A stretch of 64,000 nt of DNA, from contig JBBEBG010000016.1 in NCBI GenBank assembly GCA_040882465.1, forward strand, positions 62,001 through 126,000, read 5' to 3'. Below the pieces are notes generated by a model. It worked only from the letters and a program-made list of their open reading frames with translations. It made no database searches and was not told the DNA's origin. Position 1 is the first letter of the stretch. Every line of letters starts with the position of its first letter. The position numbers were made by a program, and so were the translations under genes. The DNA is from Gemmatimonadota bacterium (GTDB taxonomy: Bacteria > Gemmatimonadota > Gemmatimonadetes > Longimicrobiales > Gaopeijiaceae). Below are positions 1 through 64,000 of this stretch, in pieces.

Positions 1-291
1 CCCCCACTCCCGGAGCTTCGACAGTTTCGATCGAAAGCTGCACTCGGTGCCGCCGGGTCCGTCGCGCTTCCTGGTATGCCCAGGGGCTCCTCACGTTCTT
101 TCAGGGCGAGCTTTGCGAAATTGCGGGGGATTCCCCGGGCTCTCTCCCGGGGGTCTTCGAAGTGAGGAACGTTAGGGTCCTGTAAAGCACCTTGCCGGAG
201 CTTTTAGGTGAGGCCTATGCTGGTTAAACCAGCGGTCGTGGTGGTCCACGTTCGCGGTTTGCACCAGGGGCTCCTCCCCTCAGGAGGTCCG
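1..291. other. Left edge, no gene recognised
   Basis: I see no convincing coding region, RNA gene or repeat here. The reading frame of the peroxidase is open back to position 208, but the signal peptide and ribosome binding site place its start at 292. The segment is probably the 3' flank of a gene outside the window plus the peroxidase promoter. Confidence 0.4.
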
Positions 292-1518
292 ATGAGACGG
301 TCACCCTCCCTCACGCTCCCGCTCGCGATTGCCTTGCTCGCGGTGGCCCTCTCCGCGGCTCCCGCCGCGGATGCCTTCCCCGACGACTCCGCGCCCGCCA
401 TCACTCCCGAAGAGCTCGGCCGCCTCCTTTTCTGGGATCCGATCCTCTCGGGTCCGATGGACGTAGCCTGCGCCACCTGCCACCACCCCGATCTCGCTTA
501 CACGGACGGGAGGGACCTCTCCCTCGGCACCGAGTCCGTTGGCTTGGGTCCGACCCGGACCCGTGCGCCGGGAAGCGCGATTCCTGTGGTCCCGCGAAAC
601 GCGCCCACTCTCCTCAACGCGGCGATGAACGGGCTCGACGATCGCGTGGGCCGAGGCCCGCAGGGGCAACGGGACGAGTTCGGCCAGATCGCAGCCGCCA
701 TGGTCGAGCTGAGGCCCGAGCGAGCGCCGATGTTCTGGGACAGTCGCGTACGGAGCCTCGAGGCCCAAGCCCTGGAACCGCTCAAGGTCCGGGAAGAGAT
801 GCGGGGTGACGCCTTTTCCGAGGACGTCGCCGTGGATTCGGTCGTCGCACGGCTGCGGGCCATCCCCGAGTACGTCGCCCTTTTCCAGGAGGCGTTTCCC
901 TCGGAGATCGTGGTCACCGCCGACCAGGTCGCACGGGCCATCGCCGCCTTCGAGCGCACCCTGGTAGCCGTAGACTCTCCGTTCGACCGCTACCAGGCCG
1001 GTGAACTCGGCGCCCTGACCGAACAGGAGCGCCGCGGACTCGGGGCCTTCGACGACGCGCGGTGCACCCAGTGCCACGACGGTCCGATGCTCTCCGACTT
1101 CGATCTGCATGCCGAGGGTGTGGCGGAAAATCCGCTGCTGGCCGCTCCCGACGAAGGCGGCCGTCGTTTCCGCTTTCGAACGCCGTCGCTCAGAAACGTC
1201 GCCCTGACCGCGCCTTACATGCACAACGGGATGCTCGCCACGCTCGAGGACGTGCTCGCCTTTTACGACCGGGGACAGTCGGAAAATCCGAACGTCGGGA
1301 ACCGACGGAACCGCGGCGACGACGATGCAGGCAACTCCGGCGTGCGGCTCGCCACGCTGGATGGTGATTTCCGCCGCGTGCGCAACATGAACGACCGCGA
1401 GATGGCGGACATCATCGCCTTCCTGGGCGCCCTCACCGATCCCGGATTCGACCGCACGATCCCCGGGCGGGTCCCGAGTGGGCTTCCGCCGGGCGGAGCC
1501 ATCGCGTCGCGGGACTGA
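292..1518 (+). CDS. Di-heme cytochrome c peroxidase (CcpA/MauG family)
   Basis: A 408-residue exported protein with an N-terminal signal peptide (RRS then a leucine/alanine-rich stretch ending near APAADA). Two c-type heme motifs are visible: CATCHH in the N-terminal half and CTQCHD in the C-terminal half, the spacing of the bacterial di-heme peroxidase/MauG family. These periplasmic enzymes usually reduce hydrogen peroxide with electrons from small cytochromes. The region around TPSLRNVALTAPYMHNG supplies the conserved C-terminal heme-domain motif. The start at 292 was chosen because AGGAGG lies just upstream and the signal peptide follows directly. The gene stands alone and is followed by a strong hairpin. 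The physiological substrate cannot be read from sequence. Confidence 0.9.
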   Translation: MRRSPSLTLPLAIALLAVALSAAPAADAFPDDSAPAITPEELGRLLFWDPILSGPMDVACATCHHPDLAYTDGRDLSLGTESVGLGPTRTRAPGSAIPVVPRNAPTLLNAAMNGLDDRVGRGPQGQRDEFGQIAAAMVELRPERAPMFWDSRVRSLEAQALEPLKVREEMRGDAFSEDVAVDSVVARLRAIPEYVALFQEAFPSEIVVTADQVARAIAAFERTLVAVDSPFDRYQAGELGALTEQERRGLGAFDDARCTQCHDGPMLSDFDLHAEGVAENPLLAAPDEGGRRFRFRTPSLRNVALTAPYMHNGMLATLEDVLAFYDRGQSENPNVGNRRNRGDDDAGNSGVRLATLDGDFRRVRNMNDREMADIIAFLGALTDPGFDRTIPGRVPSGLPPGGAIASRD

Positions 1519-1530
1519 CGAAAAGAATAG

Positions 1531-1563
1531 CCGGGGCGGCCCGTCGCGGGCCGCCCCGGTTTT
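1531..1563. terminator. Rho-independent terminator, probably bidirectional
   Basis: A perfect 13-bp stem (CCGGGGCGGCCCG, right arm 1547-1559) closes a 3-base loop and is followed by TTTT. It lies between the convergent 3' ends of the peroxidase gene and the minus-strand VWA gene, so it could serve both, although the T tract favours the plus strand. Confidence 0.8.
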
Positions 1564-1591
1564 CGTCCCGCCCCTCTTGGGGGTACCCCGA

Positions 1592-3565
1592 TTAGAAGCG
1601 CCCCGACGGCTCGTCCGGCCCCGCTTCCCGCTCCCCGGCGATGACCTGGTAGCGCTCCATCACCCGAACGAACTCCACGCGATACCCGTCGCGGTCCTCT
1701 CCCAAGCCATTCCGCGCCAGGGTGAGGAGCTGATCGGAAGTCGCCGATCCGCGGTGCTCGGAATCCCTGAGGATCATCCCGAATCCGGCGACGGCCGCCG
1801 CGAAGTTGAAGTCGGCGGACGGCCGGCTCACCCGGGGACCCACCGGATGCTCGAGGAGAGAGCTCTCGTCTTCGCCCGGCAACTTGTAACGGACCCGGAC
1901 AAAGGCGACTTCCGCGCCTTCCGACGTTCGCGCGACGCTCGCCGGATCGCGGTAACGCAAGGGATCGGTTCCCCCAATCTCGACCTCGCTTTCCACACCC
2001 ACCGGAACGATCTCGTAGAGCGCGGTCACGGTGTGCCCCGCACCGAGCTCGCCCGCGTCACGCGCGTCGTCGTTGAAGTCTTCCGCGGCGAGAAGGCGGT
2101 TTTCATACCCGATGAGGCGATACCCCTGGACTCGCTCCGGATTGAACTCGATCTGGAGCTTCACGTCCTGTGCGACGGTGAGGAGCGTTCCGCCCATCTC
2201 ACTGACAAGCACCTTCCGCGCCTCAAGCAGTGAGTCGATGTAGGCGTAATTTCCGTTCCCGTGCTGCGCGAGCTTCTGCATCTTCTCGCTCTGCAGGTTT
2301 CCCGTCCCGAAGCCGAGGACGGTCAGGTAGGTCCCCTGGCTCCGCCGCTCCTCGACGAGGCGGATCATTTCGGAGTCGCTCGACTCGCCGACGTTGAAGT
2401 CGCCATCGGTGGCGAGGATGATCCGGTTGTTGCCGCTCTCCATGTGGTATTCTCGCGCCACCTCGTAGGCGAGCCTGAGCCCCGCGCCGCCAGCCGTGGA
2501 GCCGCCCGCCTCCATCCGCTCGATCGCTTCGAGAATCTCGCTCTTCCTGGCCCCGGGCGTCGAAGGGAGGACGAGTCCGGCCGCTCCCGCGTACACGACG
2601 ATCGCGACACGGTCGTCGGGGCGAAGCTCGTTCACCAGAAGTCGGAGGGACCGTTTCACCAACGGAAGCTTGTCCGGCGAGTTCATCGAACCCGAGACGT
2701 CGAGGAGGAAGACGAGGTTGTTCGGGGGAAGGGACTCCGTTTCGATCGCCGGGCTAGCGATGCCGATCCGAAGCAGGAGGTGTCCGTCGCGCCAGGGCGC
2801 CCGGCCCAGCTCCGTCGTCACCGCGAAGGGTTCGTCACCCTCCGGACGCTCGTATTCGTAGGGGAAGTAGTTGACGAGCTCCTCGAGCCGGACCGCGTCT
2901 ACCGGCGGGAGCCGCCCCTCGTGCAGGAAGCGCCGCACATTGCTGTAAGACGCCCGATCCACGTCGATGGAGAAGGTCGAAAGGGGATTTCCAATGGGAT
3001 CGAGGAAGACGTTCTCCACGATGTGGTCGTACTGCTCGCGATTCCAATCGCGGTCGGGCGGAGGCGGCAGGGCGCCGATCCGATCACGGAAGTCCGTCGA
3101 ACCGACCGCCGCGCCCGACCCCACGGCGGCGACGGAGGCGCGCACCTCCATCGGCGACCGGACGCCCGTGACCGGATCCACCTGTCCGGTCGCCACGATT
3201 TCCTGGAGCGCGAGGACGGTGGGCTTGATCCTCAGGTCGGTGGAGACGAATGCGTCGTCCGCCACGACGACGAACTCGGCCACCTGGAATCCGAGCCGCA
3301 TCACCCGAAGGGTCACGCCGGTGGCAGGGACGACATCGCGAGGCACCGTGAGTGCGTATTCGCCGGCGGAGCCGGTGACCGTCCCAAGCCGAGTGCCTGG
3401 GATCGACACCTGAGCGCCGGTGACCGGGTCCCCGGAAGCGTCGTTCAGGACGCGGCCGGCGAAGGTCACCTCTTCGCCGAGGGCGGATGGATGGGTCGCG
3501 CCCCGCGTAACGAAGGCGAGGAGGAGAAGGAGAAGCATGGTACCGGCTCGGATCACGGGTTTCAT
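1592..3565 (-). CDS. Secreted VWA-domain protein (YfbK-like) with carboxypeptidase-regulatory N-domain
   Basis: A 657-residue exported protein. After a signal peptide (start at 3565, AGGAG upstream) comes a CarboxypepD_reg-like beta-sandwich (roughly residues 30-120, motifs GRVLNDASGDPVTGAQV and YALTVP), then the YfbK-type N-domain (FSIDVDRASYSNVRRFL), then a von Willebrand A domain with the metal-binding DVSGSM motif, and a DUF3520-like C-terminal part. Such proteins are thought to act in the envelope, but their role is not established. The N-terminal sandwich ends in ALQEIVATGQVDPVTGVRSP, almost the same as the segment in the anti-sigma factor encoded divergently at 4256. The pair flanks an ECF sigma factor, which suggests a shared surface-sensing system. 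Confidence 0.85.
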   Translation of the reverse strand: MKPVIRAGTMLLLLLLAFVTRGATHPSALGEEVTFAGRVLNDASGDPVTGAQVSIPGTRLGTVTGSAGEYALTVPRDVVPATGVTLRVMRLGFQVAEFVVVADDAFVSTDLRIKPTVLALQEIVATGQVDPVTGVRSPMEVRASVAAVGSGAAVGSTDFRDRIGALPPPPDRDWNREQYDHIVENVFLDPIGNPLSTFSIDVDRASYSNVRRFLHEGRLPPVDAVRLEELVNYFPYEYERPEGDEPFAVTTELGRAPWRDGHLLLRIGIASPAIETESLPPNNLVFLLDVSGSMNSPDKLPLVKRSLRLLVNELRPDDRVAIVVYAGAAGLVLPSTPGARKSEILEAIERMEAGGSTAGGAGLRLAYEVAREYHMESGNNRIILATDGDFNVGESSDSEMIRLVEERRSQGTYLTVLGFGTGNLQSEKMQKLAQHGNGNYAYIDSLLEARKVLVSEMGGTLLTVAQDVKLQIEFNPERVQGYRLIGYENRLLAAEDFNDDARDAGELGAGHTVTALYEIVPVGVESEVEIGGTDPLRYRDPASVARTSEGAEVAFVRVRYKLPGEDESSLLEHPVGPRVSRPSADFNFAAAVAGFGMILRDSEHRGSATSDQLLTLARNGLGEDRDGYRVEFVRVMERYQVIAGEREAGPDEPSGRF

Positions 3566-3762
3566 CGGAGATCTCCTGGGTTCCTGGTTGCCGCCGGCCC
3601 TCTGCCCACCGTCCCCCATGACGCCGGACCCTCCCTCCCTTGCACATGCCCTCTCGGTCTGGCCCCCGATGTGCAGGAATTCGTCCCTCGTTCGTCCTAT
3701 CTTGCGAAGGGTAGAAAATCCCCGAGGTCGGAACGGGTCTCCATGAACCGTCGGAACCGCTT

Positions 3763-4272
3763 GTGAAGACCGACTGGGAAACGGTGTACCGGGCTTCGTA
3801 CCAGGACGTCGTGCGTTTTCTCGCGCGGAAGATCTGGGACGAGGACCGGGCCGAAGAGCTCGCCCAGGAAGCGTTCCTGAGGGCGCTCGGCCAGGAGCCC
3901 GAAAACCCCCGGGCGTGGATCTTCCACGTCGCGGGGAATCTCGCGCGCGACGAGGCCCGCGCGGTGGTCCGGCGGAAGAAGCATCTCGCCCTCCTCCGGA
4001 CCGAGACCGAAGGAGCGAGTGAGGCTTCGCCCACGCCGGTGGCCGAGCTCGAAGCCCGCGAAGAATCCGAGCGGGTGCGGCAGGCCCTCGAGGGACTCGC
4101 CGAGAGGGACCGCGACATTTTGCTCCTCTGGGACGCCGGGCTCAGTTACGCGGAGATCGCCGAGCAGACGGGACTCGCCGCGGGCGCGGTGGGCACGACG
4201 TTGGCACGAGCGCGGAAACGGCTCGTCGAATCGCACGATTCCATCGGGGGAACCCATGCAGCACTTGGATGA
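3763..4272 (+). CDS. ECF-type RNA polymerase sigma factor
   Basis: A 169-residue sigma-70 family protein of the extracytoplasmic-function class. Region 2 covers about residues 8-60 (YQDVVRFLARKIWDEDRAEELAQEAFLRAL). Region 4 is at about residues 110-160, with the helix-turn-helix GLSYAEIAEQTGLAAGAVGTTLARARKRL. The GTG start at 3763 gives a full region 2; no ATG is suitable. The gene overlaps the next one by 17 bases, so sigma and anti-sigma are translationally coupled. It is divergent from the VWA gene, with about 200 bases between them holding both promoters. No ECF promoter motif was identified with confidence. Confidence 0.9.
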   Translation: MKTDWETVYRASYQDVVRFLARKIWDEDRAEELAQEAFLRALGQEPENPRAWIFHVAGNLARDEARAVVRRKKHLALLRTETEGASEASPTPVAELEAREESERVRQALEGLAERDRDILLLWDAGLSYAEIAEQTGLAAGAVGTTLARARKRLVESHDSIGGTHAALG

Positions 4273-5686
4273 AGGGACGCTTCACGCCTGGCTCGACCGG
4301 GACCGGTCGGGACTTACATCGGCCGAATTCGCCGAGATCGCGGCGCACCTCGGTGCCTGCCCGGCCTGTGCCCGCCGTCTGGACGAGGCGCGTAGCCTCG
4401 CAGGGCGCTCGGCGGCCATCCTTGCCGGAGCGGCGCCCTCCGTGGTGCCGCCCGCCTTTTCGGAGATTCAGGCGCGGGCGGCCGGCGTTGGGGGCGCGGC
4501 GTCAGCTCCGCGCCGGCGCCCCTGGATCCCCCTTGGGTGGGCGGCGAGCATCGCGCTCGCACTGGGGCTCGGGTGGTTTGGCCGGGGGTTGGTTCCAGGG
4601 GGAGAAGCGGCCGGCGGGTCCGGAGCCCCGGGGGCCGAGGGAGCGCGTCTGGCCGCAGCCCCCGCCGAGTCGGCCCCCCCCGGCGTCGAAATCGCCCTGC
4701 CGGCGCCCACCGAGCCCCGAGTGGAAGCCGCCGCGCCCGCACTACTTCCCTCTCAGGCGCGGGTGGCCCTTGCTGAAGAGGCGGCGGCCTGGACCGAGGA
4801 TCGGGTGGCGGACGCCGCTCCCACCGACCTCACCATCGCGCCGACGGTCTTCGATGGCGACGCCGCGCGCGCCGACCAGGGGGCGATCTCCGACCTCCCG
4901 CCTCCTCGGGCTACGTCGGGTTCGCTCGCCCTCCGCGGGCGGGTGACGAATCCGGACGGCGAACCCCTCGCCGCCGTTCAGGTCTACGTCCCGGGCACGG
5001 GAACCGGGGCGGTGACCGATTCGGACGGCTCCTTCGCTCTGGACCTCCCCGCTTCGCTACGGGACACCGCGGAACCGATCCGACTCACCGCCCAGCGCCT
5101 GGGCTACCGCGTCGCCCAGCTCGACTTGGCGGCCGCGAACGACTCGGTCTGGGCCGACGTCGAGCTAGAGCCGGCGTTGCTCGCCCTCCAGGAGATCGTG
5201 GCCACCGGGCTCGTGGACCCCGTTGAAGGCGCCCGATCGCCGATTTCCATCGCCCCCGTGACGCGGGAGACGATGCCGGTGGCGGTGGCGGGGAACCCGG
5301 TAGAGAACCTCCAGGGGGGGATCGCCGACGTACAAATCAACCTCAACAACGGGGAGCGGATCCCGGTGGCCGTGTCATCCTGGATTCCCGCGGACCTCGA
5401 CGAGGCGGCCCGGACCTTTGGCGCCCCCATCGTCTTCGTCCCGGACCTTCCGGTGGTCGAGGTGGAGATCGGCCGGCTGGACGGCGCTCGAGCGGTCCGC
5501 GTGGTCCAGGAGCATCCCTACGGCTTGTTGACTCTCGTCCAGGTGCGAGCGGCCGAGTCGACCGAGCCGGGTTCGGCCGCTCTCGCGACCGGGACGGTCA
5601 CGCTGATCGTCGGAGAAATGCGGATTACGGGCGCCGGGTCCCTCCCCGCGGACACCGTACGAGCGCTCCTCGAGCACATCCGTTAG
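4256..5686 (+). CDS. Anti-sigma factor with zf-HC2 motif and periplasmic carboxypeptidase-regulatory domain
   Basis: A 476-residue single-pass membrane protein. The cytoplasmic N-terminus carries the zinc-binding anti-sigma motif HLGACPAC near residues 30-37, where the partner sigma would bind. A transmembrane helix follows at about residues 90-112 (LGWAASIALALGLGWF). A long Ala/Pro-rich linker leads to a CarboxypepD_reg-like sandwich at about residues 220-320 (GRVTNPDGEPLAAVQVYVPGTG split by the fold), and then an unassigned C-terminal domain. The segment ALQEIVATGLVDPVEGARSP closely matches the secreted VWA protein next door. This architecture implies that a periplasmic signal is transmitted to the sigma factor encoded just upstream. 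Confidence 0.85.
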   Translation: MQHLDEGTLHAWLDRDRSGLTSAEFAEIAAHLGACPACARRLDEARSLAGRSAAILAGAAPSVVPPAFSEIQARAAGVGGAASAPRRRPWIPLGWAASIALALGLGWFGRGLVPGGEAAGGSGAPGAEGARLAAAPAESAPPGVEIALPAPTEPRVEAAAPALLPSQARVALAEEAAAWTEDRVADAAPTDLTIAPTVFDGDAARADQGAISDLPPPRATSGSLALRGRVTNPDGEPLAAVQVYVPGTGTGAVTDSDGSFALDLPASLRDTAEPIRLTAQRLGYRVAQLDLAAANDSVWADVELEPALLALQEIVATGLVDPVEGARSPISIAPVTRETMPVAVAGNPVENLQGGIADVQINLNNGERIPVAVSSWIPADLDEAARTFGAPIVFVPDLPVVEVEIGRLDGARAVRVVQEHPYGLLTLVQVRAAESTEPGSAALATGTVTLIVGEMRITGAGSLPADTVRALLEHIR

Positions 5687-5708
5687 CCGCGGGCTCCGGG
5701 GGGGCCAC

Positions 5709-6383
5709 TCAGATCGGGGGCGGGGCGGCCTCGGGCGCGGGCTCCGTCGCTCTTCCCGCCTCGGGATAGAGCTCCGCCGGGGTCTCCTCCATTCGCCGCA
5801 GAAGGGGGTTCGCTTGTGGCCGGTATTCGATGGAGTCGTCGAAGAATCCCGCCGCGTACAAGGTCACGGTGACCGCGGCGTCACCCTCGTTCAGCCAATA
5901 CCAGCCATGGTCGCCCGGGAATGGCGCCAGGTAGCTCCCGTGTGCCTCCGACGCCGACTCGAGCACCTCGAAGAACTCCGCGGTCCCCGCCGGTGCCCCA
6001 TCCGCCTCGCTGTGCATCTCCGAACGGACCGGGCCGGTGGCGACCCACGAATAAACCATCGCCTCCCCCGCTCCAAGCCGATACTTGTATTCCATGAAGG
6101 AATCCGGTCCGATTTCGAAGACCCTTCGATCCACCCCGTACCCGACCGGTTGCGCCGTCAGCCCGTCCGAGCGCAAGGGAATGTCCACGGCCGTCGGGTC
6201 CGAGAGCACGATGAGTCCGAGCGCGTCCCCCGTCCCCAGCGGGTCCACTCCGTATTCCGCGGGGAGGACGATCGCCACGAGCACGACCCCGGCCAGAACG
6301 AACGCGAAGATGACCGCAAAGAGGATCTTCGCGCGGGAAGGAGGCTTTCGTGCCCCGGAGGGTGCGTCCATTGCGCTTGTCAT
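5709..6383 (-). CDS. Membrane-anchored periplasmic protein downstream of HupE/UreJ
   Basis: A 224-residue protein with one N-terminal transmembrane helix (AKILFAVIFAFVLAGVVLVAIVL, about residues 19-41) and a soluble domain of about 180 residues outside the membrane. It contains the motif WYWLNEGDAAVTVTL, typical of small proteins encoded beside HupE/UreJ family genes and usually called transmembrane anchor proteins. Its start lies 7 bases after the stop of the HupE/UreJ gene, so the two form an operon. Function is not known; the linkage suggests a joint role with the HupE/UreJ protein. Confidence 0.75.
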   Translation of the reverse strand: MTSAMDAPSGARKPPSRAKILFAVIFAFVLAGVVLVAIVLPAEYGVDPLGTGDALGLIVLSDPTAVDIPLRSDGLTAQPVGYGVDRRVFEIGPDSFMEYKYRLGAGEAMVYSWVATGPVRSEMHSEADGAPAGTAEFFEVLESASEAHGSYLAPFPGDHGWYWLNEGDAAVTVTLYAAGFFDDSIEYRPQANPLLRRMEETPAELYPEAGRATEPAPEAAPPPI

Positions 6384-6390
6384 GGATGCC

Positions 6391-7101
6391 TCATGACGCG
6401 GCCAGGAAAATTCCCGCGATCTGATACCCCATCAGAAGGAATCCCCCCGCCATGAGAAGAGTGTTCGTGACAAAGGCGTGCCTCAAGAAACCCTCGCGTG
6501 TCCTCCAGTAGCTCAACACGATCAATACACCCAGAAGCGCGAAGATCTGCCCGAGCTCCACACCCACGTTGAAGCTCAGCATGTTCGTGATCAGCCCGTC
6601 TTCGGAAAGTGTGTAGTCCTGAAGTGTCGTCGCGAGTCCGAAGCCGTGGAAAAGCCCGAACACGAGCACCGCGGCCTTCGTGTTGGGTTGGCGGCCGAAG
6701 AATCTTCCGAATCCATCCATGTTGTCGAAGGCCTTGTACGCCACGGAAAGCCCGATAATGGCGTCCACGACGTGGGGATCGGCGCGAATCCCCCCGAGCA
6801 CTCCGGCCAGGAGGGTCACGCTGTGACCGATCGTGAAGAGGCTCACGTATCCGACCACGTCCCTCAGTCGGTAAAGGAAAAAGAGGACGCCGACTAGGAA
6901 GAGGAGATGGTCGTATCCGGTGAACATGTGCTTGGCACCGAGATACATGAACGGCCCGATCGCGGGACCGTCGTTTGAAAGGAAGAAAGCTGCGTCGTCC
7001 TGCGCGACGCCGTGCGCCGCCGCTCCTTCGGGGAACAGGGCCAAAGCGACCAGCGTGAGTGCGCACGCCGCGACCCTGGCTCGACCATCCTCTCCCGCCA
7101 T
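6391..7101 (-). CDS. HupE/UreJ family membrane protein
   Basis: A 236-residue membrane protein of the HupE/UreJ family, some members of which transport nickel or cobalt. A signal peptide ending at GAAAHG is followed by the family motif around LGAKHMFTGYDHLLFL and about six hydrophobic segments; FGLFHGFGLA is a second conserved histidine-containing motif. The start at 7101 was chosen over the longer open frame because GGAGGG precedes it and the signal peptide follows. No urease or hydrogenase genes lie nearby, so a metal-supply role is only a family-level guess. Confidence 0.85.
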   Translation of the reverse strand: MAGEDGRARVAACALTLVALALFPEGAAAHGVAQDDAAFFLSNDGPAIGPFMYLGAKHMFTGYDHLLFLVGVLFFLYRLRDVVGYVSLFTIGHSVTLLAGVLGGIRADPHVVDAIIGLSVAYKAFDNMDGFGRFFGRQPNTKAAVLVFGLFHGFGLATTLQDYTLSEDGLITNMLSFNVGVELGQIFALLGVLIVLSYWRTREGFLRHAFVTNTLLMAGGFLLMGYQIAGIFLAAS

Positions 7102-7349
7102 TCGCCCTCCGCCACGGTGAAGCCTGCCCGCTTCCGCGGTGCCCGGCCGCCTCCAGTGTCTCAACGAGACGCCCGCGATGCAAGAACGGTCCAAGCTCCC
7201 GTTCGCGCTCCTGCCCGCACCTGGCGCGGACCGGCAGTTCACAAGATCCGCAATTAGTCCGCACACGGCGTCGGTCCGCACGACCACTCGGTCGCCTACC
7301 TTTCAGATCCGAGGAGGCTCCCCGAAGAGGCCGCACACGAGGCGATCAC

Positions 7350-8741
7350 ATGCGAAAGGGGACGTCCAGCCGCACGAGCACTCCTCCATCCATTTGCGGA
7401 GACGGATCGTGCCCCGTCCCGTGCGGCCTGGCCCCGGCCCGCCGAGTTCTTCTCCTCGGCTTCCTGCTGCTCCTTCCATGCACAGCCTTGGCGCAGGACC
7501 CGGGGAACGAAGTCCGCGCGGACGCTCTCCGTGTCTTCCTCGACTGCAACACCTTTCCCTGCGACTCAGACTTCTTCCGCACAGAGATTGGATTCGTGAA
7601 CTGGGTGCGGGATCGCACCCTGGCGCAGGTCCACCTGATCATCACCAGCAATCAGACCGGCGGCGGTGGAAACGTGTATGCGCTCGAATTCATCGGACTC
7701 CAGGAGCTGGATGGGGACAACGACACGCTCCCCCTCACGAGTCTCTCCACCGACACCGAGGAGGAGATCCTTTCGGCGCTCACGTCCGTCATCGCCGCCG
7801 GTCTCGCCCGGTACTCGGCGGCGATCGGACAGCCGGCGGCGTATACGATCGAACCCGCCGATGACTTCGACCTCGGAATCGACGAGCTCGTGAGCGGGAA
7901 CCAGGTCAACGACCCCTGGAACTTCTGGGTCTTCGAGATCGGTGCCGATGGCGAGCTGCAGGGGGAGGACACGGAGCGGGAGCACGAGCTCAGCGGTTCC
8001 TTCGAAGCGACCCGCACGACCGCGGTCTGGAGATTCGAGTTCGAGGCGGAAGGGAGCATGAGCCGGGACGAGCGCGAACTCCAGAATGGGAATCTCATCG
8101 TGGACGAGCGGACCAACTGGAGCACGGACTTCCTCCTCGTGCGTGCCCTGGCGGACCACTGGTCGTTGGGCCTGATTGGCGGGGCGGGTGCCTCCACGCG
8201 CCTGAACCAGGACTTCGGCGCCGACGTCGCAGCCGCAGTCGAATACAGCTTCTTTCCTTACGTGGACGCTCCGCGCCAGTCCCTCACCGCGCGGTACGAT
8301 CTCCGCCTCCAGCACTATCTCTGGGAGGAAGAGACTGTCTTTTTCGAGACGGAGGAGACGCGTCCCCAGCATCAGCTCACGCTCCAGCTCTTCCAGCGGC
8401 AGCCTTGGGGCTCGTCCCGCGTCTCCGTGGACGGGAGCCAGTTCCTCCACGACCTGGGACTCTGGAGCGTGTCGCTCTCCGGCGACCTCGAGTTCCGAAT
8501 CTTTCGGGGGCTGAACTTGGAAGTCGGAGGGAACGTCAACTTCATTGAGGACCAGATCTTCCTTTCGCGAGAAGGGCTTTCCGACGAGGATATCCTGCTC
8601 GGCCGCTTCGAGCGGCCGACCGGCAAGAGCTATGAGCTCTTCGTCGGAATCAGCTACGAATTCGGCTCGATCTTCAACAACGTCGTGAACAACCGCTTCG
8701 ACAGCCGGAACTTCGGCGGCGGGGGCGGGGACTTCGACTGA
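7350..8741 (+). CDS. Putative outer-membrane beta-barrel protein
   Basis: A 463-residue exported protein with a long N-region and a hydrophobic signal segment (VLLLGFLLLLPCTALAQ). The N-terminal part contains the motif LDCNTFPCDSDFFRTEIGFVNWV and a short domain of unknown function. The rest alternates polar and aromatic residues in beta-strand fashion, as in outer-membrane barrels, and ends in a Gly/Asp-rich tail. Related uncharacterised proteins are usual in Gemmatimonadota-type genomes. I cannot assign a substrate or role. The ATG at 7350 is the most upstream start that leaves a plausible signal sequence. Confidence 0.65.
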   Translation: MRKGTSSRTSTPPSICGDGSCPVPCGLAPARRVLLLGFLLLLPCTALAQDPGNEVRADALRVFLDCNTFPCDSDFFRTEIGFVNWVRDRTLAQVHLIITSNQTGGGGNVYALEFIGLQELDGDNDTLPLTSLSTDTEEEILSALTSVIAAGLARYSAAIGQPAAYTIEPADDFDLGIDELVSGNQVNDPWNFWVFEIGADGELQGEDTEREHELSGSFEATRTTAVWRFEFEAEGSMSRDERELQNGNLIVDERTNWSTDFLLVRALADHWSLGLIGGAGASTRLNQDFGADVAAAVEYSFFPYVDAPRQSLTARYDLRLQHYLWEEETVFFETEETRPQHQLTLQLFQRQPWGSSRVSVDGSQFLHDLGLWSVSLSGDLEFRIFRGLNLEVGGNVNFIEDQIFLSREGLSDEDILLGRFERPTGKSYELFVGISYEFGSIFNNVVNNRFDSRNFGGGGGDFD

Positions 8742-8965
8742 GGAAGGGGTCCCCGGGCACGGAATCGCCCCCGCTCCCCTCGTCGCGCTCGACTCTGCGG
8801 GGCAGCCTCACGCCCAACGGGCCGCTTTGGCCGGGAGGCGGGGCGATTCTCCCTGCCCCTGACGTCGGGAATGGCTCCATTCCGCGGAATTCTCCCCGGA
8901 ACGCATTGTGCAAGGACTCGTGATCGCAGTCCGGTTGAACTGTGATTCGATTCGGAGGTGGCTCC

Positions 8966-9109
8966 ATGTGGAAGAGACTTCTTCAAGTCCTCGTTCTCGC
9001 GACGTTCCCCATGATTCTGGCGGGGTGCCCCGGGGACGACGACACCATCGGCGAGGAGATCGAAGAGGGCCTCGAAGAGATCGAAGACGAGATCGACGAC
9101 GCTCTTTGA
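8966..9109 (+). CDS. Small acidic lipoprotein, 47 residues
   Basis: A short reading frame preceded by GGAGG with 7-base spacing. The product starts MWKRLLQVLVLATFPMILAGC, a lipoprotein signal with lipobox LAGC. The mature peptide is about 27 residues and nearly all Asp, Glu, Ile and Gly (CPGDDDTIGEEIEEG onwards), probably an amphipathic acidic helix. Size and composition recall entericidin-like or other tiny envelope lipoproteins, but the sequence is not one I recognise. It would be processed by the lipoprotein signal peptidase encoded at 40532. Confidence 0.7.
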   Translation: MWKRLLQVLVLATFPMILAGCPGDDDTIGEEIEEGLEEIEDEIDDAL

Positions 9110-9171
9110 CCGGAGCGGGCCAAATCCGGCGTCCGGCCCGCTAGAGGGTACCGGCGAAGGGGCTGGAATCA

Positions 9172-9594
9172 ATGAAGACTCAGAGAGGCGGCGTCTCGGG
9201 CACGATTCGCGCAAGTTGTCGTGCGCTGAAGGAAGGCGAACCCGGAAGGCGGTTCCGAGACGCTCACAAACAGCGCAGGGAACGCCGGACGTCGGGCGAA
9301 GGGGAATGGCCCTGGGCCATCGCCGCCGTGGGGGCGTTGCTCGTTGTCGGCGGCCTGGCTATCGGATGGCTTCCCGGCCCCGGCGGCTTCATCTCCATCG
9401 TGGGGGTCGGGCTCCTCGCCACGGAGTTCCGCACCTTCGCCGCCCTTCTGGACCGGACGGAGGTCGCACTCCGAAGGCTTTGGTGCCGAATGTGGGACGA
9501 GGGATCCGCCACCGGGCGGGCACTCGTCGTCCTGGGGGCCGTCACCTTCATGGCCGGGGCGGCCGTCGTGGCCGGGCGCCTGTTCACGCGGTAG
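9172..9594 (+). CDS. PGPGW-type small transmembrane protein
   Basis: A 140-residue protein with a basic, polar N-terminus of about 45 residues and three hydrophobic segments. The segment GWLPGPGGFISIVGVGLLATEF matches the PGPGW transmembrane family. Members are uncharacterised integral membrane proteins. The ATG at 9172 has only a weak upstream purine run (GGCTGG), so the true start may be slightly downstream. Confidence 0.7.
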   Translation: MKTQRGGVSGTIRASCRALKEGEPGRRFRDAHKQRRERRTSGEGEWPWAIAAVGALLVVGGLAIGWLPGPGGFISIVGVGLLATEFRTFAALLDRTEVALRRLWCRMWDEGSATGRALVVLGAVTFMAGAAVVAGRLFTR

Positions 9595-9787
9595 TCACTC
9601 GCGACATGGACACGGGAAGTCCCGCACGGCCCGCGGGGGTGGCGAAGTGCGCCCTCCGCTCCGAGAATGTGCCGGGAGTCCCCCGATCGGACGCGGCCCG
9701 AGGCGCCTCTGGACAGGCGTCCACCGCGACACCGAGCCGGCTCGTCCCGCGGGTCCCTTGCGAGCACCCCCATGCGGAGGAGTTGCC

Positions 9788-10969
9788 ATGCGCAACCGGA
9801 TGATCCGACTGCTTACCGTCGGTCTCGTCACTTTTGCCTCGGCCTGCCTGGGATCGGCGGGGGAGGCACCCTCGCCCCCGGTGACTCGCGGCGAGGCGGC
9901 ATTCGGGCCACCCGACAGTCTCATCCTGTGGCGGGGAGACCGTCAGGTCGCGGCCTACCGCAACCTTCCCGAAATCTTTCCTACGCGGACTATCGAGGCC
10001 GGAAGCGACCCGCTCCCCCTCCCCTCCCGTTCGGCCGACTTCTCCTCTTTCTCCTTCGAAGCGGGCGGAGAGACTTACGACCTCGACCGCTTCATCGAGG
10101 ACACGAGGATCGCCGGCCTGCTCGTGCTGAAGAACGGGGAAATCGCCCTCGAGCGTTACGCCCTGGGCAATACCGCCGCGAGCCTCTGGGTCTCGTATTC
10201 GATTTCCAAGTCCGTCGTTTCCCTCCTCATGGGGGCGGCCCTCCGCGACGGTTACATCCGGGACCTCGAAGATTCCGTCGCCGATTACCTCCCGGTGCTG
10301 GAGGGAACGGTTTACGAGGCGGTCACCCTCCGGGACGCGCTCCAGATGGCCTCCGGGGTCGAGTGGACGGACGGCTACAATGCGCTCGACACGAATTTCA
10401 ACCGCTCCCTTACGATGCCGACGCTGGAACAGCTGCATGGGCTAGGCGCGCGGGAGCGGGTCGCCGCGCCCGGAGCGCGCTTCAATTACAACAGCGCCGA
10501 GACGCACCTCCTCGGAACGGTGCTCAGAGCCGCGATCGGAAACAACCTCGCCACCTATCTCTCGCAGAAGATCTGGCGTCCATTGGGAATGGAGGCAGAC
10601 GGCAACTGGATGCTGGTCGAGCCGGACGGGGGCGAACACGGAGGTTGTTGTTTCAGCGCGACCCTGAGGGACTACGGGCGCCTGGGACTCTTCGCCATGC
10701 GCGGCGGCGTCCTCCCGACCGGCGAGCAGGTGCTCGCGGATGGATGGATGGAGGCATCGCTGACGCCGTCACAGGCGAACCCCGGGTACGGCTACCTCTG
10801 GTGGCTCCGCGGAGAGGGCGCCTTCGCCGCGATCGGGATCTTCGGACAGGTGATCTGGGTGGATCCCGCCGAGGACCTCGTGATCGTGACCCACGGAGCC
10901 TGGCCGCAGGCATCCGCCCTCTATGGTCGCGTTTACGCCTTCGCCGAGGCCGTGAGAGAGGCGCTATGA
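9788..10969 (+). CDS. Serine hydrolase of the beta-lactamase/class C fold (lipoprotein)
   Basis: A 393-residue protein with a lipobox-like signal (TFASAC). The catalytic SxxK motif appears as SISK within VSYSISKSVVSLL, and the second motif YxN as YNS within FNYNSAETHLLG. These identify the beta-lactamase-related serine hydrolase family, which includes esterases, D-aminopeptidases and class C beta-lactamases. No typical KTG triad is evident, so beta-lactamase activity should not be assumed. It most likely sits on the periplasmic face of a membrane. Confidence 0.85.
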   Translation: MRNRMIRLLTVGLVTFASACLGSAGEAPSPPVTRGEAAFGPPDSLILWRGDRQVAAYRNLPEIFPTRTIEAGSDPLPLPSRSADFSSFSFEAGGETYDLDRFIEDTRIAGLLVLKNGEIALERYALGNTAASLWVSYSISKSVVSLLMGAALRDGYIRDLEDSVADYLPVLEGTVYEAVTLRDALQMASGVEWTDGYNALDTNFNRSLTMPTLEQLHGLGARERVAAPGARFNYNSAETHLLGTVLRAAIGNNLATYLSQKIWRPLGMEADGNWMLVEPDGGEHGGCCFSATLRDYGRLGLFAMRGGVLPTGEQVLADGWMEASLTPSQANPGYGYLWWLRGEGAFAAIGIFGQVIWVDPAEDLVIVTHGAWPQASALYGRVYAFAEAVREAL

Positions 10970-11266
10970 CTCTGGCCAGGGGGATGCATCCCAAAAGTCC
11001 ATGATGCCCCTCGCCGGGGTCGGTTGAGCATCCTTTGCCGGCCCGCTGGAGGGCGCCCCCCCCAGCTCACGGCCCAAACCGTGAGGTGATGGCCGCGCCC
11101 CACACGGGACAAGGACGGTAGGACAAGGAATTCCCTCCTTCGCGTCCGGCTCGCCGGTGCCACTTCGGCCGCGCGGGCACGCCCCCTGCATCTTTCCCAG
11201 CCCGCAGAGGGGAAATCCGCACCTTTTTCCGGTGCGCCCGGGCACTTACACGAGCGATTCCCAGGG
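10970..11266. other. Intergenic region, nothing recognised
   Basis: Nearly 300 bases separate the serine hydrolase from the HTTM unit. I see no gene, RNA or strong hairpin with a T tract; the segment probably holds the HTTM promoter. Confidence 0.4.
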
Positions 11267-11440
11267 ATGACGGCTCCGCGAAGGTGGCTCAGAGGCGTGT
11301 TCATCGCCTTTTTCCTCCTGGCACAAACCGTTGTGCCACTGTCCGGACTCTACGCCAGCCACCTCCTCGGACATCCCTTCCGGTTCAGCTGGCAGATGTT
11401 CTCCCGGATTCCGGCCGAAAGCGCCGAAAGCGATGAATAA
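11267..11440 (+). CDS. Small membrane protein overlapping the HTTM gene, 57 residues
   Basis: A 57-codon frame with a purine-rich AGGG just upstream. The product has a basic start (TAPRRWLRG), one transmembrane helix (VFIAFFLLAQTVVPLSGLYA) and a short tail with HPFRFSWQMFSRIP. Its stop lies inside the start of the HTTM gene (ATGAATAA, 8-base overlap), which argues that it is translated and coupled to HTTM. The motif resembles segments found in HTTM-associated proteins, but I do not recognise the family. Confidence 0.6.
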   Translation: MTAPRRWLRGVFIAFFLLAQTVVPLSGLYASHLLGHPFRFSWQMFSRIPAESAESDE

Positions 11441-12515
11441 CTCCGCGCTGTGGGGCGATCTCGTGGACTTCGACGCCAACCCGAGGCTGATCGCAACGAT
11501 TCGGGTGGCGGTCGGCCTTCTGGCGTTGCTCAAGGGATTGACGCTCGTCGCATTCGCGGCGCCTCCCGCCGCGGTCATGCTCCCGTGGATGGCGCTTTCC
11601 TTCGCCGTGGCCATCGGGTGGCATGCCCGGCGCGCCGCAGGCGGGCTCGTCGCGCTTGCCGCTTATCTGCTCTTTCAGGGATTTTATGCGAACCATCTCT
11701 ATCTGCTCGCCCTTGTACTCCTCCTGGTGGCACTGAGCGACTGCGAACGCCAATACGCGATCCGTCCGCAGGGGAGCGGACCGGTTCCCGGGTGGCCGCT
11801 TTTTCTCATGCGGGCCCAACTCTCGATCGTCTACCTCTTCGCCGGAATCGCGAAAATCAACGGGGAGTTCCTGAGCGGCTCTACGCTGGGCTACCACTTC
11901 GAGAACTCGGTTCTCCCCGTTCCCGACTTCTCCTCTCTCCTCCTCTTCCTCTCTCTCGCCACGGTCGCGGCCGAGATCTTCATCGGGCTCGCCGTATGGT
12001 CCGAGCGCTTGCGATCCTTGGCGTTCGCGCTGGTACTCCCGCTGCACGCCGTGATGCCCTTCGTGTCGCAGGACCCGGCGCAGGTCGTGGGAATCCTCAT
12101 TTTCACGGCGATCATGCTCGTGCTCTTCGCGAGTTTCCTCAACGTTCCGGAAGGCGGACGGCTCGTGATCTGGGACGACCGGTCCGAGGTCTGGCGGCGC
12201 CGGATATCCCTCCTCCGAAAAGTGGACCTGTTCGGCGCCCTCCGCTTCGCTCGCAGAAGCGAGGAGCGGAGATACGAGGTGATCGGCAAACAACCCGGTG
12301 AAGCCGAGGCGGCGCTGCACCTCTTCCTCCCCGGCTGGCGCATCCGCGCGGGGATGGATGCGATCCTAGAAATCATCGCCGTCCTCCCAGGGGGATGTTT
12401 CATCGCCCCGTACCTCGCCCTTCCAGGCGTCCGCACCTTTGGCAGCGGCCTCGCACGAGAAAAGAGCGTTCCGTTCTCCCGAGTCCGCCCCGAACCCACC
12501 GCACGGCTGGTCTGA
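11433..12515 (+). CDS. HTTM domain membrane protein
   Basis: A 360-residue polytopic protein matching the HTTM family, whose best-known relatives are vitamin K-dependent gamma-carboxylase-like proteins. Several transmembrane helices occupy residues 20-240; the conserved region LSIVYLFAGIAKINGEFLSG is diagnostic for the family. The C-terminal 110 residues are soluble. The start at 11433 overlaps the preceding small gene. The substrate of bacterial HTTM proteins is generally unknown. Confidence 0.8.
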   Translation: MNNSALWGDLVDFDANPRLIATIRVAVGLLALLKGLTLVAFAAPPAAVMLPWMALSFAVAIGWHARRAAGGLVALAAYLLFQGFYANHLYLLALVLLLVALSDCERQYAIRPQGSGPVPGWPLFLMRAQLSIVYLFAGIAKINGEFLSGSTLGYHFENSVLPVPDFSSLLLFLSLATVAAEIFIGLAVWSERLRSLAFALVLPLHAVMPFVSQDPAQVVGILIFTAIMLVLFASFLNVPEGGRLVIWDDRSEVWRRRISLLRKVDLFGALRFARRSEERRYEVIGKQPGEAEAALHLFLPGWRIRAGMDAILEIIAVLPGGCFIAPYLALPGVRTFGSGLAREKSVPFSRVRPEPTARLV

Positions 12516-12679
12516 CCCCGGGAAAGGATTCCCCGCCGGGGGGGGAAGTTGGTGCCGATGGCCGAACCGAGGAGCCGCGAAAACCGTTGCGGAAGAACGA
12601 AGGCACGGTTGCTGCATGGTTTCGGGCACGGCGGATTCGGGATCTCGAACTCCCAACGAAATCGAACAGGAGACCCAAC

Positions 12680-13345
12680 ATGGCTCGCATGAAGACACTT
12701 CTCTCGCCTTTTTTCCTGGGGAGTCTTCTGGCCCTCGCCGTCGTGACGGGGTGCGGACCTGCCGAGTCCGCCGATAATCCCGAAGGCGAAGCGCTGTCCG
12801 AGGAGATGGCGCGGGAGGCCGTACCGATGGTGCCGGCGGGCACTCAGATGACGTTTCGCCTGACGCAGGCACTCTCGACGGAGTCCAATGCCACGGGAGA
12901 CCGCTTCTCCGCGACTCTCGTCGGAGACGTGCGGTCCCCCTCCGGGGAAATCCTCGTCCCGGCGGGCGCGCGAGCGAATGGCGTAGTCGCCTTTGCCCGC
13001 GAGAGCCCGAGCTCTGAAGAACCGGCAGTGCTCGAGCTTCGGCTCGAATCGCTCGAGGTGGGCGGTGAAACGAGGCCATTTGCGGCGACGGTCGTCGAGG
13101 CGTCCATGAGTCAGGAGGCTCGCGACTCCGGCGGGGAGACTGCGGCGAAGATCGCGGTCGGGGCAGCCGCCGGCGCCCTGCTCGGGCGTGTGCTCGGGCG
13201 GGACCGCGAAGCCGCGGTGATCGGGGCCGGCGCAGGTGCCGTGGCCGGTACCGTCTTCGCCGTCACGACCGACTCGGGACACGCCCGAATCGGCGAGGGC
13301 GCGACCGTAACGATCGCTCTCGACGAACCCATCGAGCTCGACTGA
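12680..13345 (+). CDS. Glycine-zipper lipoprotein
   Basis: A 221-residue lipoprotein with signal LALAVVTGC. A beta-rich region of about 90 residues (VPAGTQMTFRLTQALSTESNATGDRFSATL) resembles bacterial proteins that bear a resistance/organisation-type fold. It is followed by a glycine-zipper membrane-associating stretch (AAAGALLGRVLGRDREAAVIGAGAGAVAGT split over two helices). The function is unknown, probably envelope-associated. AGGAG is present upstream of the ATG. Confidence 0.7.
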   Translation: MARMKTLLSPFFLGSLLALAVVTGCGPAESADNPEGEALSEEMAREAVPMVPAGTQMTFRLTQALSTESNATGDRFSATLVGDVRSPSGEILVPAGARANGVVAFARESPSSEEPAVLELRLESLEVGGETRPFAATVVEASMSQEARDSGGETAAKIAVGAAAGALLGRVLGRDREAAVIGAGAGAVAGTVFAVTTDSGHARIGEGATVTIALDEPIELD

Positions 13346-13460
13346 CAGCCCACGCCTGGCGGGGCGCCCGCGAGGCCGAGGGCGCCCTACGCGGCCGGCG
13401 CGTGCGCATCGGGCGGTGTCCACTCACACTTTTCTACGTCCCTTCCACGGAGGAACGGTC

Positions 13461-13904
13461 ATGGATAGGAGTGCGCGAATTTTTCTGAGCCTGGGGTTGG
13501 CGCTTGCCGCGTTGACCTCGGTGAATCACCAACCGCTCGTGGCTCAATCGGGGCCGGTGACGCTCGCGCTTGCGACCGCCACGGAGGGAGAGCCGATGAC
13601 CGAGGCTTCCCGGACTCCGAGGTGGAGTCCCGCCGCGACCTTTCCCTCAACCGGGCCCGTCACGGCCCGCTGGACGGAGGAGGGAGACTTCCTCTCCAAC
13701 ACGCTCCGCGAAATCGAGCGTGGCGAGCGCTTCTCTTCGGCCACCGTGGCCGTCGCCCAGGCCCGGAATCGCTCGGGGCTCCCCTGGATCATCGCGGGAT
13801 CCGCGCTGGTCGTGGGGGGCGCCATCGTCGGTGACGACGTGGGGACGCTGCTGATGGCGGGAGGCGTCGTCGGAGTGGCGTACGGGATGTACATCTACTT
13901 CTAG
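13461..13904 (+). CDS. Exported hypothetical protein with C-terminal glycine-rich helices
   Basis: A 147-residue protein preceded by GGAGG. It has a signal peptide (FLSLGLALAALTS, likely cut after VAQ) and a polar central region, and ends with two Gly-rich hydrophobic segments (WIIAGSALVVGGAIVGDDVG and LLMAGGVVGVAYGMYIYF). No family is recognised. Its position after the glycine-zipper lipoprotein suggests a related envelope role, but no operon spacing supports this. Confidence 0.6.
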   Translation: MDRSARIFLSLGLALAALTSVNHQPLVAQSGPVTLALATATEGEPMTEASRTPRWSPAATFPSTGPVTARWTEEGDFLSNTLREIERGERFSSATVAVAQARNRSGLPWIIAGSALVVGGAIVGDDVGTLLMAGGVVGVAYGMYIYF

Positions 13905-13938
13905 CCTCTCTCGCGCGGCTTAATTCGGCGTCGTACGC

Positions 13939-14157
13939 GTGTCGGACTCGGTCGAGGGCCCCGGCGTGGACGATGACGATTCGAACACGAACCTCTGGGT
14001 GGCCGGCGTGGTGGGCGGTGAGTTTTTCCTGAAGCCTCGATTCAGCCCGGGAGGGGAGGTCGGACACGAGTGGCTGGATGTCGGGGACGACTCCGACTCG
14101 GATGAAAGCGTCCTCGCGACGACGGCGGAATCCCGCGTGCGGTGGAACTTCCCTTAG
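13939..14157 (+). pseudogene. Remnant of an outer-membrane beta-barrel gene (C-terminal fragment)
   Basis: A 72-codon frame whose translation looks like the last strands of a small outer-membrane barrel: EFFLKPRFSPGGEVGHEW, then a short acidic loop, then AESRVRWNFP at the end, with alternating residues and a terminal aromatic. There is no signal peptide or binding site, and an in-frame stop lies just upstream at about 13921. I interpret it as a degraded gene end rather than a functional gene. Confidence 0.45.
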
Positions 14158-14329
14158 AAGACACGGCCCGTATGGCGCCAGGGAGACCGCTAAATCGCCG
14201 GGCGAGCGGAGACTTCTTGCCCCGGGATAAGTCGCGGCCTAGCTTGAATATCTGGACTCAGAGTACGCAGATTATCCCCTCCACACCTCGCCCCCGGGGC
14301 CACGCCCTGGAGCATCCAGGAGGAAGCCC

Positions 14330-15334
14330 ATGAAGCTCGGTCGTTTCGCCAGGTGGCATCGAGCGGGCGCACGGACGGTTTTCGTCCTGGCGCTTCTCGC
14401 GTCCGGCTTTTTTTCGGCCGGAAGCGCTCCGGCAGCAGCGCAGGAGTCGACCGCTGCGATCACAACGGGCCAGCAGTACTTCATGGCCACTCACAGCTTC
14501 AACGTCTTCATCGGGCCCAACCGGAGAACCAGTGAACCGGGCCCCCTCGATCTTCTGGCGGCCGAAGCCGGCCTCGAGGGACACGCAAGCCTCGGAATTC
14601 AGATGATCGGCGGTTCCACACCAATGCAGCACTGGAACCAGGGGAACGGCGACGACGGCCAGAATCTGGCGAAGGTCGCGCTCCGGGCCGGAGGAGTGGA
14701 CGTCTTCACCATGTCTCCCAATGCTCTTATGCCCGAAGAAGGAATCGACCTCTTCGGTGACCTCATGATCGAGACCAATCCACAGGGTCGGATCCTCGTG
14801 CAGAACTCTTGGTCCGCGTGGGACGGAAACGGAACGACGGGAAGCGTGGGCGGAACGGGTGCCGCCGGATTCACCAACGAAGATCACAACAGCGCCACCG
14901 TCGAGACGATCCAGGGATGGATGGACCGCCTCGACGCCCCGGGCGGTTATCTCGAGCGGATGCGCACCCAGCTCGCCGGCATCAACGAGCGGGCGGGGCG
15001 CCAGATGACCTACGTAGTTCCCTCATCATTCGCCGTTTACCGTCTCCGCCAGGAAGTCGTGCGGGGAAACGTCCCTGGGATCGAGCTTCAGTCGGAGATC
15101 TTCGTGGACGGAATGGGACACCCGAATGTCCCGATTCGAAACCTCGTCTCGTACGTCTGGTTCGCCTCGATGTACCGGCAATCCCCGGTGGGGATGACGG
15201 CGCTCGTGGATCCGTCCGATCCCACGTCCGCGGCGCGCGAGCGGCTCCTCCAGGGAATCGCGTGGAACGCCGTGGTGAGCGAGGCGATGAGCGGCGTGGA
15301 GGGAGAGCCCGTGATGCTGTCCGCGGGACGGTGA
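14330..15334 (+). CDS. Secreted protein, putative SGNH/GDSL-like hydrolase relative
   Basis: A 334-residue exported protein; GGAGG stands upstream of the ATG and the signal peptide ends near PAAAQ. The N-terminal motif MATHSFNVFIG and the central DHNSATVETIQGWMD are reminiscent of the uncharacterised SGNH-like proteins common in Planctomycetota and related phyla, but a classical GDSL serine block is not evident. It ends 4 bases before the next gene, so the two are probably co-transcribed. Confidence 0.6.
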   Translation: MKLGRFARWHRAGARTVFVLALLASGFFSAGSAPAAAQESTAAITTGQQYFMATHSFNVFIGPNRRTSEPGPLDLLAAEAGLEGHASLGIQMIGGSTPMQHWNQGNGDDGQNLAKVALRAGGVDVFTMSPNALMPEEGIDLFGDLMIETNPQGRILVQNSWSAWDGNGTTGSVGGTGAAGFTNEDHNSATVETIQGWMDRLDAPGGYLERMRTQLAGINERAGRQMTYVVPSSFAVYRLRQEVVRGNVPGIELQSEIFVDGMGHPNVPIRNLVSYVWFASMYRQSPVGMTALVDPSDPTSAARERLLQGIAWNAVVSEAMSGVEGEPVMLSAGR

Positions 15335-15338
15335 GGGG

Positions 15339-16415
15339 TTGAAGAGGGGGTCAGGACTCCGGCGGGCGCACTTCGCGTTCGCAGTCGCGATCGCTTCCTG
15401 CGCGGCCGGAGCGCCGGCTCTCACGGCTCAGTCGGCGCCCGACGGAGCGCCGGTCCGGGCCGGGACTCTCGAGCGGATCCGGGTCTACGGCACGTCGCTC
15501 GAAGGGAATCTCGCCGGGGACGATCCCACGCGGGATGTCGTCGTATATCTCCCTTCGAGTTACGCGGCTGAGCCCACCCGCCACTTTCCGGTCGTCTATT
15601 TCTTGCATGGATATACGGTCGGGGTCGAGACCTACGTAGGCCTCACCGGCCTTCCGGGGTCGGCGGACCTCGCGATCGCTGCCGGCGCGGAGGAGATGAT
15701 CCTGGTCCTCCCGGACGCCTTCACGATCTACAGCGGAAGCATGTACTCGAACTCGCCCACCACGGGGAATTGGGAGGGCTACGTGGCCCACGACCTCGTC
15801 GCTTACATTGACAGCCACTACCGGACCATCCCGGAACGGGAGAGCCGCGGCCTGTCGGGACACTCCATGGGCGGATACGGAACCATGCGGATCGGGATGA
15901 AGCATCCCGAGGTGTTTTCCGTGCTCTACGCGATGAGCTCGTGTTGTCTCATGAACAACCCGTCGCCTGCTCAGGGGCGGGGCGCGGCGGCGCCCGATGC
16001 CGGTGCGCCGGCCCCGGCCGGGCGTGGCGGCGGCTTCTCGAACGCCCTCTTCGCTCAGGCCGCGGCCTGGGCACCTAACCCGCAAAATCCGCCGCGGTAT
16101 TTCGACCTCTACAACGAGGACGGCGTCTTTCGACCCGAGATCGCGGCGAAGTGGGTGGCCCACTCACCGCTCGTCATGGTGGATCAGTACGTGCCCAACC
16201 TGAAGCGTTACTCCGCGATCGCGATGGACGTGGGCGACGCGGATCCGCTCGGTGCGGCCAACCACGACCTGGACGCGGCCCTCACCCGGCTCGAAATCGG
16301 GCACTCGTTCGAGGAGTACGAGGGGACACACACGAACCGAGTGCGCGCCCGATTCCAGTCGAACGTGCTTCCGTTCTTCTCGGAGCAACTCGCAGCGACG
16401 ACTACAGGACGCTGA
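15339..16415 (+). CDS. Exported alpha/beta-hydrolase esterase (esterase D-like)
   Basis: A 358-residue secreted esterase. The nucleophile elbow is GHSMGGYG, preceded by the oxyanion region VVYFLHGYTVG. The likely acid/base end is the EYEGTHTNR segment, with His following GT. The family includes S-formylglutathione hydrolases and feruloyl or trehalose esterases. A low-complexity insertion rich in Ala, Pro and Gly lies near residues 208-228. The start is uncertain: the TTG at 15339 follows GGTGAGGGG and gives a full signal peptide. It follows the putative SGNH gene closely. Confidence 0.8.
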   Translation: MKRGSGLRRAHFAFAVAIASCAAGAPALTAQSAPDGAPVRAGTLERIRVYGTSLEGNLAGDDPTRDVVVYLPSSYAAEPTRHFPVVYFLHGYTVGVETYVGLTGLPGSADLAIAAGAEEMILVLPDAFTIYSGSMYSNSPTTGNWEGYVAHDLVAYIDSHYRTIPERESRGLSGHSMGGYGTMRIGMKHPEVFSVLYAMSSCCLMNNPSPAQGRGAAAPDAGAPAPAGRGGGFSNALFAQAAAWAPNPQNPPRYFDLYNEDGVFRPEIAAKWVAHSPLVMVDQYVPNLKRYSAIAMDVGDADPLGAANHDLDAALTRLEIGHSFEEYEGTHTNRVRARFQSNVLPFFSEQLAATTTGR

Positions 16416-16458
16416 CCGACATCTCCCCACCGGCAGGTTCTTTCATCGGAATCGGCGC

Positions 16459-17898
16459 GTGACTCGCGCTCAAGGGATTCGCCCGGTCGGAGACACCACC
16501 CAGGGTCCCATCCTGGGAGCGCTCGTTCGCCTCGCCGTCCCGACGGTCGCGACGAATGTCTTCCAGACCCTGTACCAGCTGATTGACACCTTCTGGGTCG
16601 GTCGGCTCGGCGCCGAGGCGGTGGCTGCCGTTTCCCTCTCTTTCCCGATCCTCTTTTTTCTGACCTCCGCGGGTGGAGGATTGGCGATCGCCGGGGCCGT
16701 CCTCGTTGCACAGACATTCGGGGCGGGGAACCAGGAAGCCGTGGACCACTCCGCCGGGCAGACACTGGTCGTCGTGGGCGTGGTCTCCGCCGCGCTCTCC
16801 CTCGCGGGCTTCCTTACGGCCGGTCCCGTCATCGCCCTCTTCGGCCCCGAGCCGGGGGTCTCTCAGATGGCGGTGGATTACCTGAAGATCTCCTTCGCCG
16901 GCCTGGTCGCGGTTTTCATCTACTTCGTCTTCCAGGCGTTGCTGCGCGGCGTTGGAGACGTGAAGACGCCGATGATCGTGGTCGCCTCGACGGTCGTGCT
17001 CAACTTCTTCCTCGACCCGATCCTGATTTTGGGGCTGGGCCCCTTTCCCGAGATGGGCGTGGTGGGTGCCGCCTGGGCGACGATCGTGGCACAAGGGCTC
17101 GCGGGTGCCACGGGGATCGCGATCCTCTTCAGCGGCCGGTACGGCGTGCACCTTCGGCTTCGTCACCTCATCCCGGACGGCGGCGTCGTGCGGACGATTT
17201 TTCGCCTCGGCATCCCCTCTTCAGTGGAGCAGTCCACGCGGGCACTCGGGATCGCCGTCATGATGCTCCTGGTCGCCTCCTTCGGAACGATCGCGATCGC
17301 TTCCTACGGGATCGGCTCCCGCATTCTTTCTTTCGTGATCATCCCTGCGATGGGCCTTTCGATGGCGACTTCGACCGTCGTGGGCCAAAACGTCGGGGCG
17401 AGGCAAAACGACCGGGCGGAATCGGCGGCTCGAAGCGGGATGCTCGCCGGCTTCCTCGGCCTCAGCGCGGCGGGCCTCCTCCTCTTCATTTTCGCCGGTC
17501 CGGTGGTGCGCGCGTTCGTGCCGGGCGAGCCCGAGGTGATCGCGGTTGGCGAACGCTTCATGCACATCATGGCGCTCTCCTTCGGATTTTTCGGCGTGCA
17601 AATGGTGATGAGCGGGGCGCTCGCGGGCGCCGGCAACACCATGGCCGCCATGGCTCTTTCTCTGATCTCATTTTGGATCCTGCGATTCCCGGTCGCCTGG
17701 GTCCTCTCGATCCCCGCAGGCCTCGGACCCGAAGGGGTCTTCTGGTCCTTTCCGATTTCGAATGTGATCGCGGCGCTCATCGCCGTCGGTTGGTTCCTGC
17801 GAGGGACCTGGATTCGGCGGGTTCTGAATGACGAGGCGACCCTCGTGAGAATCGTTCGGGATGAGGCCCGGATCGAAGAGGTCACGGAGGAAGGTTAG
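16459..17898 (+). CDS. MATE family efflux transporter
   Basis: A 479-residue inner-membrane antiporter of the multidrug and toxic compound extrusion family, with about twelve transmembrane helices in two homologous halves. Characteristic segments are GALVRLAVPTVATNVFQTLYQLIDTFWVGRLG at the N-terminus and the VGQNVGARQNDRAE loop at the start of the second half. Such pumps export cationic drugs by sodium or proton coupling. The GTG start at 16459 gives a short cytoplasmic N-terminus before the first helix. It lies 43 bases after the esterase gene. Confidence 0.9.
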   Translation: MTRAQGIRPVGDTTQGPILGALVRLAVPTVATNVFQTLYQLIDTFWVGRLGAEAVAAVSLSFPILFFLTSAGGGLAIAGAVLVAQTFGAGNQEAVDHSAGQTLVVVGVVSAALSLAGFLTAGPVIALFGPEPGVSQMAVDYLKISFAGLVAVFIYFVFQALLRGVGDVKTPMIVVASTVVLNFFLDPILILGLGPFPEMGVVGAAWATIVAQGLAGATGIAILFSGRYGVHLRLRHLIPDGGVVRTIFRLGIPSSVEQSTRALGIAVMMLLVASFGTIAIASYGIGSRILSFVIIPAMGLSMATSTVVGQNVGARQNDRAESAARSGMLAGFLGLSAAGLLLFIFAGPVVRAFVPGEPEVIAVGERFMHIMALSFGFFGVQMVMSGALAGAGNTMAAMALSLISFWILRFPVAWVLSIPAGLGPEGVFWSFPISNVIAALIAVGWFLRGTWIRRVLNDEATLVRIVRDEARIEEVTEEG

Positions 17899-17958
17899 GA
17901 AACCGCGGCGGGGAGGCGCCTCCGCGCCGCCCGAACCCTTTACCCCCCCCCAGCCGCG

Positions 17959-18981
17959 TCAGTTGGGTGCCGCTTGCTCCGAGAGGCGGGTCGCTATCGC
18001 GCACTCGTGCGCGACGGTCAGGAACCGGCTCACGCCGACCGCCCCGATGACGTACGGGTGCGGATCCCCGGACCGCCTCTGCGCCAGGATCGGCATCTTC
18101 ACCGTCGAAGCGTCGTATCGCGTGTGGTTCGAGAGGATCACATCCACCCCGGCGCCGCGCGCGATCTCCCGAAACCGGGCAGCGGATTCTTCATACATCT
18201 GGAGACGCCGGTCGCGGGGATCCGCGGGCGTGTCGCGAAAGTTGAAGAGGGTCCCGCCCCAGACCGCGGCCATATGAGGCTCGTCTCCGTCTCGCACCGG
18301 AAAAACCGTGGATATCGTGCCGAGCGTGTGGCCGGGCGTCAGGTAAAGGCGGAGCGTCGTGTCCCCCACCGTGAGCTCCATCCCATCCGTGGCCACGATG
18401 TCGCGCGTTGCCGTCACGGAGTCCGAGCTCGTGCGCTCATAGAGCTCCCAGTCGGCTTCGGACATGACGACCCGCGCCCCGTGCCGCTGGAGGATCCCCG
18501 CCCCGCCCGAATGGTCTCCGTGCGCATGGCTGACGATCACGGTTCGGATCTCGGCCGGGTCGATCCCCAGCTTTCGGAGCCCGTCGATGACCTCCGCCTC
18601 CACCGAATAGTCGAAGATCGCATCAATCAGGACGATCCCCTCCGAGGTCCGGACGCCCCAGACTGAATACGCGGTCTGTCCTAAGAAGTAGAGATTGTCG
18701 AAGACCCGCACGGGCTCGGTATACCAGGAGCGATCCGGGTCGAGCGAGGGGAGAGCGGGCGGCACCTCGTCCACGGCCGGCGCGGCGCCCACCGTCCGGA
18801 TCGGCACGGCGCAAGTCCCCGCGAAGAGCGGAGCATGTTCCTGCCCAGCCGCCGTCCGTGCAGCCTCCAAGCGGGCGAGGATCGTTTCATTCGGGGCCTG
18901 CGCGGCCGCCCCGGTCGAGAAGGTGGCCACTGCCAGAAGGAGGGCGGTGAGGGTCACCATCGGAAGCGTCCTCATCGGCAT
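17959..18981 (-). CDS. Subclass B3-like metallo-beta-lactamase fold hydrolase
   Basis: A 340-residue exported protein of the metallo-beta-lactamase fold. The zinc motif HAHGDH (in VIVSHAHGDHSGG), the second His in GHTLG and the third in NHTRYD reproduce the six-ligand pattern of subclass B3 enzymes. The signal peptide ends near TGAAAQ. True B3 beta-lactamases hydrolyse penicillins and carbapenems; close environmental relatives may have other substrates, so the resistance role is an inference. The start at 18981 was chosen because of the signal peptide; the frame is open to 19041. Confidence 0.8.
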   Translation of the reverse strand: MPMRTLPMVTLTALLLAVATFSTGAAAQAPNETILARLEAARTAAGQEHAPLFAGTCAVPIRTVGAAPAVDEVPPALPSLDPDRSWYTEPVRVFDNLYFLGQTAYSVWGVRTSEGIVLIDAIFDYSVEAEVIDGLRKLGIDPAEIRTVIVSHAHGDHSGGAGILQRHGARVVMSEADWELYERTSSDSVTATRDIVATDGMELTVGDTTLRLYLTPGHTLGTISTVFPVRDGDEPHMAAVWGGTLFNFRDTPADPRDRRLQMYEESAARFREIARGAGVDVILSNHTRYDASTVKMPILAQRRSGDPHPYVIGAVGVSRFLTVAHECAIATRLSEQAAPN

Positions 18982-19283
18982 GAACTTTTCCAAGGGAGAA
19001 GAGGATTCGGCCGCGGTCGGATGAAGTCGGATTCGGACCAATGTGAGGCGCTCACCTCGGAATGACCAGTCGCCGCGTGTTCCGCGGTCGAGGCGTCTCC
19101 CGGCGGATGGGGTAAGTCCGTATTGGGTCGCGCTTCACGGTTCCACATGTTGCAGCGAGTCGGGAACCGCCCGCTCGCGGCCTCGAGACCGGCGACGCGC
19201 AGGGGTGCGACACCTTTGCCTCGGTGGGGCTCCAAGCACCCGGGTTTTGAGTAGCTCCTCGCCCGGCGAAGGGGCCTCTGCCC
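18982..19283. other. Intergenic region upstream of the metallo-hydrolase
   Basis: About 300 bases between the metallo-hydrolase start and the end of the alkylation-repair gene on the same strand. No gene is supported on either strand. It presumably contains the hydrolase promoter; no clear -35/-10 pair or terminator was seen. Confidence 0.35.
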
Positions 19284-20411
19284 TCAGGTCGGGGGCGTTC
19301 CTTTCACGAGTCCAAAGGCCCCGAGCCCGTAACTCCTGCCATTGATCCGCAGCTCGACGGGATGTTTTCCCGGATAGTGTTTGCGAGTCGTCAGGTCTCC
19401 CAGCTTGATCGTGATCCGAATCGGGACCGCCTCCGCGCGCCCCAGATTGACGCGCTTCCACTTGAAGAGCTTCGGATGCGTGCGGCCATCCGCCTTCACG
19501 TAGTGGACGGCGTAGTCTATCAGGAGGTCCTGTGCGGCCCCGGCCATGCTGGCGAGCTCGCAGGTGATTTCCACGCGCCCCCCCTTCCTCACGCGCTTGG
19601 GTGAGATTCGGAGCCGTTCGATCCGCACTCTCGGGGCCGTGCCCACGCCGAGGAGATCGAGGGCTCCCGCGTGGCCCGCCTTCACGAGCGAGCGCAGGGC
19701 ATGGCGGACGATCCAGGCGCGACCTTCTGATGCGCCATCGAGCCAACGCCGGCACAGGGTGACCACCAGCTCGGGGTGATCCTTCGAGATGTCGTTCAAG
19801 TTGTTCGCCACCGACCTCTGCACGTAGCGCTCGGGGTCGTCCTTCAGGCGTTCGAGGAGCGCGAGCACCGGCTTGGGATCCTTCTGGAAGTGCCGCAGCC
19901 GAGGTGCCCACGGAAGTCTCGGTCGCGTCCCCTCCGAGACCAATCGCCGAACGTGAGGGCTGCCGTCCGAGCTCCATTCGACGAGCCGTTCGTAAGTCGC
20001 TTCAGGATGTGCGTTGAGAAATGCGCGTATGCTGAATTCCGCGGAAAAGCGCTGCGTGAGCTCGTACTGGAGCCGCATCGCGGCTTCAAAGTGACCGAGC
20101 CCGTCCGAAGCCGCGATCATGGTGTGCGGCAAGTATTTGAAGGGTCCCATCCCGAAGGAATCGGTTCCGGAGTGGCGCGGTCCCAGCGAACGCTCGAGGA
20201 TGGTCGCGAGGTCGGCGAAATCCGAAGGTAAGTGCCGCCGCATCGCCGCGGCGATGTGCGCGGCGCGGCCGGTCAGCGAGAGAGGCGCCAATCCTTCGAG
20301 GGCATCCTCTACGAAACGTTCGGCGGGGAATGCACGATGCGCGCGTTTCAGATCGCGCGCGATCTCGCGGACCACCTTTCCGTCGTAGAAGTCGCGCAGC
20401 TCGTGTGACAT
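19284..20411 (-). CDS. DNA alkylation repair family protein (AlkD-like HEAT repeats)
   Basis: A 375-residue cytoplasmic protein. The N-terminal two thirds match the AlkC/AlkD-type HEAT-like repeat fold (GPFKYLPHTMIAASDGLGHFEAAMRLQ and RYVQRSVANNLNDISKDHPELV). These proteins recognise alkylated bases and act as DNA glycosylases. The motif SVANNLNDISKDHP is typical of the family. A C-terminal beta-rich region of about 110 residues is an extra domain resembling an immunoglobulin-like fold. Its start is 2 bases after the stop of the upstream flavoprotein gene, so the two are one transcription unit. Confidence 0.8.
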   Translation of the reverse strand: MSHELRDFYDGKVVREIARDLKRAHRAFPAERFVEDALEGLAPLSLTGRAAHIAAAMRRHLPSDFADLATILERSLGPRHSGTDSFGMGPFKYLPHTMIAASDGLGHFEAAMRLQYELTQRFSAEFSIRAFLNAHPEATYERLVEWSSDGSPHVRRLVSEGTRPRLPWAPRLRHFQKDPKPVLALLERLKDDPERYVQRSVANNLNDISKDHPELVVTLCRRWLDGASEGRAWIVRHALRSLVKAGHAGALDLLGVGTAPRVRIERLRISPKRVRKGGRVEITCELASMAGAAQDLLIDYAVHYVKADGRTHPKLFKWKRVNLGRAEAVPIRITIKLGDLTTRKHYPGKHPVELRINGRSYGLGAFGLVKGTPPT

Positions 20412-20413
20412 TC

Positions 20414-21685
20414 TCAAGCCTTCCCGCGAGCGCGGAGCGATTCCAGCGACCCGGACGCGCCCAGTCCGGCGGCGCGCCCCGTCGCCCAGGCCCAGAGGAA
20501 GTTGTAGCCCCCGATGGGCCCGAAGCAGTCCAGAATCTCGCCGCAGAGGAAGAGTCCGGGCGCGATCCTGCTTTCCATGGTCCCGGGATGGATCTCCTCG
20601 AGTGGGACACCTCCGCCCGTGACCTCGGCCTTCTTGTATCCCTCGTGGCCCGTCCAGGGGAGTGGGTACCGGGAAAGGGTCGTGACCAGACTTGCACGAT
20701 CCTCGCGACGGAGCTGTGCGAGTGACTCCCCGGGATCGAGCCCCCCCTCGGCGAGGAGGGCGTTCGCAAGTCGCGCCGGCAGGGCCCGCCGCACGATCGA
20801 GCCTACGGTGCCTTGTTTGGACGCGCGCAGGCGCTCGTCCCACGTGTCGGTGTCCGCGTCCGTCCACTGAACGAGGATCTGTTGGCGCGGGTCGCCGTGC
20901 GATCGGACGGCCAGGTGTGAGATGTCCAGGACCGCGGGCCCGCTGTAGCCGCGGTGGGTGAAGAGGAAGCCGCCTCGCGTCTCCAGCGGGCCGCCAGGCG
21001 GGGGCGCCCGGAGCGTCACGTCGAGGGAAACCCCGGAAAGCGAATGGTGGACCCCTGATTTGCCGGTGAGAGGAGTCAGGGCCGGATAGGTCTCGTGCAG
21101 CGTGTGGCCGAGCCGAGCCACGATGCGCATCCCCGTACCGTCACTGCCCGTCTGAGGTACGGAAAGGCCCCCCGTTGCAATGACGACTGCGCCGGCCTCG
21201 ATCGTACCGTCGTCCTCCAGAAGCACCTGCCAACCGCGGCCACCTTCCGGCGAACGCATCCCCACGACCGCGGATCCGAATCGAAGTCTCGCGCCCCGCC
21301 GGCGAGCGAGCTCCAGGAGGCCGTCTCGCACATCCCGCGCGCGGTTCGAGGCCGGAAAGAGCTTGCCCGAGTCCGGCTCGAGCACGAGGGGTAGCTGGAG
21401 TTCTTCCTCGAAGAACCGTCTCTGCCCCTCCAGGGGCCACGAGCGAAGCATCTTTCGCATCGTATTGGGAGAGGAAGCCGTGATGAACCGGGATGGCTCC
21501 ATTCGGGAGGGAAGAACGTTGCAGCGCCCGCCCCCGCTGATGAGGATCTTCCGCCCGCCATCCCGCGTACGCTCGCAAAGAAGGACGGGCGCACCGGCCC
21601 CCGCTGCGAAGATGGCCGCCATCGTCCCCGCCGCCCCTGCCCCGATGACGACGACCGGCCCGCCCTCTCGCTCCTCCAAACGCAT
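20414..21685 (-). CDS. HI0933/BaiN-type FAD-binding oxidoreductase
   Basis: A 423-residue flavoprotein. The N-terminal dinucleotide-binding motif GAGAAGTMAAIFAAGAG and the family signature RKILISGGGRCN identify the HI0933/BaiN group of FAD-dependent oxidoreductases. The second conserved block is VIATGGLSVPQTGSDG and the C-terminal block is GGYNFLWAWATGRAAG. The biological substrate is not known for most members. It is the first gene of an operon with the AlkD-like gene. Confidence 0.85.
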   Translation of the reverse strand: MRLEEREGGPVVVIGAGAAGTMAAIFAAGAGAPVLLCERTRDGGRKILISGGGRCNVLPSRMEPSRFITASSPNTMRKMLRSWPLEGQRRFFEEELQLPLVLEPDSGKLFPASNRARDVRDGLLELARRRGARLRFGSAVVGMRSPEGGRGWQVLLEDDGTIEAGAVVIATGGLSVPQTGSDGTGMRIVARLGHTLHETYPALTPLTGKSGVHHSLSGVSLDVTLRAPPPGGPLETRGGFLFTHRGYSGPAVLDISHLAVRSHGDPRQQILVQWTDADTDTWDERLRASKQGTVGSIVRRALPARLANALLAEGGLDPGESLAQLRREDRASLVTTLSRYPLPWTGHEGYKKAEVTGGGVPLEEIHPGTMESRIAPGLFLCGEILDCFGPIGGYNFLWAWATGRAAGLGASGSLESLRARGKA

Positions 21686-21872
21686 ACTCCCGCCGGGGTG
21701 AGCGGCGAGAATACCGTACCTCCGGCGCCTGGGCCATGGGTCGCGGAGGCCTTTCGGTGTGGACGCCGCGAACTCGCTCGACCGGTGCCTACGGAACCCA
21801 GGTGGGGCCGAGTTGATCTCGGTGGGGTAGAGGAAGGTTCATGGGACGGGGCCCCTCTCCGCGGAGACACCC

Positions 21873-22156
21873 ACTTGAAGAAGTCATTTACGATCTCGCA
21901 TGAGGACGAAGTGCTCCACAATCCGTCGGACCTGATGGCGGAGGTTCTCAAGGAAACAGGATCCCAGGCTCAGGCCGAGAGCATCGTTCGCAGCCTGCAG
22001 CGGATTGGATCGGACCCATCCATCCTCTTCTACGAAATGACCCTCGAGACGCGGGTCGGAAGACTCGGAGGAGCCGGATCGAGCGCGTGGCGGGTGCGTG
22101 CCGACCGGGGAAGGCCTGCCGTGGTAGACTCGCCGGAGCAGCCACCGGCACGCTGA
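21873..22156 (+). CDS. Possible small hypothetical protein
   Basis: A 94-codon frame from a TTG at 21873. The translated segment SFTISHEDEVLHNPSDL and the following 40 residues are polar with a helical pattern, reasonable for a small soluble protein, but the last 25 residues are Arg/Gly-rich and look like an unselected high-GC frame. No family is recognised and the binding site is weak. The roughly 500 bases around it otherwise hold nothing that I can identify. Confidence 0.3.
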
Positions 22157-22189
22157 GGCCACCCCTGGCCGGGGGCCGCCCCTCGCGGA

Positions 22190-23494
22190 ATGCACGACGT
22201 GCCCGTGGAAGAGGACCCTCGATCCGTGTCGGTCGGCCAGCGGAAGGCACAGTGTTGCATCGCGGGCGGCGGCCCCGCCGGGATGATGCTCGGGCTTCTT
22301 CTCGCGCGTGCGGGGGTCGAGGTCGTCGTCCTGGAAAAACATGCGGATTTCCTGCGCGATTTTCGCGGGGACACAATTCATCCGTCCACCCTCGAGGTGA
22401 TTCACGAGCTCGGCCTTCTCGAGGAGTTTCTGAAGCTCCCACATCAGGAGATCGAGGAGCTTCGCGTGGTCGTCGGGGGGTTCGAGGTCACGCTGGCAGA
22501 TTTTCGGCATCTTCCCACGCGCTGCCGATTCACCGCGCTTCTTCCGCAATGGGATTTTCTCGACTTCCTCGAGAATCAGGCACGCCTGTACCCGACCTTC
22601 CGCATGCGAATGGACGCGGAAGTGACCGGGCTCCTCCACGACGGGGACGAGGTGGCGGGGGTGCGGGTGAGGACGCCGGAGGGGCCGCTCGAGGTGAGGG
22701 CGCCACTCGTCGTCGGCGCCGATGGCCGAGATTCGACCATGCGGGCCCTGTCGGGGCTCCCGGTCCGTGACCTCGGCGCGCCGATGGACGTCTTCTGGAT
22801 GCGGATCTCTCGGAAGGAGTCAGATCCGAGCGTCCCGCTCGGGCGCATCGAAGGCGGCCACATCCTGGTGATGATCCACCGCGGGGATTATTGGCAGTGC
22901 GGCTACGTGATTCCCAAGGGCGTTAGCGATGTGATCCGCGCCCGTGGCATCGAGGCGTTTCGGAACGAGATCGCGCTCGTCGCCCCCTTCCTGGATGATC
23001 GCATTCTCGAGTTGCGCTCCTGGGATGACGTGAAGCTTCTCTCCGTACGGGTGGACCGACTCGACTGTTGGCACCGGCCGGGTCTCATCTGCATCGGGGA
23101 CGCCGCGCACGCCATGTCCCCCGTGGGCGGCGTCGGGATCAATCTCGCAATCCAGGACGCCGTTGCGCTGGCGAATGTCGTGGCGGGCCCGCTTCGGGAA
23201 GGAACGCTCTCGTCCGAACACCTGCGTCGTGTGCAGAGCCGCCGGTCCGTCCCCACCCGTCTGACCCAGTGGATGCAGCTCTTCCTTCAGAACAACATCA
23301 TTGGACCTACCCTCGGCTCGCCCGAGCCGGTGACGCCCCCCCTCCCCGTTCGCCTCTTAGCGCGGTGGCCCTGGCTTCGCCGGATCCCTGCGCGCCTCGC
23401 AGGCATGGGAATTCGGCCCGAGCACGTGCGGAGCCGTCCATCGCTCCCGATTTCCGAGGGCTCACCCCGGCCCGCGCCGCCGCCAGGTCATTGA
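22190..23494 (+). CDS. FAD-dependent monooxygenase (UbiH/PHBH-like)
   Basis: A 434-residue flavoprotein hydroxylase. The FAD-binding motif is GGGPAGMMLGLLLARAG, the second motif is VGADGRDSTMR, and the third, which contacts the ribityl chain, is CIGDAAHAMSPVGGVGINLAIQDA. The family hydroxylates aromatic or quinone-like substrates with NAD(P)H and oxygen. The motif FRGDTIHPSTLEVIHELGL is common in a group of uncharacterised relatives. The C-terminus extends about 30 residues beyond the usual fold and is Pro/Arg-rich. Confidence 0.85.
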   Translation: MHDVPVEEDPRSVSVGQRKAQCCIAGGGPAGMMLGLLLARAGVEVVVLEKHADFLRDFRGDTIHPSTLEVIHELGLLEEFLKLPHQEIEELRVVVGGFEVTLADFRHLPTRCRFTALLPQWDFLDFLENQARLYPTFRMRMDAEVTGLLHDGDEVAGVRVRTPEGPLEVRAPLVVGADGRDSTMRALSGLPVRDLGAPMDVFWMRISRKESDPSVPLGRIEGGHILVMIHRGDYWQCGYVIPKGVSDVIRARGIEAFRNEIALVAPFLDDRILELRSWDDVKLLSVRVDRLDCWHRPGLICIGDAAHAMSPVGGVGINLAIQDAVALANVVAGPLREGTLSSEHLRRVQSRRSVPTRLTQWMQLFLQNNIIGPTLGSPEPVTPPLPVRLLARWPWLRRIPARLAGMGIRPEHVRSRPSLPISEGSPRPAPPPGH

Positions 23495-24327
23495 ACTGCG
23501 ACGGCCCGGCCGACCGTGAGGTGATAGACGGTCTGCTGGTTCTCGTAGATCACGAGAGCGAGTCCCTCGGACTGCGCATCTCGGAGCACCTGGCTGAAGA
23601 TGGCTCCCAGCTCGCGCGACTTCCGGGCCGAGACCGATTCGAGCGCGAGATCCACGATCCGCTCGGCAAAGGCGGCGAACTCGGCGGGCACGGTCGCCAG
23701 AATCTCGGGAGGACGAACCACGGGTGGTGCGAATGCCGCGTAGGAGAGGTCCACGGTCGTGCCGAACTCGTGCGAGCTGACCCCGGCCGCCGCATTCGCG
23801 TTGGCCTCTCGGAGCCGCTCCTGGCGTTCCGTAGTACGCAGGGCGCTGGTGACCTCGATCCGGTACGCCGGGAGCCCCATCTGGGCGAGTCGAGCCTGAA
23901 AGCGGCGGCCGAGCGTTTCGAGCAGCACCCGCATCTCGGGGACGACATGTGCGGGTGCCGTGCCGGGGCGAACGATCCAATATTGGGTGCTGTCCTCGAG
24001 AGCCACGAGTCGCCCCGCGGCCACCAGGGAGTCCAACTCCACACGGGTGCCCACCCGCACGCCAAGCTCACGAGCACGCGCGACGTGCGTGGTGTTCAGG
24101 AACTGGCGAAGGGTTCCAATTTCCCCCGGGGTCATGACGGGCATGGGCGAGAGGATGCGGTCCGCGGTCCGCGCAAACCGATCGGCTGCCGCGATGGCTT
24201 GTGAGATCGCCCGCTGAATCTCGATCACCGTCGCCTCCCTCGCGGCCTGCGCGGCGACTTCCCGTTCCCGTTCTACCCATCCGCAGGAAGAGAGCAAGAG
24301 GATCAGGTAGAAGGGCGAGGTGCGCAT
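23488..24327 (-). CDS. DUF5715-like lipoprotein, M15 peptidase-type fold
   Basis: A 279-residue lipoprotein (lipobox LLSSC). The central motif SSHEFGTTVDLSY matches the zinc-binding block of M15/VanY-like peptidases (S-H-x-x-G-x-x-x-D), and a C-terminal His in TVYHLTVG fits the third ligand. VTSALRTTERQERLRE resembles the upstream conserved helix. It could cut peptidoglycan peptides in the periplasm, an inference from the fold. The 3' end overlaps that of the monooxygenase gene by 7 bases in convergent orientation. Confidence 0.7.
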   Translation of the reverse strand: MRTSPFYLILLLSSCGWVEREREVAAQAAREATVIEIQRAISQAIAAADRFARTADRILSPMPVMTPGEIGTLRQFLNTTHVARARELGVRVGTRVELDSLVAAGRLVALEDSTQYWIVRPGTAPAHVVPEMRVLLETLGRRFQARLAQMGLPAYRIEVTSALRTTERQERLREANANAAAGVSSHEFGTTVDLSYAAFAPPVVRPPEILATVPAEFAAFAERIVDLALESVSARKSRELGAIFSQVLRDAQSEGLALVIYENQQTVYHLTVGRAVAVQ

Positions 24328-24566
24328 GGCGGGCTCCGGGTCGAACCTGACTGGATTCTCCCATTATGGACGGAAGGGATCCAACGGGCCAGGCGACTTG
24401 CCTCGTGGATGCGGAACTAGTGTCCACTTTCAGCCGGGGCAGGCCACCGGCGCCGAGGGACACCTTGCCGAATGGTCACTGTGAGACCTACGTACAGCCC
24501 ACGAACTGGGCACCAGCCATGCCACTCGGGGCGCCGAATTCACGACTGCAACTGGGGTGGACACAC

Positions 24567-27254
24567 ATGCCGTGGAGCGTACGACTTGTCCTCGTGGGAT
24601 GCGTCTGTATACCGCTCGTCGCGCGGGCGCAGGAACCGGGCCCCTCGCCTCTTCCGCCTGGCGCGGCGGAAGCCCCAACCGCGCCGCCCGCGGGTGGCAA
24701 GGTGGCGACCGCCCAGCGGACCGCCCAGGGGGTCATCCGGCTAGACGGGAGCCTCGACGAACAGGCCTGGACCCTCGCCATCCCCATCACAGACTTCACT
24801 CAGAAGGAACCGAACGAAGGCGCCCTGCCAACCGAGCGAATGGAGGTTCGGTTTGTCTACAACGACGATGCATTGTACGTGGGCGCTCGCATGTACAGTA
24901 CGAACCCAGCCGCCATCCAGGCCCCGCTCGGGCGGCGGGACCAAGCGGGCACGACCGCGGAACAGTTCGAGGTGTCGCTCGACACCTTCCTGAACCGTAG
25001 AACGGCGTACACCTTCGGCGTCACCGCCTCCGGCGTACGCGTCGATCGCTACCACGGGTCCGACTCGGAGGGCGGCGACGAGGGTTTCGATCCGGTGTGG
25101 GAGGCGAGCACCCGCGTGGACGATCGGGGGTGGACCGCCGAGCTCTGGATCCCTTTCACGCAACTCCGCTTCAACGACCGGCCGGTCCAGGTTTGGGGGT
25201 TGAACGTTCGCCGTTTCACTCCGACGCTGTCGGAGGAGACCTACTGGGTTCTCGTGCCGAGGACCGAGGTGGGATGGGCTTCGCGCTTCGGCGATCTCGA
25301 GGGGATCGAGGGGGTGCGCCCGAGCCGACGGGTGGAGCTCCTCCCCTTCGTCGTCGGATCCACGACCAAGAATGGGGACCGGGACCTCGCGGATCCCTTC
25401 GACGACGGCAAGAACCTGGTCAGTCGGATGGGTCTCGACGTCAAGGTGGGGGTGGGTCCCAATCTCACACTGGATGCGACCTTCAACCCGGACTTCGGCC
25501 AGGTGGAGGCCGATCCCGCCGAGGTGAACCTCTCGGACTTCGCCACACGCTTTCCGGAGCGGCGGCCCTTTTTCACGGAAGGATCGAACCTGCTGAATTT
25601 GAGCCATCCGAACGTCTTTTACACCCGGCGCATCGGCGCTCCCCCCGCGGGACCGGCGTCGGGCGATTACGTGGACCGTCCCTCGGATAGCCGGATCATC
25701 GGGGCGGCGAAGCTCACTGGCCGACTCTCTTCCGGGACGTCGATCGGGATCCTGGCCGCCGTCACCGACGAGGAGTTCGCAGAGGTGGCGGACGTGGCCG
25801 AGGACGGGTCCGCGCCCGGGTTCTCCAGGGTGCGCGTCGGCGCGCGTGCCGCCTGGGGGGTCGCGAGGGTCGCGCAGGAGCTCGGATCGTCGGGCTCCAG
25901 CGTCAGCTTCCTCGTGGGCGGGGTCCTGCGAGACTTCGAGGAGGAGGATCCCCTGGCGCTCTTGAGTCCGAAATACGCCGTCGTGTTCGGGAACGATGGC
26001 CTCGTGAGGTTCAGAGGCGGCGAATACCAATTGACCTGGGCCATCGTCGGTTCCTACCTCGCGGGCGAGTCGGAAGCGGTCGCTCGGGTTCAGCGTTCGA
26101 GTTCACATTACCTACAGCGCCCCGATCGGGACCCGAAATACCTCTACGACCCGACGAGAGAGTCGCTCCAGGGGTGGTCCATGCAGGCGAACTTCAACCG
26201 CTCCAGCGGACAACACTGGCTCTTCGGCGCGTCCATCAAGATCGATCACCCGATGTACGACTCGAACGAGATCGCGAATCTGACGGGGGCCGATGGGATC
26301 ATGCCCAATTGGAACGTCACCTATCGGGAGACGCAGCCCGGCTTCGTCTTCCGGAGCTATCAGATCCGCCTGAACCAGGGAAACGAGTGGAATTTCGACG
26401 GCAACCGTCAGGCGGGCTCGGCCGGACTCAACGTCAACGTGACGTGGTTGAACTTCTGGACGTCGTCCATCTCGTACAGCCGCAACTTCCGCACGGAGAG
26501 CGCCTCGCTGACGAGAGGCGGGCCCCTCATGGGCGGCCCGGCCCGATGGTCCTCGAACCTGAACGTGGGCACCCCCCTCACCGCGGAAACCGGTTGGAGT
26601 GGGGCAATGTCCTTCTCCGGAGACGAGCTGGGCGCGCACTCATTCAGCACGAACATGAGGCTCACGGTGCAACCGGGCCCCCGGTGGCAGCTTTCGGCGC
26701 GTCCGTCGCATTCACGAAGCACCAGCTCTCAACAATTCGTGACGACGCTGGACGGCGGCCGCCCCGAGACCTTCGGAAGCCGCTATATCTTCGGGTACAT
26801 CGATCAAACGCAGTATGCGATGGAGTTTCGGTTGAGTTTCTCGCTGAAGCCCGAGGTCAACCTCGATATCTACGCCGAGCCGTTCACCGCTTCTGGACAC
26901 TATTACGACCACGGCGAACTGAGGGCCCCCGGGAGTCTCGACCGGATCACTTACGGGGAGGATGATGGCACCGGGGTGGCGATCGACGAAGAGGGAAGGC
27001 GCACGGTTACTTTCGGGGAATCCACCTTCACTCTGGCGAACCGCGACTTCAACACCTCGTCTTTCCAGAGCAATGTCGTGCTCCGATGGGAGTGGCGGCC
27101 GGGAAGCACACTGTACCTGGTCTGGCAGCAAAGCCGCGACGACCGCGAGACAATCGGATCGCCAGTGAGCCTCGGCGATCTCTTCGGCTCGATCAGCACG
27201 CCGGGTTCGAACATCTTCCTCGTGAAGGCATCCTTCTGGCTTCCGGTGCTCTAA
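24567..27254 (+). CDS. DUF5916 outer-membrane protein with N-terminal CBM9-like domain
   Basis: An 895-residue exported protein. After the signal peptide, residues 55-230 form a carbohydrate-binding family 9-like domain (RLDGSLDEQAWTLAIPITDF and YNDDALYVGARMY). The rest is the DUF5916 region, including NPDFGQVEADPAEVNLS and RRPFFTEGSNLL, followed by a long run of beta strands ending in KASFWLPVL, consistent with an outer-membrane barrel. Members are widespread in Gemmatimonadota and Bacteroidota; the ligand is unknown. The start at 24567 is the ATG directly before the hydrophobic signal. Confidence 0.8.
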   Translation: MPWSVRLVLVGCVCIPLVARAQEPGPSPLPPGAAEAPTAPPAGGKVATAQRTAQGVIRLDGSLDEQAWTLAIPITDFTQKEPNEGALPTERMEVRFVYNDDALYVGARMYSTNPAAIQAPLGRRDQAGTTAEQFEVSLDTFLNRRTAYTFGVTASGVRVDRYHGSDSEGGDEGFDPVWEASTRVDDRGWTAELWIPFTQLRFNDRPVQVWGLNVRRFTPTLSEETYWVLVPRTEVGWASRFGDLEGIEGVRPSRRVELLPFVVGSTTKNGDRDLADPFDDGKNLVSRMGLDVKVGVGPNLTLDATFNPDFGQVEADPAEVNLSDFATRFPERRPFFTEGSNLLNLSHPNVFYTRRIGAPPAGPASGDYVDRPSDSRIIGAAKLTGRLSSGTSIGILAAVTDEEFAEVADVAEDGSAPGFSRVRVGARAAWGVARVAQELGSSGSSVSFLVGGVLRDFEEEDPLALLSPKYAVVFGNDGLVRFRGGEYQLTWAIVGSYLAGESEAVARVQRSSSHYLQRPDRDPKYLYDPTRESLQGWSMQANFNRSSGQHWLFGASIKIDHPMYDSNEIANLTGADGIMPNWNVTYRETQPGFVFRSYQIRLNQGNEWNFDGNRQAGSAGLNVNVTWLNFWTSSISYSRNFRTESASLTRGGPLMGGPARWSSNLNVGTPLTAETGWSGAMSFSGDELGAHSFSTNMRLTVQPGPRWQLSARPSHSRSTSSQQFVTTLDGGRPETFGSRYIFGYIDQTQYAMEFRLSFSLKPEVNLDIYAEPFTASGHYYDHGELRAPGSLDRITYGEDDGTGVAIDEEGRRTVTFGESTFTLANRDFNTSSFQSNVVLRWEWRPGSTLYLVWQQSRDDRETIGSPVSLGDLFGSISTPGSNIFLVKASFWLPVL

Positions 27255-27277
27255 CGAAAACGGAGGGCGGCGCTCCC

Positions 27278-28588
27278 ATGCAGACACAGGCAAGCGAAGG
27301 ACTCGTCCGTGGCATCAGGCGCTGGGACCTCGTGGCCCTGGTCCTGAATGCCGTGATCGGCGCCGGCATCTTCGGACTCCCCGCGCGCGTGTTCGCGGTC
27401 GCGGGTGTGTGGAGCCTCCTGGCTTACGTCGCCTGTGCGGTTTGCGTGGTGCTCATCATCCTCTGCTTCGCGGAGGTGAGCAGCCGATTCGGCACGACGG
27501 GAGGACCCTACCTTTACGCGAGGGAAGCGTTCGGACCGCTGGCCGGCTTCCAGATGGGCTGGCTGCTCTGGCTGGCGCGCCTCACGGCATTCGCCGCCCT
27601 TTGCAACCTCTGGCTCGACTACCTGGGCTTCTTCTTTCCGGCTGCGGCGACCGGCGCGACTCGCTCGGTGATGATCGCGCTGATCGTGTTGGCCTTCACC
27701 GCGCTCAATGTGCGCGGCGTCCGTGCCTCGACGCTCGTCAACGACACACTCACGCTGGCCAAGCTCGGCCCGCTCATCCTCTTCGTGCTGGTTGGCCTCT
27801 TCTTCATCGAACCGCAGAACCTCACGCCTGACGATTTTCCCGCCCTGGGTTCGTTTTCGAACGCCGTTCTCCTCTTGATCTTCGCCTTCAGCGGTTTTGA
27901 GATGGCGGTCATCCCGGCCGGCGAGTCGCGCGATCCCCAGAAACACGCGCCGTTCGCGCTGCTCACCGCGATCGGCATCATCCTGGCGCTCTACATCATG
28001 ATCCAACTGGTCAGCATCGGTACGCTCGCCGAGCTCGCCACCTCTCAGCGCCCGCTCGCGGACGCCGCCGCCGGCTTCCTTGGCACGCCCGGTGCCGCAC
28101 TGATCTCGCTGGGCGCGCTCGTTTCCATCACGGGAACGCTTAACGTGATCGTGATGGTGGGACCCCGGCTCCCCTTCGCCATGGCCGAGCAGGGCCAGCT
28201 CCCGCGTCTGTTCGCGGCTACGCACCCGCGCTTCAAAACGCCCCACGTGGCGATCGTGGTTTCCGCCGTGGTGATGCTCGTGCTTACGCTCCAGGGGAGC
28301 TTCATCTCCTCCCTCACCATCAGCACGGTCATCCGGCTGGTCACCTACGCGGCCACCTGCGCGGCGCTCCCGGTGCTCCGGAAACGCGCCGGAGCGCCGA
28401 GCGGCGGATTCCTCGCGCCTGGCGGCACGATCACGGCCGTGCTGGCGATCGCTCTCTGCGGTTGGCTGATTTCCACGAGCACCTGGGCCGACATCCGCAC
28501 CACGTTGTTGGCCGTCGCCGCCGGGCTCGGGATTTACGCCGCGATGAAGGTGGCGGGGGGCGGCGCCACGAAAGGGGCGAGCGCTTAG
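27278..28588 (+). CDS. APC family amino acid permease
   Basis: A 436-residue inner-membrane transporter with about twelve transmembrane helices. The first helix has the substrate-binding turn GAGIFGLPA, and the sixth has the FSGFEMAVIPAGESRDPQK motif of the amino acid-polyamine-organocation superfamily. GGAGG lies upstream of the ATG. It is 23 bases downstream of the DUF5916 gene and may be co-transcribed. The amino acid transported cannot be read from sequence. Confidence 0.88.
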   Translation: MQTQASEGLVRGIRRWDLVALVLNAVIGAGIFGLPARVFAVAGVWSLLAYVACAVCVVLIILCFAEVSSRFGTTGGPYLYAREAFGPLAGFQMGWLLWLARLTAFAALCNLWLDYLGFFFPAAATGATRSVMIALIVLAFTALNVRGVRASTLVNDTLTLAKLGPLILFVLVGLFFIEPQNLTPDDFPALGSFSNAVLLLIFAFSGFEMAVIPAGESRDPQKHAPFALLTAIGIILALYIMIQLVSIGTLAELATSQRPLADAAAGFLGTPGAALISLGALVSITGTLNVIVMVGPRLPFAMAEQGQLPRLFAATHPRFKTPHVAIVVSAVVMLVLTLQGSFISSLTISTVIRLVTYAATCAALPVLRKRAGAPSGGFLAPGGTITAVLAIALCGWLISTSTWADIRTTLLAVAAGLGIYAAMKVAGGGATKGASA

Positions 28589-28604
28589 GATCGAGCGCGT
28601 TCGC

Positions 28605-31352
28605 TCACTCGCTCCGAAGGGCCGTCATCGGGTCGATGGTGGATGCCCGACGCGCGGGGAGGTAGGCCGCCGCGAGCGCGGCCAGGCTCAAGAACCCAAC
28701 GGCGCCGGCGAAGACGAGCGGATCGGTCCCGTCCACCTGGAAGAGCAGAGCCTCGGCGGCCCGCCCGATGAAGTAGGCGAGGAGAAGCCCGACGCCGCCC
28801 CCGAGCGCGATGGATCGCGCGGCGCGAACCACCATCATCGCGCGGACTTCCGCGAGACGGGCGCCGAGGGCCATTCGCACGCCGATCTCCCGCGTGCGCG
28901 CCGCCACCGAATACGCCATGACGCCGTAGAGGCCGAGCATGGCGAGCGCAGTGGCGAGAATCGCGAAAGCGATCGAGAGACGGCTCATCAGGAGGTCCGG
29001 GGCCATCACCTCCCCGACCTGATCTCGCATCGTCCGCAGCCGTTCGAGGGGAAGATCTGGATCGATTCCCCGCACCACCCTCCGGACGCCCGTCATGGTT
29101 TCCGCGGCCGGAAGCGACGACCGCACATAATAGGTGAGGGCCCGACCTTCCCCACCCTGAAGCCAGGGAAGGAAGAGGACGGGCGGCACCGGCCCTCTTA
29201 CCTGGCTGTACGCGGCGTCTCGCAAGACGCCCACGATCCCGAGGTCCAGCGGGCCGTCGGCACCCCCCACCCCGACCCGCTTCCCGATCGGACGGGGGCC
29301 GAGATCGAATCGGGCCACGAAGGCCTCGTTCACGACCGCCACCCCTCTCGCACCCGGCCGGTCCGACGTCGCGAATTCCCTTCCCTGAGCGACCTCCATT
29401 CCGAGGGCGTCGGCGAAACCGGGTCCCACCATGTTCAGATTCACGTTGGCGATCGTCGGCTCACTCCCCGAGGACTCCGCTCGGGCGTTGTCCCCCCGGC
29501 TGCTTCCCGCGACCACGGGCACTTCGGCGGAGGTGACCGCGACGACACCGGGAAGGCTTCGGAGCTCATCTTCCAGCCGCTCGAAGAGTTGCCGCCTTTC
29601 GTCGGGGGCGTAACCGATAAGCTCCGGCGAGATCGTGAAGGTCACGACGTCCTCGATGGCGATTCCGAGATCGACGGCTCGCACGTTCGCCAGGCTCTTC
29701 AGGAAGAGCCCGGCGGCAATCAGGAGCGCCATGGAGAGGGCGACCTGGACGTTCACGAGCGAGGCGCGGAAGACGGTCGCGGCGCGCGTGAGCCCCAGAG
29801 TCGGGGCGCCCACACGGATCGCGGTCATCAGCTCGCTGCGCGTGCCCTGAAGGGCGGGGACCACCCCGAAGAGAATGCCTACGACAACCGAGAGGAGGGC
29901 GGCGAACCAGAGGACGGATGGGCGCAGCTCGAATCGTAGGAGATCCGATGCCTCAGGGGGCAACATCGCCAGGATGGCGGCGATCGACCCCTTTGCGACG
30001 ATCAAACCCAGGCCGCCGCCGAGCACGGCCAGCACGATCGCCTCGACGACGAGCTGCCGCACGAGGTGCCACCGCCCCGCCCCGATCGAAAGGCGAACGG
30101 CCATCTCGGTCCCTCGGGTGACGCCCCGCGCCAGGAGAATGCTCGCGATGTTGGCGCACGCGATGAAGAGCACCACCCCCGCGGTGAGGAAGAGGAGGAG
30201 AGCCGGAATCCTTGCGACCCTGTGAACGACGCTTTGGCCGCGGCGCCCGTCCTCGACCGTCAGACCGTCCTCGACCGTCAGACCGCCCTCGGACGTGGGG
30301 GCGATCCGTGCGTCGCCACCTCCGACCGACGGCGAGGTTTCGATTTCCGACGCGATTTCTCGGTAGGCGAGACTCAGCGCATCCAAGGCCGACTCGACGC
30401 TGACGGCGTCCCAAAGGCGTCCAAAGATGTAAATCCAATGGAAAGTCCGATCCTCGGTTCCGTCGAAGTCGGGCGCGATTTGGCGGCGCATCGCCATCGG
30501 CACGAAGACGGCGGGTCGGATCCCGAAAGTCGTTCCTCGAAAGCCGTCGGCCGCGACGCCGACGACCTCGAGCCGAGTCCCGTTCACGACGAGGGTGCGA
30601 CCGACCACCGCGGGGTCCGACCCCAGGCGAGATTCCCAGAAATCGTGTTCGAGGACAGCGACGGGATGGTCGCCCTCCACGCGATCGTCTCCGGGTCCCA
30701 AGAGCCGGCCCATCGTTGCGCCAACCCCCAGCGTGGGGAAGTACGACCCCGAGACCAACATGGCCGGCGCCGGGACGGCTTCCTCCCCAATCCCGACGGT
30801 GCTGTCAACCGCTCGGTGTGCGGCCAGCGTGACGAGCGATCCCTGCTCGCTCTCCAGGCCGCGAAAAGCGTCGTAGCTGAAGGCGGCCTCCGTCCCGCCC
30901 GCCATGTTGGTAGACGAACGCGTTGCCGGGACCTGGTGGCCAAGATTGACGAGTCGCGCGGGGTCGCGCACCGGAAGTGGATCCCGCAAAGCCTGATCGA
31001 AGAGTGAGAAGATCGCGGTATTGGCACCGATGCCGAGCGCGAGTGTGAGGACAGCCACGGCGGTGAAACCTGGCCGTCGAACCAAGCCTCGCCAGGCGTA
31101 ACGCACGTCCCGCCGAAACCAATCGAGGCCGGGAAGGCTTCTCTGGCGGCGAACCGCCTCCTTCGCGACCTCGATGCCACCCGAGTGGATCATCGCCCGG
31201 CGCCGGGCCTCCGCCGGTGCCATCCCCCTGCGCACGAGCTCGTAGATCTCCATCTGGAGGTGACTCTCGAGCTCGTCCGCGACCTCCCGGTCCCAGCGGC
31301 TCCCGACGAAGCTCCCCGCGAGCCGCGAGACCCAACCTCTGAGCTTGTTCAT
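28605..31352 (-). CDS. ADOP-type ABC transporter permease (MacB-like)
   Basis: A 915-residue permease of the acidobacterial duplicated orphan permease type. A short N-terminal helical region (residues 1-70, [18 protein letters not shown]) precedes two MacB/FtsX units, each with a periplasmic domain and FtsX helices ([23 protein letters not shown] and [28 protein letters not shown]). No ATPase is encoded next to it, as usual for this group. It overlaps the PadR repressor gene by ATGA, so the two are translationally coupled. It may export peptides or antimicrobial compounds, or transmit mechanical signals like MacB; the substrate is unknown. Confidence 0.88.
30248..30283. repeat. Two-copy 18-bp tandem repeat inside the ADOP gene
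   Basis: The unit CGTCCTCGACCGTCAGAC occurs twice in a row without mismatch, and a degenerate third partial copy follows. In the protein it adds GLTVED twice in a loop between the periplasmic domain and the first FtsX helices. The reading frame is kept. Confidence 0.85.
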
Positions 31353-31687
31353 GCCGGCTCCGGATTGAGGATCCAGCCGATGATTCGACTGGTCTGCTCC
31401 CACTCCCTTCTCTCCTTGGCCAGCTGACGCGCTCCGGCGGGCGTGAGCGAGTAAAACTTGGCGCGACGGTTGTTGTCCGACATTCCCCACTTCCCCGCGA
31501 CGTAGCCTTCTTGTTCGAGCTTGAGCAACGCCGGGTACAAAGTCCCGTAGTGGACGACCAAGAGGTCGCGACTCGCCTGTTCGATCTGTCGCGCGATCCC
31601 GAACCCGTGGAGTGGACCCATCGTCTGGAGCGTCTTGAGCACCATGAGAGAAAGGGTGCCCTGCCACACGTCTTGTTTCTCGGCCAT
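31349..31687 (-). CDS. PadR family transcriptional repressor
   Basis: A 112-residue winged-helix regulator. The PadR signature is clear: [28 protein letters not shown] and [19 protein letters not shown], with a C-terminal [12 protein letters not shown] wing. It lies upstream of and overlaps the ADOP permease gene (ATGA), the standard arrangement in which the repressor controls its own operon. The effector is unknown. Confidence 0.92.
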
Positions 31688-31708
31688 CGCCTCTCCTATC
31701 GGAAGCCA

Positions 31709-31743
31709 ATAGGTAAGACGGTAATACGCGCCCTATGGGTAAG
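31709..31743. promoter_or_regulatory. Candidate operator of the first PadR-ADOP operon
   Basis: Two direct repeats, ATAGGTAAG at 31709-31717 and ATGGGTAAG at 31735-31743, are 26 bases apart just upstream of the padR start on the minus strand. The spacing is about two and a half helical turns, plausible for a dimeric repressor. I could not assign a clear -35/-10 pair. The rest of 31744-32020 shows no gene that I trust. Confidence 0.35.
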
Positions 31744-32020
31744 CAATGGGACTCGGAGCGGAGCTTTTCGTGAGCGAGCAGGCTGCGCGCGAGTTCCTCG
31801 AGTCGAGAGCTCTCTACCGCCGCCTCCCAGATCCGGTCACAAGGCGCCGCTTTCTTCGGCTGACCCAAGAGACCGGCTCTTGCCCTTCCTCACGATCGCT
31901 GATACAGCTGAACCAATCTGGGGGTAAAGTCCGGGACATACTGACGGTCAACCCATGAATGGAGTTGAAGGCGGGTGGGCCGCCCGGGTCGTCTCTCTCA
32001 CGACCGACGCTGAAATCGCC

Positions 32021-33274
32021 ATGAAGAGACTCTTCTTATGCCTGCTTCTGGCCTTCAATGGGAACGTTGCCTCCGCGCAGCCCAACCGCATTGATATCGT
32101 GCGGCCCGACGCGCCGGAACTGGCCGCGTTCGGGGCGTACGAGATCGGTGTGCGGACCCTTGCGCTCACGGATTCCGGACGACCGGACATCCTGAACGCG
32201 CGTGCCGGCGAGCCGGTGCCGGTCTACGACCGAGTGCTGACCGTGGAAGTCTGGTATCCGGCAGCGCTGGCGCAGGGTCAGGTGCCAGGCACGGAATACA
32301 CCACCATCACTCGCAATCCCGACATCATGGCCACGTTGAGGGGACGTGCGGTGAGAGATGCGGCGACCAGCGCGGACGGCCCTTTTCCGCTCGTGATTAT
32401 TTCCCATGGCTATCCGGGAAACCGCTTTCTGCTGAGTCATCTGGGCGAGAACCTGGCGAGCAAGGGGTACGTCGTGGCGTCGATCGATCATAGGGACAGC
32501 ACCTACGATGACCAGCAGAGCTTCGGCAGCACCCTATACAACCGCGCACCAGATCAGCGGGCCGTGCTGAATGCCATCGCGGGCTTCACGGCCGAAGCGG
32601 GCCACTTTCTGAACGGCGTCGTGGATGCGGACCACACCGCCATCATCGGTTACTCCATGGGTGGGTACGGCGCAGTGAATAACCTCGGTGCCGGCTACAG
32701 CGAAACGGGCGTCACTTCTGGCAGCGCACCACCCAACCGTCTGCTGAACGACTTCGCGGCCAACAATCCGGAATACCGGAATACGCTGGATCCGCGCATC
32801 AAGGCGGGAATTCCGGTCGGGCCCTGGGGGATGCAGACCGGCTTCTGGGACGCCGCCGGTCTCGCGGGGTTGACGTTGCCAGCCCTGTTCGTAGCGGGCG
32901 ATGCCGACGCGACCGCCGGATATGAGAACGGCGTCCGGGCCCTCTATGAAGGGGCCATCAACAGCGATCGCTACATGCTGGTGTTCAAGAACGCCGGCCA
33001 TAACGCGGGAGCACCTATCCCGCTTCCGGTGGAGTTCTTGGATGCCGCAAATCCACAGGGTGCCACTCACTACACGGATTCGGTCTGGGACACGGTGCGC
33101 ATGAACAATATCCTGCAACACTTCGCCACCGCGTTTCTGGACTTGCACCTGAAGGGAGACACCGACAAGCGCGGCTACCTGGATCTGCCGGAAGATGGCG
33201 CTGACGCCGGCCAGGGAGGGTGGAAGGGCTTTGCCGGGCGCGGTGCCGTGGGCCTGATGATGGTTCGCGACTGA
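32021..33274 (+). CDS. Exported alpha/beta hydrolase (dienelactone/PAF-acetylhydrolase-like)
   Basis: A 417-residue secreted hydrolase. The signal peptide is FLCLLLAFNGNVASA. The oxyanion segment is VIISHGYPGNRF, and the nucleophile elbow is GYSMGGYGA. A late Asp in FVAGDADATAGY and a His in FKNAGHNAG complete the triad. The fold resembles platelet-activating factor acetylhydrolases and dienelactone hydrolases. The ATG at 32021 precedes the signal peptide; the frame is open to 31955 but has no better start. It lies 29 bases before the acylase gene and may share its transcript. Confidence 0.8.
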   Translation: MKRLFLCLLLAFNGNVASAQPNRIDIVRPDAPELAAFGAYEIGVRTLALTDSGRPDILNARAGEPVPVYDRVLTVEVWYPAALAQGQVPGTEYTTITRNPDIMATLRGRAVRDAATSADGPFPLVIISHGYPGNRFLLSHLGENLASKGYVVASIDHRDSTYDDQQSFGSTLYNRAPDQRAVLNAIAGFTAEAGHFLNGVVDADHTAIIGYSMGGYGAVNNLGAGYSETGVTSGSAPPNRLLNDFAANNPEYRNTLDPRIKAGIPVGPWGMQTGFWDAAGLAGLTLPALFVAGDADATAGYENGVRALYEGAINSDRYMLVFKNAGHNAGAPIPLPVEFLDAANPQGATHYTDSVWDTVRMNNILQHFATAFLDLHLKGDTDKRGYLDLPEDGADAGQGGWKGFAGRGAVGLMMVRD

Positions 33275-33303
33275 TCGCGCGCCCTGACTTAGGATAGAGC
33301 GCC

Positions 33304-35565
33304 ATGGACGCATCACGATCCCGACGTCGGACCGGCGCCGCACTTCTTCTCTTGGTCGCCGGGTGCGCGACCGCCCTAGCCCCGGACCAAACGCGGGTGT
33401 CGACCGGCGGTGGTGCGAACCCGCCCATCCCCCTCCCCGACGTGGCCGGGCAGGTGGAGATCCGGCGGACCACGTATGGCGTCCCGCAGATCTTGGCCGA
33501 GAACCTCCGTGCGGCCGCGTTCGCTCTCGCTTACGTGCAGCTCGAGGACTACGGGCCGGGCATCATCGAGGGTCTTCAGGCCGCACGGGGGCGGATGGCG
33601 CTCGTCGAGGGGAGAGATCGGGTGGATGCGGACGCACGTTCCCGCCTGCGCCACGCACGCGCCGTGGAGACCTTTCCTCTACTGCACGAGGACACCCGCG
33701 AGATCTACCAGGGCTTCGCCGAGGGGGTGAATCACTTCATCCGGGCGAACAACGCCGACCTGCCCGAGTGGATGCGCCCGGACTTCACCGCCTACGACGT
33801 TCTCGCTCGCGACGTGGCGTGGCCGAGCGAGGGGGCGATGAACAGCTTCCGCGCGCGGATCGAAGCGAGCCCAGATACCCCGCCCTTGTTGGTCGAGAAT
33901 GGGGGCGCCTGGCTCCCGCTTTCGACGGCAGGCACCCCGACCGACGCGCCCCTCGATGGTTTCGCCCTTCTTGTGGAGGAAGCACAGGACGACCAGAACG
34001 TCGGATCCAACGCCTGGGCCCTTGCGCCGAGCCGGACCACCAGCGGCAACGCGATTCTGCTCCGCAACCCCCATCTCGCATGGACGGCGGGCTATTACGA
34101 GGCCCACGTACGGGTGCCCGGGAAGCTCGACTTCTATGGCGACTACCGGATCGGCGGGCCCTTCACCGTCATCGGCGGCTTCAACCCCTTCCTCGGCTTC
34201 GCGACGACCAACAATTCGACGCGCCCGCACGAGTTCTACGCATTCCGGGCGCATCCGGAGCTGACCGACTACCTCCTGGTGGACGATGCGGCGATTCCAC
34301 TGAAGCGCGAAGTAGTGACGGTGGAGGTGCGCGAGGGCGACGCGATCCTCACGGAAACGCGCGAGTTCCTGACCAGCCCATTCGGCCCGGTTGTGCATCG
34401 AGCCGGTGGCTTCGTTTACGTCTTCCGGCCGGCCGCGAACGGCGAGTACCGTGCGGGCGAGCAATGGCTCCGGATGATGCAGGCGACGAACCTGGAGGAA
34501 TGGCGGAACGCCATGGACATCCAGGCCCGAACCACGTCGAACTTCACCTACGCCGACCGGGACGGAAACATCCTCTACGTCTGGGTCTCCGCGCCACCGG
34601 CGCTCCCCCACCCGGCGGGCGGGGATTCGCTCGCGATCCTGGCCACCCGCACGGACCAGGTCTGGGCCGACCTCGTGCCCTTCGATTCGCTGCCGCAGGT
34701 GCTGAATCCGCCCGGCGGATACGTGCACAACGAAAACGACTCGCCCCACTTCGCCAACCTGAACGCCGTTCTCGACCACTCCTTCTCCTTCTGGGTCCAG
34801 GACCCGGCATTCCGGTTGCGCAGCCAGCACGCGGCCGAGCTCCTTCACAACGAGCGGGTTTTCAGCCTCGAGGATGTGGTCGAGACCAAACACAGCATGC
34901 GCATGCTGCTCGCGGATCGGGTCAAGGACGACCTGATGGCTGCAGTGGCTCGCACCTCCCCCACAGGAGAGGTCGCCGCCGCCCTCGATCTCATGAGCGC
35001 GTGGGGCAACGACGTTGCTCCGGGGAGCCGCGGGGCGCTTCTCTTCGAGACCTGGTGGAGCCGCTATAACTCCCTCATGGATGACGAGGAACCCCACGCG
35101 GTCCCTTGGAACGAGGAGGAGCCGGCCACGACTCCACGCGGCCTCGCGGACCCGGTTCGCGCGGCCGAGGCCTTCGTTTGGGCGGTGCCGGAGACGGCAC
35201 GTCGGTTCGGGAGCTGGGATGTGGCATGGGGTGAGGTGCACCGGGTGCGCCGAGGCGAGGTAGACGTCCCCGTCGGAGGGTGCGGCGGAGCGCTCGGTTG
35301 CTTTCGCGTGCTCAACTTCACGACCGCGGAAGACGGAAAGCGCGTCGTAAACGGTGGGGACGGCTGGGTGATCGCCGTCGAGTTCGGCGAGCAGCCGCGC
35401 GCCTATTCAGTTCTGGGTTACGGGCAGAGCCCCGATCCCGAGTCTCCCTTCCATGCCAACCAGGCCGCGATGTTCGCCGCCGGTGAAATGAAGCCGGTCC
35501 TCTGGAGCGAGGCCGAGATCGAGGGCGCGACGGTGTACCGCTACCACCCCGGGGAGGAATGGTGA
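33304..35565 (+). CDS. Penicillin acylase-family Ntn-hydrolase (lipoprotein)
   Basis: A 753-residue precursor with lipobox LLVAGC. The predicted autocatalytic cleavage point is at VGSNAWAL (about residues 238-245), where the Ser becomes the N-terminal nucleophile of the beta subunit. ALAPSRTTSGNAILLRNPHL then matches the conserved start of that subunit. Family members cleave N-acyl amides: penicillins, acyl-homoserine lactones or N-acyl amino acids. The gene overlaps the following D-aminoacylase by TGATG. A joint role in breaking down N-acylated compounds is an inference from that linkage. Confidence 0.88.
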   Translation: MDASRSRRRTGAALLLLVAGCATALAPDQTRVSTGGGANPPIPLPDVAGQVEIRRTTYGVPQILAENLRAAAFALAYVQLEDYGPGIIEGLQAARGRMALVEGRDRVDADARSRLRHARAVETFPLLHEDTREIYQGFAEGVNHFIRANNADLPEWMRPDFTAYDVLARDVAWPSEGAMNSFRARIEASPDTPPLLVENGGAWLPLSTAGTPTDAPLDGFALLVEEAQDDQNVGSNAWALAPSRTTSGNAILLRNPHLAWTAGYYEAHVRVPGKLDFYGDYRIGGPFTVIGGFNPFLGFATTNNSTRPHEFYAFRAHPELTDYLLVDDAAIPLKREVVTVEVREGDAILTETREFLTSPFGPVVHRAGGFVYVFRPAANGEYRAGEQWLRMMQATNLEEWRNAMDIQARTTSNFTYADRDGNILYVWVSAPPALPHPAGGDSLAILATRTDQVWADLVPFDSLPQVLNPPGGYVHNENDSPHFANLNAVLDHSFSFWVQDPAFRLRSQHAAELLHNERVFSLEDVVETKHSMRMLLADRVKDDLMAAVARTSPTGEVAAALDLMSAWGNDVAPGSRGALLFETWWSRYNSLMDDEEPHAVPWNEEEPATTPRGLADPVRAAEAFVWAVPETARRFGSWDVAWGEVHRVRRGEVDVPVGGCGGALGCFRVLNFTTAEDGKRVVNGGDGWVIAVEFGEQPRAYSVLGYGQSPDPESPFHANQAAMFAAGEMKPVLWSEAEIEGATVYRYHPGEEW

Positions 35566-37142
35566 TGCGATGGCGTGTGGGGCTCGTCGCCGCGCTCCTC
35601 CTGGGCGGCTGTGCCGATGAGCCGTACGACCTGGTGATTTTGAACGGAACGATCGTGGATGGGAGCGGGGGCGCGCCCTTCCAGGCCGACGTTGGGATCC
35701 GGGGCGAACAGATCGCCACGATCGGGTCGCTCGCGAATGCGACCGCCACGGTCGTGCTCGACGCCACCGGGCTCCACGTCGCGCCCGGCTTCATCGACGT
35801 CCACTCCCATGCGGGGGGCGGACTCGCGACGGAAGAGCTGAGCACGGCGCACGCGCTTCTTGCCCAGGGCATCACGACGGTCGTGATCAATCCGGATGGC
35901 GGCGGCTCCATCGATCAGGCCGCGCAGCGCGGACGACTCCTCGAGCATGGGCTCGGAGTAAACGTGGCGCAGCTCGTACCGCACGGCTCGATCCGGAGCG
36001 AGGTGCTCGGTCAGTCGGACCGCGAACCGACGGCTGAGGAACTGGACCGGATGAAGGAGATGGTGCGCGCCGGGATGGAAGAGGGCGCGTTCGGCCTTTC
36101 GAGCGGCCTCTTCTACACGCCCGGGATCTGGTCTACGACCAAAGAGGTCATCGAGATGGCGAAGGTGGCGGCCCCCTATGGCGGCGTGTATTCGAGTCAC
36201 ATCCGCGACGAGGCGGACTATGGCATCGGGGTCGTGGCCGCGGTGGACGAGGTCATCCGGATCGCCCGGGAGGCAGGGCTCCCGGGCATCGTCGGACACA
36301 TCAAGGCGCTCGGTCCCAACGTGTGGGGCGCTTCCGTGGAGATGATCGCCAACATCGAGGCGGCGCGCGCCGAAGGCGTGCAAGTCTGGGCCGATCAATA
36401 TCCGTACGACGCTTCGTCCACGGGGTTCGTTGCCGCGCTCGTCCCCGACTGGGCGCGCGAGGGGGGGAGTCTGCTCGAACGCATGGCGGATCCTCCCACT
36501 GCCGCCCGCATTCGCGAAGGAGTCGCGGAAAACTTGGCCCGGCGAGGCGGGGGAGACCGCATCATGTTCCGCGGCACGGGGCCGCTGGCGGGGCGAACGT
36601 TGGCCGACGTCGCCGCCGAGCGCGGGCTGAACGACCTCGACGGAGCCATCGCCCTGATTCAGGAGGGAGCCTCGCCCGGAATCATCTCCTTCAACATGCA
36701 GGAGGAGGACATCGTCCGCTTCATGGGTCAGCCCTGGACGATGACCTCCACCGATGGAGATCTCACGGCGTTCGGCGAGGGGGTCCCGCACCCCCGCAAC
36801 TACGGCACCTTCGCGCGCAAGATCCGGCTCTACGTGCGGGAGGCGGGCGTGATCGATCTTCAAACGGCGATTCGGAGCATGTCCGGGCTCGCCGCCGAAG
36901 TCTTCGGAATGGAGCATCGGGGCGCCGTCCGAGAGGGAGCGATCGCGGACCTCCTGGTATTCGACCTCGACCGCGTCAACGACCCGGCGACCTTCGACGA
37001 CCCGCACCGCTATTCGGAGGGCATGGTCCACGTGCTCGTGAATGGCGCACTCGCGATCGACGGCGGCCAGTTCACCGATGCCCTCGCGGGACAGGTGCTG
37101 CACCGAGGAGGCGCGGCCCTTTCTTATCCACGGACCGAATAG
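35565..37142 (+). CDS. D-aminoacylase-type amidohydrolase (lipoprotein)
   Basis: A 525-residue amidohydrolase with lipobox LLLGGC. The first metal motif is PGFIDVHSHAGGG, further His ligands are in YSSHIRDE and GIVGHIKALG, and the late Asp is in TSTDGDL. The layout matches N-acyl-D-amino-acid deacylases. An RBS (GGGGAGG) stands 7 bases before the ATG at 35565, which overlaps the acylase stop. The lipobox suggests periplasmic action. Confidence 0.88.
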   Translation: MRWRVGLVAALLLGGCADEPYDLVILNGTIVDGSGGAPFQADVGIRGEQIATIGSLANATATVVLDATGLHVAPGFIDVHSHAGGGLATEELSTAHALLAQGITTVVINPDGGGSIDQAAQRGRLLEHGLGVNVAQLVPHGSIRSEVLGQSDREPTAEELDRMKEMVRAGMEEGAFGLSSGLFYTPGIWSTTKEVIEMAKVAAPYGGVYSSHIRDEADYGIGVVAAVDEVIRIAREAGLPGIVGHIKALGPNVWGASVEMIANIEAARAEGVQVWADQYPYDASSTGFVAALVPDWAREGGSLLERMADPPTAARIREGVAENLARRGGGDRIMFRGTGPLAGRTLADVAAERGLNDLDGAIALIQEGASPGIISFNMQEEDIVRFMGQPWTMTSTDGDLTAFGEGVPHPRNYGTFARKIRLYVREAGVIDLQTAIRSMSGLAAEVFGMEHRGAVREGAIADLLVFDLDRVNDPATFDDPHRYSEGMVHVLVNGALAIDGGQFTDALAGQVLHRGGAALSYPRTE

Positions 37143-37229
37143 CGGCACGACTCCGGGGACACCTGCACGGGGATACGCGCAAGAACATCCCGTTCCGCGG
37201 CGATCCTCACCGCCATCGATCAGCGCGCT

Positions 37230-37300
37230 CCACTGGACAGCCCAGTGGTGGCTCTTCACCTTGGAACTTCGCTCTACTAGATAAACTAGGCGTAGTGGAG
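37230..37300 (+). promoter_or_regulatory. Hairpin, then promoter and candidate PadR operator
   Basis: CCACTGG/CCAGTGG (37230-37248) forms a 7-bp hairpin after the amidohydrolase gene. Next, TTCACC (37255-37260), a 17-base gap and TAGATA (37278-37283) make a plausible sigma-70 promoter for the second padR gene. An imperfect inverted repeat centred on CTAGATAAACTAG with flanks CTCTA and TAGTGGAG overlaps the -10 and is a reasonable repressor site. Confidence 0.4.
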
Positions 37301-37307
37301 TTACCGC

Positions 37308-37640
37308 ATGACCCCCGACAACTCCTCGTTCCTTCCGGGCACCCTCGAGCTCATCGTCCTGAAGCTCCTGCGGAGCGAGCCGACCAACGGCTACGATCTG
37401 ACCCTGCGCATCCAGGCGATCACGAAAGACGTCTTGCAGGTGAACGCCGGCTCCCTGTATCCGGCTCTCTATCGGCTCGAGGAGCGAGGTCTCCTGCGAG
37501 CCACCTGGAAGGAAACGGAGGCCGGGAGACGCGCGAAGGTATATTCGCTCACGGCCGCCGGACGCGCGCATCTGGCCGAGCAGCGCGAGAGTTGGGAACG
37601 ATTCGCGGCGGCAGTCGGCTCGATTCTGCGGGCGCGGTGA
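37308..37640 (+). CDS. PadR family transcriptional repressor
   Basis: A 110-residue winged-helix protein. Its key segments are FLPGTLELIVLKLLRSEPTNGYDLTLRIQ, NAGSLYPALYRLEERGLL and RRAKVYSLTAAG. It precedes an ADOP permease gene by only 7 bases, like the other PadR-ADOP units in this window, and is probably autoregulatory. Confidence 0.92.
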   Translation: MTPDNSSFLPGTLELIVLKLLRSEPTNGYDLTLRIQAITKDVLQVNAGSLYPALYRLEERGLLRATWKETEAGRRAKVYSLTAAGRAHLAEQRESWERFAAAVGSILRAR

Positions 37641-37647
37641 CCCTGCC

Positions 37648-40377
37648 ATGAAGCGGCCGCGCCTCGGGCTCTTCTCCTTCGTCCAGCGTCGGCGCCAGGA
37701 GCGCGAGATGAAGGAGGAGATGTCCCAACATCTCGAAAGGGCGGCCGAACGACTCAGAGCACGAGGAATGTCCGCGGAGGCGGCCGACCGGGCCGCGCGA
37801 CGGGCGTTCGGGAACCTCGCGTTTCTCCAGGAGGAAGCCCGTGATGCTCGCGCGGGGCGCTGGCTCGATCGCCTCGTAGCCGACTCGGCCTTTGCGCTCC
37901 GTTATTTCCGGCGCCGACCCATCCTGGCGAGCACGATCTTCGGCGTGCTGTCGCTCGGGATGGGGATCAATGTCGCCCTGTTCGTCCTGATCCACTCCAT
38001 GACCACGATGCCCGCGCCCGGGATCGAGCGGGACCCCTCCCTCGTGCGAATCCGCCCGCATGAGGAACGGAGGGACCTCGGCGGAGTCTTCCGGTTTCTC
38101 TCCTATCCCGAGGTGCGGGATCACGCGGCGCTAGAGGACCTCTACGCGGACGTGGCGGCGTGGGCATCCACCCTGTTGACGGTGACCCTTGATCGCGAGG
38201 GCGCCGCGGTCGTGTCGGCCCGTGCCCAGTTCGTGACGGACAACTACTTCCCGCTCCTCGGTGTCCGGCCGATCGTTGGCTCTGTCGCCCCACTGGCCGC
38301 GCCGCCCGACGCCGCCGATCCTCCGTTGGCGGCGATCGTCGGGTATGATTTCTGGTGGGGAGAGCTCGGAGGGAGGCCGGACGTCCTGGACACGACCATT
38401 CGGGTGAACGGACACGTCTTCGACGTGGTGGGCGTCGCGCCGCCAAGGTTCGCGGGCCCGGACGCCACGGGGAGCGCCATGGACCTCTGGCTGCCGCTCA
38501 GCGCCCGTCCGGTCGTCGAGGGGACCACGGCCTTCGCGCTCGCGAGCTACGACTCTACGCTCTTCTCCGCCGTGGCCCGCGTGCGTCCCGGTGTCACCCC
38601 CGATCAGGCGACGGCCGCCGCGGAAGCTGTGGCGGCGCACGCGGGAGAGGCAGCTACGGGGCGAAGAGAGGGCTCCGTGTGGTCCGCCGATGTCGTGCCT
38701 CTCATCGGCATGAACAACCGCCGGGGGTCGAGCGAGCCCGTCGAGGCCGCTGGGATCGCCCTCGCCATCGCTTTGCTCAGCCTCGCCGTCACCTGCACGA
38801 ACGTCGCGAGCCTCTTCGTGGGAGCCGCGGCGGCGCGGCGGCGAGAGATCGCCGCCCGGCTCTCCCTCGGCGCCTCGCGCGCCCGGGTGATCCGACAGCT
38901 CCTCACGGAATCCTGCCTCCTCGCTGGATCGGCCGGCCTCGCGGGTATTTTCGTCGTCTGGGCGGCCGTCCGCATCGTCGGCCCGCGCCTGCCGGAGATC
39001 AACGCGACGCTCGGCTGGCCCGCGGCCCTCTTCACCTTCGCCCTGTCGCTCGGAACGGGTGTTCTCTGCGGCCTCTCGCCGGCGCTCCACGGCACCAGAG
39101 TCGCCGTGTCCGAGATTCTGAAGGACTCGGCCGCCGCCGTATCCGGCTCGCGCATGCACCTCCAACGGGCGCTCGTGGTGGGCCAGGTGGCCGTGACGCA
39201 GCCGCTGCTCGTGGGCCTCGCGGCTGTCCTCCTGGTCGTCTTAGGGGAGGTCCGCGGACTCGCCCCCACCCCGTTGAGCCAGGAGATCCTCTGGCTCCAG
39301 TTCGGTCCGTCGGCAGAGAGCCTCTCCCGCGACGAGCGAATCGCGCGGGCCGAGCGCGTTCGGGAGCGATTGGTGGGCGCGCCAGGAATTCGAAGCGCGA
39401 TTCCGCAGGCTGGGACCGGAATCCTTCGAGTCTCCGCACACCCCGCGGATGCCGTGCCGGGCGTGACTCCGGACGGGGCGTTCGGTCTCGAAGTCGCATA
39501 CACCGCACCCGCATACTTCGCGACCCTCGGGCTCCCCATCGTAGCGGGGAGGGACTTCGATCCGTCCGAGCGGCCGCCCGCTCCCCGCGCGACGATCCTC
39601 CTCTCGGAGGAGCTCGCCAGGCGCCTATGGGGGAATGAGAATCCGGTCGGAAGGCGCATACTTTCCCACGCATTCTCCGCTTCACCCCGACCCACGGATG
39701 GGGGACGGTTCACCCGCTCTATCGCAGCCGATGCGCCTTCCCCCACCGAGCTGACGGTCATCGGCGTGGTGGACCGGCACGCCGGGGTCGGTACCGGGTT
39801 CGGCGCCCGGTCCGAGCTCGCGTACGTTCCGCTGGAGGGGGTGGGATTCGGGCTCCTGATCCGGACCGAGGGCCCGGCGGAACCTCACATTTCAGCCATC
39901 CTCGCGATGGTGCGCGAGGAGGCGCCCGACCTGGCCGTCTCGAGCGCGACGCTTGCGGAGATGGACGCCCGGAGCCGAAGGACCGTGGTGAGCGCGGGCG
40001 GGGCAGCGGCGGGAGGGGGTCTAATCGCCCTCCTCCTTTCTGCGATTGGACTTTACGCCGTCGTCGCATTCTCGGTGAACGATCGGACCCGGGAAGTCGG
40101 AATCCGATCGGCGATCGGCGCATCTCGCTGGAGAATCACCGCGATGTTCCTCGGCCAGGGAGCGCGGCTCGGTGGGCTGGGTCTGGCCGTCGGGCTTCCT
40201 TTGAGCCTCGTCACCTTGAGGTTCGTGGCCGCGCAGATCGGAGCGCCGTCCGTGTCCACCACGGCTCTCGCAGCCGCGGTCGCGGCGGCCGTCACGAGCG
40301 TCACATTGGCGGCGACTTGGATACCGGCCAATCGCGCGGCGTCCGTGGAGCCGATCAGAGCCTTACGGGCGGACTGA
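37648..40377 (+). CDS. ADOP-type ABC transporter permease (MacB-like)
   Basis: A 909-residue permease of the same architecture as the protein encoded at 28605: an N-terminal helical region (MKEEMSQHLERAAERLRARGM), then two MacB periplasmic domains each followed by FtsX helices (LAVTCTNVASLFVGAAAARRREIAARLSLGASR and IGLYAVVAFSVNDRTREVGIRSAIGASR split by loops). It is directly downstream of its PadR repressor. No ATPase partner gene is adjacent. Confidence 0.88.
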   Translation: MKRPRLGLFSFVQRRRQEREMKEEMSQHLERAAERLRARGMSAEAADRAARRAFGNLAFLQEEARDARAGRWLDRLVADSAFALRYFRRRPILASTIFGVLSLGMGINVALFVLIHSMTTMPAPGIERDPSLVRIRPHEERRDLGGVFRFLSYPEVRDHAALEDLYADVAAWASTLLTVTLDREGAAVVSARAQFVTDNYFPLLGVRPIVGSVAPLAAPPDAADPPLAAIVGYDFWWGELGGRPDVLDTTIRVNGHVFDVVGVAPPRFAGPDATGSAMDLWLPLSARPVVEGTTAFALASYDSTLFSAVARVRPGVTPDQATAAAEAVAAHAGEAATGRREGSVWSADVVPLIGMNNRRGSSEPVEAAGIALAIALLSLAVTCTNVASLFVGAAAARRREIAARLSLGASRARVIRQLLTESCLLAGSAGLAGIFVVWAAVRIVGPRLPEINATLGWPAALFTFALSLGTGVLCGLSPALHGTRVAVSEILKDSAAAVSGSRMHLQRALVVGQVAVTQPLLVGLAAVLLVVLGEVRGLAPTPLSQEILWLQFGPSAESLSRDERIARAERVRERLVGAPGIRSAIPQAGTGILRVSAHPADAVPGVTPDGAFGLEVAYTAPAYFATLGLPIVAGRDFDPSERPPAPRATILLSEELARRLWGNENPVGRRILSHAFSASPRPTDGGRFTRSIAADAPSPTELTVIGVVDRHAGVGTGFGARSELAYVPLEGVGFGLLIRTEGPAEPHISAILAMVREEAPDLAVSSATLAEMDARSRRTVVSAGGAAAGGGLIALLLSAIGLYAVVAFSVNDRTREVGIRSAIGASRWRITAMFLGQGARLGGLGLAVGLPLSLVTLRFVAAQIGAPSVSTTALAAAVAAAVTSVTLAATWIPANRAASVEPIRALRAD

Positions 40378-40531
40378 TCGTGTCGCGCGAGCGGTAGCGA
40401 ACCCCGGCGCGGTGTGCGCTCGCAACCGCGGCCCGCATCCTGCAGTAAAAATTGGGTTTGTCGCACTTCTTCGCGAGGACTCTCCGCCTCCGTCCGGGGG
40501 CATCTGGAGCCTCCGGGCCACCTTCGAAGAC

Positions 40532-41128
40532 ATGATTCAGCGACTCACCACTCCACTGATCGACTGCGCACGACGGCTTCGGGACCGACAGGTCGTTCGC
40601 CTGATGGGGCTCATCGCGATCGCGGCCGTCCTGGCCGACTGGGCAAGCAAATCCTGGGCTCTGGAGCGAGCGAACGACGCCCTAGTCCCGCTCGGAGCCC
40701 TGACCCTCGGAGTAGTCCACAATCAGGGGTTCGCCCTTTCGGCAGGGGACGGCGAGATCTCGACCCTCGTGGTCGCCGGCGTGCGCCTGGCCGGGCTCGC
40801 CGGCTTTCTCTTCCTGAGCCACCGCATCGCACGACTGTTGAGCCCACGCCACGCCTATGGCGTGGCTCTCATCGTGGCGGGGGGGATGGGCAACCTCGCC
40901 GACCTGTTCTTCCGGGGTGCCGTAGTGGACTTCATCGGGGCGGGCCCGCTCGTAGTGGATTGGGGGAGCGCCCCTCTCCACATGCACGTCGTGTTTAACG
41001 TGGCGGACCTATTCATCCTCATCGGGATCGGGATGATCGCGCCCTTTCTTCACGAGGCCGGTAAGGCGGGGCAGCGCCGCCTTGCAGCCTGGGAGCGGCG
41101 CATCCTGAGGCGGGGGGTTCAGTACTGA
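40532..41128 (+). CDS. lspA: Lipoprotein signal peptidase (signal peptidase II)
   Basis: A 198-residue inner-membrane aspartic peptidase with four transmembrane helices. The family blocks are present: DWASKSWA near the N-terminus, then GGMGNLADLFFRGAVVDFI with the first catalytic Asp region, and FNVADLFILIGIG with the second. It removes the signal peptide of diacylglyceryl-modified prolipoproteins, many of which are encoded in this window. The N-terminus is longer than usual, and the C-terminus adds about 25 basic residues. Confidence 0.85.
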   Translation: MIQRLTTPLIDCARRLRDRQVVRLMGLIAIAAVLADWASKSWALERANDALVPLGALTLGVVHNQGFALSAGDGEISTLVVAGVRLAGLAGFLFLSHRIARLLSPRHAYGVALIVAGGMGNLADLFFRGAVVDFIGAGPLVVDWGSAPLHMHVVFNVADLFILIGIGMIAPFLHEAGKAGQRRLAAWERRILRRGVQY

Positions 41129-41279
41129 GCCTGGCCGCCCGCCCCGTTCCCCTTGACGGGCGGCCCGTCCATCCCATCAGTTGAGCAGCCGGGGCTGGAT
41201 CTGTGCCACCGATTCTCGCCAGCAACTTCCTCTCGGCCATCGCTCATGCGTGATCGGGCATCCCACCTCAGGGGACCTT

Positions 41280-41840
41280 ATGAGACTCAGCTACGCGGTA
41301 GTTTCGTCACTCTGGATTGGCCTCCTTCCCGCGGGACTGGCAGCGCAGAATCCGGCGCCGGCCCAGGCGGGCGCGGTCAGCAGCGCGGTGGCGAATCCCA
41401 CCTACGTTTCCATCGTGATGGAGATCGACGTGGCGCGCCCCGCGGAGGAAGCCTGGGCACGGGTCGGGAAATACTGTGACATCGCGGAGTGGCTGCCGAT
41501 CGCCAGCGGCTGCACGATGCTCTCCGGCACGGAGGGCGAAATCGGCTCGGTGCGTTCGGTCGCCAACGAGATCCTCGTCGGCAAGACGCCTCTCTCGTAT
41601 ACCTACACGCAGCCTGTGCGGGACGGCCGTCCTTACAATCTCTACCACGGCACCCTCGAAGCTCGCCCGGTGACCGCCACCACGTCGAAGCTTGTCTACA
41701 CGCTGATGTACGACAATTCGATGCTCGCGGACGACGCCGCGCGGGAACAGGACCGCCAGAGACGGACGACCACCTTTACGAACGCTCTGCAGAACATGAA
41801 GACGCTCGCCGAAGGCGGGACCCTCACGCCCGGGGGCTGA
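41280..41840 (+). CDS. Exported SRPBCC (START-like) family protein
   Basis: A 186-residue protein with a signal peptide (LWIGLLPAGLAAQ). The mature part fits the polyketide cyclase/START-like fold: IVMEIDVARPAEEAWARVGKYCDIAEWLPIASGC at the start and a long C-terminal helix. The family binds hydrophobic ligands; here the ligand is unknown. It is the last ordinary gene before the tRNA-derived repeats. Confidence 0.75.
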   Translation: MRLSYAVVSSLWIGLLPAGLAAQNPAPAQAGAVSSAVANPTYVSIVMEIDVARPAEEAWARVGKYCDIAEWLPIASGCTMLSGTEGEIGSVRSVANEILVGKTPLSYTYTQPVRDGRPYNLYHGTLEARPVTATTSKLVYTLMYDNSMLADDAAREQDRQRRTTTFTNALQNMKTLAEGGTLTPGG

Positions 41841-42326
41841 GTCGGGTCCTCAATTTCGGATCAAACCGTTCGCTCTTCGACAACGTATGCGCCCGACAGG
41901 ATTAGCTGCGGTCGCCTGCGGCGATCCTCGGTGGTCTCTCGGGTGGACATGCCGGAACACAGCCTCAGCATCTCCCTCCGCTTGGCTCGAACCTGTGACC
42001 TTCGGCTCCGGAGGCCGAGGGATCGCTGCGCACCGCTGCGAGTTCCCCTGGAAGGTGGCTCAACCGCGCCGCCTTCCTCTCGGCGGGCATTCCTCAGCAG
42101 CGGTGGACGGTGCCCAGCGGTGGTGGCTGTTGGAACGGTTCCTGGCACTGTTTCAAAGGGGTGAACGGGTTCACTTCCAGACCGTCGGCGCCGCTCTCGA
42201 CGCATACGTAACGAGCAAGTGCGATCGGGTTCACCGAGCACGAGCCCGTCCGCCATCATAAGCTGCTGCCGGTCAGAAGGAATCGCCGTCGAGAGCCCGC
42301 ATCACCTCGTCATCGTACTCGACTAC
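41841..42326. other. Non-coding left flank of the tRNA-Arg island
   Basis: Apart from the tRNA-derived repeat at 41886-42018 I see nothing functional. The plus-strand frame starting at 41887 reads through the repeat, and its MRPTG...EPVTFGSGG-like translation is the usual artefact of a tRNA on the opposite strand, so it is not a gene. Confidence 0.5.
41886..42018 (-). repeat. tRNA-Arg 3'-half relic split by an 83-bp insert
   Basis: TATGCGCCCGACAGGATT (41886-41903) is identical to 46104-46121, which covers the 3' end of tRNA-Arg(CCG) and its first downstream bases. The next 32 bases of the tRNA gene (46121-46152, T arm to anticodon arm) recur without mismatch at 41987-42018. Between them are 83 bases starting AGCTGCGG that resemble the sequence after the second copy at 46031. 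This is a partial duplicate of the tRNA and probably marks the left end of an island. Confidence 0.8.
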
Positions 42327-44777
42327 TTACTCTCGGCGAGGTTCAGTGCCCTCTGGAGCGGTCTCGGGCCGATATCCCATAGCCCGGTAACCTTTCAGGC
42401 GCTTCGCGAACATCCGTTCCAGCATTGGCACGCCTCGATCGACGTAGTCGAAAATGCAGACGTCGGTCTTTCCCCGGTGCGTCCGATGAAGCCGTCCGGC
42501 GTACTGTACGAGTGTCCCTTTCCACGACACGGGCATCGTCAGGAACAGAGTATCGAGGCGGGCGTCGTCGAACCCTTCTCCGATGAAGCGCCCGGTGGCC
42601 AGAAGAACGCGCTCCCCCGAGTCCGGGATAGACGCGAGCGCTTGCGCGACCCCTCGGCGCTGCTTGACACCCATCCCGCCGCGGAGGACCACCACATTCC
42701 TGGCGACCCGCCCCAACCGCTCGGCGAGGTATTCGAGATGGTCGCGACGCTCGGTGAGCAGGACCGGAGAGCGACCCCCCTCCAGCGCGCGGATGACATC
42801 ATCGAGGATCATCTCGTTGCGCCCCTCATCCGTGGCAAGCTGGCTGTAGATCTCCTGGATCGCTGGGGGTTTCGCGGAGGTATCGATCCGGAACTCGGTT
42901 TCCCGGACGATGAAGTGCTGCTCGAAGCCTCGGCGGGCCGCCTGTCTCCTTGGATCGACAGAGTAGCGAATGGGGCCGATCTGAAGTTCGATGATCGGGT
43001 GATGGCCGTCCCGGCGCTTTGGCGTGGCCGTGAGGCCCGTGACGTACCGAGACCGGACCTCACGCATCACGCGCTCGAAGGAAACGGCAGGCACGTGATG
43101 GCATTCATCAACGAGCACGTGACCGTAACTGGCGACGATGTCATCCACCTTCCCACGCCGCACCAGACTCTGGATCATGGCCACGTCCACGACTCCCGTG
43201 ATCTTCCGCATCCCACCCCCGATCTGGCCGATCTCCCTTGGCTTCAGTTCGAGAAAGAGAGCGAGCTGCGCCCTCCACTGATCCACGAGCTGCGTGCGGT
43301 GAACGATCACGAGGGTGTTTCGGCCACGCTTCGCGATCAGGTGGGTGCCGACCACGGACTTTCCCGTCCCGGGGGGAGCCACAAACACTCCCGTCTCCTG
43401 AGACAGGAGGGCCCCAACAGCTCGCTCCTGGAGGTCGGTGAGCTGCCCGTGGAACTCCACGACAAGGTTTTCTCCGTCCGTTCGCAGGTCGTCCACCACA
43501 AGCTCGATCTCATGCCGACGAAGCAGCTCCTCCAGCGCTGAGACGCACCCTCGCGGCAAGGCGATGTGTTCCGGCAGGTCTTCGCCGCAGCTGATGACGC
43601 GAGGGATCCGCGCCGTCGAGAGACGCATGGCCTGCTTCTCATAAAACTGGGGGTTCTGAAAAGCGGCCAGCCGATTAATCTGGTTGAGAAGAGCCGGGGG
43701 AAGACCAGCCTTCTCAACGAATAGCTGCTGAGCCAGCACCGAGCGGACCTCGGACGGGAGCGGTCCCTCGATGGGCTCTTTTCGGCCCTCGTCAGAGGGC
43801 AGGGCCAACCACGGGGATTCGACCTCCCCATCCATCGCATCCGCCACCCCGCGCACGCCGAGGATCCTCCCGCTAACCGAGGCGTCCCGTGCAAGCCCAG
43901 CTGCCCGGGCTGGAAGTATGCTTGGCCGCCCCGCGAGATAGGCCCACTGATCCGGAAACGGTGTCCACGCGTCATCCACGAACACCGTGTTTCCGAGTTT
44001 TCTCGCCTCGTACTGGAGAGGCAGGGCGATGAGGTTCCCGAACCCACCGCGGGGCATCGTATCCTGATTCGGGAAGAGCCGGTCGTACGAGCTCATGGGA
44101 AGCTCCGGCCGCGACGCCATGGTCTCCGTGAGCAAGTAGGACGCCACCTTACGCGCGTTGGTCGCCGGCACGGGCGCCGAGAAGAAGAACCACACGTGCG
44201 CCCCCTTGCCCGAGCGCGAGCGCTCTACTGATGGAACGAGTCCAAAGCGGCGAGAGGTTGCCACGTAGGCGGCGACATCCTCCTGCCAATTCCCCTTATC
44301 GAAATCCACGGCGATAAATCGGCAGGTCTGATCGGCCAACAGAGGGTACACGCCTACGACGTGGCGCCCCTGAAGGTGGTCGAGGAGCACCTCATCCGTG
44401 ATCCCCAGGAACGCCTGGTTCGGGCACTCCCCGCACTTGACCTGGGGCTTCCCACAGACTCCTGGCACCCACTCGTTGCCGCAGGCCGGGGCGTAGCCAT
44501 GTTTGTTCGTCTTGGCGTTCTGCCACAGCTTGGGAAAGACATCGATTCGGCCCGCGAACAGGGAGCGAAAGAGCGCCACTTTCTCGCGCTTCGACCGGGG
44601 GCGCCACCCGGGCTCCAGCACGGGGAGCTGGCTGGACGACCTCTCCTCTTCCGCGAGACGGCTCCTCAGGCCCCTGAGGAGGCTCTCCGTCTCGGTCCGC
44701 TGGGCGTCCAACTCGGCAAGCCGACCTTCGACCTTCGCAATTTGGTCGCGGAGGGAACCGCCTTCGGCGCGCGGCAT
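42327..44777 (-). CDS. TOTE-type AEP primase fused to a DEAD/DEAH helicase
   Basis: An 816-residue protein. Residues 1-45 form a coiled coil (IAKVEGRLAELDAQRTETESLLRGL). Residues 60-330 match the TOTE conflict-system archaeo-eukaryotic primase domain: a KCGECPNQAF Cys cluster, the acidic FIAVDFDKGNW motif and the SGKGAHVWFFF motif. The C-terminal half is an XPB-like superfamily 2 helicase with Walker A APPGTGKS, DECHH and TGLTATPKRRDG, followed by a helicase C domain ending in an LHRTHRGKTDVCIFDYVD segment. Related primase-helicases occur in predicted conflict or mobile-element systems. It lies 19 bases after the PIN gene, so it is the third gene of the operon. No nuclease domain is fused to it. 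Confidence 0.85.
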   Translation of the reverse strand: MPRAEGGSLRDQIAKVEGRLAELDAQRTETESLLRGLRSRLAEEERSSSQLPVLEPGWRPRSKREKVALFRSLFAGRIDVFPKLWQNAKTNKHGYAPACGNEWVPGVCGKPQVKCGECPNQAFLGITDEVLLDHLQGRHVVGVYPLLADQTCRFIAVDFDKGNWQEDVAAYVATSRRFGLVPSVERSRSGKGAHVWFFFSAPVPATNARKVASYLLTETMASRPELPMSSYDRLFPNQDTMPRGGFGNLIALPLQYEARKLGNTVFVDDAWTPFPDQWAYLAGRPSILPARAAGLARDASVSGRILGVRGVADAMDGEVESPWLALPSDEGRKEPIEGPLPSEVRSVLAQQLFVEKAGLPPALLNQINRLAAFQNPQFYEKQAMRLSTARIPRVISCGEDLPEHIALPRGCVSALEELLRRHEIELVVDDLRTDGENLVVEFHGQLTDLQERAVGALLSQETGVFVAPPGTGKSVVGTHLIAKRGRNTLVIVHRTQLVDQWRAQLALFLELKPREIGQIGGGMRKITGVVDVAMIQSLVRRGKVDDIVASYGHVLVDECHHVPAVSFERVMREVRSRYVTGLTATPKRRDGHHPIIELQIGPIRYSVDPRRQAARRGFEQHFIVRETEFRIDTSAKPPAIQEIYSQLATDEGRNEMILDDVIRALEGGRSPVLLTERRDHLEYLAERLGRVARNVVVLRGGMGVKQRRGVAQALASIPDSGERVLLATGRFIGEGFDDARLDTLFLTMPVSWKGTLVQYAGRLHRTHRGKTDVCIFDYVDRGVPMLERMFAKRLKGYRAMGYRPETAPEGTEPRRE

Positions 44778-44796
44778 CGTCGAGCTCCGTGGTCGA

Positions 44797-45363
44797 TCAG
44801 CGTCCAGGCGCGGACTCGAGGAATCCGCTGCTCTCCAGCCGCTGGGCGAAACGTCGAAGCTGCGCTCTGGTGCGGAGAGCCTCAAGATAGGCGGATGGCG
44901 TTAACGGATCGCGCAGCAGTGAGGTGCGATGGGCCTCAGCAGCCCGGAGCACGCCCTCCCGATCCACAGCCCAAAGCTGTTCGAGAAAACTCGGCGGACG
45001 TTTCCGCTCGAGACCGAACCCCATGAGAAGGCTTTCGGGGAAGTCCTTGGTGTTCCACGTCACGATCACGTCGGCCTCGTAATGGACCGCCAGCGCGAGC
45101 ACGTGCCGGTCTCCCTCATCAGGCAGCTGCACTACCGGTGCGGCATCGTCAAAGTCGAACCCACGGGCATCCGGGAAGGCCTGCTGCATCTGCGTCGCGA
45201 GATGCTCGAGCTGCTCTTCGCTCAGCCTTGTGTTGGCCCGCAGGTTCCGGTCGACCTCCTCCAAGATTGACTCCGACCACAGGGGCTGGTAAAGGCCCTC
45301 CGCCGCGAGCCACAGGAGGAGATTGCGCAGCTGAAAAGGATACAGAACGTTGGCGTCCAGCAC
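44797..45363 (-). CDS. PIN-domain ribonuclease (VapC-like toxin)
   Basis: About 188 residues. The PIN fold begins VLDANVLYP with the first catalytic Asp. A further acidic residue is in SILEEVDRNL, and LPDEGDRHVLALAVHYEADVIVTWNTKDF holds the remaining acidic pocket. The C-terminal 50 residues are helical. It follows an excisionase-like HTH gene, the pairing seen in VapBC50-type toxin-antitoxin modules. The start is uncertain: a GTG at 45363 fits homologues best, but the frame is open upstream to an ATG at 45423 that overlaps the antitoxin gene. Confidence 0.82.
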   Translation of the reverse strand: MLDANVLYPFQLRNLLLWLAAEGLYQPLWSESILEEVDRNLRANTRLSEEQLEHLATQMQQAFPDARGFDFDDAAPVVQLPDEGDRHVLALAVHYEADVIVTWNTKDFPESLLMGFGLERKRPPSFLEQLWAVDREGVLRAAEAHRTSLLRDPLTPSAYLEALRTRAQLRRFAQRLESSGFLESAPGR

Positions 45364-45379
45364 GGCGAGCAGGTTCAGC

Positions 45380-45841
45380 TCAGTACCCCTCGTCCATACT
45401 GGCCGTGGTCTTGGCCATCTCACCTAGCGCCGTAGTCCGTTCTCGTCCGGATACCGCTTCCCCACCGCGACTCATCGTTCGCTTGTATCTCTCCACCTCC
45501 GTTCGGAGGACACGGCGGTGCGTACCCACCATCCGATAGCTCATCTTCCCTCCTTCCAGAAGGTTGATGAGCGTGGGCCGGGACATCCCGAGTTCCGCAG
45601 CAGCTCGGGTGGTTGTGTATTCAGATCCTTCGCGAGAACCCTCGACAACCACCGCGTTTCCCTTCGCGAACTCCTCCAAGACCCTGTCCAGAGCTACGCG
45701 CGTTGCGGCGGACAGCTCCACCCCAGCCAGGCGAAGGGCTCCCCCAGGAGCCCGCTTTCTCGCGGCCTGCATGGCGTCCCGGATCTTTCGGGCAGCATCC
45801 ATGTCTTCCTTCGATGGTTCGATTCTGTGCTTGACAACCAC
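45380..45841 (-). CDS. Excisionase-like HTH antitoxin
   Basis: A 153-residue protein. The N-terminal half is helical (DMDAARKIRDAMQAARK and AATRVALDRVLEEFAKGN). The C-terminal half has a MerR/excisionase-type helix-turn-helix, EYTTTRAAAELGMSRPTLINLLEGGKMSYRMVGTHRRV, split here from a longer motif. It starts at a GTG with AAGGAGG upstream. In VapBC50-type modules such proteins both neutralise the PIN toxin and repress the operon; here they would also control the primase-helicase. Confidence 0.8.
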   Translation of the reverse strand: MVVKHRIEPSKEDMDAARKIRDAMQAARKRAPGGALRLAGVELSAATRVALDRVLEEFAKGNAVVVEGSREGSEYTTTRAAAELGMSRPTLINLLEGGKMSYRMVGTHRRVLRTEVERYKRTMSRGGEAVSGRERTTALGEMAKTTASMDEGY

Positions 45842-45980
45842 CGCGGCCTCCTTCGCGCAAAGGGAGTTGCTTCATGTGCCAAGTGAAACTAACGCAGCAC
45901 TCGTACTAACTGCAATGAGCGTCCGGCTCTCCGTCGGAGTGGGTACCGTTTGTCACTGAGCGTCGGCCCTTCTTGACACT

Positions 45981-46023
45981 GCGAAGGCCCCGCAACGCAC
46001 CCAACACGTTGCGGGGCCTTCGC
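45981..46023. terminator. Strong hairpin, possible terminator of tRNA-Arg
   Basis: GCGAAGGCCCCGCAACG at 45981-45997 pairs perfectly with 46007-46023 across a 9-base loop. There is no T tract on either side. It lies about 80 bases downstream of the tRNA 3' end and 140 bases upstream of the antitoxin start, so it may insulate the tRNA transcript from the operon. Confidence 0.6.
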
Positions 46024-46030
46024 TTACCTC

Positions 46031-46105
46031 ATGCGCCCGACGGGATTAGCTGCGGCTTCGCCTTCGCAGATCCTGTGGTGCACCTCCTTCGCGTTTCATC
46101 ACCTA
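46031..46105. repeat. tRNA-end repeat adjoining the intact tRNA-Arg
   Basis: ATGCGCCCGACGGGATT (46031-46047) copies the tRNA-Arg 3' end with one change. It is followed by AGCTGCGG and a CTGCG...CGCAG hairpin, then ATCCT and GGTG, as in the copy at 41904. The intact tRNA follows at once at 46106. The two copies are about 4.1 kb apart in the same orientation. Confidence 0.75.
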
Positions 46106-46179
46106 TGCGCCCGACAGGATTCGAACCTGTGACCTTCGGCTCCGGAGGCCGACGCTCTATCCATCTGAGCTACGAGCGC
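46106..46179 (-). tRNA. tRNA-Arg (anticodon CCG)
   Basis: The minus strand folds into a 74-base cloverleaf. The acceptor stem GCGCTCG pairs with CGGGCGC (one U-G pair), the discriminator base is A, the D arm contains AGCTCAGATGGATAGAGC, the anticodon loop CTCCGGA gives CCG, and the T arm contains GGTTCGAATCC. The CCA end is not encoded. The gene is intact despite the partial copies nearby. Confidence 0.95.
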
Positions 46180-46216
46180 GTGCACTGCCCTTCCCTGCCC
46201 CCGCGAAGAGCGGGGA

Positions 46217-46586
<370 letters not shown>

Positions 46587-46790
46587 CCCCAGACCCTTCA
46601 TCTCTATCGAGACCCCGCTGGGGGCGGGCCTGGAAGTTTACGGGAACGGTCTCAGGGGGTCCAGTGCGGAGGCCGCCTCTTGCCCTGATCCCAACGCTCC
46701 GGCACACCTTCGAATTGGGGGCTGGCGGGGCGCATTGGAATACCCGAATATACACCGAAACTACAGCGAAGAATCCGGCTATCAAAAGAA

Positions 46791-48317
46791 ATGGACCGGT
46801 CCCTCCCCATCATCCGCGGTCGCGGCTCTGCCGACGATGTGCCGAACCGATTCGAGCGCCTCCACGTCGAATTCGAGCCGGAAGAGCAGGGAGATCCGCA
46901 CCGGCGTCGCACCGAATATCTGCGGGACACCTCCCGCTCCGCCCTCAATCGAAACAGCAGCCCGGACGTCGGCTTCGACTGGAGCCTCAATCCGTATCGG
47001 GGTTGCGAGCATGGGTGTGTGTACTGCGTTTCAGCTGAAACGCCGATCCTCCATGACGACGGCTCCTGGAGACCAATTGGAGGGGTTCTTGGGGGCGATT
47101 CCCTTGTGGGCTTCGATGAGCACCCCGGCGTCTCAGGACAGCCGAGAATGTTGCGGCGAGCCCGGGTCGAAGCTGTCCGATGGTCGAAAAAGCCAACGCT
47201 AAGACTCGTCACCCGGCGTACGGAAGTTGCGACGACGCACGAGCACCGATGGTTGGAACATGGAAGTGGAGCATGGTTCCGCACCGATGATCTGGCACCC
47301 GGTCGCATGCTGCACCACCTCACCTTGGATGACGGGAGCCTTCGCTTCGGGGAGCCCCCGCCCACGACACCCGAACCCATCCTCGCCATCGAGCCCGGTC
47401 CATTGACAGATGTCGTGGACATCCAAACCTCCACAGGGACCTTTTACGCCGCCGGGCTCGCGACCCACAACTGTTATGCCCGCCCCACTCACGAATACCT
47501 CGGCTTCTCCGCCGGCCTCGACTTCGAATCCCGCATCCTCGTAAAGGAAGAGGCTCCGGCGCTCCTCGAACGTGAGCTCGCCCGGCCCAAGTGGGTGCCG
47601 GTCCCGATCGTGATGAGCGGAGTCACCGACCCGTACCAGCCGATCGAGCGAAAGCTCGAGATCACGCGGAAGTGCATCGAGATCCTCGCGCGCACGCTTC
47701 ATCCCGTGGCCATCATCACGAAGAGCCGGCTCGTCGAACGCGACGCCGACCTCCTGGCCCGACTCGCAGAAGTCGGCGCCGCATGCGTGACGCTCTCCAT
47801 CACGACGCTCGACCGAAGGCTTCAGCGCGCCCTGGAACCACGCGCGTCCCCGCCCGAGCACCGCCTCGAAGCGATCCGAGCCCTTTCGGCGGCGGGAATC
47901 CCGGTTGCGGTGAACGTCGCCCCCATCATTCCGGGGCTCACGGACCATGAGATCCCGGAAATCCTCGGCGCGGCAGCCGAAGCGGGCGCCGTCGGGGCCG
48001 GTTACACCGTGCTCCGCCTCCCCGGAGCCGTCCGCCCGATCTTCCTCAAATGGATGGAAGAGCACATCCCCGACCGGGCTGGAAAAGTCCGCTCGCGTCT
48101 CCTGAGTCTCCGGGGCGGTGTCCTCTACAACTCCGAATTCGGAAAGAGAATGCGGGGCGAGGGACCCTTCGCAGAGCAAATCCGGACGATGTTCGATGTG
48201 GCGCGTCGGCGAGCCGGCCTCGACCGTCCATCGGTCGAGCTCTCGACCGCGCACTTCCGTAGGCCGGAAGCCCTGAGGATTCAGGGCCAAACCGACGAGC
48301 AGCTCTCCCTTCTCTAG
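46791..48317 (+). CDS. PA0069-family radical SAM protein containing a mini-intein
   Basis: A 508-codon precursor. The exteins (residues 1-78 and 228-508) join into a 359-residue protein of the PA0069/Rv2578c radical SAM family, recognised by [45 protein letters not shown] and [15 protein letters not shown]. The family resembles spore photoproduct lyase, but its reaction is not established. A 149-residue intein interrupts the protein just before the third Cys of the CxxxCxxC Fe-S/SAM motif. The precursor should therefore be inactive until spliced. The start has no clear Shine-Dalgarno sequence. Confidence 0.92.
   Translation: [508 protein letters not shown]
47025..47471 (+). other. Mini-intein (Hint domain, no homing endonuclease)
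   Basis: Codons 79-227. Block A starts with Cys ([15 protein letters not shown]). Block B has the TxxH motif (TTHEHRWL, Thr149 and His152). Block F is [17 protein letters not shown], and block G ends in His-Asn followed by Cys+1. These are all the residues needed for class 1 protein splicing. At 149 residues it lacks LAGLIDADG or HNH endonuclease blocks. In the precursor, intein Cys1 occupies the position of the third cluster Cys; after splicing extein Cys228 takes that place. Confidence 0.92.
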
Positions 48318-48390
48318 AAGGCTTCGAGGCCCGCCCGCCTGGTCCATCCGACGTCTTCTCCGAACGCCCGATTCCCCTATACTCCCAAGA

Positions 48391-50328
48391 ATGTCTCCCG
48401 CCAGCGCCTCCGCGCGCCCTGCTGCCAGGCCGTCCGAAGCCGGGCAGACGATGATCTACCTCCGAGCGACGATCGTCGTCACGCTCGGCATGATCGGGGG
48501 CGCCCTCCTCGAGTGGGTACCCTCCGAGCCTTCGCCCTGGCGCTGGTTTCCCCTGGGGGTCGCCTACCTCGTGGGCGGAGCGCCCATCGTCCGCGACACG
48601 CTCCGGACGCTCCGCGAAGGAAAACTTTCGGTCGACTTCCTGATGGGAACGGCTGCGATCGGGGCGGCGGCGGTCGGACAGCCCCTCGAGGGGGCGATCC
48701 TGATCTTCCTCTTTTCTTTGTCCAATACGCTCGAAGCCTTCGCATTGGGGCGGACCCGCCGCGAGATCGAGGCGCTCATGGATCTCCATCCCGAGAACGC
48801 GACCCTCGTGGACGACGAGGGGCGGGAGATCGGCAAGGTCGCCGCGGCCGAATTGAAGCCGGGCCAGGCGATCCTCGTCCGTCCAGGGGAGCGCATCGCG
48901 TGCGATGGGAAAGTGCGCGACGGGAGGAGCGAGGTGGATCAGTCGGCGATCACGGGGGAATCCGTGCCGGTCTCCCGCTCCCAGGGAGACGAGGTCTTCG
49001 CCGGAACGATCAACGAAAGCGGGGTCCTCACCGTGGAGGTGACGCGCCTCGCGGGGCAAACGATGCTCGCGCGGATCGTGCGAATGGTGGCGGAGGCGCG
49101 GGAGGAGCGCGTGCCGGCGCAGGAGTTTATCGACCGCTTCGCGCATCCCTATACGATTTTCGTCCTCGTGGGGAGTGCGGCGACCGCCCTCGTCGCCTGG
49201 GGGATCTTCGACATGACGCCCGGCGACGCCGTTTACCGGGCGATGAGCTTCCTCGTCGTCGCGAGTCCATGCGCCCTCGTGATCTCGACACCGGCGGCCG
49301 TGCTCTCCGCGATCGCGAACGGCGCGCGCCACGGGATCCTCTTCAAGGGAGGAGGGATCCTCGACCGCGCGGGGACGCTGGATGCACTCGCATTCGACAA
49401 GACGGGGACGCTGACCGTGGGCGAGCCGCGCCTCCTTTCGATCGAAAGCGCCGATCTGGAGGACGGGAAGGTGCTTGAGCTCGCCGCGGCGATCGAAGCG
49501 GCGTCCGAACACCACCTGGCGCGAGCGGTTCTCCGCGCCGCCAGGGAAGCCGGCGTCAAGCCGGCCCGGGTCGAGGATTTTCGGGCCATTCCGGGCGAGG
49601 GAGTCGAAGGTCGGATCGGAGACCGGTGGGGATGGGTCGGGAATGACGGGATGGCCCGCCGCCGGTCGGCCGCCGTCCCGGAGCGGCTCGATCGTTGGCG
49701 CGGCGCACAGAGTGAGCTCGGTCGCTCGGTCGTCCTCCTTGGAGAGGGGAATCGCACGGTCGCCGCCATGGCATTCGGAGACGAGCTTCGCCCCGGCGCG
49801 AAGGAGACGATCCGCGTGCTGAAAGAAGAGTGCGGGATTCGTTGGATCACGATCCTCTCCGGCGACCACCCGCCCGCGGTGAAGGCGATCGCCGCGGACC
49901 TCGGCGCGGACGAGGTGCGCGCCGGGCTTCTCCCCGATCAGAAGGTCGAGGCCCTGCGCGAGCTGGCGAAGCGCTCTCGCGGGGTGGCGATGGTGGGAGA
50001 CGGAGTGAACGACGCCCCGGCGATGGCGGCAGCGTCCGTTGGAATCGCGATGGGCGCCGTGGGGACGGACGTCGCGATCGAGACGGCCGACGTCGTCCTC
50101 ATGAGCGATGAGCTCATGAAGGTCCCTTACCTGGTGAGGCTCGGGCAGCGGTCCCGCCGCGTCGTACGCCAGAACGTCTGGTTCAGCGTTGGATGGATGG
50201 GCTTCCTGGTGGTGACGGCCTCGACTGTGGGGATTCCCCTCCCGATCGCGGTGGTCGCGCACGAGGGGAGCACACTTCTCGTGGTGCTGAACGGGCTTCG
50301 GTTACTGCGGGGACGGTCGGGAGGCTAG
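48391..50328 (+). CDS. Heavy-metal P1B-type ATPase (Zn/Cd/Pb class)
   Basis: A 645-residue membrane pump. The actuator motif is TGES, the channel motif is SPC ([11 protein letters not shown]), the phosphorylation site is DKTGTLT and the hinge is GDGVNDAP. The last helices carry [19 protein letters not shown], typical of Zn/Cd exporters. There is no N-terminal CxxC metal-binding domain, so it is shorter than ZntA. The usual SEHPLA locus reads SEHHLA, with the HP-motif Pro replaced by His. The gene stands alone and ends 62 bases before the integron integrase. Confidence 0.88.
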
Positions 50329-50390
50329 CGTCGCGGGACGAGGCGGTTCGCGTCGCTCCATTCGGAGGCTTCGCTCACACCCCTTCAGAT

Positions 50391-51458
50391 ATGGTCCCGC
50401 CCTGCCGCCGAACGCATTTCTTACAGGATAAATGCGGCAAGCGCGTCACCCCCAGCTCCAAGCCTCCAGTGAGCCACGAGCCGGCCCCACCCGACTCCCC
50501 AGGCGCGCGCCTGCTCTCCCGCCTTCGATCGGAGCTCCGCGGTCGGCACTATAGTCGAAGAACGGAGCAGGCCTATGCGCTCTGGGTCCGGCGCTTCGTT
50601 CGCTTTCACAAAATGCGACACCCGTCCGAAATGGGAGAGGCCGAAGTCAACGCGTTTCTCACGCACCTCGCGGTGCGGAGGCGAGTCAGCGCCTCGACGC
50701 AGACCCAGGCGCTGAGCGCCCTTCTCTTTCTCTACAGAAGAGTTTTCGGCAGAAACCTCGGTGACCTTGGAACACTCTTGCGTGCGCGAAAGCCGAGGCG
50801 TCTGCCCTTGGTTTTGACGCGCGACGAGGTGCGCGAAGTATTGGGCAGGATGACCGGGGACACCGCGCTTGTGGGCGGCCTGCTCTATGGTTCCGGTCTC
50901 AGGCTCATGGAGTGCCTTCGGCTACGGGTACAGCACCTCGACTTCTCGCGCCGATCGATCCTGGTGCGCGACGGAAAGGGTTCCAAGGATCGCGCGACGA
51001 TGCTCCCCGGCGCGTTGGTCGATTCCCTCCGAGGCCAACTGGACCGAGTCCGAAAGCTTCATGCGCAGGACCTCGCGGACGGGTTCGGTCGCGTTTCGCT
51101 ACCGGATGCCCTCGCCCGAAAGTATCCGGCCGCCGCTCGCAATTTGGGGTGGCAATGGATCTTTCCCCAGAGGAACCGTTGGGTCAATCGGTCTACCGGC
51201 ACGCAAGGAAGGCACCATCTCGACCCGTCTATTCCCCAGCGCGCCGTCAAGGTGGCCGTGACGCAGGCGGGAATCGTCAAGCATGTGTCCTGTCACACCT
51301 TCCGGCACTCCTTCGCCACGCACCTCTTGGAGGACGGTCAGGACATCCGCACGATTCAGAAGCTCCTCGGACACGCCGACCTCAGGACCACGATGGTTTA
51401 CACACACGTATTGAATCACGGACCCGGGGGCGTCCGGAGCCCGCTCGATCGACTATGA
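50391..51458 (+). CDS. intI: Integron integrase (tyrosine recombinase)
   Basis: A 355-residue tyrosine recombinase from the ATG at 50391; a GTG at 50469 (329 residues) is also possible and closer to the usual IntI length. The N-terminal SAM-like domain has [21 protein letters not shown]. The catalytic residues are Arg171, Lys in GKGSKD, His302, Arg305, His328 and Tyr337 ([38 protein letters not shown]). The integron-specific insertion [21 protein letters not shown]...HHLDPS (about 240-280) is present, which separates IntI from XerC/D. It would recombine folded attC with attI. It reads towards the cassettes. Confidence 0.93.
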
Positions 51459-51589
51459 CTGCGTGCGCACCGGTCGCTTACACGGATCCGCGTAACCCTC
51501 GAAGTCCAGCCTCACCCGACATCGCAGCCTCGGGAACGGGAGTATTGGGCCAGGAGGTGCCGCCTTGCGTGTGGCCGTGTTGGCGTACA

Positions 51590-51649
51590 TACATGGGCGA
51601 GTTCGGCTGAAACGCGCGCTTACATGGGTCGGTCGAATCCTAGTTGGGC
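51590..51649 (+). promoter_or_regulatory. Candidate attI site
   Basis: GTTGGGC at 51643-51649 fits the core site GTTRRRY exactly and lies between the integrase stop and the first cassette gene. Two direct repeats, TACATGGGC (51590-51598) and TACATGGGT (51621-51629), stand upstream like the accessory integrase-binding repeats of attI1. The insertion point would be between G51643 and T51644. The assignment rests on position and pattern only. Confidence 0.45.
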
Positions 51650-51712
51650 GGGTCATGCCTTCACCATTCGGCAGCCGGCGGTATCGCGAGACGCCGCAAA
51701 GTGGGGTGCTCC

Positions 51713-53125
51713 ATGCTCTGGTGGACTTTGCGTCAGCTCAAATCGAAGCATTCTTGGACACGAGCGGAGGCCGCGCGAACACTCGAGCATTCCAGGAGTC
51801 CACGTGCCATCAGAGCGCTCGTCGCGCTGCTCGGCGACGAAGATCAAGGCGTTCGGCGAGTCGCGGCGGAAACACTAGGGAGTACGGGCGCGCGTCGCGC
51901 AATCGAGCCGCTGACAGCGGCACTTGTTGACCCGTCCGAGGATGTGCGCCAGGAAGCGGAACCGGCACTCGATCGGATCGATCCACAGTGGGTTGTCGCC
52001 GCGCGGGATGCGATCGGCCCGCTGCTCCTCGCCCTCAGCCGCAGGGACGCGAAGGTGCAGCGCAACGCGATCTGGGCTCTCAATCGGATTGATCGGCTGT
52101 GGGCGCAATCCAAAGCCGCGAAAGGCATGGTGGGAGACCTTGTGTACGCGCTCAACGACAATGACCCTCGCGTTCAGGACATGGCTGTAACGGCACTCGA
52201 CCTGATCGACGCGAACTGGCGGCAATGCGACTCTGCGCGAGGCGCGGTGCTTGCGCTGCTGAATGTTCTCGCGCGCGGGACCACGGACGAGCGTAGATCA
52301 GCCGCGCTCGGACTGGCGAAACTCCGGAAAGGGACTTTTGCCTTGATGCGGGCACTCAACGACAGCAGCGAAACGGTGCGCGAAGCTGCGGCCCGCTCGC
52401 TTGGCGAGATCGCGGATCTTGACGCGGTCGAGCCACTCGCGATGGCTTTGAGCCACGACGACAAGAATCTCCGCCGGCACGCGGCACAGGCCCTCGGACA
52501 GATCGGCGGTGCGCGAGCGATTGAGGCGCTGTCGAAGGCACTTGAGGAAAGGAATCCGAACGACGTGCGAAAGGCGATTGCTCAGGCGATCCGTGATTCT
52601 CAGCGAGAAGCGCGCGAACGAAGCGCTGCTACCCCGGTCAGAAACAAGGAGAGGAAGACTATGGCCACGTTTGAGGATGCGGTGCAGAAGATCCGGACGC
52701 TCAAGGACACTGGAGACAAGGCGGGGCTGTGACAATACCTGACATCCCAAGACGGACGGATTCAGTCCAATGCGATAAGAGCTCTCGCTACCCTAGGGGA
52801 TGCGGCGAGCATCTGCGAGGCATTCCCGCGCCTCGACGAGTTCGCGAAGACGACGGCGATTGAGAGCCTTGGGACCGTCGGCGATCCGGTAGCTGGCCCG
52901 CTTCTCCGGGACCTTGCCGCCGATGCCACACTTGACAGCTACACCCGCGATGCTCTGGCAAAGGCCCTGGGAGCAATAGGCGACGAAAATGCCATCGAAG
53001 GTCTGCGGCAGCTGCTTGGCTGCGGCGACTCACCCGTGGTGAGTAAGGTAGTTACCGTGCTCTTTGGCATGAGCGAACCTGAGGCGCGAGAACTCCTGCA
53101 ACAGCATGGACAGCGAGGGAGGTGA
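51713..53125 (+). pseudogene. HEAT-repeat protein gene interrupted by an in-frame TGA
   Basis: The ATG at 51713 opens a 339-residue protein made of HEAT/PBS-lyase-like repeats (RAIRALVALLGDEDQGVRRVAAETLG and similar units about every 31 residues). A TGA at 52730-52732 stops it, yet the same frame continues without a break for 130 codons in the same repeat type (LATLGDAASI, IESLGTVGDPVAGPLL, ALGAIGDENAIEGLRQLL). No start codon with a binding site serves the second half, so it is a nonsense-broken gene, or less likely a read-through one. An internal ATG at 52661 has AAGGAG upstream. The second half ends in ATGA overlap with the next gene. Confidence 0.7.
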
Positions 53126-53358
53126 TGACAATGCGCTTGGCGGTTGTTGTGAATCTGGAGTGGGAAGGTGTCCTGGGTGATTACCTATACTATGTCCTCC
53201 AGACCAACGGAGTGTCGGTTGATGGGACGGAGGTCCGCTATGTCGACAACGCGCCTGACTCCCTCAGCCAGGACATGACGGCAAAACACAAGAGTCTTGC
53301 TGATGTAGCAGCTGGAGCGGCCGCGTCCAAGTTTTCTGAAGATGATCAAGACGATTAG
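53125..53358 (+). CDS. Small hypothetical protein coupled to the HEAT gene
   Basis: A 77-residue protein whose ATG overlaps the stop of the HEAT frame (TGATG), with GGGAGG just upstream. It starts MTMRLAVVVNLEWEGVLGDYLYYVLQ and ends in an acidic tail (EDDQDD). I do not recognise a family. Coupling suggests that both were one unit before the HEAT gene was broken. Confidence 0.55.
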   Translation: MTMRLAVVVNLEWEGVLGDYLYYVLQTNGVSVDGTEVRYVDNAPDSLSQDMTAKHKSLADVAAGAAASKFSEDDQDD

Positions 53359-53418
53359 TCCGACAGGCATGCATGCAAGAGACTACGTAAATGGCGATTC
53401 CCTTCGATGCGGAGGGTC

Positions 53419-53478
53419 GCCCAACAACCGGTTGCAGCGGACGGCGCCGCGCGCCGCCGCTGAACCGGGGCGTTAGAA
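53419..53478 (+). repeat. attC site 1 (60 bp, short type)
   Basis: The left core is GCCCAAC and the right core GTTAGAA. The inside folds as CCGGTTGCAGCGG.../...CCGCTGAACCGG, with unpaired bases on one arm as in attC hairpins. It is shorter than, and different from, the later sites. Confidence 0.8.
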
Positions 53479-53504
53479 CGCATTCGATGGGGAGGTGAGG
53501 CCGC

Positions 53505-54218
53505 TTGGCTACGAAAGTCCCCTGGCTCCGCATCTTTGTGGAAGGCGTGGTGATCATCGGCTCGATCCTGCTAGCATTTGGGATTGACGCGTGGTGGGAG
53601 GGGGTGCAGGACGACGAAGCCGAGCGGGACGCTCTCGAACTCATCCACGCCGATCTTGTTGCCGATACGGTGGACTTGGCGGCCGTTGAGCGCACCAGTC
53701 AGCGGCACCTCGGGGCGGCGACCTGGCTCCTCGAGAATTGGGACGATTCGGCGCCTGACTTTGACGCCGTGGCCATGGCGTTCGCCGACTTCTTGGTATG
53801 GGCCGTCATTCAACCCCAGAGGGCTGCCTATACCAGCACCAGCTTGAAGGACGCCAATCGACTCGGGCTAGTCGACAACGACGAGCTCCGCGCACTCATC
53901 GTCAGCTACTTCGAGGAGTCCCAGGTCTACCTGATCCAACGGCTGGATCGAGCGTTCAGCGAGCGTGAAGCATTGCTCGACGCGGTTTCTCACCATATCA
54001 GATGGTTGGGTACCGAGCGCGATGCCGAGGGGAGATTATCAATGGCGGTGCGGGTCCTCACCCCATGGCGTGAGCTCCAGCAGGACACTCACCTGGCCTT
54101 TCAGCTTGCTGCGGTTCGTGCTGGTGCATCCAGCAGCCTCAGCGCCGCGCAGGCTACACGGACTGCGAACGTCGCACTCCGTGGTATGATCGAGGCCGAG
54201 CTTGAGGCACGCTGGTGA
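53505..54218 (+). CDS. Membrane protein of the DUF6090-like type
   Basis: A 237-residue protein with an N-terminal transmembrane helix (FVEGVVIIGSILLAFGIDAWWE) and a helical soluble remainder. The DAWWE segment at the end of the helix is typical of a group of uncharacterised membrane proteins common in Gemmatimonadota and Xanthomonadales. It starts at a TTG preceded by GGGGAGGTGAGG and fills its cassette. Function unknown. Confidence 0.65.
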   Translation: MATKVPWLRIFVEGVVIIGSILLAFGIDAWWEGVQDDEAERDALELIHADLVADTVDLAAVERTSQRHLGAATWLLENWDDSAPDFDAVAMAFADFLVWAVIQPQRAAYTSTSLKDANRLGLVDNDELRALIVSYFEESQVYLIQRLDRAFSEREALLDAVSHHIRWLGTERDAEGRLSMAVRVLTPWRELQQDTHLAFQLAAVRAGASSSLSAAQATRTANVALRGMIEAELEARW

Positions 54219-54299
54219 CGACCCGCTCCATCCCCTGGCGGCACGTCGCCGAGGTGTCGTGTCTTCCGACCTACTCAGAAACAACGAGCGAAGCATGCG

Positions 54300-54401
54300 T
54301 TCTAACCAGCGATTGCTGCTGATGCGGTAGACTTTGAGGCTCGCGCGTACCGCGCTCGATCTTCAGATTGAGTCGCGCAGCAGAATCGCAGCACGTTAGA
54401 C
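54300..54401 (+). repeat. attC site 2 (102 bp)
   Basis: The left core TTCTAAC departs from RYYYAAC at its first base; the right core GTTAGAC matches. CAGCGATTGCTGCTG pairs with CAGCAGAATCGCAGC near the ends with one bulge. Its sequence differs from both attC 1 and the later family. Confidence 0.75.
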
Positions 54402-54455
54402 ACACCCGAGCCCCCTGGGTTATTTTTCGGTACTCACGTTGCCGGAGATAGGGCT

Positions 54456-54680
54456 ATGCTGCAGATACCGATGCCAGTCCACAGCGATCCCGAGATCATG
54501 GGTGGCACGCCGGTGTTCGTGGGCACCCGCGTGCCTGCTAAAACGTTGCTCGACTACATCGAGGGCGGTGACACGCTGGACGAGTTTCTCGACCACTTTC
54601 CGTCCGTTACGCGAGAGCAGGCGATCGCTGCGCTCGAGCTCGGAAACTCTCTGCTCCTCGACAAGGCCGCCGCCCGGTAG
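54456..54680 (+). CDS. DUF433 family antitoxin-like protein
   Basis: A 74-residue protein. The DUF433 core DPEIMGGTPVFVGTRVPAKTLLDYI is unmistakable, followed by the EFLDHFPSVTREQAIAALEL helix. It is directly followed by a DUF5615 gene, the usual pairing in a predicted type II toxin-antitoxin module (VapBC-like). Confidence 0.85.
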   Translation: MLQIPMPVHSDPEIMGGTPVFVGTRVPAKTLLDYIEGGDTLDEFLDHFPSVTREQAIAALELGNSLLLDKAAAR

Positions 54681-55004
54681 GTGCGGATCCTCCTCGACGA
54701 ATCGATCCCGCGGCCACTGAAACGCGAGTTCACCGGACTCGAAGTGGCTCACGTTGCCGACCTGGGGTGGCAGGGTCGGAAGAACGGCGATCTGGTCATC
54801 GGCATGCGGGACCAAGGATTCGACGCCCTGATCACTGTCGACCTCAATCTCGAGTTTCAGCAGAACGTTCCCGCGTCGGGTATCGCGGTCGTAGTTCTGC
54901 AGGCCGCCTCGAATCGTCTGGTCGACCTGCGGCCGCTCATTCCTGCCGTGCGAAAGGTCCTCGCAACTGCGGTGCCCGGCAACGTTTTTCGGGTGGGTGT
55001 CTAA
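54681..55004 (+). CDS. DUF5615 PIN-like toxin
   Basis: A 107-residue protein starting at a GTG that abuts the DUF433 stop. ILLDESIPRPLKREF gives the first acidic motif and DGDLVIG-like GDLVIGMRDQGFDALITVDLNLEFQQN the second, as in DUF5615 (Mut7-C/PIN-like) nucleases. Its TAA stop is part of the attC left core that follows. Confidence 0.85.
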   Translation: MRILLDESIPRPLKREFTGLEVAHVADLGWQGRKNGDLVIGMRDQGFDALITVDLNLEFQQNVPASGIAVVVLQAASNRLVDLRPLIPAVRKVLATAVPGNVFRVGV

Positions 55005-55088
55005 CAGGCGCGTGAAGCTGGCGCGGTGGGCTTTACGGGTGAACTCTTCAGCACCCCGGCGCGCAGCTTACGCGCCGAGACGTTATAC
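54999..55088 (+). repeat. attC site 3 (90 bp, main family)
   Basis: The left core is GTCTAAC and the right core GTTATAC. Arms GGCGCGTGAAGCTGGCGCG and CGCGCAGCTTACGCGCC pair except for two extra bases in the left arm, the expected extrahelical bases. This is the reference for the eight-site family. Confidence 0.9.
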
Positions 55089-55101
55089 GGCCCCGAGCTG
55101 A

Positions 55102-55872
55102 TCAGACGTCTGCCAGTGTCAACGGGCGGGGCTGCTTCCCGTCGATGTCGGTGAATCCATACTCGAGGGCCAGGTCGGCGGCCACGACGACTTGCCCGGA
55201 GCGACGCATCGCGTCCTCATCGTCAGCGAGTGCCGCCACGGCCCGCCCCAGGAACTCCGGACTCTCCGAGTTGGAGAGGTCGAAGATCCCCGCCGAAAGC
55301 ACCGCTTCGGTCCGAACCAGTCCCGGATAAACGGACACAACGACGACGTTATGCTTTCTCAGCTCGTGGGCCATGTCCGCGGCCATCTTGTCGGTGGCTG
55401 CCTTGGCGATACCGTAGACGGCGTTGCCCACGTGCTTCTGCGCGGCCCAGTGAGACAGGTGAACGATTAGCCCTTGGCCAGCTTCTACCATTGCAGAAGC
55501 GGCGTGCTGGCTCGCGACGAACCCCGCGCGGACGCCAGCACCGACCATCGCATCCCAGCGCCATGCAGCCTGAAGCCAAAACGGGTCGCCCCACGTGAAC
55601 CGTCCGTCCTCGACCATTCTCTCGTATCCGCCCCAGACGCCGTTCACCAGGACGTCGACTTGTCCTGCCTCTCGTAGAGTCTCCCTGAACGTGTCGGCAA
55701 CCGCCTGATCGTCCGTATGATCGCAAGTGATCCGGCGCACGCCGCGCGGCAAATCAGCGTTCGCTACCGATCGGCCCGTCGCATAGACGTTCCAGCCCTG
55801 ACTAGCCAATTCGCGCGCCACGCCTCTTCCGATCCCTCGACTGGCTCCTGTGACGATGGCGACTCGCGTCAT
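55102..55872 (-). CDS. Short-chain dehydrogenase/reductase (cassette gene, reversed)
   Basis: A 256-residue SDR. The cofactor motif is TGASRGIG and the NVY segment after it suggests NADPH or NADH use. The active-site region has SHWAAQKHVGNAVYGIAKAA with the YxxxK pair. The substrate is unknown. It lies on the minus strand, opposite to all other complete cassettes, so it cannot be expressed from a promoter at the attI side. The ATG at 55872 or 55884 is possible. Confidence 0.85.
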   Translation of the reverse strand: MTRVAIVTGASRGIGRGVARELASQGWNVYATGRSVANADLPRGVRRITCDHTDDQAVADTFRETLREAGQVDVLVNGVWGGYERMVEDGRFTWGDPFWLQAAWRWDAMVGAGVRAGFVASQHAASAMVEAGQGLIVHLSHWAAQKHVGNAVYGIAKAATDKMAADMAHELRKHNVVVVSVYPGLVRTEAVLSAGIFDLSNSESPEFLGRAVAALADDEDAMRRSGQVVVAADLALEYGFTDIDGKQPRPLTLADV

Positions 55873-55954
55873 GGCTGGACTCATCCCGTTTGGTTGGCGG
55901 TTGGCAGACTCGAAGGAGTATACCGAATAGAAGCCGAACCATCTAGGGAGGGTC

Positions 55955-56044
55955 GTATAACAAGGGTTTGAAGCTGACGCGGAAGGACGTAGTGGTTGCG
56001 GGTCAGCGCCCAGGCCGCGCAGCTTAAACCCAAATCCGTTAGGT
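55955..56044 (+). repeat. attC site 4 (90 bp, divergent member of main family)
   Basis: The left core is GTATAAC and the right core GTTAGGT. The arms GGGTTTGAAGCTGACGCGG and CCGCGCAGCTTAAACCC keep the pairing and the extra bases but differ in sequence at many positions from the other family members. Confidence 0.85.
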
Positions 56045-56233
56045 GAAAGCCAATCCACGGTACCCCTATGCACGCGCCCCCAAAGACTCATTTGTGGCGG
56101 CGCTGCTCTCCTCGCCTCCCGCACGTTCATCCGTCGCGCTACCTGAGCCTCGTTCGAGGTCGTTCCCCCTAATTCCGCTTCAGTCCGAAAGGTCGCCGTC
56201 GCGCCCGCAGCCCACGGTCTCCCGTCATGCTGC

Positions 56234-56286
56234 TTGACATTTGTGCTGCACTGCAGTAGAAATCTGTGAGCACAACACTGCAGTGT
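56234..56286 (+). promoter_or_regulatory. Promoter with two ACTGCAGT palindromes
   Basis: TTGACA (56234-56239), 17 bases, then TAGAAA (56257-56262) form a good sigma-70 promoter. ACTGCAGT at 56250-56257 overlaps the -10, and the 12-bp palindrome ACACTGCAGTGT lies at 56275-56286, 27 bases centre to centre. They are candidate sites for the PadR regulator encoded in the same cassette. Bases 55885-56233 otherwise hold only attC 4. Confidence 0.6.
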
Positions 56287-56315
56287 GGTACATACCGTGG
56301 ACCAGGAGGTCCGAG

Positions 56316-56996
56316 ATGAGCGTGACAAGGGTTCATCGTCGCCACTTTCCGAGGGCCGTGGGCCTCGTGGTACTCGCCACGATGCCGGCCGCGTTCGCGG
56401 CGACTGCACAGACGCCCGAGCTCGCCGCGCACGCCGCGCGCGTCATCGAGGCGCTCGAATCGCACGGAATCTCGGACCAGGAGACGTTCTTCGCGGCGTT
56501 CCAAGCGGCCTGGGACATGGATCGCGAGGAGGAGTACGACGCCCTCAGAGCTTTGGACATCGCCGTAAGTGACGCGGTCTTCGATGGCTCGTGGCAGAAC
56601 CAGCCGAACCGTGCGAGTCTCTTCGAGCCATATGACGTCCAGATGTGGACGTACGACGTCATCCGCTCGTGGGGAAAGGTCCTTCCTCGAGCGGCGTTCA
56701 CCTGGACGTACGCGACGCAAACCGCGTTCGGTTACGACTTCGGAGAGTGGCAACTGCTCAGCCGCGTAGCGACGGACTGGACTCGCTCGGGGCCGGAGGA
56801 GGGTGCCGCCGCGGAACGCGAAGCCCTCGCGCTGGATGACGCGAAGCTCCGTCAGCTGGCGATCCATGGGGTCGTGCGGGGGCACATTCTTCGAGGCGAT
56901 GCCGGTGCAGCCGATGTGCTCTTGCCCCAGCTGACGGATGAGGCGCTACGACAGGATGCAGCCGCGCTCTATCGGCAGTATCTGGGTCCGAGGTAA
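56316..56996 (+). CDS. Exported hypothetical protein of the large cassette
   Basis: A 226-residue protein with AGGAGG upstream of the ATG, a signal peptide (AVGLVVLATMPAAFAATAQ) and a helical, Trp/Tyr-containing mature part (SHGISDQETFFAAFQAAWDMDRE). No family is recognised. It is the first gene after the cassette promoter and is 56 bases upstream of a padR gene. Confidence 0.7.
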   Translation: MSVTRVHRRHFPRAVGLVVLATMPAAFAATAQTPELAAHAARVIEALESHGISDQETFFAAFQAAWDMDREEEYDALRALDIAVSDAVFDGSWQNQPNRASLFEPYDVQMWTYDVIRSWGKVLPRAAFTWTYATQTAFGYDFGEWQLLSRVATDWTRSGPEEGAAAEREALALDDAKLRQLAIHGVVRGHILRGDAGAADVLLPQLTDEALRQDAAALYRQYLGPR

Positions 56997-57052
56997 CGCT
57001 CGGACCTCGCGAACGATCGAACAAGCAGGTCACTCCAACGAGGACGCATCTC

Positions 57053-57400
57053 ATGCCCAGGGCGCTCGGCGAATTCGAACAGCTGATCCTCTTCGCCCTC
57101 GTCGATCTCGGAGAAGGAGCGTACGGGGCGGCCATTGGTCGATCGATCGAGGAGCGAACCGGCCGACAGGTGTCGGCAGGCGCGGTCTATACGGCCCTCG
57201 ACCGCCTCACTAAGCGAGGCTACGTCCGAGCCCGCGTGGGCCGGCCCACTCCCGAGCGGGGAGGACGAAGGAAGAAGTACTACCGGATCGAGCCGGAGGG
57301 TGCGGCGGAGCTCCACCGATCCATCGAGGCGATCCGCACGATGTCCAAGGGGCTGATGCCGACGATCGAAGCCATTGTGGCAGGACACTCCGGTGAGTAG
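57053..57400 (+). CDS. PadR family repressor (cassette-borne)
   Basis: A 115-residue winged-helix protein: ALGEFEQLILFALVDLGEGAYGAAIGRSIEE, AGAVYTALDRLTKRGYV and RRKKYYRIEPEG. It overlaps the following ADOP gene by 8 bases (GTGAGTAG) and is probably the regulator acting on the ACTGCAGT sites upstream. Confidence 0.92.
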   Translation: MPRALGEFEQLILFALVDLGEGAYGAAIGRSIEERTGRQVSAGAVYTALDRLTKRGYVRARVGRPTPERGGRRKKYYRIEPEGAAELHRSIEAIRTMSKGLMPTIEAIVAGHSGE

Positions 57401-60203
57401 CGGAGGTCAGACTCCGAGTGATCTGCCCGGGACGGAGGCGCGCCTAGTGGCGCTCTTCCTCCGTGGCCCGGGGGCGGAGTTCATCGTCGGCGACATCGTC
57501 GAGCGCTTCCTGGACGATCGCGAATGCGGAGTGCCACTCGTTGTCGCCCGGTCGCGCCTCAGGCGACAGGCCCTGTCGAGCGCGCTCGCCTGGTGGAGCC
57601 CCTCCACGATCATCCGCCGTCGCCGAGACGCACGAGCCGCAGCGGAAGAGGTGGTCCTGAGGCTGACCGCTTCCAGGGCCGCGCCCGCAGATGGCCGCTC
57701 GCGAACTGGGATCGGCGTCCTCACGTCCGCTCTCTCAGAACTGGGTCCGGGGTTGAGGGGACTGATCCGCAGCCCGACGTACACGCTCGCTGTGGGGGCG
57801 ACGCTCGGCCTGGGAATCGGGGCCGTGGCCACCGTGTTCAGTGTCGTCGACGCGGTCCTTCTGCGACCGCTTCCCTATCTGGACCCCGCGTCGCTCGTCA
57901 CGGTCGGGGCGACTCGTGGCCCTGACGGGGGATCGCAGGCGGAGGGTGACGGCCGCACGCGCCTGGGGCCGATCTCGTGGCCCGAGTTCGACGACATCCG
58001 CGGACGCACTCGTTCCTTCGCCGGGATCGCGGCGATGGAATCGATCGACTTCCCCCTTTCCGACAACGGGGACGGTCCTGAGGTCGTGCGCGCTGCACGC
58101 GTTTCTCCTGACCTGTTCGACGTGTTGGGAGTCTCACCGGCACTGGGCCGGTCGTTCGAATCAGCCGACGGAAGCGTCCAGTCGGACCCCGTGGTCATGA
58201 TCACCTTCGGGGCCTGGCAACGTCGATACGGAGGAGATCCGAACGTGGTGGGGAGTCCCGTTCCGAGGGGACTCACGAGAGCCACGATCATGGGCATTCT
58301 GCCGGCCGAATTCCAGCCGCCCGAGGCCTTCTTTCCTCCCGGAGAGGAACCGGACCTCTGGATCGCCCTGCCGGCCGATCATCCCCGGTATCGCAGGCGG
58401 GACGTCGCGGAAATGCTCGTTGTGGCACGGCTCGCAACTGGCGCCGATATGGAGTCGACCCGGACGGAGCTCCAAGGGGTCGCGGCGGAGCTCGCGGGCG
58501 ACTACCCGCTCACGAACCGCCGTCCCGATGGGGCCCCGGTGGCATTCCACGCGAACGCGCTGCTCGACGAAACAGTCGGGAGCGCCCGCCGGCCGCTCGG
58601 AGTCCTGTTCGGAGCCGCCGGGATGCTCCTCCTCCTGGCTGCGCTGAACGCGGGGACGATGTTCCTCTCGCGATCTCTGGATCGGACTCGGGAGTTGAGT
58701 GTGCGATCGGCCCTCGGGGCAGGGAGGGGACGAATCGTCGCACTTCTCGCCCTCGAAGGCATGTTGCTGGCTGCGCTCGGCGGCGGCTTGGGTCTCGCGG
58801 TCGCTTGGGCCGGGATCGAGGCATTTGTTCGTTACGCGCCGGCATCGATCCCGCGACTGGCGGCCACAACACTCGACCTGCGGGTCTTGGCGTTCGCGGC
58901 GTTCGTCTCGTTGGGCGTTGGACTCGCGGCCGGTCTCATTCCCGCTTTGCAAACGACTCGGGCCGGACCGTGGCTTCGGCTTCAGCGCTCCGGGCGCGGA
59001 GCTTCGGAACCGTATCCCCGCGTCGGAACGATGTTCGTGGCGGGACAGATCACGGCGGCGGTGATACTCCTTTCGGGCGCCACGCTCTTCTTCGCTTCGT
59101 TCGTGAATCTTCGCTCGACGGATCCCGGATTCGACCCCGAGAACCTGGTCTCCATGGAAGTGGACATGGAAGGTGCCGCGCGAAGCTTTCCGGACCTATG
59201 GACGACGACGTGGGCTGGCTGGGAGCGAGCCCTCGAAGCCCTGTCCGCAGTGCCCGGCGTGGTCGCGGTCGCCGGAACGACGGAGGTGCCCCTGCGCGCT
59301 CCGTCATGGGCTCCCAGAATCCTCCTGACCGGAGATCCGGCGGCCGCGTGGAGAGAGGGGATCGCTGGATACGTGGTGTCGCCTGGATACCTGGACCTCG
59401 TGGGGACCCGCGTGGTGAGCGGTCGCGGAATCGACTTCGTGGATGGACCCGACAGTGAACCCGTCGCAGTCGTGAACGAGCGGTTCGTCTCGACCCAGAT
59501 CCCTGTGGGAACAGATCCCGTGGGGCTAGAGATGGAGCTGCAGGTGAGGGCCGGCGGTGCCGAGCGACGCGTGAGAATCGTGGGCGTCGTGGAGAACGCT
59601 GTTCAGGCGCGCATCGAGGATGGCCCTCGCCCGGCGATCTATGTTCCGCACACCCAGCAAGCGGCCGAGCTCGAAGCGGTGATCCGGACGAGTGGCGCTG
59701 TCGAAGCGGTGATTCCGGAGCTGCGGCGCGCGGCGGCGCAATTCAATCCCATCGTGCCTCTTCAGGACATTCGTACGCTCGAGGCCCGGCTCATCGAGGC
59801 GGGACAAAACCAGCAGTTTCGGGCTCTACTCGTCGGAGCGTTTGCGCTCCTCGCAATTCTTCTGGCGAGTGCCGGGCTGTACGCCTCCATGACGCATACC
59901 GTCAGCCGGCGACGAAAGGAACTGGCCGTCCGGTTGGCAATCGGGGCCGATCGAGCTCGAATCCTCACGATGGTTCTGCGGCAGGGCATGATGATCGCGA
60001 CCGTGGGCGTCGTGGTTGGCGTCGTCGGCGCGCTGGTACTCGCGCGATTGCTGGAAGGTCTGCTCTTCGAAATCGATCCGCGCAATCCGATTCTGCTCAG
60101 TGTGGCTGCGGGTGTGTTTCTCGTCGTTTCCGTCCTCGCGTGCCTCGTGCCTGCCAGGCAAGCCACCGCAGTGGAACCCGTGAGCGTTCTCAAGGGCGAC
60201 TGA
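57393..60203 (+). CDS. ADOP-type ABC permease (cassette-borne)
   Basis: A 936-residue permease from the GTG at 57393. The N-terminal region (LVALFLRGPGAEFIVGDIVERFLDD) differs from the other two ADOP proteins and resembles the ADOP subgroup with a permease prefix domain. Two MacB/FtsX units follow (MLLLLAALNAGTMFLSRSLDRTRELSVRSALGAGR and AILLASAGLYASMTHTVSRRRKELAVRLAIGADR split by loops). It is unusually large for an integron cassette gene. Confidence 0.88.
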   Translation: MSSGGQTPSDLPGTEARLVALFLRGPGAEFIVGDIVERFLDDRECGVPLVVARSRLRRQALSSALAWWSPSTIIRRRRDARAAAEEVVLRLTASRAAPADGRSRTGIGVLTSALSELGPGLRGLIRSPTYTLAVGATLGLGIGAVATVFSVVDAVLLRPLPYLDPASLVTVGATRGPDGGSQAEGDGRTRLGPISWPEFDDIRGRTRSFAGIAAMESIDFPLSDNGDGPEVVRAARVSPDLFDVLGVSPALGRSFESADGSVQSDPVVMITFGAWQRRYGGDPNVVGSPVPRGLTRATIMGILPAEFQPPEAFFPPGEEPDLWIALPADHPRYRRRDVAEMLVVARLATGADMESTRTELQGVAAELAGDYPLTNRRPDGAPVAFHANALLDETVGSARRPLGVLFGAAGMLLLLAALNAGTMFLSRSLDRTRELSVRSALGAGRGRIVALLALEGMLLAALGGGLGLAVAWAGIEAFVRYAPASIPRLAATTLDLRVLAFAAFVSLGVGLAAGLIPALQTTRAGPWLRLQRSGRGASEPYPRVGTMFVAGQITAAVILLSGATLFFASFVNLRSTDPGFDPENLVSMEVDMEGAARSFPDLWTTTWAGWERALEALSAVPGVVAVAGTTEVPLRAPSWAPRILLTGDPAAAWREGIAGYVVSPGYLDLVGTRVVSGRGIDFVDGPDSEPVAVVNERFVSTQIPVGTDPVGLEMELQVRAGGAERRVRIVGVVENAVQARIEDGPRPAIYVPHTQQAAELEAVIRTSGAVEAVIPELRRAAAQFNPIVPLQDIRTLEARLIEAGQNQQFRALLVGAFALLAILLASAGLYASMTHTVSRRRKELAVRLAIGADRARILTMVLRQGMMIATVGVVVGVVGALVLARLLEGLLFEIDPRNPILLSVAAGVFLVVSVLACLVPARQATAVEPVSVLKGD

Positions 60204-60289
60204 GGGCAACCTCCCCCAACTGCCTTCGCCTTGAGGATTTCGGGTCTCCCGGGTTGGGTTGACAGCCGCGGAACGTAGACTCTGCTTTC

Positions 60290-60377
60290 ACCTAACAGGC
60301 GCGTGAAGCTGGCGCGGTGGGCTTGGCGGTTGAACTCTTGAGCACCCGGGCGCGCAGCTTACGCGCCGAGACGTTAT
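60290..60377 (+). repeat. attC site 5 (88 bp, main family)
   Basis: The left core ACCTAAC matches RYYYAAC; the right core is GTTATGG. The arms match attC 3 almost base for base. Confidence 0.9.
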
Positions 60378-60496
60378 GGCGCCTCCCCTCCACGTCCTGG
60401 GCGTCCCATTTGCTCATGTTCCCGCGTCGATTCTCGGGGTAGATTTCGAATGCTGGCATGGGACGCTGGCCATGCTCCGATTGCCCGGGAGGCCGA

Positions 60497-60694
60497 TTGA
60501 CCACGAAGGACAAGGTCCGGGAAGTCTTGAGTCGCCTTCCCGACGACTGCTCGTTGGATGACGTCCTCTACCACCTCTACGTCGTCCAGAAGATCGAGCG
60601 GGGGCTGGCTGACATCGAAGCGGGCCACGTAGTCCCACACGATGAAGTCGCCGAGTCCCTTCGTCGGAAATGGGTCCTGGGCGCCGCCGAGTAG
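60497..60694 (+). CDS. Small antitoxin-like protein upstream of a RelE/ParE gene
   Basis: A 65-residue protein from a TTG with GGGAGG upstream. The sequence LPDDCSLDDVLYHLYVVQKIERGLADIEAG is typical of short helical antitoxins encoded just before RelE/ParE toxins. It overlaps the toxin gene by 25 bases. Confidence 0.7.
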   Translation: MTTKDKVREVLSRLPDDCSLDDVLYHLYVVQKIERGLADIEAGHVVPHDEVAESLRRKWVLGAAE

Positions 60695-60999
60695 TCTGGA
60701 CGCACGGGGCTCTTCGAGACCTCGAGGCGGGCCTCTCGTACATCGCCGAAGACTCGCCCGAGAACGCCGCGGGCGTTCTTGAACGCATCCTCGATGCGGC
60801 GGACTCCCTCGCTGAGCTCAGTGAGAGGGGACGGCCCGTCCCGGAGTATGCGGGCTCTGAGACGCGCGAGTTGCTCCCCCACCCGTTTCGCCTCCTGTAC
60901 CAAGTCGCCAAGTCCCAAGTCTTCGTGCTCGCGCTCCTGCATCAGCGGCGTGACTTCGAGCGATGGCGGGCGACTCGCGGTACCGGCGGGGAGCCCTAA
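60670..60999 (+). CDS. RelE/ParE family toxin
   Basis: A 109-residue protein. RVVWTHGALRDLEAGLSYIAEDSPENAAGVLERI and LPHPFRLLYQVAKSQVFVLALLHQRRDF show the RelE/ParE fold. ParE members poison gyrase and RelE members cut mRNA on ribosomes; the type here is not certain. Its stop codon is part of the next attC core. Confidence 0.85.
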   Translation: MGPGRRRVVWTHGALRDLEAGLSYIAEDSPENAAGVLERILDAADSLAELSERGRPVPEYAGSETRELLPHPFRLLYQVAKSQVFVLALLHQRRDFERWRATRGTGGEP

Positions 61000-61083
61000 C
61001 AGGCGCTTGAAGCTGGCGCGGTGGGCATCACGGTTGAACTCTTGAGCACCCCGGCGCGCAGCTTACGCGCCGAGCCGTTAGGA
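60994..61083 (+). repeat. attC site 6 (90 bp, main family)
   Basis: The left core is CCCTAAC (first base differs from consensus) and the right core GTTAGGA. The inner arms are the same as attC 3 with a few changes. Confidence 0.88.
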
Positions 61084-61117
61084 TGAACCCCCGCCATCCG
61101 CTGGGTCCCCGCCGCAG

Positions 61118-61157
61118 TTGACCTCACACGCCCCGCGTAGCTATTGTACAATTGTAC
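61118..61157 (+). promoter_or_regulatory. Promoter and palindromic operator of the VapC/Phd cassette
   Basis: TTGACC (61118-61123), 18 bases, then TATTGT (61142-61147) make a moderate promoter. The perfect 12-bp palindrome GTACAATTGTAC (61146-61157) overlaps its -10 and is a likely autorepression site for the toxin-antitoxin pair. Confidence 0.5.
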
Positions 61158-61177
61158 CTTAGCCCTGCGAGACGCGC

Positions 61178-61570
61178 GTGGAAGTCACAACGGACACCTC
61201 CGTGATCATGGCGGTCGTGTTGAACGAGCCGTCCAAGGCTCGGCTCCTCGAGATCACTGAGGGCGTGGAGCTCGTGTCCGCGCCGACCCTTCCTTGGGAG
61301 GTCGGCAACAGCCTGTCCGCTCTGTTCAAGCGCGGGCGCATCCAGCTGGAACAGGCGAAGGCGGCCCTCGAGTCTTTCCGCGCCATCCCAGTGCGGCTGG
61401 GAGAGGTCGACGTGGAGCGTTCCGTGGAGATGGCGTGGGCGCAAGACATCTATGCGTACGACGCCTATATCCTGGAGTGCGCCAGGACGTACCGCACACC
61501 TCTGCTTTCCCTCGATGGTCGGCAACGACAGGTCGCCCAGAAGCTGGGTATCACGGTAATGGAGGTTTGA
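61178..61570 (+). CDS. PIN-domain toxin (VapC family)
   Basis: A 130-residue PIN protein. DTSVIMAVVLNEPSK holds the first Asp, WEVGNSLSALFK the next acidic residue, and QDIYAYDAYILECARTYRTPLLSLDGRQ the C-terminal acidic cluster. It starts at a GTG and, unusually for type II pairs, precedes its antitoxin gene by 3 bases. Confidence 0.88.
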   Translation: MEVTTDTSVIMAVVLNEPSKARLLEITEGVELVSAPTLPWEVGNSLSALFKRGRIQLEQAKAALESFRAIPVRLGEVDVERSVEMAWAQDIYAYDAYILECARTYRTPLLSLDGRQRQVAQKLGITVMEV

Positions 61571-61573
61571 GCC

Positions 61574-61813
61574 ATGAAAGTCTACACATACTCCGAGGCA
61601 CGTCAGCGCCTGGCAAGCCTTCTCGACGAGGCCGGACAGAGGGGCGAGATCCGGATCAAGCGTCGCGACGGAAGCGAATTCACCGTACGCCCCGTTCCAC
61701 CCGGTGGCTCGCCTCTCAATGTCGCCGGCGTCGATACCGGCCTGACCCGCGACGACATCCTCGCCGCGATCCGTGAATCCCGGGAGCGTGAGCCCAGGAG
61801 GGGATCATCCTAA
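61574..61813 (+). CDS. Phd/YefM-type antitoxin
   Basis: A 79-residue protein. MKVYTYSEARQRLASLLDEA is the Phd/YefM DNA-binding N-terminus, and RDGSEFTVRPVPP the following strand. The C-terminal tail should wrap the VapC toxin. The TAA stop lies in the attC core. Confidence 0.85.
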   Translation: MKVYTYSEARQRLASLLDEAGQRGEIRIKRRDGSEFTVRPVPPGGSPLNVAGVDTGLTRDDILAAIRESREREPRRGSS

Positions 61814-61895
61814 CAGGCGCGTGAACCTGGCGATGTGAGCATCTCAGAAACACCTTGGACGCTTCGTACGCAGGTTACGCGCAAAGACGTTAGGC
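61808..61895 (+). repeat. attC site 7 (88 bp, main family, variable)
   Basis: The left core is TCCTAAC and the right core GTTAGGC matches. The arms GCGCGTGAACCTGGCG and GCAGGTTACGCGC keep pairing through compensating changes relative to attC 3 (AGC to ACC matched by GCT to GGT). Confidence 0.88.
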
Positions 61896-61927
61896 CGGGT
61901 TTTCTGATTCCGTTATACTGAGACACC

Positions 61928-62134
61928 ATGACTCTTCAGATTGCCACTGAACAGGAACCCGACGGTCGCTGGCTCGCCGAGGTTGAGGTGTTGCCAGGCG
62001 TCCTGGCGTACGGGACGACCCGGGTCGACGCCGTCACGAAGGTCCAGGCCTTGGCCCTTCGCGTGCTTGCGGAACGACTCGAGCGTGGTGAGGCCGTCCC
62101 CGAGCTTCTCAGCGTCTCCTTCCAGGCCGCGTGA
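61928..62134 (+). CDS. HicB-like antitoxin
   Basis: A 68-residue partial RNase H-like protein: EQEPDGRWLAEVEVLPGVLAYG then TRVDAVTKVQALALRVLAERL, the HicB pattern without a C-terminal DNA-binding domain. A TATACT box lies 8 bases before the ATG. It overlaps the HicA gene (GTGA). Confidence 0.85.
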   Translation: MTLQIATEQEPDGRWLAEVEVLPGVLAYGTTRVDAVTKVQALALRVLAERLERGEAVPELLSVSFQAA

Positions 62135-62343
62135 GCACGTGGGGTTCCGCTAAGGCCAAGCGGGTCTTCGCGGCCCTCCTGCGTCTCGGCTGGTCGGTGA
62201 AGCGGCGGGCCGGTAGCCATGCCACTCTTGCCCGCGACGGATGGCCCGACTTCGTTTGGGCCTTTCATGACTGGGATGAGATCGGCCCACGCATGCTCTC
62301 CCGAATCGCGCGCCACACGGGACTTCGCCCTGAAGACCTTTAG
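62131..62343 (+). CDS. HicA-like toxin
   Basis: A 70-residue mRNA interferase of the HicA fold. The catalytic His is in RRAGSHATLARDG, and VFAALLRLGWSVKR is the family start. It begins at a GTG that overlaps the HicB stop. Confidence 0.88.
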   Translation: MSTWGSAKAKRVFAALLRLGWSVKRRAGSHATLARDGWPDFVWAFHDWDEIGPRMLSRIARHTGLRPEDL

Positions 62344-62350
62344 GCAACCG

Positions 62351-62441
62351 GCCTAACAGGCGCGTGAAGCTGGCGCGGCGGACATCGCGGATGGACCTCG
62401 TCAGCACCCTGGCGCGCAGCTTACGCGCCGAGCCGTTAGGC
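62351..62441 (+). repeat. attC site 8 (91 bp, main family)
   Basis: Both cores match consensus: GCCTAAC on the left and GTTAGGC on the right. The arms are those of attC 3. Confidence 0.92.
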
Positions 62442-62500
62442 CTCTCACGTCGACCCTTCCGGACATTGCAGGTCCAGGGGTAACCCGTGAGATTTCTGGA

Positions 62501-62716
62501 ATGACAAAGGAAGCACTCCTCTCCGAGATTCTGCGTCTCCCGCCCAAGGAGCGCGTTCAACTCCTCGGGGACGCCTGGGACGCGGTCGCCGCGACTCGCG
62601 AGGACGTCCCGGTTCCGGAATGGCACCTTAAGGAGCTGGAGAAGCGTTTGGCCGAGCCGGAGCCCCGATTCGTTTCGTGGGAGGAGGTCCGGTCGCGTCT
62701 GAAAGGCTCGCGGTAG
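62501..62716 (+). CDS. Addiction module antitoxin (TIGR02574-like)
   Basis: A 71-residue helical protein: LLSEILRLPPKERVQLLGDAWDAV and EWHLKELEKRLAEPEP are typical of the putative addiction-module component paired with RelE/ParE toxins. Its stop is 1 base from the toxin start. Confidence 0.85.
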   Translation: MTKEALLSEILRLPPKERVQLLGDAWDAVAATREDVPVPEWHLKELEKRLAEPEPRFVSWEEVRSRLKGSR

Positions 62717-62717
62717 A

Positions 62718-63014
62718 GTGAAGGTCCGCTTCCGATTGGAGGCGGCTTCCGATGTGGTTTCAGCCCGGGAGTGGTACGACCAACGGCGACCCGGACTCGG
62801 TCCCGAGTTCTTCCGGTCTCTCGAAGATACGGTGGATGTGATTGCCGAGCGTCCGGACGCCTTTCCCGAGATTGCGGTAGGACACCGAGGGGCGATCCTT
62901 AGGCGCTTCCCTTACGTCCCTTACTACCGCATCGATCAAAACGGAATCGAAGTGCTTGCGTGCCTCCACAGTTCGCGCGCACCCGAAATCTGGCATTCCC
63001 GCGGTGAGGCATAA
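62718..63014 (+). CDS. RelE/ParE family toxin
   Basis: A 98-residue protein starting at a GTG. RLEAASDVVSAREWYDQRRPGLGPEFFRSLE and RFPYVPYYRIDQNGIEVLACLHSSR give the RelE/ParE fold. Its TAA stop overlaps the attC core. Confidence 0.88.
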   Translation: MKVRFRLEAASDVVSAREWYDQRRPGLGPEFFRSLEDTVDVIAERPDAFPEIAVGHRGAILRRFPYVPYYRIDQNGIEVLACLHSSRAPEIWHSRGEA

Positions 63015-63098
63015 CAGGCGCGTGAAGCCGGCGCGGTGGGCTCCGCAGTTGAACACTTCGACTCACCGGCGCGCAGCTTACGCGCCGAGACGTTGTAG
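63009..63098 (+). repeat. attC site 9 (90 bp, main family)
   Basis: The left core is GCATAAC and the right core GTTGTAG, both off consensus at one or two bases. The arms match attC 3 except for GAAGCCGG. Confidence 0.85.
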
Positions 63099-63116
63099 GG
63101 CTCCCTCCACCTGCAC

Positions 63117-63153
63117 TTGCCTCCGCGTCGTGTCGTAATTACAATGTGATTAC
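63117..63153 (+). promoter_or_regulatory. Promoter and operator of the MazEF cassette
   Basis: TTGCCT (63117-63122), 17 bases, then TACAAT (63140-63145). The inverted repeat GTAAT (63135-63139)/ATTAC (63149-63153) spans the -10 and is a likely MazE-MazF binding site. Confidence 0.55.
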
Positions 63154-63177
63154 GTCCATCGCCCGGAGCCTGCCGCT

Positions 63178-63426
63178 ATGAAGACGAAGCTCGTGCCCAT
63201 CGGAAACTCTCGGGGCGTGCGCATTCCGAAGCCTCTTCTCGAGCAGGCCGGTCTCGAGGATGACGTCGAGCTCCGGGTCGTTGAGGGCGGCATCATGGTT
63301 CGCGGAATGGGCGTTAGGCGCGCCGGATGGGCTGAGGCCGCGGAGAAGGTTCGTGAGCGGGGCGAGGACGGACCTCTCGACGAAGCAGTCGCCACCGACT
63401 TTGACGCATCTGAGTGGGCTTGGTAA
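63178..63426 (+). CDS. MazE/AbrB-type antitoxin
   Basis: An 82-residue protein with the swapped-hairpin start MKTKLVPIGNSRGVRIPKPLLEQAGL and a C-terminal tail that should bind the toxin. It overlaps the next gene by 13 bases. Confidence 0.88.
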   Translation: MKTKLVPIGNSRGVRIPKPLLEQAGLEDDVELRVVEGGIMVRGMGVRRAGWAEAAEKVRERGEDGPLDEAVATDFDASEWAW

Positions 63427-63755
63427 CCGAAGGGGGCCCCCGCCGAGGAGATGTCTTTCTCATCTCTCTGGATCCAACAGCCGGTCGGGAGATCAAGAAG
63501 ACTCGCCCCTGCGCGATCGTCTCACCGGACGAGCTGAACGAACACCTTTCCACCTTTCTCGTCGCACCGATGACCTCGGGCGGGCACCCGTATCCATTTC
63601 GGATCCCTTGCAGATTCGAGAAGAAGGACGGATTCGTGGTGCTCGATCAGCTCCGTACGGTCGATCGTCGACGGCTTGTCAGGAGGCTTGGGCGGCTCAC
63701 CCCAACCACGCTCTCCAAGGCACTGGGTGTGCTACGAGAGATGTTCGCCGAGTAG
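63414..63755 (+). CDS. MazF-type mRNA interferase
   Basis: A 113-residue protein. RRGDVFLISLDPTAGREIKKTRPCAIVS is the PemK/MazF core, and VLDQLRTVDRRRLV the later conserved strand. The GTG at 63414 overlaps the MazE gene; a later start would lose the core. Confidence 0.9.
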   Translation: MGLVTEGGPRRGDVFLISLDPTAGREIKKTRPCAIVSPDELNEHLSTFLVAPMTSGGHPYPFRIPCRFEKKDGFVVLDQLRTVDRRRLVRRLGRLTPTTLSKALGVLREMFAE

Positions 63756-63760
63756 GGGCC

Positions 63761-63850
63761 CTCTAACCGGCGCGTGAAGCTGGCGCGGTGGGCCTGCGGC
63801 GTGAATCCTTCAGCACCCTGGCGCGCAGCTTACGCGCAGAGTCGTTAGGT
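63761..63850 (+). repeat. attC site 10 (90 bp, main family)
   Basis: The left core is CTCTAAC and the right core GTTAGGT matches. The arms are close to attC 3. The open frame 63788-63988 runs across this site and is not a gene. Confidence 0.9.
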
Positions 63851-63853
63851 AGC

Positions 63854-64000
63854 CTACGCCAATCCACCGTTCTCAGACATCGCAAGGAGCATCGCGAAGA
63901 CCTCGGACCAGTTCTCGACCGGGACGAAGTGCGGCAGCGGTTTGTTCGTAGCTCGTGTGCGGACCCGAGGGGAAGCCAAGGAGGATGAGATCACTCGCGC
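63854..64000 (-). CDS. Possible reversed cassette gene, C-terminal part only
   Basis: From the window edge a minus-strand frame reads to a stop at 63854-63856, 3 bases from attC 10. The translated end PLPHFVPVENWSEVFAMLLA then MSENGGLA looks like real protein, but only 48 codons are visible. Alternatively the last cassette starts at an ATG at 63985 on the plus strand. The evidence is thin. Confidence 0.35.
   Translation of the reverse strand, partial: ARVISSSLASPRVRTRATNKPLPHFVPVENWSEVFAMLLAMSENGGLA

Follow-up and report, generated by a model that had tools for sequence, protein, structure and literature searches.

A class 1 mini-intein directly ahead of the third cluster-binding cysteine in a PA0069-family radical SAM protein from a Gemmatimonadota genome

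In the stretch of Gemmatimonadota DNA that we have analysed (64,000 nucleotides, hereafter the window), the gene of a PA0069-family radical SAM protein carries a mini-intein of 149 amino acids, which is inserted exactly before the third cysteine of the CxxxCxxC motif that holds the iron-sulfur cluster. We consider it very likely (probability of about 0.9) that this insert is a class 1 mini-intein which excises itself by the standard route, and that it derives from an endonuclease-bearing ancestor whose endonuclease was lost later.

Results

Host gene and feature list

The features on which the analysis is based are the following; the evidence for each is given in brackets.

46791..48317, forward strand: intein-containing PA0069-family radical SAM precursor, 508 aa plus stop (NF033668, PF04055)
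46791..47024, forward strand: N-extein, residues 1-78, ending GCEHGCVY (gapless alignment to intein-less homologues)
47004..47006, forward strand: Cys72, first cluster ligand, position -7 (sequence)
47016..47018, forward strand: Cys76, second cluster ligand, extein position -3, candidate disulfide partner of intein Cys1 (MoaA-like spacing)
47025..47471, forward strand: class 1 mini-intein, 149 aa, precursor residues 79-227 (motifs, alignments, AlphaFold2 model, PDB matches)
47025..47027, forward strand: intein Cys1, which is precursor Cys79, block A nucleophile (invariant in alignments A1, A2 and A6)
47235..47246, forward strand: block B TxxH, T71-H-E-H74 (H74 invariant in A1, A2 and A6)
47334..47372, forward strand: approximate place of the lost LAGLIDADG endonuclease, intein residues about 104-116 (gap against endonuclease-bearing inteins)
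47418..47420, forward strand: block F Asp132 (invariant among the radical SAM-hosted inteins of A1)
47466..47471, forward strand: block G His148-Asn149 (invariant in alignments)
47472..48314, forward strand: C-extein, residues 228-508 (profile match, homologue alignments)
47472..47474, forward strand: Cys228, extein position +1, third cluster ligand after splicing (sequence)

The precursor matches PF04055 in a profile search over the open reading frame 46791-48317 (forward strand), and belongs to the PA0069 family with an NF033668 score of 454.5 bits, above the curated cut-off of 360. The cluster motif is laid out as C72-x3-C76-x2-(C79...HN)-C228, and it is C72, C76 and C228 that make up the CxxxCxxC motif of the family after splicing. 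The host genome (3.53 Mb, 41 contigs) has a single PA0069 copy, and many Gemmatimonadota genomes have no PA0069 gene.

Immediately 3' of the radical SAM gene lies a gene for a heavy-metal P-type ATPase (48391-50328, forward strand; TIGR01525, 592 bits), and an integron integrase is encoded at 50193-51458 on the same strand (TIGR02249, 460 bits, cut-off 265); a loose attC-like pattern has four matches per strand in the window. At 44797-45423 and 45380-45841, both on the reverse strand, an overlapping gene pair was recognized by eye as a putative PIN-domain toxin and a DNA-binding antitoxin, and the sole tRNA found in the window is a tRNA-Arg (ccg) at 46106-46179 on the reverse strand.

Boundaries and splicing residues of the insert

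An earlier note on this DNA had placed a mini-intein directly in front of the third Fe-S cysteine, and the boundaries bear this out. Positions 47025-47471 constitute 447 nt that are in frame and free of stops, the encoded 149 residues start with C1 and end with H148-N149, followed by a cysteine, and the insertion point lies exactly between two codons. Removal of the intein from the host sequence restores a 17-residue stretch with the C72/C76/C228 motif, an arrangement that is uninterrupted in 52 homologous loci (tblastn), which include the closest relatives (70-74% extein identity). The GC3 value of the intein, 0.66 as against 0.77-0.79 for the exteins, is as expected for a foreign insert.

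The note had further stated that all splicing residues are present and that no endonuclease is left, and we found both to be the case. The residues of a class 1 intein are all there, i.e., C1, T71-H-E-H74, D132, H148-N149 and C+1; the C-terminal junction reads T-H148-N149/C+1, and C1, H74, H148 and N149 are invariant in an alignment with 25 inteins from viral contigs. Cys1 is the sole cysteine within the intein. Alignment to endonuclease-bearing inteins covers residues 1 to about 104 and about 116-149, the endonuclease being absent in between, and no LAGLIDADG segment was found in the 149-residue insert in these alignments. The insert is thus without a homing endonuclease domain and, by this definition, a mini-intein.

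Fold and profile evidence

The AlphaFold2 model of the insert has a pLDDT of 96.7 and a pTM of 0.89, and both the model and its structural matches identify the Hint/intein fold. The best PDB matches are the Mtu RecA, Npu DnaB and Ssp DnaB inteins (VIA; Z about 20, rmsd 1.5-1.7 Å); 92 PDB chains are matched at Z >= 5 (Foldseek, VIA-align), and those listed are inteins, BILs and hedgehog Hint domains. A search of the PDB sequences with an intein profile also leads to inteins. A phmmer search of the PDB sequences with the intein alone yielded chance matches only, the Pfam intein families do not match the insert, and TIGR01445 gives it 17.1 bits, under the cut-off of 24.5. Across the host genome, the TIGR01445 signal, which is below the cut-off, is confined to this locus; L082, an endonuclease-bearing intein at the same codon of another genome, passes this model. 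The low generic-model score of the insert is a sensitivity limit of the models and not a defining trait. The agreement between motifs, codon-exact insertion, model and PDB matches goes beyond chance and confirms that the insert is a class 1 mini-intein.

In the AlphaFold2 model of the full precursor, which was made with an alignment (A7) containing three extein homologues, residues 70-78 have pLDDT values below 50 and residues 153-248 are also poor; we therefore make no geometric claim on whether Cys72, Cys76 and Cys79 meet.

Inteins at the same codon in other Gemmatimonadota

A search of PA0069 homologues for inteins at this site, as had been suggested, returned three, all in other Gemmatimonadota genomes: L012 (350 aa, same order as the host of the window), L082 (346 aa, same family, other genus) and L053 (200 aa, same class). 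They share with the window's intein the host family, the codon and the CVYC/...HN/ junctions with the nine residues that follow, but differ from it in that they retain LAGLIDADG motifs and form a separate intein clade. L012 and L082 have two such motifs each and both match PF14528, whereas the shorter L053 has one motif and no PF14528 match. The loss of the endonuclease that the note had proposed is thus supported by relatives in the phylum, with intact inteins of 346-350 aa at this codon in two genomes and a partly deleted one of 200 aa in a third. The distribution of these inteins is sporadic: in the extein tree, the hosts that bear inteins (those of the window, L012 and L082) are interspersed with hosts that have none, a pattern typical of gain through homing and of loss.

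Two archaeal plasmid sequences that match the L012 intein carry the annotation LAGLIDADG endonuclease. The Gemmatimonadota contain more inteins (L083, L084, L085, L086 and L054), whose hosts are, by sequence, RtcB-like, ThyX-like, ribonucleotide reductase-like and DNA polymerase I-like proteins; L054 apparently has two inteins within one protein.

NF038136 (intein-containing Rv2578c family radical SAM) describes a related protein whose intein is located at the same position, which means that the intein site at the third cluster cysteine is already known. The NF038136 intein corresponds to model positions 76-334, and every radical SAM intein tested aligns there from its first to its last residue; the insertion position is therefore the same. 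The scores against this model differ, being 193-231 bits for the L012, L082 and L053 inteins, 37.8 bits for that of the window and 61-69 bits for terminase inteins. Judged from these scores, the three same-site inteins belong to the NF038136 allele, and the window's intein does not specifically do so.

Lineage of the window's intein

The splicing domains of 73 inteins were used to build a tree (FastTree, 100 bootstraps). The window's intein groups with L072 and L089 (local support 0.978, 84/100 bootstraps), whereas L012, L053 and L082 form a clade of their own (99/100), and 0/100 bootstraps join the window's intein to them. L072, on the Streptomyces plasmid NZ_CP129127 (3121-4125), and L089, on an IMG/VR viral contig (2501-3517), are also the closest intein sequences, with 40-41% identity. 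Like the window's intein, they are positioned just before the last cysteine of the equivalent motif (GCDN/CYA or GCKN/CYM); unlike it, they reside in DUF5131 (PF07505) hosts and are full-length inteins of 335 and 339 aa with a LAGLIDADG endonuclease. The gene table of the Streptomyces plasmid lists no gene at the L072 intein. A search of viral contigs for relatives of PA0069 found none. Since the window's intein is kin to the DUF5131 inteins and not to its site-mates, inteins of at least two lineages have come to occupy this site.

The DNA flanking the insertion point is alike across the families (GG-S-TG-Y....A-Y/TG-Y-TA-Y). Similar flanks would suit endonuclease-mediated homing from one family to another, a step that we infer. 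We found no paper on the recurrence of the third-cysteine intein site across radical SAM families in a literature that misses most subscription journals, and searches for inteins in connection with Rv2578c, CxxxCxxC or a radical SAM insertion site gave nothing on the present site.

Discussion

Probable self-splicing and origin of the mini-intein

The splicing of the window's intein is expected to be autocatalytic, and by default it would be fast and constitutive. Along the standard route, an acyl shift at Cys1, assisted by T71 and H74 of block B, would be followed by transfer to Cys228, by cyclization of Asn149 aided by H148, and by a final S-N shift. This would rejoin a 12-residue stretch in which Cys72, Cys76 and Cys228 could hold the cluster; before splicing, the radical SAM enzyme is presumably inactive. 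As to its origin, an endonuclease-bearing intein would have entered by homing, at the conserved codons that surround the third cluster cysteine, and would have lost its endonuclease at a later stage. The intact open frame, the endonuclease-bearing cousins and the same-site inteins of 350, 346 and 200 aa argue for this reading. It should be noted that, against it, the generic models stay under their cut-offs and the window's intein is known from a single genome, by sequence and model.

Could splicing be conditional?

The most serious alternative to constitutive splicing is a redox brake, in which oxidation would lock the precursor through a disulfide between Cys76 (-3) and Cys79 (1) and reduction would free splicing, so that an oxygen-sensitive enzyme matures when it can work. 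The redox idea for inteins is already known from the MoaA intein of Pyrococcus abyssi, for which two reviews (PMC3922620, PMC10663303) report a Cys-3/Cys1 disulfide that blocks splicing until it is reduced. The same spacing is found here with Cys76 and Cys79, and again in a radical SAM protein. In addition, the intein has no other cysteine, so the nearby partners of its Cys1 are Cys76, Cys72 and Cys228, and the model of the isolated intein superposes on the engineered redox-trap structure 3nzm (Z 17.5, 2.1 Å). However, the pair of cysteines is an automatic result of where the intein is inserted and does not show that regulation has been selected for, and the sporadic distribution of inteins at the site does not suggest a needed switch. 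We regard conditional splicing of this kind as possible but unlikely. By analogy with MoaA, the disulfide brake is the better-founded conditional idea when compared with cluster ligation, being plausible but unproven.

Ligation of a cluster was the idea of the earlier note, which had pointed out that Cys1 takes the place of the third ligand. As a description this stands, as the precursor keeps CEHGCVYC; as an independent clue it does not, and we have rejected it as a sign of regulation because any Cys1 intein inserted before a cysteine reproduces the ligand cysteine in this manner. Inteins require Cys, Ser or Thr at position +1, and the related terminase inteins likewise have Cys1 in hosts without a cluster. 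The idea would be that the CxxxCxxC of the precursor (Cys72, Cys76 and Cys79) binds iron or a cluster and thereby occupies the splicing nucleophile. The Hint fold places Cys1 within the splicing centre, which the cluster loop would need to open. The intact CEHGCVYC motif is in line with such competition, as is the known inhibition of inteins by Zn and Cu via active-site residues (PMC10663303), but we found no precedent for an intein Cys1 that ligates a cluster, and we consider this explanation very improbable.

Slightly less probable still is an insertion in decay, with little or no splicing, which would leave the radical SAM protein non-functional or replaced: the low generic intein HMM scores would fit it, and the host may survive without PA0069, given the sole copy and the absence of the gene from many genomes of the phylum, but the catalytic residues are all kept, the frame is open and the intein model is excellent.

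Recurrence of the site and comparison with known systems

The results to retain are that the site recurs in different radical SAM families and that two intein lineages have used it. A wider proposal would be that inteins recurrently settle at the codon preceding the third cluster cysteine of radical SAM enzymes, with two or more lineages involved and with hosts from three families at the least (PA0069, Rv2578c and DUF5131) and probably also MoaA. In this proposal, a Cys-3/Cys1 lock common to these inteins would keep the enzyme unspliced when conditions are oxidizing and would in this way help them to persist at the site; taken as a whole, we think this proposal is decidedly doubtful, more so than a redox brake in the window's intein. 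The pattern of kinship is nevertheless useful, as it separates two explanations of active-site inteins, conserved endonuclease targets versus regulatory benefit. The analysis also adds a compact natural mini-intein of 149 aa with one cysteine, and a series of sizes at one codon (350, 346, 200 and 149 aa).

Known systems can be compared with the one described here. The intein of P. abyssi MoaA, for which a native redox lock has been reported, resembles that of the window in having a radical SAM host, a cysteine at extein position -3 and Cys1, and an identical insertion site in MoaA may be assumed because the Cys-3/Cys1 spacing matches; it differs in that its host is an archaeal MoaA. NF038136 differs from the window's precursor in its host family, Rv2578c, and in its intein allele, and the precursor falls outside that family (288.3 bits against a curated cut-off of 700). 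The window's precursor has the same site and architecture as NF038136, but belongs to another family and carries an intein of another lineage. The new detail is that this lineage is shared with the DUF5131 inteins at the equivalent cysteine, and not with the inteins at its own site.
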